From Candidatus Nitrosotenuis sp. (GTDB lineage: Archaea; Thermoproteota; Nitrososphaeria; Nitrososphaerales; Nitrosopumilaceae): 34,368 nucleotides of DNA. Numbering within the stretch: the first letter of the stretch is position 1; each line of letters opens with the position of its first letter. The position numbers were made by a program, and so were the translations under genes. Positions 1-34,368 of this stretch are shown here, piece after piece. Where the stretch lies: NCBI GenBank assembly GCA_004322465.1, contig SCVO01000067.1, positions 1-34,368 on the forward strand, written 5' to 3'. The notes beneath the pieces were generated by a model. It did not search any database. It was not told the origin of the DNA and saw only the letters and a program-made list of their open reading frames with translations.

Positions 1-140
1 CTTTTTTCGAGCGTGTTTAGATGATACTGTATTGTGCCCATTGACAGATTCAACTCTCGTTTGATCTGCCTGAGATGGGAACCTGGGTTTTGTTGTATGA
101 ATTGCAACATGCGTTCAGCATTGTCTGATTTATCATCCAC
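1..140 (-). CDS. Winged-helix/HTH DNA-binding protein, N-terminal part only (truncated by window edge)
   Basis: Reverse-strand translation from a GTG at 140: VDDKSDNAERMLQFIQQNPGSHLRQIKRELNLSMGTIQYHLNTLEK, a typical archaeal wHTH; runs off the window start. Confidence 0.65.
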   Translation of the reverse strand, partial: MDDKSDNAERMLQFIQQNPGSHLRQIKRELNLSMGTIQYHLNTLEK

Positions 141-333
141 ATCTTACGACCTAATCCATTTCAATTTGTCAATAAAATAAATCAATTCCTGTATCCGTGT
201 ACCGTTAACGGCTGACTTACTTAATACTTGTAATACACTCGTCTAAGTGTCGTGAAAGTTTCTTTGTACGTATGGATTATCTGCCTAAAATGAGCATTCT
301 CATGAAAAAGTAAAAAAAAAGAAACGGTGCTAG

Positions 334-759
334 CTAATTGTTTGTTTGACTAGTGTCGTCGTTTGTCTCACCGTCACCGTCTCCATTGTCAGTGCTGTCC
401 GTAGTGTCGTCGTTTGTTTCTCCATCTTCAGCGTTGTTATTTCCGTCTGGTTGATCCTCTGCTACGCTGATGATTTTGCCTGTCTCTGCATTGATTTTTA
501 CCTCAAACAGCTGTCCATTTTTCTCAACGTTGGCTCTATAGTTGTTCTGTCCGTGTTCTGTCTCCATTGAATCTACTTGTACTGTCTTGGGGTCTACTGA
601 AAGGAAGCTTGCAACGTTATTTGCAGCCTGGTCTGGTGTGACCTGTGATTGGCCTTTTGATGCGGTACTCGTTGCAAATGAATTAGTAATTCCCACTAGT
701 GCAAATATTAGTACGGATGCTGCGATTGCAGATGCAACGTATGTTTTTCTTGTTGTTAT
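334..759 (-). CDS. Secreted/lipid-anchored PepSY-like domain protein with Asp/Thr-rich C-terminal tail
   Basis: ORF track 334..696; reading upstream in frame gives MTTRKTYVASAIAASVLIFALVGITNSFA, a good signal peptide, from an ATA codon at 759-757 preceded by GGAGGTG. PepSY-like segment ENGQLFEVKINAETGKIISV. Confidence 0.6.
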   Translation of the reverse strand: MTTRKTYVASAIAASVLIFALVGITNSFATSTASKGQSQVTPDQAANNVASFLSVDPKTVQVDSMETEHGQNNYRANVEKNGQLFEVKINAETGKIISVAEDQPDGNNNAEDGETNDDTTDSTDNGDGDGETNDDTSQTNN

Positions 760-908
760 TTCTCTTCACCTCCTGTGATTAAATTATCGATTTTTGTATA
801 TTACGATTGAGAGACACTTAGCTAACCGGCGCAATCATACTGAACATGCACAAAAGTCGTTCAGTTAGACAAGTGCATCACTGTCAATCTGATGTATTCG
901 GCCTTGAG

Positions 909-1703
909 CTAATTTTGTACTTTGTCAATGACGTCTTTTTTAGTGATGGCTAGGTAGATGACCGTTGCTAGGATCGTAGCAAGGAAAATTGCGCTTGTTA
1001 TTACAGTCCCCAATCCCAAACCGCCCGAGTCCAAATCCTGTGATAGGTAGTCTCCTATCGAGGCACCAAGGGGACGAGTTAGAATGTATGCTATCCAAAA
1101 TGCCAGAACTGGGTGTATCTTGAAACCGTAGCGACCTACGGCGACAGCTCCTATCATCGCGCCAAAGACTACTGCTGAGAGCAGGTATCCGATGTCTATG
1201 GTCTCAGCTAATAGATCCCCTGCAGCGGTTCCAAGCGCGAATGTGAACAGGATGGCAAGCCAGTAAAATCCCTCTCTTCTGGTTGTAACGATTGTGTGTA
1301 TGGACAGCGTCTTTTCCTTCTTGTACCAAGCAGCAAAGATTACAGCAAGCGAGACGGCAAAGATTGCGGTGCTGGTCTCCAAAGATATTCCGAGATTATC
1401 CGTCAAATTGTCTGTGATGAGAGTGCCTACGATGCTTATTAGGACGACTGCAAGCCAGTAAACTCCAGGAATGTATTTTTTGGATTTGAACTGAAAGACT
1501 AGTGTTACGGCAAGTATTGTTCCAATGATTAGAGTTACGCCGTCAAGTCCGAGATTCAACGTTTCGTTTAAAAAGTCCGCGGCAGTCTCGCCGACAGTGG
1601 TGCACAAGACCTTGATCACCCAAAAGTACAGCGTAATCTCCGGTACCTTGTTTAGCATCTGTCGAGCACTCGATGGGATGTTTCTGTCTTTTATCTCCTT
1701 CAT
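909..1703 (-). CDS. Multi-pass membrane protein, DUF347/COG4705-like
   Basis: Internal repeats KVPEITLYFWVIKVLCTTVGETAADFL and related TM segments. Confidence 0.7.
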   Translation of the reverse strand: MKEIKDRNIPSSARQMLNKVPEITLYFWVIKVLCTTVGETAADFLNETLNLGLDGVTLIIGTILAVTLVFQFKSKKYIPGVYWLAVVLISIVGTLITDNLTDNLGISLETSTAIFAVSLAVIFAAWYKKEKTLSIHTIVTTRREGFYWLAILFTFALGTAAGDLLAETIDIGYLLSAVVFGAMIGAVAVGRYGFKIHPVLAFWIAYILTRPLGASIGDYLSQDLDSGGLGLGTVITSAIFLATILATVIYLAITKKDVIDKVQN

Positions 1704-2178
1704 CTTACATTCCTTTTCGGTAACGAAAACAAATCAAAACTAAAATTTTTCATCAGTTAATTCTAGATTTTTTGTTTGATGATATAACGATTCTAGTACA
1801 TTCAGCTAATTGAAATCGATTGACAATAATCTATAACTTAACGTAAAAATATTCTGTCATTTTGCTTCAGCCTGCATCCAAACGTCTAGGATACACTAGG
1901 CTAAGTCAAAGAAAAAAAAGGCATATTTGCCCGTCTTATACAACAATACTTTCTTCTTTTAATATTATTATATATAATAAAATAAAAATGATGATTATAT
2001 ACACAGCAAAACCAGTTCTACGTGGAAAAATTCCTCCTAGTTTACATACAAAATAGTCCAGATATCCATGCACAGTCTTGCTTGATCTTTATCATGAGTA
2101 ATTTATGTGGCATTGTCCTACCAACGCCATACAATAAATTAAAATTCAGACAGTCAAATCTACTAAAACCAACTACGG

Positions 2179-2882
2179 CTAATTCACTATTCTGATCCTC
2201 AATGCATTCATGCGTGATTTTGTGTCATCGTCCTTAATTCGGTTCAGTATGGGCATGATATATTCCGAAGCTTCTTTTGAAATAAAAGTAATTCTGGATT
2301 TTTTCGTTTTTGTGTACTTTGCTGGGATCCTGATCATTATGCGCTCTTTGGTAGTATCAAAATCCCGCTTACGCAGTTGTACCGATTCTTGAGGTCTCAT
2401 CCCGCTACTAGACAAAGCTAAATAGTATGCCTTCCTTTGAGGTTTTGCAATACTGATTATTTGCTTTAATTGTTGTATAGTTATACCGTCACGATCTTGT
2501 TTTTCAGCTCGGCGAAAGGTTATGTTTTCCTTTAGATCCTCTCTATGAATTTTAATTCCAGCGTATCTAAGATATCCTTTGATTGAATAGATGTAGTTCC
2601 TAGATACTGCAGGAGTTATGCCTTTTTTATCTAGGTCATTTACGAAAATCTATAATCGGTCAAAAAGTTGCTCAAACTGTTGTTCTTGGTCTAGATGTCT
2701 CAGATTATTTGTAAATGTGCAAGTGTTGCGCCTTCTTTTTCTTGTATTGATCTGTCTAGTTGTGAAAGTGCAGCTTTTACATTCTTAACTGTACCATCTG
2801 CTTTTAGACTAATTTTCTGCAAATATGACTCGATAGTTTTTGGTGTAAGAGTTTGTTTTGCCATGTTTTGATTACACCTCAT
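2179..2882 (-). pseudogene. Degenerate tyrosine recombinase/integrase
   Basis: 2700..2882 gives a SAM-like N-terminal domain (LTPKTIESYLQKISLKADGTVKNVKAALSQLD); after a frameshift RHLDQEQQFEQLFDRL*IFVNDLDKKGITPAVSRNYIYSIKGYLRYAGIKIHREDLKENITFRRAEKQDRDGIT and on to LSSSGMRPQESVQLRKRDFD. One frameshift, at least one in-frame stop, and no H-x-x-R or Tyr box. Confidence 0.75.
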
Positions 2883-2929
2883 TTGTTTAAAAACAATTGA
2901 ATGTTATGTGTATATGAGTAGTATTGAAA

Positions 2930-4954
2930 TCAATATGCTCTTTTGTCCAAAATCAGTCTCGCAGAGTTCACCATGAATACCAGCTCAGAAGACACATGGA
3001 TGAGTGCAGCCAGAAGCGGGTTTATGTGGCCAGTGAAGGCAAGAATGAATCCGAGGCCATCCACTCCCAAGGTTCCAAAAAAGTTCTGCCGGATTGCAAA
3101 AATCGACTGCCTTGAGTTTCTCACAAGATACGGAATCCTCATCAGATCTTCGGTCATCAGTACAATGTCGGCAGTCTCTATGGCAACGTCCGTTCCAGTC
3201 TTGCCCATTGCTATTCCAATATGGGACTTGGCAAGTGCTGGCGCATCGTTAACGCCGTCTCCAACCATTACAACCATCTTGGAATCTGCGTGTCCCCTGA
3301 CTATTTCCTCAATTTTTGAGACCTTGTCTTGTGGGAGTAGTTCGGCGTGGTATTCATCAATGCCTACTTCCTCCGCTATTCTTTTTGCAATTTTTTTATT
3401 GTCTCCAGTTAACATCACAACTTTAATTTTCATCTTTTTTATTTCTGCAATCGCCTTCTTTGCTTCTGTTCTCAACGAGTCCTCAAAGAACACAGCTCCT
3501 ACAAGTTGTTTGTCAATAGCTAAAAACGTGGCAGTTAAAGCAAACTGTAACAGATCAGTATCCTGCTGTCTGACAATCTGCAAGGTATGACCGGAATCAT
3601 CCTTGTATTCGTTTACTAGATATTGAAAAGAAGTACTTTTTGATTTTAATAATTCTGGAATTCTCTGAATGGCGGATTCGGAATCATCATCATTAATCAA
3701 TTTGTCTATAAACTCCAGGTTTCCAAGGCTGATTTGTTGGTGGTTGTATGTTCTTGTTACTCCTCTCCCGACAGTTATCGTATCAGAGGCATCAAGGCTT
3801 GGTTGAGTCACCGAAAGGCCCTCCTGATTTGCCCTTTCTTGTATTGCCCTAGCGAGGGGATGGTTGATGTTTTTCTCAACCATGGCTGCATATTCCAGTA
3901 TTTTCATGGGTTTTAGCGAAGACTCTAGCGAAACAACCTGAGAAACCACAGGTTTTCCATGTGTCAGTGTACCTGTCTTGTCAAATACGATCGTACCTGC
4001 ATGACTCAAATTCTCAATCTGGAGGCCTCCTTTGATGACGATTCCTTGCTTTGAGATCTTTCCAGTTGTGGCAAGCAGCGCTATTGGAGTACCGACTGCA
4101 AGGCCGCAGGCCCCTGCAACTATAATGACAGACAGAGTGGATGTCAGGTTTTGCGTCACAAGATAGGTTATGACTGACAGGCCTATTGCGAATTGAATCA
4201 GCCTTGTGGCCATTCTGTCGCTTATTTTCTGTATTGGTGCCTTTGATGCTTCTGCCCCCTCCACTAGGTGTATTATCTTTGCAAAGGTTGTATCGGAAGA
4301 GATTTTTTCGCACTTGATTTCCAGATAACCTGTCAGGTTTATTGTACCAGCAAAAACACGGTCACCTTTTTTCTTGTCAATCGGAATACTCTCTCCGGTG
4401 ATACTTGATTGATCTACTGCGGATGAACCAGTGATTATTGTACCATCAACTGGAATCACGTCACCCTCTCTCACAATTATTACATCGTTAACGTTTACTC
4501 GTTCAATCTCAACTAATTGCTGCCCATTTTCGTTTTTTACCAGTGCCTTCCTTGGAGCCAGTCTGTAAAGAGATTCAATATTTTTCCTTCCTTTTTTTAC
4601 AATAAAGCCTTCAACAAATTCCGACAATACCGCAAAAAAAGTAACTACTATCGCAGGAAGAAATTGTAACGAAACCAGCGATGCGACTATTGCGATAACC
4701 ATGGAAAGTTCCATGTTTACGCGGCCTTTTCTTAGGGCATACAGCGATTCTTTGAAAATAGGATAGCCGCCAATCAATACGCTTAGTGTGATGATGATCT
4801 TTCCAATCCAGTCAGGCTGCACGAGTTGCAGCCATGCAATGAATATTGTGATGAGGCCGAGTCCAGCCATGCGTAAAATTTCTATTCTTTTGTCTCCGTG
4901 TTCTTCAACCGACTCGTGCGCTTTTTTTAGGTCAAATTCACATGCCCCTGACAT
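2930..4954 (-). CDS. P-type ATPase (P1B-like heavy-metal family) without a CPC motif
   Basis: DKTGTLT, TGES, MLTGDN, GDGVNDAPAL and NHPLA (P1B HP motif); TM6 reads AGACGLAVGTPIAL. Confidence 0.9.
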   Translation of the reverse strand: MSGACEFDLKKAHESVEEHGDKRIEILRMAGLGLITIFIAWLQLVQPDWIGKIIITLSVLIGGYPIFKESLYALRKGRVNMELSMVIAIVASLVSLQFLPAIVVTFFAVLSEFVEGFIVKKGRKNIESLYRLAPRKALVKNENGQQLVEIERVNVNDVIIVREGDVIPVDGTIITGSSAVDQSSITGESIPIDKKKGDRVFAGTINLTGYLEIKCEKISSDTTFAKIIHLVEGAEASKAPIQKISDRMATRLIQFAIGLSVITYLVTQNLTSTLSVIIVAGACGLAVGTPIALLATTGKISKQGIVIKGGLQIENLSHAGTIVFDKTGTLTHGKPVVSQVVSLESSLKPMKILEYAAMVEKNINHPLARAIQERANQEGLSVTQPSLDASDTITVGRGVTRTYNHQQISLGNLEFIDKLINDDDSESAIQRIPELLKSKSTSFQYLVNEYKDDSGHTLQIVRQQDTDLLQFALTATFLAIDKQLVGAVFFEDSLRTEAKKAIAEIKKMKIKVVMLTGDNKKIAKRIAEEVGIDEYHAELLPQDKVSKIEEIVRGHADSKMVVMVGDGVNDAPALAKSHIGIAMGKTGTDVAIETADIVLMTEDLMRIPYLVRNSRQSIFAIRQNFFGTLGVDGLGFILAFTGHINPLLAALIHVSSELVFMVNSARLILDKRAY

Positions 4955-5055
4955 AGTATCCTCTGGGGGAGGATAGGATATATGTTTTTAGAATAGATTT
5001 AATCCAGTTTAGATTTCAATTAGTATGATATTGAAATGATGTATCGAGTTTTATC

Positions 5056-6060
5056 CTACAATGTAACTTCATATTTTTTCCATCGTCCGGAACCAATCTG
5101 TCTTACAAGGCCAAGCTCAACCATCCTCTGCATATAGTTTCGGTATGATCTGTCGGTGACAGTCTCTCCCATCTGCCGCCTGTACTCCTTGAAGAGTCTT
5201 CCTGAATCCATCGACTTGTTCCGCTTTAGGATTTCATAGATCGTCTTCTGGTGGTCGTTCAGCTTTCCCAACAGATACGACAGACGGTACTTTCTTGCAA
5301 ATCCCGCCGCCGCCCTTATGTGGTCGATGGTTATCGACTCGTGGCCCTTCGACTCCGCGTCGATTGCGGCGTTCTTGAGTATCTGTATGCTAGCCCTGGC
5401 ATCGCCTCCCGACGAGCTCGATATCTCTGCTATGAGTTCTTCAGATATGGCCTGTGGATGTAATCCGCCCTTAATCCTATCCCTCAGAATTTTGTCGATG
5501 TCAGTTCCGTCGTATGTCCCAAACTCTATCTCCTGTAGGTGGAGGCTGCTCCTTATCCTGTCGTCGATGTCGTTCGGCGAGTAGGGGTGATTCGATATCA
5601 GGACTACTGGGCAGGAGTTTCTGGAAAATGTGTACAGTATGTCATTGTCCTTCAGGTGGTCTGCCTCGTCGAGGCAGATTACCATCTTCTTGCCCGACTT
5701 CTCAAACCTTTTGATCAGCTCGCTGGTGGACTCCTTTCCGTGTATCATTGACCCCGTCTGCCTCAGCACCTCCTCCATGACCTTGTGGGCAGTCCTGTTG
5801 GACCAGCAGTTGACGTAGACGGACATGCCGCCGAAGTGCTCGCGCAGTACAGATCTGACGACGGTGGTCTTTCCAGCCCCAGGAGCGCCGAACACATAGA
5901 GGCTCTTTGCAGGCTTGCCCTGCTTGAGAGGCATCAGCGAGTCGACTATGTCCTCGACGTGCCGTTCGCGGCAGAGTATCTTTGCAGGCAGGAAGGCCTC
6001 GTGGAATGGACCTTCATCCAATATTATGGGCCTTCCCATTGTATCCTGATAAAACTGCAC
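5056..6060 (-). CDS. cdc6: Orc1/Cdc6-type replication initiator AAA+ ATPase
   Basis: Walker A GAPGAGKTT, Walker B VICLDEADHL, C-terminal winged helix. Confidence 0.9.
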   Translation of the reverse strand: MQFYQDTMGRPIILDEGPFHEAFLPAKILCRERHVEDIVDSLMPLKQGKPAKSLYVFGAPGAGKTTVVRSVLREHFGGMSVYVNCWSNRTAHKVMEEVLRQTGSMIHGKESTSELIKRFEKSGKKMVICLDEADHLKDNDILYTFSRNSCPVVLISNHPYSPNDIDDRIRSSLHLQEIEFGTYDGTDIDKILRDRIKGGLHPQAISEELIAEISSSSGGDARASIQILKNAAIDAESKGHESITIDHIRAAAGFARKYRLSYLLGKLNDHQKTIYEILKRNKSMDSGRLFKEYRRQMGETVTDRSYRNYMQRMVELGLVRQIGSGRWKKYEVTL

Positions 6061-6092
6061 GTTCGTCCAGCTTAACCCTATTTGCGGTGATT

Positions 6093-6138
6093 TTCCGCTA
6101 GAGATTCTGGATTCTCATTGGTGTCGGATATGAGAATC
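6093..6138. promoter_or_regulatory. Inverted repeat GATTCTCAT-11nt-ATGAGAATC (6110-6138) plus TTCCGCTAG motif (6093-6101) upstream of cdc6
   Basis: Direct reading of the cdc6 upstream intergenic sequence. Confidence 0.4.
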
Positions 6139-6149
6139 ATTTGATGGAT

Positions 6150-6665
6150 CTAAGAGATTATCTGAAACTTCGGAAATTCCTTGTTAGTTCTTGACATCTC
6201 TGCAACTTTGGCATAATTTGGATTTTGGGTCACTATGTAACTAGTTTCAGCCGAACCCCTGTAGATTTTCAGAATATATTTTAAAACTCCTACGTCTGCC
6301 CAGTTCACCAACGTCAGTTTTACCTTGTTTTCACTTTTCGGCATACTGTGTCGAATAAACCAGTCAACTGTTTCGCCCCAGATCTGACCGCGGACAGGTT
6401 CCTCTACAATCAACGAGCGCTTCATCCTTTTTCTGTTATCATATTGTGGGAGAAAATATAGCAGCCTCTTTACCCTCTGTACGATCTTGCTGTTGTAATT
6501 GTACTTCTGCAGAAATGAAACGACCGTCATGTTTGTGACATACACGGATGGACCAAATTCGTCTGCAGAAACTCTTTTCAAAAAACTCGTCCCAAATTTT
6601 TTGTCCACCATGATTTTCTCGAAAATGTCGTCAGCGATGATTGATACGCTGACTGAACTTGACAT
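6150..6665 (-). CDS. Uncharacterised protein, possibly PIN-like
   Basis: 171 aa ORF, good coding composition, tightly spaced downstream of 6671..7267; PIN similarity is only a guess. Confidence 0.5.
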   Translation of the reverse strand: MSSSVSVSIIADDIFEKIMVDKKFGTSFLKRVSADEFGPSVYVTNMTVVSFLQKYNYNSKIVQRVKRLLYFLPQYDNRKRMKRSLIVEEPVRGQIWGETVDWFIRHSMPKSENKVKLTLVNWADVGVLKYILKIYRGSAETSYIVTQNPNYAKVAEMSRTNKEFPKFQIIS

Positions 6666-6670
6666 TTCAG

Positions 6671-7267
6671 CTACTGATACAATTCTGCAATAAACTTCAG
6701 GTCGCGTTTATGATCTCTGACTGGAACAGTCACGGGATTTATCCCATCTATAAGTTTGTCAAAGAGAGCCCTCTTCTTTCGCGCGTCAGATTCACTGTTT
6801 ATCTCATAGTAACCATGTCTCACATTAACCTGATATCGCTGATGCTTTTTTGAGACAATCAAATGCTTGCCGTCTACCACCATGTAGTGATCTTCCCCCG
6901 GCGGTAATTTCTTTCCAGGATATGTTTTGATGCCGTCTGCAACAACTCTGTGAATCGTATCTTCATCGCATTTTCCAAGATATGCCTTGACCTCAACTCC
7001 TTTGTAGAGTGCATCCCTCAAAGCCTCGCGCACATCCGTAAAATAGTATATGCTGAACTCACCGGTAACAACACAAATCTCCTTTCTGGCCAGGCTAATC
7101 AATCGATTGGCATGCCATCTGAAATCTGAATCCAAGGGGGTCGGTTTGATGTCGTCTCGTTCTGTAGTCATTACGTCCACTATACGGAATTTGTTATTTG
7201 ATAATAAAAATACACATTTTTTAAGTAAACAGACGAAAAGCTTGCTTCGGCAACGTAATCCTGACAC
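6671..7267 (-). CDS. Phospholipase D-like fold protein with degenerate HKD motif
   Basis: GEFSIYYFTDVREALRDALYKGVEVKAYLG ... HYMVVDGKHLIVSKKH resembles a PLD-like strand-helix and H-x-K region. The start may be internal at MTTERDD. Confidence 0.5.
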   Translation of the reverse strand: MSGLRCRSKLFVCLLKKCVFLLSNNKFRIVDVMTTERDDIKPTPLDSDFRWHANRLISLARKEICVVTGEFSIYYFTDVREALRDALYKGVEVKAYLGKCDEDTIHRVVADGIKTYPGKKLPPGEDHYMVVDGKHLIVSKKHQRYQVNVRHGYYEINSESDARKKRALFDKLIDGINPVTVPVRDHKRDLKFIAELYQ

Positions 7268-7391
7268 CTCATTTCTGTCATTTCCCTATCCGTATACGAT
7301 ATAAGAGTAACTATCGTAAGCGGCTTTTCCCGGCTAAATGTTGCGAAAATCGCAGGGCAGAAACACCGGTTTAGTGGAATCGTATGTAGGA

Positions 7392-8588
7392 TTATTCTAT
7401 AATTGAAAGCAGTTTTTCGAGCTTCTCCGGATTCTCCCGGATTTTTTGCAGGAGTGTTTCCATGCTGGATCTTTTCAGTGACATTTCCACCGCGTCGCTA
7501 TCGTTTAATGGAAAGGCGCACCTGTTGCAGTACATCGCGTCCCTGGAATTCTCGAACTCGCACCGCCTGCATCTCTTGGACAGTTCCACCTTCTGCTCCA
7601 TCTTCTGGATCTTGCTCTCGTCGACGGGATGGTTCATCAGCCTCATGGACTCGACCTGTATCTTCGGGATGATGGATGACGACAGGTGCTCGTAGACCCT
7701 TGCCATCTTGGACCCCGGCGTCCAGTGGTGCTTGTATTTCCTGTAGGATTCCGGCAGGCCCAGCTCGGAATCGTAGGAGCAGGACACGTGCTTCAGCAGG
7801 TGCGGCCAGACCCTCTTCTTGATCCCTGCCCTCCTGACGCATTTCTTGAAGGTCTGATAAGCGGAGGCGTATGACATCTGAATCGGTTTCTCCCTGTCCC
7901 GGAGGGGCCACAGGGGGGCAGTGGGGTCATCGCGAAACGGGTGTATGTTGAGCCACATCGCGAGCGTCTTCGCCGACCAAGTGAGTATAAGCGGAGCCTT
8001 GCCCGTCTTGCCGTCGGATTGGAGGACTGCGCCGATGTCGGTCAACTCCACCTCTCCGATCCTGACCGTGAGGATCTCGCCGATCCTGCAACCCGCGTCG
8101 AGGGTGCACTGGAAGAGCGCCCTGTCCCTGAGGTTCGTCGCCATCTCTGTTATCCTGACGCATTCGTCGTATGATATCAGGTCGCTTTCCGTCACCGATA
8201 TCGGCGGGACGCGCTTCATCTTTATCCACTTGACCTCGGGCGGGTAGTCCGAGCCTTGGAGCCCCCTCATCCACCTGTAGAACGTCTTGAGTATCTTCCA
8301 GTGCCTGTTTGCCGTGCTCGGGTGCTTGCATCTCCTGTCGACCTCGAAGACCAAGTTCTCGATGTCCTTGATGGTGGCCCTCTCGTACTTTTTGCCCAAA
8401 ATCGCGGACATGCTGTTGAGGCGGTTCAGCTCGTTGAACAGCGTGGCACTGGCCACCTGCCCGAAGCGGACTCGGTAGTACCTAGTCAAGATGTCCCGGT
8501 TGTGCCTGTCGGCGTTGATCTTGGCTATCTCTTTCTCTATCTTTTCCTTCAGCGGATAGATCAATTCTGCCCTGCTCATTACAGCCAC
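7392..8588 (-). CDS. Tyrosine recombinase/integrase with C-terminal zinc ribbon
   Basis: DAGCRIGEIL (box I Arg), PHLLKHVS (box II), HHWTPGSKMARVYEHL (Tyr), CRRCEFENSRDAMYCNRC zinc ribbon. Confidence 0.85.
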   Translation of the reverse strand: MAVMSRAELIYPLKEKIEKEIAKINADRHNRDILTRYYRVRFGQVASATLFNELNRLNSMSAILGKKYERATIKDIENLVFEVDRRCKHPSTANRHWKILKTFYRWMRGLQGSDYPPEVKWIKMKRVPPISVTESDLISYDECVRITEMATNLRDRALFQCTLDAGCRIGEILTVRIGEVELTDIGAVLQSDGKTGKAPLILTWSAKTLAMWLNIHPFRDDPTAPLWPLRDREKPIQMSYASAYQTFKKCVRRAGIKKRVWPHLLKHVSCSYDSELGLPESYRKYKHHWTPGSKMARVYEHLSSSIIPKIQVESMRLMNHPVDESKIQKMEQKVELSKRCRRCEFENSRDAMYCNRCAFPLNDSDAVEMSLKRSSMETLLQKIRENPEKLEKLLSIIE

Positions 8589-8833
8589 CTGTAGTCGGCA
8601 GATAAACTGGTTTACGGGGATAGCGTTCCGCTACCATTCCGCTAGACGGTCGGTAGGACTATTAATTCCAAGTTCAGCGTCCAGGAGGAAGCCTGACTTT
8701 GAAATCAATAGTACTGCCAGATTACCTGCTATTTTCTATCCTTCTATTGGATTTCAGTTAAGAAATAGCTAACGGTTGTAACGGAATTACATACGCGTAA
8801 CTGAGATGACACACCACTCACAGAGAATTTAGA

Positions 8834-8959
8834 ATGCGCGGATTTTGCTCTCGGTGCAAGGAGCACAGGGGTGAGGGGGAGGAGTGGGGTATCCACTGCT
8901 GGGAGAACTTTCCGATGTGCGACAAGTGCGGCTCGTTCGTCGATCTGGAGGACTACTGA
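8834..8959 (+). CDS. 41-aa Cys-rich (CxxC) microprotein
   Basis: MRGFCSRCKEHRGEGEEWGIHCWENFPMCDKCGSFVDLEDY; stop overlaps the next ATG (TGATG). Confidence 0.6.
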   Translation: MRGFCSRCKEHRGEGEEWGIHCWENFPMCDKCGSFVDLEDY

Positions 8960-9138
8960 TGGACGACGAGTTCGAAGCGGTGGTCTTGTCCTGCGGACAC
9001 TCGATTAACTCACACTCCGGCCTCGGGGTTTGCAGCAAGTGCAAGATGAAGCATTGCGGCAAATGTTTGCAACTGCTTGACGACCGTCTTCTGTGTTCGA
9101 GATGCTTCGAGGAAAAAATGGGTGATGCGAGTGAATGA
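8959..9138 (+). CDS. Zn-finger microprotein
   Basis: Translationally coupled start inside ORF 8884..9138: MDDEFEAVVLSCGHSINSHSGLGVCSKCKMKHCGKCLQLLDDRLLCSRCFEEK. Confidence 0.65.
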   Translation: MDDEFEAVVLSCGHSINSHSGLGVCSKCKMKHCGKCLQLLDDRLLCSRCFEEKMGDASE

Positions 9139-9355
9139 GCTCTGGCAGTGCAGAGTTTGCAGATCCCTGGTGACCAGAGACCAGATAGACGGAATCTGCA
9201 AGACCTGCAAGAACCACACCTGCATACACTGCAAGCGGGTCTGCGACAGATGCCAGGAAATCTGCTGCATGATGCACATGGAGGCAAAGATCGTCATGCG
9301 GAACCAGCAGCCCTACGTGCACCGGCTGTGCTGGATCTGCAAGGGGGTCTGGTAG
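9125..9355 (+). CDS. Treble-clef/RING-like Cys-rich protein
   Basis: Start at ATG 9125 inside ORF 9077..9355: LWQCRVCRSLVTRDQIDGICKTCKNHTCIHCKRVCDRCQEICCMMHMEAK...CWICKGVW; followed directly by ATG 9356. Confidence 0.7.
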   Translation: MRVNELWQCRVCRSLVTRDQIDGICKTCKNHTCIHCKRVCDRCQEICCMMHMEAKIVMRNQQPYVHRLCWICKGVW

Positions 9356-11128
9356 ATGAACTGGGTCTGTCTGTGCGGCAATTTCGTGCGCGACAGGCGG
9401 TTCTGCCCGAGGTGCAAGTACGTCAGATTCAGGCTCGACAACTCACCGATTCTCGACTATTGGGGCCTCAAAGTAGGTTCACTGTCAAACGGACTTCCAT
9501 TCAACTTTCCATTGCACCTCCTCTCAACACACACTCTTGTAGTTGGCCAGACTGGGACCGGAAAATCGAGATTTGCGATGAATCTCACAGTCAAAGCCGA
9601 GACATATCCTACAACTCACGGAATCAAGCTTCTGGTGGTTGACGTCGAGGGCGAGTGGAAAAACATCATCCCGAAGCTGAAAGGCAAGACGGAATATTTC
9701 GCAGTTGACAAGAACCTGAAAATCAACCCGTTCGATCTCGGCGACCCGGCACTGATCAGGGAGCTGATGAGGGAGACGGTCTTCAAAGGGATCGAAAAAG
9801 AATACATGGACTTGTCGGCACAGATGAACTTTGTCTTGCAGGAGACGATCAGCGAGAGCCATAGCATCGAGGAACTGATCCGAAACATCAAGTCATACGA
9901 CAGACAGAAGCTGACCGCGCTAGACAAGACAAAGACCGCATTGCTAGTCAGACTGGATCCTTTCATGCGCTCTCCGCTGAAGGAAATTTTTCTGTGCAAA
10001 AAATCAAATCCAGACTTTACAAATCTTGACGAGCAGAACATAGTAATCGACCTCCACGCACTTGACTCACTCGTGGCGTATGGCAGCGAGGTCAGGCTGA
10101 TCTACAACACCGTTACGACCTACTATCTTAGAAAGATGCTGAATCGTGGAACCTGCGACTGGGTCTCCAATCTGTTCATAGCAGACGAGGCACAGTTGCT
10201 GGTTCCCAAGATTCTCCATAAAATTGTCGTAACGGAATCTTGGCCGGCAACTGAATTTGCAACTAGGTTGAGAAAGCGCGGTTGCGGCCTTGTACTGATT
10301 ACACAATCTCCGTCCAACATTGAAAAGGACATCGTCAAGAACACCGGCACGAAGATAGCCTTTAGGCTTCAGCACCAGGAAGACATCAAGATCATAGCGG
10401 AATCCTCCGGATTTGCGGATCAGACGGAATACGAGTACCTTGCAGACAGAATTGTGAGGCTGCAAAGGAAGGAGGCGGTAGTCTCGACACTTGGATGCGA
10501 GCCTTTTCTCATGACTTCTGATGACTTTACGGTCTCGGGTTTTGACGCTGAGACAGAGGAGATTCAGGAGAACTTGGAAGAGGCGGTGGAAGATGATGAT
10601 GACAAGACTTTCCTTGAAAGCATAGTCAACGAGCCGTTCCTATCCGTCACGGAGAGGCGCGTAAAACTCGGGTGGGACGACAAAAAGTACACGAAGATTG
10701 TTGACGGGCTGTGCCAGAAAAAGAGGATAGAGATCGTCAGGGTGAGGCTTGGCAGGGGCTCGCCCAGGATACTGTACCAGAGACCAGGGACGGTGCCGAG
10801 CGTCAAGCACGAGTTCTATGTCGACTGGCTAGCGGAAAGTCTCACCGCAAAGGGATATCAAATAAGAAAAAACAAGGATGGTCCAGACATAGAAGTGCTG
10901 GATTGCAGCACGGTGATTGAAGTGGAGCTTGGGACATCAAACATTTCCGGCAACCTGAAAAGGAACATCCAGAAATTCGACAGAGTGATTGTCTGCTCTG
11001 ACGATTCCAAGCTCATTGAAGCCCTCTCTGCCAAAACGAAGGGTAAACAGATTTTGTTTCTGCCAATCCAAAAAGTTCCAGCCGCGTTTGAAAAGATGCG
11101 AGCTGGAACGGATTTGGTGAATACATGA
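9356..11128 (+). CDS. HerA/VirB4-like ATPase with N-terminal zinc ribbon, wHTH and C-terminal nuclease-like domain
   Basis: CLCGN...FCPRC, Walker A GQTGTGKS, Walker B LFIADEAQLL, C-terminal GPDIEVLDCSTVIEVELGTS (PD-(D/E)xK-like pattern, ExE rather than ExK). Confidence 0.85.
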   Translation: MNWVCLCGNFVRDRRFCPRCKYVRFRLDNSPILDYWGLKVGSLSNGLPFNFPLHLLSTHTLVVGQTGTGKSRFAMNLTVKAETYPTTHGIKLLVVDVEGEWKNIIPKLKGKTEYFAVDKNLKINPFDLGDPALIRELMRETVFKGIEKEYMDLSAQMNFVLQETISESHSIEELIRNIKSYDRQKLTALDKTKTALLVRLDPFMRSPLKEIFLCKKSNPDFTNLDEQNIVIDLHALDSLVAYGSEVRLIYNTVTTYYLRKMLNRGTCDWVSNLFIADEAQLLVPKILHKIVVTESWPATEFATRLRKRGCGLVLITQSPSNIEKDIVKNTGTKIAFRLQHQEDIKIIAESSGFADQTEYEYLADRIVRLQRKEAVVSTLGCEPFLMTSDDFTVSGFDAETEEIQENLEEAVEDDDDKTFLESIVNEPFLSVTERRVKLGWDDKKYTKIVDGLCQKKRIEIVRVRLGRGSPRILYQRPGTVPSVKHEFYVDWLAESLTAKGYQIRKNKDGPDIEVLDCSTVIEVELGTSNISGNLKRNIQKFDRVIVCSDDSKLIEALSAKTKGKQILFLPIQKVPAAFEKMRAGTDLVNT

Positions 11129-11143
11129 TAATGAGGTGAGCAT

Positions 11144-11449
11144 GTGGGAGATGAAATACCGAAACTGTACGACACAGAGGACATACCGGCCGAGAAGAAG
11201 ATAATCTATCAAAAGTGGGAGATACCGGAGATAGGGTTCTACTGGCTGATAGCGGAGCACGACAGGAAGGAGAACATCGCGTATGGGTACGCGAACCTGA
11301 ACGACGACCAGTTTGCGGAGTGGGGCTACATCAGCATAGACGAGCTCATCGAGAACAACGCCTCCTTCTGCCTGGACTGGAAGCCCTGTCCGTTTGAGGA
11401 GGCCCAGAAGATAATCAGGCAGTACAGGAGGGACTGGAATCGAGGATGA
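11144..11449 (+). CDS. Uncharacterised 101-aa protein
   Basis: GTG-start ORF with good coding composition following the HerA gene. Confidence 0.6.
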   Translation: MGDEIPKLYDTEDIPAEKKIIYQKWEIPEIGFYWLIAEHDRKENIAYGYANLNDDQFAEWGYISIDELIENNASFCLDWKPCPFEEAQKIIRQYRRDWNRG

Positions 11450-11531
11450 CGACGGGTTTGCGGACGACTTTGGGGTCAACATTCCCACAGGCGGTTCAAA
11501 GAGAGGCGAGTCTCTCTATGACGGCTATCTT

Positions 11532-11858
11532 GTGGACGATCATGGAAAGGTAGTGGGCGAGGCAAGGGAATACGACCCGTATTCCAAGTTTGGCCACATA
11601 ATGCTGTATGAGATTGATTCATTTGGTTACGTGCCGGGATTCATCAAGACGGGCCTGCGATTGATGTCAGAAGAGGACTTGATGTCGGACAAGAAACTCA
11701 GAAAGTCGCTGGAGTCTGCAAAATACGAGACCTGGAAGAGACATCACATCGTAAATCTGATTGCGGAATATGATCAGATGTGCAAGAATAGGAAATTCTT
11801 TGAGACGTTCTGCAAAAGAATTTACGAAAGCAATCAAGAGAAAAATAATTCATTGTAG
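11532..11858 (+). CDS. Uncharacterised protein; coding frame probably extends upstream to ~11440
   Basis: ORF track; upstream in-frame GIEDDDGFADDFGVNIPTGGSKRGESLYDGYL looks coding but has no ATG/GTG/TTG. Confidence 0.55.
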   Translation: MDDHGKVVGEAREYDPYSKFGHIMLYEIDSFGYVPGFIKTGLRLMSEEDLMSDKKLRKSLESAKYETWKRHHIVNLIAEYDQMCKNRKFFETFCKRIYESNQEKNNSL

Positions 11859-11868
11859 GAATTGATTT

Positions 11869-12621
11869 TTATTTTTTGTTATCAATGCCAAATATCTTCA
11901 GGGCCGTTTGTCCTTTTTCAGTAATTGACACTTCGCTTCTTCTTCCACTGGATTCGATTGTTACAAAATTCCAAATTTTTTCCATCGGGTCTAGTATTGC
12001 ACGAAGCTGACTATGCTTTGCTGCGTCAGTCAAACGAGTTACACTTTCGTCTTTGATCTTGATTATTTCTCCGTCTTCAAGTTTTTCTATAATGTGTGAC
12101 TTTCTCATTTTTCCACCAGCTTCATCTAACAGAGATAAAACCAGCATCTCCTCTTTGTTTGGCTTTCTTATGCCGTATGTAGGAAGAATCTCAGAGTCCA
12201 AGACCTGTTCGGTTGGCAGTTCCATGTGCTTTGTTTCTGGATATCGAACGGGGGCGTAATACGGTGTGGCATTCCATAGCATTGATGAGAGCATACCTGC
12301 TATGGCAGTGATCTTGGTTCCAGTAGACACGTTGACGTACATGTGGTTTCCCTTTTCGCTCAAGATTATCTCTCGGAATTTCTTTATGCAATCGTAAAGA
12401 TCCCAGATGTCGATAAAGACCTCCTCGACTTTGATGTGTTTGTACTTCTGGGATAGCTCTTTTTTGATCCTACTGTAGTATGTGGATGCGTTGTCGTCGC
12501 GTTCATAAGTAATGAGGTAAACCTTATCTGCCTGCATACGTATCAGTGGTTCTGTGACCCGGAAAATCTCGTATCCAACAGGCGCAATGTGTACCCTCAG
12601 ATTTGCTGACATACCTAACAT
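11869..12621 (-). CDS. CARF-domain transcriptional regulator with C-terminal wHTH (DUF6293/HFX_2341-like)
   Basis: N-terminal Rossmann-like domain with the MYVNVSTGTKITAIAGMLSSML signature, C-terminal wHTH (MLVLSLLDEAGGKMRKSHIIEKL...). Confidence 0.75.
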   Translation of the reverse strand: MLGMSANLRVHIAPVGYEIFRVTEPLIRMQADKVYLITYERDDNASTYYSRIKKELSQKYKHIKVEEVFIDIWDLYDCIKKFREIILSEKGNHMYVNVSTGTKITAIAGMLSSMLWNATPYYAPVRYPETKHMELPTEQVLDSEILPTYGIRKPNKEEMLVLSLLDEAGGKMRKSHIIEKLEDGEIIKIKDESVTRLTDAAKHSQLRAILDPMEKIWNFVTIESSGRRSEVSITEKGQTALKIFGIDNKK

Positions 12622-12702
12622 TCTTTAGCAAGTTAACTTTATTAACTTTATTTTGGTAAATAGACTTAAGTATTCTAGGCACGAATAAACTTCAGTGATT
12701 AA
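12622..12702. promoter_or_regulatory. Divergent promoter region between the CARF regulator and the Ubl operon; AAGTTAACTT palindrome (12630-12639) followed by ATTAACTTTA repeat
   Basis: Direct reading. Confidence 0.45.
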
Positions 12703-12945
12703 ATGAGCGACGAAAAAACAAAACCGCATGAGAGGGTAATCCATGTCAACAAGAAAGAATTCAAGGTTACCGCAGACAGCCTCACCGGCAGACAAATACT
12801 AGAACTGGCAGGATACGACGTAAACCAATACGACCTCTTCCTAGTGCATGGCCAAAACAGTCAGAAGATAGAGCCAGACCAGAAAGTCGACATCCAAAAC
12901 GGAATGCACTTCAATGCAATTCTGAAGAGTGTGCCATATGGATGA
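12703..12945 (+). CDS. Ubiquitin-like protein (prokaryotic multi-ubiquitin family-like), terminating in ...VPYG
   Basis: HVNKKEFKVTADSLTGRQILELAGYDVNQYDLFLVHGQNSQKIEPDQKVDIQNGMHFNAIL, beta-grasp-like; first gene of a tight operon with E2-like and E1 genes. Confidence 0.8.
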   Translation: MSDEKTKPHERVIHVNKKEFKVTADSLTGRQILELAGYDVNQYDLFLVHGQNSQKIEPDQKVDIQNGMHFNAILKSVPYG

Positions 12946-13331
12946 TACCGGACGAGCTGGTGCAGGACATGCAGGTCCTAAAGGAACAAGGTCTTGAATA
13001 CACGATAACGGAACATGAATCCAAAGTCTATATCGTATTCAAGGACTATCCCCTACCTGTCGGTCTATTCAACATGGAGAAGACTGACTTGATGATTTTT
13101 ACTACACCGCATTATCCCAATGCAGGTTTTGACATGTTCTGGGTCGATGAGAAACTGCTCTTGAAGAACAATGCACCGCCAAAAGCTGGTGACGTGATCG
13201 AACCCCATCTGCAGCGGAATTGGCGTCGATTCAGCTATCACCCGTACAATGGAAAGCCTTGGAACCCGGGGGAGGACAGCGTGATCAGTTTCATGTCATA
13301 TGTTGACCAGAGGTTAAGGAAGGGAGATTAG
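12942..13331 (+). CDS. Prok-E2_E-like (UBC-fold) protein without any cysteine
   Basis: MIFTTPHYPNAGFDMFWVDEKLLL...WRRFSYHPYNGKPWNPGEDSVISFMSYVDQRL; ATGA overlap with Ubl. Confidence 0.75.
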   Translation: MIPDELVQDMQVLKEQGLEYTITEHESKVYIVFKDYPLPVGLFNMEKTDLMIFTTPHYPNAGFDMFWVDEKLLLKNNAPPKAGDVIEPHLQRNWRRFSYHPYNGKPWNPGEDSVISFMSYVDQRLRKGD

Positions 13332-13332
13332 A

Positions 13333-14673
13333 ATGTGGACAGTCGTATTCCCAAAAAAGCTGTATGACGATTTGAACAAGTTTCTGTTCAGTACTAAATA
13401 TGAAAACGGATGTTTTCTTCTGGCAAATTCCTACAAAGCATCTGACAAACCTGTAATGATCATAACAGAAGTGATCAAACCCGATGATGAATCGTGGAAT
13501 CGCAGCGGAGAGCATTCGCTTGAGCCGAGCTCGTCATTCATCAACAAATGCGTCGTCATTGCAGACTCGAAAAATCTCAGCCCAGTGTTTGTACACACGC
13601 ACCCGCACTCGCTACACCCAGCAGGATTTAGCATGATCGACGAGAAGTCAAACAAGAGAATGTTTGCCAATCTCTCTCAGATACTGCCTGACAGGCCGCT
13701 TGCGAGCTTTGTGTTCAGCAGACATGGAATGTGTGGAGTGGTGTTCAACAGTGGAAAAATTCAGAATGTTTCAAGAATAAAGATTTCAGGCAAAGTACTT
13801 GATGGATATGCTGGCGTGGGATTTGATGGAAAGAAGGATTTAGTCGACACCAAATTTGACAGGCAGGTACGTGCACTAGGAGAGCAAAACCAGAAGAAGA
13901 TTCAAGAAATGACCATGACGCTAGTTGGCTCCGGTGGAACTGGCTCTCCATTGGCAGTACAACTTGCCCGCATGGGCGTAAAGAGACTAAGGATTGTGGA
14001 TAAGGACAACATTGATGCAACAAATCTGCCAAGAATCTACGGAGCCAAGGATACCGATGTTGGCAAGAGCAAAGTGGAAGTTCTGAAAAGACACATCGAA
14101 TGTTTCTCTAAAACAAAGGTAGAGGCAATACAGGCGGATGTTACAAAAGACGGTGTGACTTCTAAATTGATAGACTCTGACGTGATCTTTTCCTGCACAG
14201 ATAACCTCACAAGCAGGTCAATCTTGAACGACATTTCAATACAATATCTGATTCCATTGATTGACATAGGTTGTAGAATTCACAAGGACAAGCACGGCGC
14301 AATTGATCAGGCCGTGATGAAGGTACAGGTGGTGACCCCGGATACTGCATGCCTCTGGTGCAGCGGTACACTTGATGGGAAACTGATAATGCAAGAATCA
14401 TTGTCGGATGAGGAAAAGAAAAATCTCGCCAAGGAGGGATATTATGAGAACGTAGACAAACAGCCAAGCATAATTTCAATGACAACCATGGCCGCAAGTA
14501 TGGGGGTAAACAAATTGCTTGCTCTCCTCGGTATTATGGGGGCAGACTATGACTCTCAAACTCAGATAGAGATGAAGGATGAGTTCATGATCAGCTCATC
14601 TCCTGAAATCAAGGACAACTGCGTTTGCCAGAAAAGGAAGGGCTTGGCAGATAGGAGGAGGGTAACGGCTTAG
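13333..14673 (+). CDS. JAB/JAMM metalloprotease fused to E1 (ThiF-like) ubiquitin-activating domain
   Basis: JAMM HPHSLHPAGFSMID (HxHx7SxxD) with upstream Glu in YENGCF; E1 Rossmann GSGGTGSP, RIVDKDNIDATNLPR, FSCTDN, ACLWC. Confidence 0.9.
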   Translation: MWTVVFPKKLYDDLNKFLFSTKYENGCFLLANSYKASDKPVMIITEVIKPDDESWNRSGEHSLEPSSSFINKCVVIADSKNLSPVFVHTHPHSLHPAGFSMIDEKSNKRMFANLSQILPDRPLASFVFSRHGMCGVVFNSGKIQNVSRIKISGKVLDGYAGVGFDGKKDLVDTKFDRQVRALGEQNQKKIQEMTMTLVGSGGTGSPLAVQLARMGVKRLRIVDKDNIDATNLPRIYGAKDTDVGKSKVEVLKRHIECFSKTKVEAIQADVTKDGVTSKLIDSDVIFSCTDNLTSRSILNDISIQYLIPLIDIGCRIHKDKHGAIDQAVMKVQVVTPDTACLWCSGTLDGKLIMQESLSDEEKKNLAKEGYYENVDKQPSIISMTTMAASMGVNKLLALLGIMGADYDSQTQIEMKDEFMISSSPEIKDNCVCQKRKGLADRRRVTA

Positions 14674-15507
14674 TTGTCAGCAAAACAACATGACAAAAAC
14701 GGTCCTGATAACATACTGCCAGAATTGGCGATTAGCGGCTGTTGGATAGAACCACACTCTAACATTACATATCTTGAAAGAAGTGAGTTCAAGGTAGAGC
14801 TACAAAACAACTCCAGGAAGGAAATTGAGATCGTAAAAATGGGATGCCAATTCCAGACAGAAGACGGCGTCCACCCAAAAGTATTCTCGCTGGAACCAAT
14901 GGTTTCAATAAAGCCGCACAACTTGGAATTTTTCAGAGTCCCATTCATAGTAGATCTTTCTTTAAGGCAAGGCACCAACTACGCAATTTTGGAAATAGTG
15001 TATCGGTACAAGGGAGAAATCGATTTGATTTCTGTATCGTTCAGCTATCCGGAAACACGATACCTCATGATCAATTCCAAACATTCTCCTGAAAAGCACT
15101 TTTTCATAAGTCACAAGGATCCACAACAGGAAGTGCTAGCAACCAGGGTGGACCACAACCTGATAAAAATTGGCTACATGGGATATGTAGCAGAAAGGGA
15201 CAAGAAACCCGGAGTTGACCTATGGCGAGAGAAAATATTGCCAAAAATCGACAGCTGTGTAGCCTTGGTTGTGCTATGGACAAAAGATGCGGCCGACAAT
15301 CCGAACCAGATTCTACGCGAGGTCAGACGCGCGAAAAGTAAAAAGAAGAAAATAGTTGTACTTGCAGAAAATGGCGTTTCCATACATGAGATATTCAAGG
15401 GCACAAAAGAGTACATCAGCGCAGACGGCAAGATCGGCGAATCCGACCTAATACAGTTAGTAGAGCACATAGAGGAGACATACAGAACCGGAGGCTACAG
15501 ATCATGA
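14674..15507 (+). CDS. Beta-sandwich + TIR-like domain protein
   Basis: TTG start directly after the E1 stop; C-terminal KHFFISHKDPQQEVLATRVDHNLIKIGYMGYVA...DSCVALVVLWTKDAADNPNQILREVRRAKSKKKKIVVLAENG. Confidence 0.7.
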   Translation: MSAKQHDKNGPDNILPELAISGCWIEPHSNITYLERSEFKVELQNNSRKEIEIVKMGCQFQTEDGVHPKVFSLEPMVSIKPHNLEFFRVPFIVDLSLRQGTNYAILEIVYRYKGEIDLISVSFSYPETRYLMINSKHSPEKHFFISHKDPQQEVLATRVDHNLIKIGYMGYVAERDKKPGVDLWREKILPKIDSCVALVVLWTKDAADNPNQILREVRRAKSKKKKIVVLAENGVSIHEIFKGTKEYISADGKIGESDLIQLVEHIEETYRTGGYRS

Positions 15508-15574
15508 TGTCCCAAAATGATATTTTTAAGCGCACCAAAATCTGTTGTGAGACATCTTATTTTTATCACAAAAA

Positions 15575-16501
15575 ATGCAACTATATCCTATGACAATACA
15601 AGCGTTCATCAGCTACAGTTTCAATGATACTGACCTCATGAACAAGCTGAAGAAAAGTCTAGAATCTCACGGAGCTAAATGTTATGTCGCCAAGCACGAC
15701 GAAGATTATGGGGGCTCACTACCAGATAAGTTGACATCTGCAATAGATGAAAGTCCGGTGGTAATAGCCATATTGACAAAATACGGAAGTTCGTCCTCCA
15801 CGGTAAATCAAGAAATAGGATATGCTAAGAAGGCAAGGAAGAGAATCATTCCACTTTTAGAAGAAGGAGTTCCAATACCTGTCTTCCTACAAGGTATCGA
15901 GCACGCAAGATTTACACCGGATAATGTAGACAGAATATTCAAGAAAATATCCAAGTTTGTCACTACCAAGATGCCGCTCAGTACAGAATCAGATACAGTG
16001 AGTCTGAAAGACATAGTAGAACAAGAGGGAGTTGATCTTCCAACAGATAATGGATTCACTAGTCTTGTTTTAGGCATGGGGCGAAGATATCTGATGAAGA
16101 AATATGGGAGGCTAGATGTTCCATTGAACAAAGAAATAGCCATGCTTCTCATCACAGGATTGGTTCTGATTGCTCCCGTTTTTGGGATACTTTTTTGGAG
16201 CATTAACGCACATTTTGTTATTGAACCATATCTTCTGTATGTTGGAGTAGGCCTTGCCATTCCAGGGATTCTTGCTATTTCTTCAATTGAGATAATCCGA
16301 AAGCGCAAATGCCATGAATGCGGAATAAATTTTGGAATAGAGATGACCAATTCCAAATTGGTTGAGAGAAAAGAAGTTAACAGGACTGAATTTTATAGAA
16401 AAATACAGGAAACACAAAGGAACACGTACACATGCAAATTCTGCAATAACACATTCACAAAAAACGAACATCACGAATATAGCATTCCATTAGAAAGTTA
16501 G
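15575..16501 (+). CDS. TIR domain - two transmembrane helices - zinc ribbon protein
   Basis: QAFISYSFNDTDLMNKLKKSLESHGAKCYVAKHDEDYGGSLPDKLTSAIDESPVVIAILTKYGSSSSTVNQEIGYA; TM segments ~aa 188-240; CHECG...CKFC. Likely start is the internal ATG at 15590. Confidence 0.85.
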   Translation: MQLYPMTIQAFISYSFNDTDLMNKLKKSLESHGAKCYVAKHDEDYGGSLPDKLTSAIDESPVVIAILTKYGSSSSTVNQEIGYAKKARKRIIPLLEEGVPIPVFLQGIEHARFTPDNVDRIFKKISKFVTTKMPLSTESDTVSLKDIVEQEGVDLPTDNGFTSLVLGMGRRYLMKKYGRLDVPLNKEIAMLLITGLVLIAPVFGILFWSINAHFVIEPYLLYVGVGLAIPGILAISSIEIIRKRKCHECGINFGIEMTNSKLVERKEVNRTEFYRKIQETQRNTYTCKFCNNTFTKNEHHEYSIPLES

Positions 16502-16537
16502 TAAAGATGTTCTTTCTAATCGACATAGTTTTGTAAG

Positions 16538-17050
16538 TTAAGATTCTTTGGTATTTTTCCTATGTCTAATTGTGCTCTTTTTACTTGTCACTTGTTCAAG
16601 TTTTTGTGTCGCAAGTTCAAGTTTTAGATTAATGAGTTCAAGTGTTAGATTTTTTATCTCTAAATTAGTATCGATATTTTTAATTTCTTCTTGTGAATTT
16701 GTTTTTAATAAATCAGGACGATCTGAATTTTGTGCATTGTCGGATTTATCTACATCTGGCTTGAGAGAGTCGGATAATCTCTTTACGCGTATGGTGAACG
16801 CAATACTACTTACAGCAATAATGAACAAGCCAATGGAAAATACTTCCACTCCTAATCCTATAAAACGATAGGCAGTAGTCAGTATCCTGTTTTGTGCCTC
16901 ACCTTGAAGATCTATACCGTGATTTGCTTCTATTGCACCAGCAATAAGAAACGCCGCTCCTGTAGAAGCCAATGTGCCACCAATAGTAAGCAGAATTGTC
17001 AATGCAACATTACACATTGCAATCTGTTTATCGAATTCATTTTTGTCCAA
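16538..17050 (-). CDS. Two-TM membrane protein with C-terminal heptad-repeat coiled coil
   Basis: TM segments then LEIKNLTLELINLKLELATQKLEQV. Confidence 0.65.
   Translation of the reverse strand: MDKNEFDKQIAMCNVALTILLTIGGTLASTGAAFLIAGAIEANHGIDLQGEAQNRILTTAYRFIGLGVEVFSIGLFIIAVSSIAFTIRVKRLSDSLKPDVDKSDNAQNSDRPDLLKTNSQEEIKNIDTNLEIKNLTLELINLKLELATQKLEQVTSKKSTIRHRKNTKES
16593..16651. repeat. ~21-bp imperfect tandem repeats (AGTTCAAGTKTTAGATT) coding the heptads
   Basis: Copies at ~16593, 16614 and 16635, exact 21-bp period. Confidence 0.7.
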
Positions 17051-17119
17051 ATTGCTACTATCGTTTTATCTCACGCTAATTGGTTTAAACTTGCCTTTTT
17101 GTGACCTATCGTATTTATC

Positions 17120-17158
17120 TATAGTAAAAAACTATAATATTATAGTAAATTACTATAA
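17120..17158. promoter_or_regulatory. Tandem palindromic operator: TATAGT-N5-ACTATA at 17120-17136 and 17141-17157 (second extends to 19-bp palindrome TTATAGTAAATTACTATAA, 17140-17158)
   Basis: Direct reading; 21-bp centre-to-centre spacing; immediately upstream of a GTG start at 17162. Confidence 0.8.
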
Positions 17159-17161
17159 TAG

Positions 17162-18244
17162 GTGAGAACAATGGACGAAATCACGCATAAAATACTGGAC
17201 ATGCTGGCTAGGAACTTGGGCAGGCCCATGTCTATACACGAACTTACCGGCAAAATGGAGCAGACGTACGGCAGTGCTTACTATGCCAACATACACGAAA
17301 AAATCCAAGAAATGGCCCAGGATAGCATAATCACAATTTCAAAGTCTGGCAAGTCTTCCATAATATCTCCATACTTTGAGAACTATCTGCTAATCGACTT
17401 GCTTGCAGAAACGGAGCTGATTAGAAAACAAGACTTTCTGAAGGGGAGACAGGAGATGCAGATGTTGATGATGGAGATAGACACCTTCTTGCACAACATG
17501 CCTTTCGTCAAGTCAATCTCTCTGATGAATCCGGAAAGAAACGCGAAACTGAACAAAGCGGAGATCATGTTCCATCTGAAATCTCCAAACCGAAAATCCA
17601 CAGAAGAGACAAAGATCGAGATCAGTGCCATAATGGCCAGTCTCCAAAGGATGCATAACATCAGAATAGACTATCTGATTTTAGACGACGAGACATTTCT
17701 TGACCTGTTGAAGTCAAACGAGAACAACCCTATCCGGGAGATGCTGCACAACAAGATCGCGGTCCTGTATCCACAGGGATTCTGGATGTCGATTAGAGGA
17801 GAGATTTTGAGAGGCACCACGATAATAGCTGAAGAAAACGAGACGCACCCTGCAAAGATAAGCGAAGAGAATCTAGTCTTCAATCTCGCAAGGTTCGGAT
17901 ACACGGAGTTCGGGCCGAAACTAGAACAGGGCAGACCTATCTGCATGGAATACATAATATCTGCGATAATGTTCCACAAAGACGCAAGAAGAATGGATGC
18001 GATTCCAATAATTCTTGCAAAGAATTCTAAAAAAACAAACTACGGCTTGCTGCTCTTTTTGGCGCGAAAATATGACTTCGAAGGGAAGATGCTAGGTATA
18101 CTCAAAGCGCTCAGAAACCTTATCGCACACGGGATGGCTAACATTGACGAGCCTATAAGGCTGCTCGAGGCCATGAAAATAGAAGAGATCAAGGCAAACA
18201 CTAAGAGCATGAAGGAGAAACTGAGGCTGTACAATGTCACTTGA
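17162..18244 (+). CDS. wHTH + nucleotidyltransferase-like/HEPN-like protein (toxin-antitoxin type)
   Basis: N-terminal wHTH; middle domain with ...IAVLYPQGFWMSIRGE; C-terminal helical domain with Rx4H motif ALRNLIAHGMAN. Confidence 0.6.
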   Translation: MRTMDEITHKILDMLARNLGRPMSIHELTGKMEQTYGSAYYANIHEKIQEMAQDSIITISKSGKSSIISPYFENYLLIDLLAETELIRKQDFLKGRQEMQMLMMEIDTFLHNMPFVKSISLMNPERNAKLNKAEIMFHLKSPNRKSTEETKIEISAIMASLQRMHNIRIDYLILDDETFLDLLKSNENNPIREMLHNKIAVLYPQGFWMSIRGEILRGTTIIAEENETHPAKISEENLVFNLARFGYTEFGPKLEQGRPICMEYIISAIMFHKDARRMDAIPIILAKNSKKTNYGLLLFLARKYDFEGKMLGILKALRNLIAHGMANIDEPIRLLEAMKIEEIKANTKSMKEKLRLYNVT

Positions 18245-18746
18245 CAACACAAAACTGCTCGATTTCCTGGGAGAAGTTGACAAGGAATTGAGCCGGAAAA
18301 TCGTGGTGGTAGCGGTAGGCGGGACTGCAATGACTCTTGTCAAGGCAAAACCATCCACCATCGATGTAGACTTCACAATACCTGTAGAATTCTATGACGA
18401 GTTCGAAAGAGCAAAGAAGATGGTAGATCCTGGATTTAGAGTAGATTTGTTCCATGGCGGCATGGTGTTCATCACAGCACTGCCAGATGACTATCTGAAG
18501 AAAAGTAGACCGATAAGGACCAGACTGAAAAACATACAGCTAAGGGCGCTGGATCCTGTAGATATCATCATTACAAAAATTGCTAGACTTGATGAGAGAG
18601 ATGAACAGGACATAGAATCTTGCATTGAGAAATTTAAGATTAAAAAGAGTCAGATTGTAAAACGCGCAAAAGACATCGGATATTCTGGTAATGATGAAGT
18701 TTTCAAAGGTAACCTACAGATTATGTTGACAAAGTTTTTTAGATGA
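18234..18746 (+). CDS. Minimal nucleotidyltransferase (MNT/DUF6036/AbiEii-like)
   Basis: VAVGGTAMTLVKAKPSTIDVDF (GG...DxD) motif; 11-bp overlap with the upstream partner. Confidence 0.7.
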   Translation: MSLDNTKLLDFLGEVDKELSRKIVVVAVGGTAMTLVKAKPSTIDVDFTIPVEFYDEFERAKKMVDPGFRVDLFHGGMVFITALPDDYLKKSRPIRTRLKNIQLRALDPVDIIITKIARLDERDEQDIESCIEKFKIKKSQIVKRAKDIGYSGNDEVFKGNLQIMLTKFFR

Positions 18747-18800
18747 GTAGCAGATTCGCTACAAACATTTTGTATTACACATCACATTTTTCGATTACTT

Positions 18801-21278
18801 TTATCTTGCTAGAACACTTATGGTGCTTTCGTTCAATCCATTCTTTTGAATTTCGACGGTATGTCCGTGGAAAATCTCTCTGATGGTATCGACGTGACTG
18901 ATTAGAATCACGCAGTCAAATTCCTTCGTCAGATTCCTTATGACGTTCACGGCCTCCCTGACTCCGTCCTCGTCCAGGTTGCCGAAGTCGCCCTCGTCGA
19001 TGAAGAGCGTCTGCATTATGGCAAACGTGTGCTCGTCCGTCTGTGGCATCTTGCTGAGTATCCTGGAGATTGCAACTCGCAGTGCCATATTGATCCTTGT
19101 CTTCTGACCTCCGGAATAGTAGTGTATGGGCCTGACTTCTCCGTTCATAGTGGCAGCGATGTTCAGGGTATCCTCGTCGATGTTAAGCGCCGTTATGTTG
19201 TTGTTGGATAACTCATTGATGATGTCGGTTCCCTCTTTCTCGATGAACGGCCTGAGTCTCCGCAGGATGTTCTCCGGTATGTTCTTGAATATATCACGCA
19301 ACTCCTCTAGCGTAATTATTTCCTCTTTGAGTCGTTCTATTTGCTCCAGGTTTTTTGCAAACTTTCGTTCCTTGTCTTCCAAGTCTTCCAGTTTGTCTCT
19401 GGACTGTCTTTCTCTTTCAGACTCGGTGGCGAGAGCTTTGCCGTTATCATTTAACTCGTGTTGTGATTCATCGAGTGATTGTTTTGCATCGGTGTACTTC
19501 TTTTCCAACTTGGAAAGTTGCTTTAGTCTGGTTTCCAAGGATCTATTTTCGTTGACAAGGTCAGAAAGCTTTCCGAGAGAAGTCTCCAATTCTTGTCTTA
19601 CTTTGGGCAGTCTGTCTAATTCGGTTTTTGCATTGGCATAGTTTTCTGCGACTTTGTCTTTTCTGAGTTGTTTAATTTTTGCATCAAGGCGACCGTATTC
19701 AATTGGGTTAAACCCAAGACTGTCGCGCTTCTGAGACAATGATTTGGAGTCTGCTTTCGTCTTGTCGATTTGCTCTTTTATTGAATCCTTTCTTTTAATC
19801 AGGCTCGACAGTCTGTTTTGTTCCCTTGTTACTTGATCTATTTTAGACGCATCTTTTTCTAACTGTCTTTGAAGGCTGTCAAGACGTTTGACCGTTTCTG
19901 ACACCGTTTTCAATCTTCGTAAAATCGAAACTTGCTCTTTCCCTAACTTGGTCTTTTTGGATACAAGCGCAGATATCTCGTCGTCATAATGCTTTGTGAC
20001 GTGTTGCTGGTCTGTTATCTTCTGCAAGCATACTGGACATTCGTCCTTACCTTTCACCTGGTCTCTTCTCGCCTTCAAGCTTTCAATCGATTCTTCAATC
20101 TGTTTGATTTGACCGCGTATGCTGTTTGACCTATCTTTGAGTCCTTTTTCTATGGCGGTAGCAGCATTCAGAGATTTCTCTGTTTTGGTCAACTTTGATG
20201 GTGAAGGTATCTGTTTTCGAAGTTTCAAAATTGCTGATTTGGTATCTTTGATTTGATCTACAATGTCTGATAGACTGTCACGCTTATCTGCAAGTGTAGT
20301 ATCGTGCTTGAGAATTTCGGTAGATATTTTATCATATTCTGACTTTGTGGGCTGAATCTTGGATATTTTTTCGTCGAGAGTTGTGTAAGTCACATAGGAG
20401 CTTTTGATGGAATTAAACCGTTTCTGGATTGAGAGTAATCTGTTAAGATCATTTCGATTATCCTCGATGTCTTTCTTGGCAGCGTCAATCTGTCCTCTTG
20501 CGGTATCTGCTTTCTCTTTCTGTCGGATGTATTCATTGTGGTTATCTTCTAGTGTTTTTATGTTCGTCTTCTTCGTCTCAACTATTTTCTCGAGTTTGAC
20601 CTTCTTTTCTTTCAGCGTCTTCACTTGACTGGAAACTTGTTCGATTTCTTCTTTGATATCTGGAATCTTTTTGATGTCTGCTTGGAGAATTTTATCTGCC
20701 TCTTCTGTAGCATGTATGTCTGATTCTTTGCGTTGGATTTTTTCTTTGGCCAATTTCTCATATGCAGAATATTTGTCGAGTCCAAACAGCTCGGTGAATG
20801 CTTTCTTTCGCGGCCCGGGATCCAGATCTGTAAGTGCACTCATCTCGCCCTGTAGGACGACCGTTGATTTCCTGAAGCCCTCCCAATCGAGGCCAATTGC
20901 CCTGTTTCTCACATATGCGTAGACATGTCTTCCAACCGCCTTGCTCTCTCCATCTTCCAACAATTCGCCCCCGGTATCACTGTGGGTTATTTCGCGAGTT
21001 ACTACGTAATTGTGACCGTGATTTTCAAACTCGACTCGGATTATGGCCTTGTCTGATTCATGGTTGACCAAGTCATTTATGCTTAGGAAGCCAGAAGTTG
21101 CCCTCCCTGAGGTTCTCAAAGTCCTGCCATAGAGACAAACGCACAATGCATCGAGAATCGAGGTCTTCCCAGAACCGTTATCTCCTGCTATCAGTGTGAC
21201 TTGATTTTGCGGGAACTCGACTTCCAGACTTCCCTTGAATCGCATGAAGCCTTTGAGGACGATTCTCTTAAGTTTCAG
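18801..21278 (-). CDS. rad50: Rad50/SbcC-like ATPase
   Basis: Walker A GDNGSGKTS, long coiled coil, zinc hook CPVC, signature YSGGQKTR, Walker B LFIDEGDFGNLDE. Start extended to CTG at 21278 to restore N-terminal LKLKRIVLKGFMRF. Confidence 0.85.
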   Translation of the reverse strand: MKLKRIVLKGFMRFKGSLEVEFPQNQVTLIAGDNGSGKTSILDALCVCLYGRTLRTSGRATSGFLSINDLVNHESDKAIIRVEFENHGHNYVVTREITHSDTGGELLEDGESKAVGRHVYAYVRNRAIGLDWEGFRKSTVVLQGEMSALTDLDPGPRKKAFTELFGLDKYSAYEKLAKEKIQRKESDIHATEEADKILQADIKKIPDIKEEIEQVSSQVKTLKEKKVKLEKIVETKKTNIKTLEDNHNEYIRQKEKADTARGQIDAAKKDIEDNRNDLNRLLSIQKRFNSIKSSYVTYTTLDEKISKIQPTKSEYDKISTEILKHDTTLADKRDSLSDIVDQIKDTKSAILKLRKQIPSPSKLTKTEKSLNAATAIEKGLKDRSNSIRGQIKQIEESIESLKARRDQVKGKDECPVCLQKITDQQHVTKHYDDEISALVSKKTKLGKEQVSILRRLKTVSETVKRLDSLQRQLEKDASKIDQVTREQNRLSSLIKRKDSIKEQIDKTKADSKSLSQKRDSLGFNPIEYGRLDAKIKQLRKDKVAENYANAKTELDRLPKVRQELETSLGKLSDLVNENRSLETRLKQLSKLEKKYTDAKQSLDESQHELNDNGKALATESERERQSRDKLEDLEDKERKFAKNLEQIERLKEEIITLEELRDIFKNIPENILRRLRPFIEKEGTDIINELSNNNITALNIDEDTLNIAATMNGEVRPIHYYSGGQKTRINMALRVAISRILSKMPQTDEHTFAIMQTLFIDEGDFGNLDEDGVREAVNVIRNLTKEFDCVILISHVDTIREIFHGHTVEIQKNGLNESTISVLAR

Positions 21279-22443
21279 AAGGCATCATCTCCCTGGCTTC
21301 GACAATTATCTCGTTGGCTAACTTGTTCAGAAGCGTAATTTTTCCCTTGTACTGTTCTTTGTCTTTGATGTAAAGTTCTACCTCCTTGGATGGCGGAAGT
21401 ATGTAATCGCCACTAAGCGTCTTTGACTCGGGTAGTGTAACGACAGTCCTGGGCTGTAGTTTGTATTCGAATACCTTGGCCTCTTCTAGTGCTGCTTTGA
21501 TTCGCTTCCAGTCGATCAGCCTGTTCTCGTCAATATCGATATTCTCGAGCTTGATTCTCACAAGACAGTCTGCTAAAGCATCTTTTTGCTGAGTGATTTT
21601 GTCGACAACCAACTTGGTGATTTCTATCGCAGAAAGCTTAGAACAGTCTGCATCGACAAGTGTGACCATTTTCCTTGTGAGCAGTTTGATGGGAGATACT
21701 TTCACATCTTCATCGAACTCGACAATCAGGGCATACTTGTCATCGCGCTCTTCTCCAAATTCGTATCTCTCAGACGAACCAGGGTAGTATATTGCCATTG
21801 TATCATGTGGAATTTTTTGTAACTTGTGAATGTGTCCCAGAGCTACATAATCAAACTTGGAAGGAATTTGATTCACATCTACATAATCTCCGATGAATGT
21901 CTCAAAAGCTACTTCAGAACTCGTCACAGCCTGGCCCAAGGGTATGTGAGTCACGAGTATCCTTCTATTGGATTTCGAATTCTGCATTGCCTTTACGAGT
22001 AGGGGCTCAAACAGATTCCTTATCTCATCGAAGTTCTGGGGAGCTGGGACGCACACAAAATCATAGCCGTTAAGATGAACTGTTGTTGGCTCGAGAACTA
22101 CCAAAACTCCATCTATCTCGCCAAGCATTACCAGAGGATTGAGGGTCGTTGCTATCTTCGGTGTCTCGTGGTTGCCCCCTACGATTAACGTGGTTATTCC
22201 ACGCTTGCTCACCTGTTTTAACTTCCGAATGACTTCCAAGGTGTAGCGTGGATGAGGATTTACTTTCGTAAAGAAATCGCCGGCAATAAGCAAGACGTCG
22301 ACTTTCTCTTTGATTGCGATATCGGCTATGTTCTTGAAAGAATTCAGAAAGTCTACGCCACGAGCGTTTAGGCCAGTCTGGTAATCGATTCTTTGGTAGT
22401 CTGTCTCGCCTATGTGGTTATCAGCAGTATGTAAGACTCTCAT
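21268..22443 (-). CDS. mre11: Mre11/SbcD-like nuclease
   Basis: LHTADNHIGE, LLIAGDFF, VGGNHE, ALGHIHKLQ phosphoesterase motifs; operon with rad50. Confidence 0.9.
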   Translation of the reverse strand: MRVLHTADNHIGETDYQRIDYQTGLNARGVDFLNSFKNIADIAIKEKVDVLLIAGDFFTKVNPHPRYTLEVIRKLKQVSKRGITTLIVGGNHETPKIATTLNPLVMLGEIDGVLVVLEPTTVHLNGYDFVCVPAPQNFDEIRNLFEPLLVKAMQNSKSNRRILVTHIPLGQAVTSSEVAFETFIGDYVDVNQIPSKFDYVALGHIHKLQKIPHDTMAIYYPGSSERYEFGEERDDKYALIVEFDEDVKVSPIKLLTRKMVTLVDADCSKLSAIEITKLVVDKITQQKDALADCLVRIKLENIDIDENRLIDWKRIKAALEEAKVFEYKLQPRTVVTLPESKTLSGDYILPPSKEVELYIKDKEQYKGKITLLNKLANEIIVEAREMMPSET

Positions 22444-22517
22444 CTTGACACTTGATAATTTTGTTAGAATTAGTATTAAATAAGGAAGTATCTTCGCTAA
22501 TTCACAATATCTTGATT

Positions 22518-22799
22518 TTATTCCTTAAAGTCGTCGGATCGCAAAACGTTCCCAGACTGTCTATCTAGTATGATTCGAATTAGCCTTAACTCGTAGGTTA
22601 CCCCTCTGATTGTACTACATAAACGCTCGGATTCTTCATGTATTGTCTCAGCCAAAATTTCGAAACCATTGCTAATGATCTTTTTTTGTGATAGTTTTGG
22701 TTCGTCATCATATGACATGTAATGTAAAGCCTCAAAAAAGTAAATAAGGATTCTTGATGATTTTTCTGAAAAATAAAAATCATTCCGCCTTCGCCTCAT
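22518..22799 (-). CDS. Small uncharacterised helical protein
   Basis: 93-aa ORF divergent from 22866. Confidence 0.45.
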   Translation of the reverse strand: MRRRRNDFYFSEKSSRILIYFFEALHYMSYDDEPKLSQKKIISNGFEILAETIHEESERLCSTIRGVTYELRLIRIILDRQSGNVLRSDDFKE

Positions 22800-22865
22800 G
22801 CTCTTATGACTGGAATTTATCTATCAAATTAAAAGATAGAATAACACCAATTTAGTGTGATTTAA

Positions 22866-24041
22866 TTGCCAGAAAAGAAAGAAGAATACAAATTCCAAAC
22901 TCTTCATTGTGATAAATGCAAAGACTGGCTTAAGCTTGAATTCAAAAATTTTGACGAAACTAAGGATGGGATCCGCATAATTGTGCCTGATATGCCAATA
23001 CTGGTTTGTCCTAGTTGCGGTACAGAATATAATTCAGATTGGACTAAAATATTCTTCATACCATGGATCATTGAAGAATCTAAAAAGAGAGGCACCAAAC
23101 TGTTTAAGGGTGGAATGAAAAAGGCTAGTGAAACTCGTTACGATTTGTGTAAAGATGTAAATTTCAAATATGATGCAAACGACTGCAAGATGATACCCGG
23201 ATTACATTCTCAATTTGCCAAAGAAGGATTCTTTACTCCTGTTTTCTTTGAGAGAAAAGTTTTACACAAGTATCTGAGTTTTGACGAATACCGGGTAGAC
23301 ATTGCAGGAAACACATTTGGGACCATTTTCCACAATGATGATTGGTACTTGAGCTTTGGCATCAATAGAAACGGCAAGGTCTTTTGTTGGCTTGGAGATT
23401 TGGAAGAAAAAATACCACAAAAAGAGCGTCAATATCTACTGTCAGAAAACGTCGAATCAGATCATGATGTTGCATCGGAATTTTATGCCGCTACGAGAGA
23501 GGCAGAGTTTTCGGAACTTTCTAATGAGAGTATGTTACTAAAAACAAGATCGGCATTTGAAGAACTCTGTAAAAATAAATTCAAGTTAAAGGTATTCGAT
23601 TACGAAAAAAAGGAATATGAAATACTCGGGGAGTTGGTGAGACCTGTAAACTGGAATGAAAAAGGTGTAATTCACATAATTAACTGCCTTACTAAACTCT
23701 GCATTGAGGCACTCGATAGTGAATCGTTAAAGACTGAAATAAAAGGACTGGATGGACAATTGGACCTGAAAAAAATGGGAGGATTGAAACTTTTTGAAAA
23801 GTGGATTGAACTGCGCTCAAAAAAACTCGACGCATATAATATTATGAAACCGTTCTTCGTCTTATACGACTTTAGAGTTGTTCTTGATCATAAACTGAGT
23901 GATCAAGAAGCAAAAAAGAGACTTGATTTTTGCTACGAAAGGCTAGGTATTAGTAATAATCCGAACTTTGAAAGACTGTACGACAAAATAATTGAAGGAA
24001 TTACTAAATCATATTCTGAAATTACAAACGTTCTAGGTTAG
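22866..24041 (+). CDS. Zn-ribbon protein with C-terminal HEPN-like helical region
   Basis: CDKCKDW...CPSCGTEY zinc ribbon; C-terminal LYDFRVVLDHKLSDQEAKKRLDFCYERLG carries an Rx4H motif. Confidence 0.55.
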   Translation: MPEKKEEYKFQTLHCDKCKDWLKLEFKNFDETKDGIRIIVPDMPILVCPSCGTEYNSDWTKIFFIPWIIEESKKRGTKLFKGGMKKASETRYDLCKDVNFKYDANDCKMIPGLHSQFAKEGFFTPVFFERKVLHKYLSFDEYRVDIAGNTFGTIFHNDDWYLSFGINRNGKVFCWLGDLEEKIPQKERQYLLSENVESDHDVASEFYAATREAEFSELSNESMLLKTRSAFEELCKNKFKLKVFDYEKKEYEILGELVRPVNWNEKGVIHIINCLTKLCIEALDSESLKTEIKGLDGQLDLKKMGGLKLFEKWIELRSKKLDAYNIMKPFFVLYDFRVVLDHKLSDQEAKKRLDFCYERLGISNNPNFERLYDKIIEGITKSYSEITNVLG

Positions 24042-24084
24042 TTTCCATACCTTCGATCATTCTCCGTTTGACCTAACAACTCAA

Positions 24085-24309
24085 CTAGTAGTCTTCACTA
24101 ATAGATTTCAGAAGATCAAGGTGAGCCGTGACTGCATCGTCCATTAGTTGCAGGTTGGCTTCTCCAAATTCCCGCATATGTTTGGCAGCCACTCTCACGA
24201 GTTCTGGAGGTGGCAATATGATGTTCGACAGTATATCGTACAACCAATCCAGACCATGTACCGGTGTTCCTACATCCAAAACATGATTCATGGACATATT
24301 CAAAGTCAC
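24085..24309 (-). CDS. Small uncharacterised protein
   Basis: 74-aa ORF, helical C-terminus. Confidence 0.4.
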   Translation of the reverse strand: MTLNMSMNHVLDVGTPVHGLDWLYDILSNIILPPPELVRVAAKHMREFGEANLQLMDDAVTAHLDLLKSISEDY

Positions 24310-24349
24310 TTCTATAGGGTCTCGTTGAATTAATTTATTGTGGTTTTAG

Positions 24350-24493
24350 CCCGAAATCGGGAGTTTCAAATCAAAGATTTTGTCATAAAGATCGTCCTCT
24401 GTTTTTACAGAAAAACAGGATTTTAGAACAATTGAGCAATTGATCCAGCAGATCATGTTTTGTGCCTGAAAACACCCCAAAATGCAGCATTTT
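24350..24493. repeat. Cluster of five short inverted repeats in a noncoding stretch
   Basis: CCCGA-AA-TCGGG (24350-24361), CTGTTTTT-ACAG-AAAAACAG (24399-24418), CAATTG-AG-CAATTG (24429-24442), TGATC-CAGCA-GATCA (24441-24455), AAAATGC-A-GCATTTT (24479-24493). Confidence 0.65.
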
Positions 24494-24586
24494 TAATAAT
24501 TTCCAAATTTTGCCATGAAATCGGTGGCTGTGAATATTTGCTGCACAGAAATACTATGTTTCAAAAAAAAGAGGAAGTGGGATCGA

Positions 24587-24664
24587 CTATCGCAATACGA
24601 TGCCGACGATCCCGATCAGTATGCCCACCACGGCAAGAATCAGGTTGAGTTTCGTTCTGCTCAC
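24587..24664 (-). CDS. 25-aa single-TM microprotein
   Basis: GTG start: MSRTKLNLILAVVGILIGIVGIVLR*. Confidence 0.45.
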   Translation of the reverse strand: MSRTKLNLILAVVGILIGIVGIVLR

Positions 24665-24807
24665 ACTATAAAATAAGTAAAAAATTGCGCCGACGGCCGC
24701 CTCGCTCATCGTCCTTTTCGTCCCTCCGGGACCGCTCCTGTCACACGTATACCGTCGCTGAAAAGGGCGTGGCTCGGCTCGGGAATTAACTGACGGAGGT
24801 AATCGAA

Positions 24808-24963
24808 ATGGCAGATGGAAAGCAGCCCGTGCTGACTGGGGTAATACAGTCAGGAGAGAAGGACCCGAAGAAGAGGAGGATTCTTGGGAGAATCGCGCTC
24901 TGGAGGGTCGAGAGGAGGAAGGGGGAGGAAGACCACCTCTTCCAGACCTCGGAGGCGGGGTAG
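24808..24963 (+). CDS. 51-aa basic protein upstream of TrmB-like gene
   Basis: GGAGG SD then ATG; MADGKQPVLTGVIQSGEKDPKKRRILGRIALWRVERRKGEEDHLFQTSEAG; stop directly abuts ATG 24964. Confidence 0.6.
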   Translation: MADGKQPVLTGVIQSGEKDPKKRRILGRIALWRVERRKGEEDHLFQTSEAG

Positions 24964-25326
24964 ATGCTCACGATGAACGGCGTCGGGAAGGAGATAGTGG
25001 AACTCTTCAAGGGGTTCGGTCTCGGCGAGTACGAGTCGCGGGTCTACTTCGCGCTCCAAATCTTCGGCAAGACGAAGGCGGGGAAACTTTGGGCGCCAGC
25101 GGGAATTCCTCAGAGCAAGGTCTACAACACGATTCAGGTGCTCTCGGCGAAGGGTCTGGTCGAGACCACGAGCCTGAACCCGCTAGAGGTCAGGGCGAAG
25201 CCGTTCCTGAGGTTCGCAAACAACTACATGACTGAGAAGAAGTGCTCGCTCTACGAGATTCAGGAGAAGATAGACGACTACAGGGACGCCGCGAAGAGCA
25301 ACAAGTTGGTGCGGGTCGTCGTTTGA
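24964..25326 (+). CDS. TrmB-family HTH transcriptional regulator
   Basis: LFKGFGLGEYESRVYFALQIFGKTKAGKLWAPAGIPQSKVYNTIQVLSAKGLVE. Confidence 0.85.
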   Translation: MLTMNGVGKEIVELFKGFGLGEYESRVYFALQIFGKTKAGKLWAPAGIPQSKVYNTIQVLSAKGLVETTSLNPLEVRAKPFLRFANNYMTEKKCSLYEIQEKIDDYRDAAKSNKLVRVVV

Positions 25327-25328
25327 CG

Positions 25329-25362
25329 CCCGCCTTTTTTGTTTTTATTATTAATTGGCGGG
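25329..25362 (+). terminator. T-tract terminator flanked by CCCGCC/GGCGGG
   Basis: CCCGCC TTTTTTGTTTTTATTATTAATT GGCGGG directly after the TrmB gene. Confidence 0.45.
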
Positions 25363-25435
25363 ATTCAACTTTTTCATAAAGACTTGCAAAATATCAGAGT
25401 TAGATTGGCAAGTGGTTTTTGTTTGTTTTGATTTT

Positions 25436-26581
25436 TTAATTATACAAAATACTGTTCGCAGTTTCTATTTGCTTATGTAATCCTGTAATCCACGGTTGTC
25501 TCTTTTCTTCCATTTTACAATATCCAATTTCACACAGAATACATTCAAGCTCAGCTTTTTCATACAGGCATTCTTGTAAGTGTGTCAATGCAAAATTGTT
25601 TAGGAATAAAGGGAATTTTCTCTCCCCAACATAAGTCGTTGTTCCTAGTGAATGAGGCTTATCAATAGTCCACCAAATCGCTGGACCGTATTTAACAAGA
25701 TCATTGCCAGTCATTTTCAAGAATTTCTTTCCTTGTAATCTATAAACATCACATTTCGTAAAAGACTGATAACCATCTTCACTTACATATGCAATAAACT
25801 CGCGTAGACTCGGATCATATTTTTCCAGATCTTGTATCAAGGATTGCAATTCAAAATATGTTGGAGGCGGATCTCTTTTATGAAAAGATAGAATTCTTTT
25901 CGCCAACAACTTGCCTTTCGTGGAATTTATTTCGTATATAGCTCGAAAAATATCAATGAATTTAAAGAACAAATCACTTGGCGGACAGGAAAGATTAAAG
26001 GAAAAAACAACTCCAGGCATTGCTCCCTTATTAGATACAGTCTCACTTTCACAAAACTTCAGTTGAAGTGAAAAATTAAAAATTAGATTAAGAATAAAGG
26101 GCCAATCCTCAACATTACTATCAAACCACTCAAAATCATTCAAAATTCTTTTTGACTTTTCACCTAAAATGATTCTTGAATGTTTTTTTAATTCAGATGG
26201 ATCAAGATTACTCTCTTTATGTTTTCCATATAGGAAAAAAACATGTGCGACATCCAACACATTTCCGACATCATCCATATAATTAAAATAATAATTTAGC
26301 ATTTGTCTAGCGTTGCTAGAAGGAGATTTCCATTGTTTAAGAAACTGTTGTGTTGTAATCTGAATTTTTAGATATTCACTGAAGAGAAGTATCTGCTGAA
26401 TGGATTTGCTTTTGTAGAAAAATCGATGACTAAACTCGTGACCGTGAACCAAATTATGGAAATCAGGCATTAAAAATTTAGTAGATGCATAATCAATTTT
26501 TTGTTTATCTAGAATGAAAACGTCGGAACGAGGATCCCATGTTCCCCAATCACCATAATGAAACCCCCTATGCCTTATCAT
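25436..26581 (-). CDS. Uncharacterised protein with HExxH (HEFSH) zinc-metallopeptidase-like motif
   Basis: NLVHGHEFSHRFFYKSKSIQQ near the N-terminus; C-terminal CILCEIGYC. Confidence 0.55.
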   Translation of the reverse strand: MIRHRGFHYGDWGTWDPRSDVFILDKQKIDYASTKFLMPDFHNLVHGHEFSHRFFYKSKSIQQILLFSEYLKIQITTQQFLKQWKSPSSNARQMLNYYFNYMDDVGNVLDVAHVFFLYGKHKESNLDPSELKKHSRIILGEKSKRILNDFEWFDSNVEDWPFILNLIFNFSLQLKFCESETVSNKGAMPGVVFSFNLSCPPSDLFFKFIDIFRAIYEINSTKGKLLAKRILSFHKRDPPPTYFELQSLIQDLEKYDPSLREFIAYVSEDGYQSFTKCDVYRLQGKKFLKMTGNDLVKYGPAIWWTIDKPHSLGTTTYVGERKFPLFLNNFALTHLQECLYEKAELECILCEIGYCKMEEKRQPWITGLHKQIETANSILYN

Positions 26582-27005
26582 CTTTTAATTCATCATCTAG
26601 GTCTTTCAACATTTTGTCAATATTTTCTTGTTGCTTCATTGAAAATCCATAATGTGCAACACGGGTCTTTACTTGGGTAAGTAGAGGATTTGTTAATTTT
26701 GGAATTAACCCCGGTTTTATTTTCGTTCCAGATAGTTTTTCTTCAAGTCGCCGAAGCATTCCCACTAGCTCGGCGGTCCTCTTTGAGAGGTACTCATTTC
26801 TTTCCGGCTGTGGCAACATCATGATGATTTTATTTTCTATCTCTGAATAATGATTCAATTTGTCTTTAAGATAACTCAATGCTTCATAGGCATGCTCAAC
26901 GTTGATGCTTTCTGGTTTGTCCTTATTTCTCAAGTAGATTTTTTTCCTTCCTGCCTGAAAATTTTCTTGGATTATATTCCCCTTTTTTTCTTCGAATAAA
27001 CTCAT
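26568..27005 (-). CDS. Small helical partner protein of the HExxH gene
   Basis: 145 aa; 14-bp overlap with 25436..26581. Confidence 0.6.
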   Translation of the reverse strand: MSLFEEKKGNIIQENFQAGRKKIYLRNKDKPESINVEHAYEALSYLKDKLNHYSEIENKIIMMLPQPERNEYLSKRTAELVGMLRRLEEKLSGTKIKPGLIPKLTNPLLTQVKTRVAHYGFSMKQQENIDKMLKDLDDELKDDKA

Positions 27006-27239
27006 TTTACCACTCTTTACAAGGCTGTTTTTTGAGTTTAAATAAACACGCCATATGTGGTAGTAATCAACTCACAATGTTTAAGTATCGTGGGAGTGAA
27101 ATACTACCATGTATGAGAAATTAATAAAAAAATCAACCAACATGCCTCTATTCAATTCCACCGCATTTTATTACACTATATGTAACCAGATTTGCGCCGC
27201 ATTCTCGGTCAATCTATCCGCAGGAGGCAGCTCGTAAGT

Positions 27240-27554
27240 TTGACCTCTACAGAGACAATCGACCTGACCGTCAGTGGCGTCGAAGCTCGTAGCATCGCCT
27301 CGATAGCAAACAAGGCGGTGCAGAAGATCGAGGAATTCGCAAGCAGACATGGCTGCAGCGGGCAATTCGACAAGACGAAGCTCAAGGACGACCTCATTAT
27401 CTTCCTAGCGAAGAGGGATGCTTTACACCTAGAGGAGCTCCAGATTTCGATTTTGGGTGACGGAAGCGTTGGGGTGGGTGGCGTAGTTACAGGAAAGAGG
27501 ACGAACGACTTGATCCTCCGATTCGGCTACTCAAACGATGGGAGGTTCTTCTGA
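27240..27554 (+). CDS. Small conserved-looking element protein
   Basis: TTG start after GGAGG inside ORF 27192..27554: MTSTETIDLTVSGVEARSIASIANKAVQKIEEFASR... Confidence 0.6.
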   Translation: MTSTETIDLTVSGVEARSIASIANKAVQKIEEFASRHGCSGQFDKTKLKDDLIIFLAKRDALHLEELQISILGDGSVGVGGVVTGKRTNDLILRFGYSNDGRFF

Positions 27555-27742
27555 TGGTGAAGATATTGATCAAGGCCACGAAATACTCTAGGACTCCGGA
27601 GGCCGACGAGATCTTCGACTCCAGGGGATGGGCGTCGATAGTGGACCAGACGACGATCCCTGACAAGCGGAAACTCGTCAGCAAGAACAAGTATGAAACT
27701 CCGCTGATGGACCTGAGCTGGGAGGAGTACGACTATGAGTGA
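27554..27742 (+). CDS. Small protein, 62 aa
   Basis: ATG overlaps the upstream stop (TGATG); operonic. Confidence 0.6.
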   Translation: MVKILIKATKYSRTPEADEIFDSRGWASIVDQTTIPDKRKLVSKNKYETPLMDLSWEEYDYE

Positions 27743-28094
27743 GCAGGTCGAGCCGAAGGCAAAGGAGCTCAAGATCAGCACAAGACTAGTCCTGGATGAA
27801 AAGGAAGTAGCAGTAGTCTCCAAGACATTCACCGTCAGCGAGGAGCAAAGAACCGAAGACGAGGAAAAACCGGTAAAGACGATAGACTCGACACTGGCAG
27901 AGTTCCTAGAGGAGGTGGCGGATACCGCAAATCAAGGCGGTTACGGTGTCAATAAAAAATCGCTCATGAACGCGGCTGCGTCTCTGTTGCTTTTCATCAT
28001 AAAAAACGACGAGGATGAGACTGTCATCGACGTAGAGCTTGAAAAGCCCATGGAGAAAAAAGAGAATGGAGACGACAAGAAGAACGATTCCTAG
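27735..28094 (+). CDS. Small acidic protein, 119 aa
   Basis: 8-bp overlap with the upstream ORF; operonic. Confidence 0.6.
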   Translation: MSEQVEPKAKELKISTRLVLDEKEVAVVSKTFTVSEEQRTEDEEKPVKTIDSTLAEFLEEVADTANQGGYGVNKKSLMNAAASLLLFIIKNDEDETVIDVELEKPMEKKENGDDKKNDS

Positions 28095-28095
28095 C

Positions 28096-28920
28096 ATGCT
28101 AAGGGAAACCATGCTCCCCGATGAAGAGTTCGGAGACTTGTATCACCGGCTTGTCGGTACGTCCAACATCATACAGAAAATAGAGTCGCACATGAGGATG
28201 TGCCTGTCGCAGCAATCTTTCAACGCTTGGTCTCTCAGGCACTATTCGAAACTTTCGGAATCGGTTCTCAAAAGAAGCCTGCTGTTTCTTGGCGCACCTG
28301 GAACCGGGAAAACCATTACGGCGAAAGGATGCGCAGATCACTATGCGAGAACGGAAAATTCTCCCGTCGTCTTCTTGGAGGTGGGAGAGCCAAGGTCGAA
28401 GTTTGTTGGCGAGTCGAGTAAGAATGTCAAGGCCGTATTTGACTACGCCAGGTCGATAGCGGAGCAGCGCAAGGTGGTCTTGTTCGTCGACGAGTTCGAT
28501 TCTGTGGGCGTTTCAAGAGACACAAATCAGATGCACGACGACGTAGCGGCAATGGTGAACACGCTGAACCAGCACATGACCAGCCTGCAAACCAACCCGA
28601 ACGTCTTCATAATTGCATGCAGTAATCTGGAGAGAAGAATAGATCATGCCACAAAGAGAAGATTCGACTTCACAATAGAATTCAAAAGACCAGACGCGGA
28701 TCAGAGAAAAGATCTTCTTACAAGACTGCTTGAAAACTACAACTTTGATGAAGATGAAATCATCAGGGCCGCAAAGAAGACCAAGGACTACACACAAGAC
28801 GACATAACCAGAGTCGTAAACCTTGCAGTTGAAAACGCATTTGCAGAAAACGCACCGGTAACAAACGAGCACCTTGCAGAAGCGATTGAAGACATCAAGC
28901 CAACGGGTGAATATGCATGA
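28096..28920 (+). CDS. AAA+ ATPase (classic AAA clade)
   Basis: Walker A GAPGTGKT, Walker B VLFVDEFDS, ACSNLERRIDHATKRRFD; likely start ATG 28096, two bases after the upstream stop. Confidence 0.85.
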   Translation: MLRETMLPDEEFGDLYHRLVGTSNIIQKIESHMRMCLSQQSFNAWSLRHYSKLSESVLKRSLLFLGAPGTGKTITAKGCADHYARTENSPVVFLEVGEPRSKFVGESSKNVKAVFDYARSIAEQRKVVLFVDEFDSVGVSRDTNQMHDDVAAMVNTLNQHMTSLQTNPNVFIIACSNLERRIDHATKRRFDFTIEFKRPDADQRKDLLTRLLENYNFDEDEIIRAAKKTKDYTQDDITRVVNLAVENAFAENAPVTNEHLAEAIEDIKPTGEYA

Positions 28921-29039
28921 ACGACAGAAGAGACTGCCGAAGGTTTCTACTGGAGTTCTGTCGTGTCTTGATAAGAAGCTGGATAAGCATACTGGTCTGG
29001 TTCGAGAGGGAGATCGGGAGGGCACTGGCCGATGGCTGA
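28917..29039 (+). CDS. 40-aa small protein
   Basis: ATGA overlap with the AAA stop: MNDRRDCRRFLLEFCRVLIRSWISILVWFEREIGRALADG. Confidence 0.4.
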   Translation: MNDRRDCRRFLLEFCRVLIRSWISILVWFEREIGRALADG

Positions 29040-29133
29040 TGGCATTTTCTCTTCGTTTGAAGAAGCTGAGGAGCTGGATCAGGACCGTGTTTGGATTGCA
29101 AAGGAGAAGATGAGTGTGGTGAGTAAGAAGTGA
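29032..29133 (+). CDS. 33-aa small protein
   Basis: MADGIFSSFEEAEELDQDRVWIAKEKMSVVSKK; overlaps both neighbours. Confidence 0.4.
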   Translation: MADGIFSSFEEAEELDQDRVWIAKEKMSVVSKK

Positions 29134-29678
29134 CGGAAGGAAACGATAGACAAGAAAAGAAAATACTTCTGGACAAGAAGCTGGAGGTTGCGCCAACTGG
29201 CAGTCTGGGCGGGAGCCAGATTGTCAACGAAAACGGGACCAACGTCAGCAAGTCCATACTCATGTGGTGCGACGTGTGCGGCGGCAAGCTGGAGATCAAC
29301 GACTCCGTAATCTGCAAGATCGACAACAAGAAGGCGTGCAAGGACTGCGTGGTGTACGACGACCAGAAGAAGGTTTGCATCGACTGCTACAAGGAGAGGC
29401 ACCCACTCTCGAAACAGGAATACAAGGTTCTGATCATGATGGCAAGGGTGGTTCCCAAGGGCGAGATCCACGACATCACGAAGATCTCCAAGTCGGACAT
29501 CAAAAAGTCGGTCAAGGCGATATGCTCGGCCGGGTACATGTCAAAGAAATTCTGGACAGGCGAGGAAGTCACGGACAAGGGCCTTGAGGTGATAGGCTGC
29601 TACAGGAAGATCTACCGGAACGACGAGGACATCGCGGTTCTGGAAGGATTTGGGAAGGTGGAGAATGGCGTTCGGTAG
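29130..29678 (+). CDS. Treble-clef/RING-like Zn-binding protein with wHTH-like C-terminus
   Basis: WCDVCGGKLEINDSVICKIDNKKACKDCVVYDDQKKVCIDCYKERHPL; DITKISKSDIKKSVKAICSAGYMSKKFWTGEEVTDKGLEVI. Confidence 0.7.
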   Translation: MTEGNDRQEKKILLDKKLEVAPTGSLGGSQIVNENGTNVSKSILMWCDVCGGKLEINDSVICKIDNKKACKDCVVYDDQKKVCIDCYKERHPLSKQEYKVLIMMARVVPKGEIHDITKISKSDIKKSVKAICSAGYMSKKFWTGEEVTDKGLEVIGCYRKIYRNDEDIAVLEGFGKVENGVR

Positions 29679-29880
29679 TGGATTCATAGGCTCGCTCGAT
29701 AACGTGCTCAAGACGCTCATTGGAGCTAGTCTAGTGCTGGTGACTGTTGGCCTTGTGCTCTACCTCACCAAGGCTGCATACTCGGCATTGCCATCGTGGG
29801 AGATGCAAATCGCAGTGGCCGGATGCGTTATCCTCATGATGTCGTTCCTCTCCTACAAACTGTTCTCAACAGGGCTCTGA
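29665..29880 (+). CDS. Small two-TM membrane protein
   Basis: ATG 29665 overlaps the upstream stop; two hydrophobic segments. Confidence 0.65.
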   Translation: MAFGSGFIGSLDNVLKTLIGASLVLVTVGLVLYLTKAAYSALPSWEMQIAVAGCVILMMSFLSYKLFSTGL

Positions 29881-29881
29881 A

Positions 29882-32068
29882 ATGATAGACCTCGACAAAT
29901 ACATCGATTCCGTGAGAAAGAAGATCTCCGTAATCCCGAATTTCGACAAGGAGTCTATCGAGTCTCTCCTTGATGCCCTTCCAAACCTCGGCGAGTTCGA
30001 GGTAAAGCAGATCATGCAGGACATCGATTCAATCGTAGAGCCGGAGTATCAGAAACACAAGAGGTCGAAGAACCCAATACTGAGCTTCCCGAGCAAAGAG
30101 GAAGCACAGGGGGAGATCGAGATCGGCGAAGTCTATGCCGGTGATCAGGGGCTAGGGTATCCTTTCGGTCTGAGCAGAGTGGATTTGACCGAAAACATTT
30201 TCGGGGTGGGTCGCGCTGGAAGCGGGAAAACGACTTTTTTGCTGAATCTAATCGACCAGCTCGAGCAGAACAAAATCCGCTATACTGTAATCGACTGGAA
30301 GAACGACTACACTTTCCTGCCGAAGAAATATTCCGACGTTAATCTGGCAACTTACAGGCAGTTTGCCTACAACCCATGGATCAACATACCTCCCGGGATG
30401 GACAGGCGGCTGTGGTGGTTCATAGTACTGGACGTGGTGGCCCACTCCACCGGTCTCTATGTCGCAACACCGAGCCACGTGCTGGAAGCACTCGAGGAGA
30501 TATATGAGATCAAGGACGGAAGGATAAACTCCAAGGACCTGTATCAGTACCTCAAGTCGCAGAACGAATCAAAGAAGAGGGAGGAGTATAACTCTACTGC
30601 GCTCAACAGACTCTTTCTTCTCAACGAGCTACTGGACGACGTCATAAACGTGGATTATGGATTTGATGTGGAGGATATTTTCAAAGACAGCTGGATCATA
30701 CAGATGGCCCCACTGCACGAGGCCGTGTCGTCGTTTCTGATTAACGTTCTCCTATTGTGGGAGTATTACAGGAGGCTATACAAGGGCGTCAGGGCGGACT
30801 GGAAGTCTGCTCCCCACAGCTATTTCCTTGAGAACTTCCACATGTTCATCATGGACGAAGCGCACCTTACCCAATACGGAGGCCACGAACACAAGGACGC
30901 CACGATATTCTCGCCTCCCCCGCTGTCGATCTTCTTCAGCCAAAGCAGGGAGCTCGGCCTTGCAACTTGCGCATTCACTCAGTTTCCGAACATGGTGATG
31001 TCTGCCTTCAAGACAAACGCAGGTACGAAGGTCATACTCAACGTAGTGGAGTCAGACATGAGGGAGGAGCTTGGAGCATCCATCGGCCTGGAGAAAGACG
31101 ATGTGAAGATCCTCGGAAAGCTGGACAGAGGCTTCGCGGTGGTAAATGTGGCGGGGCGAACTAAAAAACCGTTTTTGATGAAGATCCCATTTATCGAGAA
31201 ACCCATCGTAGCGGAGGCCGAGATACTCGCAATCTCGAAGCCCTACATCACAAGGTTGCAGGCGAAGCGTCAGGAGATAGAGAGCAGACTCTTCATGAAC
31301 CATGTAGAAAGGAAGGGCGAGAGCGTGCCTCTGCCCGAGCTGCCGAAGGAGTGCTGGCAGTTCCTCGATCACGTGTTCGGGCATCCCTGGGAGTACCAGC
31401 AGAAGGTCACTGAGGCGTTGGGATTCTCCGACAGGAAGATGGCGAAGGTAAAGGATTTGCTGATCAAGAAGAACCTGATCAGGATAGAGAAGTTTCCTGT
31501 CAAGGTGCACGACAGGATCTACTTCGTACTGACCGCCAACGCGCTTGACCTGTTGCAGACGGTCGGCAAGAGCCCGCAGATGGTAGCCTACTGGAGGTGG
31601 ATCTCCACTAGGCCCGGCTTCCAGCACAGGTTCTTCCAGAACTACATCAGCGTGCAGCACAAGATATTGGGCTGGAAGGGCAGATTGGAATACAGCCTCC
31701 CTAGTAGTGGCAGAAGGGTTGACATACTGGAGGAGAAAGACGGCTATAGAAAAGCGATAGAGCTTGAGCTTTCTACTAGCGATATCGAAAATAAAATCAG
31801 GGTGCTCGACGAGGTTGATGAACTCGTTCTGCTCTACAACGATGAAACGCACTTACAGTTTAGCAGGGCTAAGTTATTGAAAATGAAGGACATACAAGGT
31901 GAGAAAATTTGGATAGGAACAATCAGAGACTATACGGAATTGCTTGAGAATATTATTGCAGACAATGTATCAAAGGCAGCGGAAACATCGGGAAAAGACG
32001 GAAAATCTGGCGAAGGCGTTCCTGAGGACGGCTCCGAGCGGAAACAAGGCGGAGACATCGAAGGTTGA
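29882..32068 (+). CDS. HerA/VirB4-like ATPase with C-terminal nuclease-like domain
   Basis: Walker A GRAGSGKTT, Walker B MFIMDEAHL, C-terminal GRRVDILEEKDGYRKAIELELSTS. Confidence 0.85.
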   Translation: MIDLDKYIDSVRKKISVIPNFDKESIESLLDALPNLGEFEVKQIMQDIDSIVEPEYQKHKRSKNPILSFPSKEEAQGEIEIGEVYAGDQGLGYPFGLSRVDLTENIFGVGRAGSGKTTFLLNLIDQLEQNKIRYTVIDWKNDYTFLPKKYSDVNLATYRQFAYNPWINIPPGMDRRLWWFIVLDVVAHSTGLYVATPSHVLEALEEIYEIKDGRINSKDLYQYLKSQNESKKREEYNSTALNRLFLLNELLDDVINVDYGFDVEDIFKDSWIIQMAPLHEAVSSFLINVLLLWEYYRRLYKGVRADWKSAPHSYFLENFHMFIMDEAHLTQYGGHEHKDATIFSPPPLSIFFSQSRELGLATCAFTQFPNMVMSAFKTNAGTKVILNVVESDMREELGASIGLEKDDVKILGKLDRGFAVVNVAGRTKKPFLMKIPFIEKPIVAEAEILAISKPYITRLQAKRQEIESRLFMNHVERKGESVPLPELPKECWQFLDHVFGHPWEYQQKVTEALGFSDRKMAKVKDLLIKKNLIRIEKFPVKVHDRIYFVLTANALDLLQTVGKSPQMVAYWRWISTRPGFQHRFFQNYISVQHKILGWKGRLEYSLPSSGRRVDILEEKDGYRKAIELELSTSDIENKIRVLDEVDELVLLYNDETHLQFSRAKLLKMKDIQGEKIWIGTIRDYTELLENIIADNVSKAAETSGKDGKSGEGVPEDGSERKQGGDIEG

Positions 32069-32958
32069 AGTACAGAGCAAGAAAATCCTATGGTAGCCTC
32101 GGAGGTCTTGGAGGAAGATCCGGCTATTTGAAGCCGAGAGATCACATGGAGGCGTATCGCAGGTTCTCTCCGCCGGAAACGGAATATGAAAGGAAGGTGA
32201 AAGATTCGGTCAGAAGGTCGGAGCTTGCAGGGCCTTCACCGTTATCGCAGAACCGTTCCAGCTACAAGACAAACATTGATCAGATCAAAAACGAAAGCAG
32301 CATGAGCAGAAGCGAAGTCGAACACTTGATCGATGGTGCCATAAACGGCGCATTGGTAGAGATGAAGCGACGATCTGGCTCAGGGGAGATACCTGACGAC
32401 AAATATCAGGCGGTAAAGGAAGAAGCGGAAGCAGTAGGAAAGAGGATAGAAAAAGCCAGAGAAAACGACAATGAAGTCACCGTCGTTGATTTTGTCAACG
32501 ATATACTACAGGAAAAGTTCGACAGGGAAAAAACACAGCATTTATCGGGCTTGAATGAACTGAGGCAGGATCTTGTAAATGAAAAGTGGAACGAGGCAGA
32601 TAGTGTATCGTCAATGGAAGACTTGGAGAAGATAAGCAGCGAGGTCGGGAAAATAAATGACGGATTTTTCAAATATGTGGACTGGCTGGAGGAGCAGAAG
32701 GAAAATCCGAATGAACAGACGCCTTCGTTTGACGATGTGGAGCAAAGGTTTGGAATAATTAAACACGGTTTTGAGGATCTCGAAGGACAGAAACGGGATT
32801 TAAGAGATCAGATGGACAATGACATTGCCGAACTAGAACTTCTTGACAATAGGGTGGGAGAGATGAGAAGGGAAATCGATCTTCCTGATTTTACAAAAGT
32901 CTATGACCAAGAGTACAAAAAAAGAGTTGATTACGATTCGGAGGTCGAAGGCTACTGA
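32065..32958 (+). CDS. Coiled-coil protein
   Basis: TTG start with TTGA overlap to the HerA stop; long charged helices. Confidence 0.7.
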   Translation: MKYRARKSYGSLGGLGGRSGYLKPRDHMEAYRRFSPPETEYERKVKDSVRRSELAGPSPLSQNRSSYKTNIDQIKNESSMSRSEVEHLIDGAINGALVEMKRRSGSGEIPDDKYQAVKEEAEAVGKRIEKARENDNEVTVVDFVNDILQEKFDREKTQHLSGLNELRQDLVNEKWNEADSVSSMEDLEKISSEVGKINDGFFKYVDWLEEQKENPNEQTPSFDDVEQRFGIIKHGFEDLEGQKRDLRDQMDNDIAELELLDNRVGEMRREIDLPDFTKVYDQEYKKRVDYDSEVEGY

Positions 32959-33098
32959 CGCGCTGCAAGGAATGCGGAACCGATGTGGAGTTGATTCGAC
33001 AGGCAATCAGTGAGATTGTTGAGGAAGTAAGGAAAGCAAGGTCTCAAGCTTCCTCTCAATCGAAGAGAACCTCGCCTCAACCTCGTCGTCCGTCCTAA
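32955..33098 (+). CDS. Possible 47-aa zinc-knuckle protein with CTG start
   Basis: CTGA overlap: LTRCKECGTDVELIRQAISEIVEEVRKARSQ...; antisense to the integrase 3' end. Confidence 0.3.
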   Translation: MTRCKECGTDVELIRQAISEIVEEVRKARSQASSQSKRTSPQPRRPS

Positions 33099-34215
33099 TC
33101 GCAGTAGCGATGTCGAGGGGCTTTCCGCAATGTACGCACTTTGTGGAATCGAAGGAGTTTGGTTGTTTGCATATGTTGCAAATCTGAGGAAGCGTCGCAT
33201 CGACCGCCTTTTCTTTTTCGATGCCGTAGTGCTCAAAGAGTGCCCTATCAACGTCCGCGTTTACTAGGTGCACGTATCTTGCGGGCATCTTTGAGGACGG
33301 CGACCATCCGTGCCTTTTTCTCATTTGCGCCTCTGTCAAAAAATTCGCCGTCATTGTAGCCTCCGAGTGTCTGAAGAGGTTCAGGTAGACGCGCTTTCCA
33401 AGGTTTGCTTTTGCAACAACTTCTAGAATTCTTTTTCTTGCAGCGGCATAAGTCAGCGGTTTTCCATAATTTGTATTTCCTAGCATTATCCACAACGGCG
33501 CATCTGGGTCGTCTTTGTTGGGATGCTTGTCCAAGTAGCTTGCAAGGTCCGGCGTACTCCTTATGAGCCTCACCGGCCTCGGTCCAGTCTTTCCGTCCAC
33601 ATGCAGCACAGCACCGAACTTGTCAAACTTTACATGTTTGATTCTGAGATTCAATATCTCGCCAGGTCTCGTACCTGCCTCTATGTGGCAGTGAACAAAC
33701 GCCCTGTCTCTTAGGTTCTCCCCGCACGCCCTCAGCAACCTTTCCGTGTCGTCTTCGGATATCAGCTCCTCTCTGACAATCCTGTCCTTGACTCGTTTTG
33801 GTTTGATCCACTTTGTTTCAGGCGGATCGCCTACCTCGGCAAAGTTTCGTGTCCCGAGTTTTAGCCACCTGTAGAATCGTTTTAGAATCTTCTTGTGGTC
33901 TACGGTCGTGTTCGTCTCCTGGCCGTCCTCGCTGAACCTCCGATTGACGCTGAAAATTAGGTTCTCTATGTCTTCCTTGGTGGTGTCTGCCCAGTCCTTT
34001 TTCAGCAGCCTGGTGAGGCTGAGTATCATGGAGATGTTTTTTGATCTAGTGGAATCTGCCAGAGATTCGTTGACTAGGACCCTGTCGTATTTTCTGATTA
34101 ATTCTACATTCTTTTCTGAAAACTCCCTTTCGATTATTCTGTACATATTTTGGATTATCGCCTTGTAATCATGTATGATGATCTCGCGGTTTTTTTGACG
34201 TGATAGCCTTTGCAA
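33007..34215 (-). CDS. Tyrosine recombinase/integrase with C-terminal zinc ribbon
   Basis: EAGTRPGEIL, LNLFRHSEATM, HGWSPSSKMPARYVHL, CNICKQPNSFDSTKCVHCGKPL; next to a tRNA gene. Confidence 0.88.
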   Translation of the reverse strand: MQRLSRQKNREIIIHDYKAIIQNMYRIIEREFSEKNVELIRKYDRVLVNESLADSTRSKNISMILSLTRLLKKDWADTTKEDIENLIFSVNRRFSEDGQETNTTVDHKKILKRFYRWLKLGTRNFAEVGDPPETKWIKPKRVKDRIVREELISEDDTERLLRACGENLRDRAFVHCHIEAGTRPGEILNLRIKHVKFDKFGAVLHVDGKTGPRPVRLIRSTPDLASYLDKHPNKDDPDAPLWIMLGNTNYGKPLTYAAARKRILEVVAKANLGKRVYLNLFRHSEATMTANFLTEAQMRKRHGWSPSSKMPARYVHLVNADVDRALFEHYGIEKEKAVDATLPQICNICKQPNSFDSTKCVHCGKPLDIATAIRTDDEVEARFSSIERKLETLLSLLPQQSH

Positions 34216-34260
34216 AGTGTATGACTATACGCTGATGGGGGTATTAAACAAGAAGGAGAA

Positions 34261-34336
34261 TGCTCCCGCCGGGATTTGAACCCGGGATCACTGCCTTGAG
34301 AGGGCAGTATGCTTAACCGGACTACACCACAGGAGC
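34261..34336 (-). tRNA. tRNA-Glu (anticodon CTC)
   Basis: Reverse complement GCTCCTGTGGTGTAGTCCGGTTAAGCATACTGCCCTCTCAAGGCAGTGATCCCGGGTTCAAATCCCGGCGGGAGCA: acceptor 7 bp (one G-T), anticodon stem CTGCC/GGCAG, loop CTCTCAA, T-arm CCGGG-TTCAAAT-CCCGG. Confidence 0.93.
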
Positions 34337-34368
34337 TTGAACAACCCAAGAATTCTCGCAATTTAAGG

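What the first reader, a model, noticed from the sequence alone, without database searches (positions are those of the whole stretch)
11869..16501. Candidate system: CARF-regulated Ubl / Cys-less E2 / JAB-E1 fusion operon with two TIR proteins
Four genes are packed head to tail (ATGA overlap, 1-nt gap, 0-nt gap): ubiquitin-like protein, E2-fold protein, JAB-E1 fusion and beta-sandwich/TIR protein. A second TIR gene (TIR-2TM-Zn ribbon) follows 67 bp later, and a divergent CARF-wHTH gene shares the 81-bp promoter region. Prokaryotic Ubl/E1/E2/JAB operons are known (Prok-E2_E, Prok-JAB, Multi_ubiq families; Bil and type II CBASS-like antiviral conjugation). TIR domains are known NAD-consuming effectors, and CARF domains sense nucleotide second messengers. 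Having all three in one archaeal locus suggests a conjugation-gated TIR defence, possibly with a TIR-derived nucleotide sensed by CARF. The function is inference; the gene order is seen directly.
Basis: partly seen in the sequence, partly recalled or inferred. Interest (0 to 1): 0.88.

Follow-up and report, generated by a model that had tools for sequence, protein, structure and literature searches.

The report
Archaeal ubiquitin-like (Bub) operon with TIR
An ammonia-oxidising archaeon carries a version of the bacterial 'Bub' ubiquitin-like protein-tagging operon to which a TIR-domain gene and its own nucleotide-sensor-type regulator are attached; the combination recurs in related species, which suggests an inducible antiviral or stress system and gives a first testable clue to what Bub operons do.

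Summary
In detail: coordinates, order, overlaps and domains are as described. The core, Ubl (12703-12945), Cys-free E2 (12942-13331) and JAB-E1 (13333-14673), is not Bil- or CBASS-like. It is an archaeal member of the Bub / 'type 6e' family: the best solved homologues are Citrobacter BubA, BubB and BubCD. In the 250 species genomes searched of this AmoA-bearing archaeal family, all five full-length beta-rich-TIR genes sit directly behind a JAB-E1 gene. The four CARF-wHTH proteins closest to this one are exactly those divergent from a Ubl-E2-E1 operon. A 20-bp tandem repeat lies in that promoter in three genomes (degenerate in a fourth) and occurs once in this genome. Haloarchaeal plasmids also pair a CARF-wHTH gene with Bub. 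So the TIR1 and CARF linkages are real and conserved, though several Bub loci in the family lack both; 22 bacterial plasmid loci have neither beside the operon. The second TIR gene (15575-16501) recurs nowhere and is probably an unlinked neighbour. No Cas10 was found in the carriers, so the CARF ligand is unknown. Defence function, NADase activity and conjugation-gating are inference. Verdict: new variant of a known kind.

The parts
11869..12621 (-). CARF-wHTH regulator (HFX_2341_N + DUF6293_C), apparently dedicated divergent regulator
   Evidence: Pfam; the four closest homologues in 250 genomes (434-488 bits) are all divergent from a Ubl-E2-E1 operon; 50-77% identity among the Bub-linked copies versus 35% to the other CARF gene of this genome
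12622..12702 (.). shared divergent promoter region, 81 bp
12633..12652 (+). conserved tandem repeat TTAACTTTATTAACTTTATT, candidate CARF-wHTH operator
   Evidence: 0/0/1/5 mismatches in G000/G398/G564/G453, all in the same divergent intergenic region; only one copy in the whole genome, none other within 3 mismatches
12703..12945 (+). single-domain ubiquitin-like protein (BubA type), ends ...VPYG with C-terminal Gly exposed
   Evidence: Multi_ubiq; beta-grasp model pLDDT 82.5; PDB top matches multi-ubiquitin/BubA; C-terminal PYG in 4/4 CARF-linked copies
12942..13331 (+). Cys-free E2 (BubB type); conserved Ser98, His100, Trp107, Asp112
   Evidence: Prok-E2_E; Citrobacter BubB 1e-15 to 3e-26; no conserved Cys column in 16 homologues, Ser98 in 16/16
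13333..14673 (+). JAB (JAMM) peptidase fused to E1 adenylating domain (BubCD type)
   Evidence: ThiF; Citrobacter BubCD 2.5e-92 over both domains; JAMM and adenylation residues invariant
14674..15507 (+). TIR1: beta-rich N-terminal domain + C-terminal TIR; fourth gene of the operon; Glu216 at the usual TIR catalytic position
   Evidence: TIR_2; SPARTA TIR 5e-4; Glu216 invariant in 4 full-length homologues; present only directly behind JAB-E1, 5 of 5
15575..16501 (+). TIR2: TIR + hydrophobic segments + Zn-ribbon-like tail; adjacent, probably not part of the conserved system
   Evidence: TIR_2 9e-16, ThsB_TIR weak; no equivalent in other Bub loci

Best explanation
This is an archaeal Bub-type ubiquitin-like conjugation operon carrying a conserved TIR protein as fourth gene and controlled by its own CARF-wHTH regulator. 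Shown by sequence: gene content, order, recurrence, intact adenylation, JAMM and TIR residues, absence of a conserved catalytic Cys in E2 and E1, and a conserved repeat in the divergent promoter. Inferred: the CARF-wHTH protein sits on the repeat and keeps the operon low until an unknown nucleotide signal of infection or damage binds it. The JAB-E1 then adenylates the Ubl, and the Cys-free E2 (probably through Ser98/His100) passes it to a target; the JAB half removes it again. TIR1 reads that step through its beta-rich domain, and its TIR domain then consumes NAD+ or makes a nucleotide signal.
For: Core = BubA/BubB/BubCD by PDB profile and fold search. Catalytic residues. TIR1 directly behind JAB-E1 in five operons of four genomes and nowhere else in 250 genomes, although Bub itself is in only 8 real carriers. 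CARF divergent from the operon in four genomes, plus haloarchaeal plasmids. Operator-like repeat. A CARF-wHTH of the same Pfam family, HFX_2341, represses cas genes in Haloferax (PMC11434293). Bacterial Bub operons also carry a local regulator in that slot (CapW, CapH+CapP, CapK+CapS; PMC13373217). Neighbourhoods are defence- or mobile-element-like: Shedu and type I R-M beside the G564 copy, integrases and Cdc6 in this window.
Against: No experiment: no conjugate, NADase activity, CARF ligand or defence phenotype is shown. Bub operons have not been shown to protect against phage (PMC13373217). TIR1 and CARF are each absent from some Bub loci of the same family (L103, L016, L105 lack both; L104 lacks CARF). 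G498 keeps a related CARF gene away from its Bub operon. No Cas10 was found to supply a cyclic oligoadenylate. The TIR1 domain scores low against known families, and the N-terminal fold of TIR1 is unresolved. The linkage rests on few genomes, most of them fragmented assemblies.
Confidence: 0.5

Rival explanations
1. Same operon, but a stress or housekeeping protein-modification system: the TIR domain is a scaffold or interaction module, not an NADase, and CARF senses a metabolic nucleotide such as c-di-AMP.
For: Bub has no shown antiphage role and may mediate stress responses (PMC13373217); HFX_2341 is described as a global regulator with c-di-AMP suggested as a possible ligand (PMC11434293); TIR similarity is weak.
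Against: Patchy distribution (8 real carriers of 250 genomes), defence and mobile-element neighbours, catalytic-position Glu conserved in TIR1.
Confidence: 0.25
2. TIR1 is the substrate rather than the reader: the Bub machinery attaches the Ubl to TIR1 and so primes or restrains it, as type II CBASS Cap2 does to its CD-NTase.
For: Strict pairing of TIR1 with JAB-E1, often translationally coupled (-4 or 0 nt); known logic of Cap2-cGAS conjugation (PMC10097602, listed, and own knowledge).
Against: No sequence feature singles out a conjugation site; not testable here.
Confidence: 0.15
3. Coincidental neighbours inside a defence island: independent CARF, Bub and TIR genes.
For: The window carries several integrase genes and defence-like genes; TIR2 is indeed unlinked elsewhere.
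Against: TIR1 is behind JAB-E1 in 5 of 5 cases across three genera, and CARF is divergent in the four closest cases; overlapping reading frames.
Confidence: 0.05

Closest known systems
Bub (bacterial ubiquitination-like) operons, BubA-BubB-BubCD; operon type 6e of Iyer et al. 2006 (PMC1779556)
   Same: Ubl (Multi_ubiq), Cys-free Prok-E2_E, JAB-E1 fusion, same order; best solved homologues are Citrobacter BubA/B/CD
   Different: Archaeal; TIR protein in the place where DUF6527 / the 'Y' metal-binding protein usually follows; CARF-wHTH regulator instead of CapW, CapH+CapP or CapK+CapS; single Ubl domain
HFX_2341 / DUF6293 CARF-wHTH regulators and Csa3
   Same: HFX_2341_N plus DUF6293_C architecture; VNVSTGTK-type CARF loop conserved; HFX_2341 represses cas genes (PMC11434293)
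   Different: Linked to and apparently dedicated to a Ubl operon, not cas genes; no Cas10 found in carriers
TIR defence effectors: Thoeris ThsB, SPARTA TIR-APAZ, PADLOC PDC-S35 candidates
   Same: TIR domain with Glu at the catalytic position; SPARTA TIR is the best solved match to the TIR1 profile; PDC-S35 candidate proteins match the TIR part of TIR1b and have a similar length
   Different: N-terminal beta-rich domain matches no known family; no ThsA or pAgo partner; partner is a Ubl conjugation cassette
Bil (ISG15-like) and type II CBASS
   Same: Prokaryotic Ubl/E1/E2/JAB logic
   Different: Bil and Cap2 use Cys-bearing E2 parts, and JAB is separate from E1 (own knowledge); here E2 has no conserved Cys and JAB is fused to E1; no CD-NTase

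Membership tests
Bub / type 6e conjugation operon | Ubl of the Multi_ubiq/BubA family | tested here: met
   (3e-12), fold match to BubA/multi-ubiquitin structures
Bub / type 6e conjugation operon | E2-fold protein without catalytic Cys (Prok-E2_E/BubB) | tested here: met
Bub / type 6e conjugation operon | JAB fused N-terminally to E1 with intact JAMM and adenylation residues | tested here: met
Bub / type 6e conjugation operon | Gene order Ubl-E2-(JAB-E1) | tested here: met
Bub / type 6e conjugation operon | DUF6527 / metal-binding protein Y downstream (common, not universal) | tested here: not met
   TIR1 occupies the place; DUF6527 annotated in 12 of 22 bacterial plasmid loci read, so it is not a defining feature that excludes membership
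Bub / type 6e conjugation operon | Protein conjugation activity | not testable with these tools
   needs biochemistry
HFX_2341-type CARF-wHTH regulator | HFX_2341_N plus DUF6293_C domains above Pfam cut-offs | tested here: met
   (111 and 57 bits)
HFX_2341-type CARF-wHTH regulator | Ligand binding and repression of adjacent operon | not testable with these tools
   only a conserved promoter repeat was seen
Thoeris | ThsA (SIR2/SLOG or other effector) next to ThsB TIR | tested here: not met
   no ThsA-like gene in the PADLOC and Pfam scans of the neighbouring genes
Bil (ISG15-like) | Separate JAB and E1 genes and Cys-bearing E2 | tested here: not met
   JAB-E1 fused, E2 without Cys
Type II CBASS | CD-NTase with Cap2 E1-E2 fusion | tested here: not met
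   no CD-NTase among the scanned genes of the locus; E2 is a separate gene
TIR NADase effector | TIR fold with catalytic Glu | tested here: inconclusive
   TIR_2 profile met and Glu216 invariant; activity untested, model poor

The most novel reading that the evidence does not exclude
A closed circuit: a cysteine-free ubiquitin-like cascade switches a TIR enzyme by tagging, the TIR product (or another infection nucleotide) is sensed by the dedicated CARF-wHTH protein, and this releases its own operon. That would be a ubiquitin-like conjugation that directly controls a TIR effector in archaea.
Probability: 0.1. Interest if true: 0.92.

Novelty: new variant of a known kind. Interest (0 to 1): 0.64.

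Why it matters
The purpose of Bub operons is unknown: they have not been shown to protect against phage (PMC13373217). A conserved TIR partner and a CARF regulator tie Bub to two known immune modules and give concrete tests (NAD+ loss, Ubl-TIR1 conjugate, operator release by a nucleotide). It also places an operon-encoded Ubl/E2/E1/JAB set in ammonia-oxidising archaea; a 2010 survey found no archaeal E2-like proteins (PMC2948915).

Tried and rejected
The search for related loci with the JAB-E1 protein in genome contigs gave only short ThiF relatives from Selenomonadaceae; alignments A1 and A2 were too diverse for pattern scans; viral-contig scans found no relative of TIR1, JAB-E1 or E2; the phage collection has only ThiF-part matches. 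TIR1 has no plasmid match. G230 and G407 (GC-rich) E2 hits were rejected as false. The G398 Cas10-like hit is in the riboflavin gene cluster and below cut-off, so rejected as Cas10. Bil/CBASS identity and a system role for TIR2 were considered and rejected. The main papers on Bub (Ye 2026, Gong 2025) are not held. A Ser- or oxyester-type E2 mechanism is recalled from them, not read, so it is marked as inference. No direct repeat of the tRNA-Glu 3' end was found in the window, so the mobile-element limits are not set.
Full report
Observation. All six genes are at the stated places with the stated spacing. Pfam gives HFX_2341_N + DUF6293_C for the divergent gene, Multi_ubiq for 12703-12945, Prok-E2_E for 12942-13331, ThiF for 13333-14673 and TIR_2 for both 14674-15507 and 15575-16501. 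The JAB half of the E1 protein shows no Pfam hit here, but the family profile aligns over both domains with Citrobacter BubCD (2.5e-92). The JAMM residues H88-x-H90-x(9)-S100-x2-D103 are kept in 17 of 17 homologues, with Glu24 in 15. The Ubl gives a confident beta-grasp model from its single sequence (pLDDT 82.5). Its nine best PDB matches are all bacterial multi-ubiquitin/BubA proteins.

What the core is. By profile search against solved structures, E2 = BubB (2.8e-26 with alignment A1; 1.3e-15 with A4), JAB-E1 = BubCD and Ubl = BubA / multi-ubiquitin. The gene order is that of Iyer et al. 2006 type 6e: poly-Ubl, 'inactive' E2/RWD-like domain without Cys, JAB-E1 fusion, metal-binding protein Y (PMC1779556). 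In 16 E2 homologues no Cys column is conserved, while Ser98 is kept in 16/16, His100 and Trp107 in 15/16 and Asp112 in 14/16; in 17 E1 homologues the adenylation residues are invariant and no Cys in the transfer region is conserved. Citrobacter BubB has the same Ser/His/Trp/Asp pattern. A Cys-independent transfer, perhaps through Ser98, is therefore likely but inferred. The Ubl ends in ...PYG in all four CARF-linked copies, so it probably needs no C-terminal trimming; the JAB half is then more likely a deconjugase than a maturation enzyme (inference).

Is the linkage real? A first sample of 398 genomes of the phylum found Prok-E2_E in this genome and one other of the same family (G029), plus one false hit; the G029 locus lacks TIR and CARF. 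A family-wide CARF survey then exposed more loci. An E2 profile over 250 genomes of the family found nine genomes with hits, one of them a GC-rich false hit. Loci: window; G398 C26 (L058: CARF divergent, Ubl-E2-JABE1-TIR1, and at the contig start the C-terminus of a second JAB-E1 followed 6 nt later by a second beta-rich-TIR gene, gap); G564 (L102: CARF divergent, Ubl-E2-JABE1-TIR1 running off the contig); G453 (L059: CARF divergent, Ubl-E2 and the start of JAB-E1, then the contig ends); G418 (L104: Ubl-E2-JABE1-TIR1, no CARF); G498 (L103: Ubl-E2-JABE1 only); G029 (L016) and G398 C5 (L105): diverged Ubl-E2-JABE1 followed by small membrane-protein genes; G245 (L107): E2 and E1 without JAB. Thus TIR1 follows JAB-E1 in five operons and is absent behind three complete ones.

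The converse test is the strong one. A profile of full-length TIR1 over the same 250 genomes finds exactly those five genes (one of them cut by a contig end) and no other full-length copy; the remaining hits cover essentially the TIR domain only. For CARF, the four best matches of 250 genomes (488, 483, 478, 434 bits) are the four divergent from a Ubl-E2-E1 operon. The fifth (350 bits) is in G498, away from its Bub operon and beside a ParE-like toxin gene. The general CARF family is common here (53 of 121 genomes; 109 of 250), so a CARF-wHTH gene as such is not rare, but this subfamily is Bub-linked. Haloarchaeal plasmids (Halorarius, and by equal spacing Halorubrum CBA1229 and Haloarcula SYNS111, nearly identical copies) also have a DUF6293 gene divergent from an E2/JAB-E1 pair, a second archaeal phylum; three other haloarchaeal loci lack it.

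Bacterial comparison. In 22 bacterial plasmid Bub loci read out, none has a CARF gene and none a TIR gene beside the operon (one weak TIR-like hit lies about 4 kb away in L081). Twelve have an annotated DUF6527 gene downstream, and several have an HTH plus ImmA/IrrE pair upstream. PMC13373217 reports CapW, CapH+CapP or CapK+CapS as local regulators of Bub operons and states that Bub has not been shown to protect against phage. The CARF-wHTH gene therefore looks like an archaeal occupant of the regulator slot, and TIR1 like an occupant of the accessory slot.

Regulation. The divergent intergenic regions of G000, G398 and G564 share TTAACTTTATTAACTTTATT with 0, 0 and 1 mismatches; G453 has a degenerate form with 5. 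In 2000 simulated 100-bp regions of the same composition only one reached 3 mismatches. The genome has this one copy and none other within 3 mismatches, so the proposed regulator should have one target. The family prototype HFX_2341 represses cas genes, and its authors suggest a nucleotide signal (PMC11434293). Cas10 was not found in the carriers; the only sub-threshold hit lies in the riboflavin gene cluster. The ligand source is therefore open.

TIR proteins. TIR1 keeps Glu216, Trp184 and Ser146-His147 in all four full-length copies; its TIR profile is nearest to SPARTA TIRs among solved structures (5e-4). The first ~140 residues are conserved among the copies but match no Pfam family, and the single-sequence model is unusable. 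TIR2 has a better TIR score, hydrophobic segments and a Cys-pair tail, but no counterpart in any other Bub locus, and a 67-bp gap; I treat it as a neighbour.

Setting. The genome belongs to an archaeal family whose members have archaeal AmoA (9 of 10 tested; not found in this 92%-complete assembly), so they are ammonia oxidisers. The window holds three tyrosine-recombinase genes, a Cdc6 gene and an integrase next to tRNA-Glu, typical of integrated elements. The G564 copy sits beside Shedu and type I restriction genes.

Judgement. Identity as a Bub variant with conserved TIR1 and CARF partners: about 0.95. Dedicated CARF control: about 0.75. Immune or stress-triggered role with TIR1 as effector: about 0.5. 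Closed TIR-to-CARF signal loop: about 0.1.

Noticed in passing
window 33007-34336: Tyrosine recombinase gene directly beside tRNA-Glu(CTC), with two more recombinase genes (7392-8588 and a fragment 2179-2415) and an Orc1/Cdc6 gene (5056-6060): the window looks like integrated mobile element(s). No repeat of the tRNA end was found inside the window.
   Followed up: partly
window 18801-22443: Mre11/Rad50-like pair; the ATPase matches PADLOC LmuB at 8e-25.
   Followed up: no
window 9356-11128: HerA-like ATPase with C-terminal extra domain, PADLOC mad8 2e-17.
   Followed up: no
window 17162-18746: Two-gene unit: 360-aa protein with weak HTH similarity and a DUF6036 nucleotidyltransferase, possibly toxin-antitoxin like.
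   Followed up: no
L058 20-967: Second, diverged JAB-E1 end followed by a beta-rich-TIR gene in the same genome and contig as the first operon; with L105 this genome has three Bub loci.
   Followed up: partly
L148 6644-7849: CARF-wHTH of the Bub-linked subfamily standing alone beside a divergent ParE-like toxin gene.
   Followed up: partly
L016 and L105: Diverged archaeal Bub operons followed by small membrane-protein genes instead of TIR; the L016 copy lies near UvrD-like and type I R-M-like genes.
   Followed up: partly
L019 7724-8587: Abditibacteriota plasmid Bub operon followed by a weakly trypsin-like gene, another possible alternative accessory gene.
   Followed up: no
L102 4695-11454: Shedu (SduA) and type I R-M genes next to the CARF-Bub-TIR operon of G564.
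   Followed up: yes
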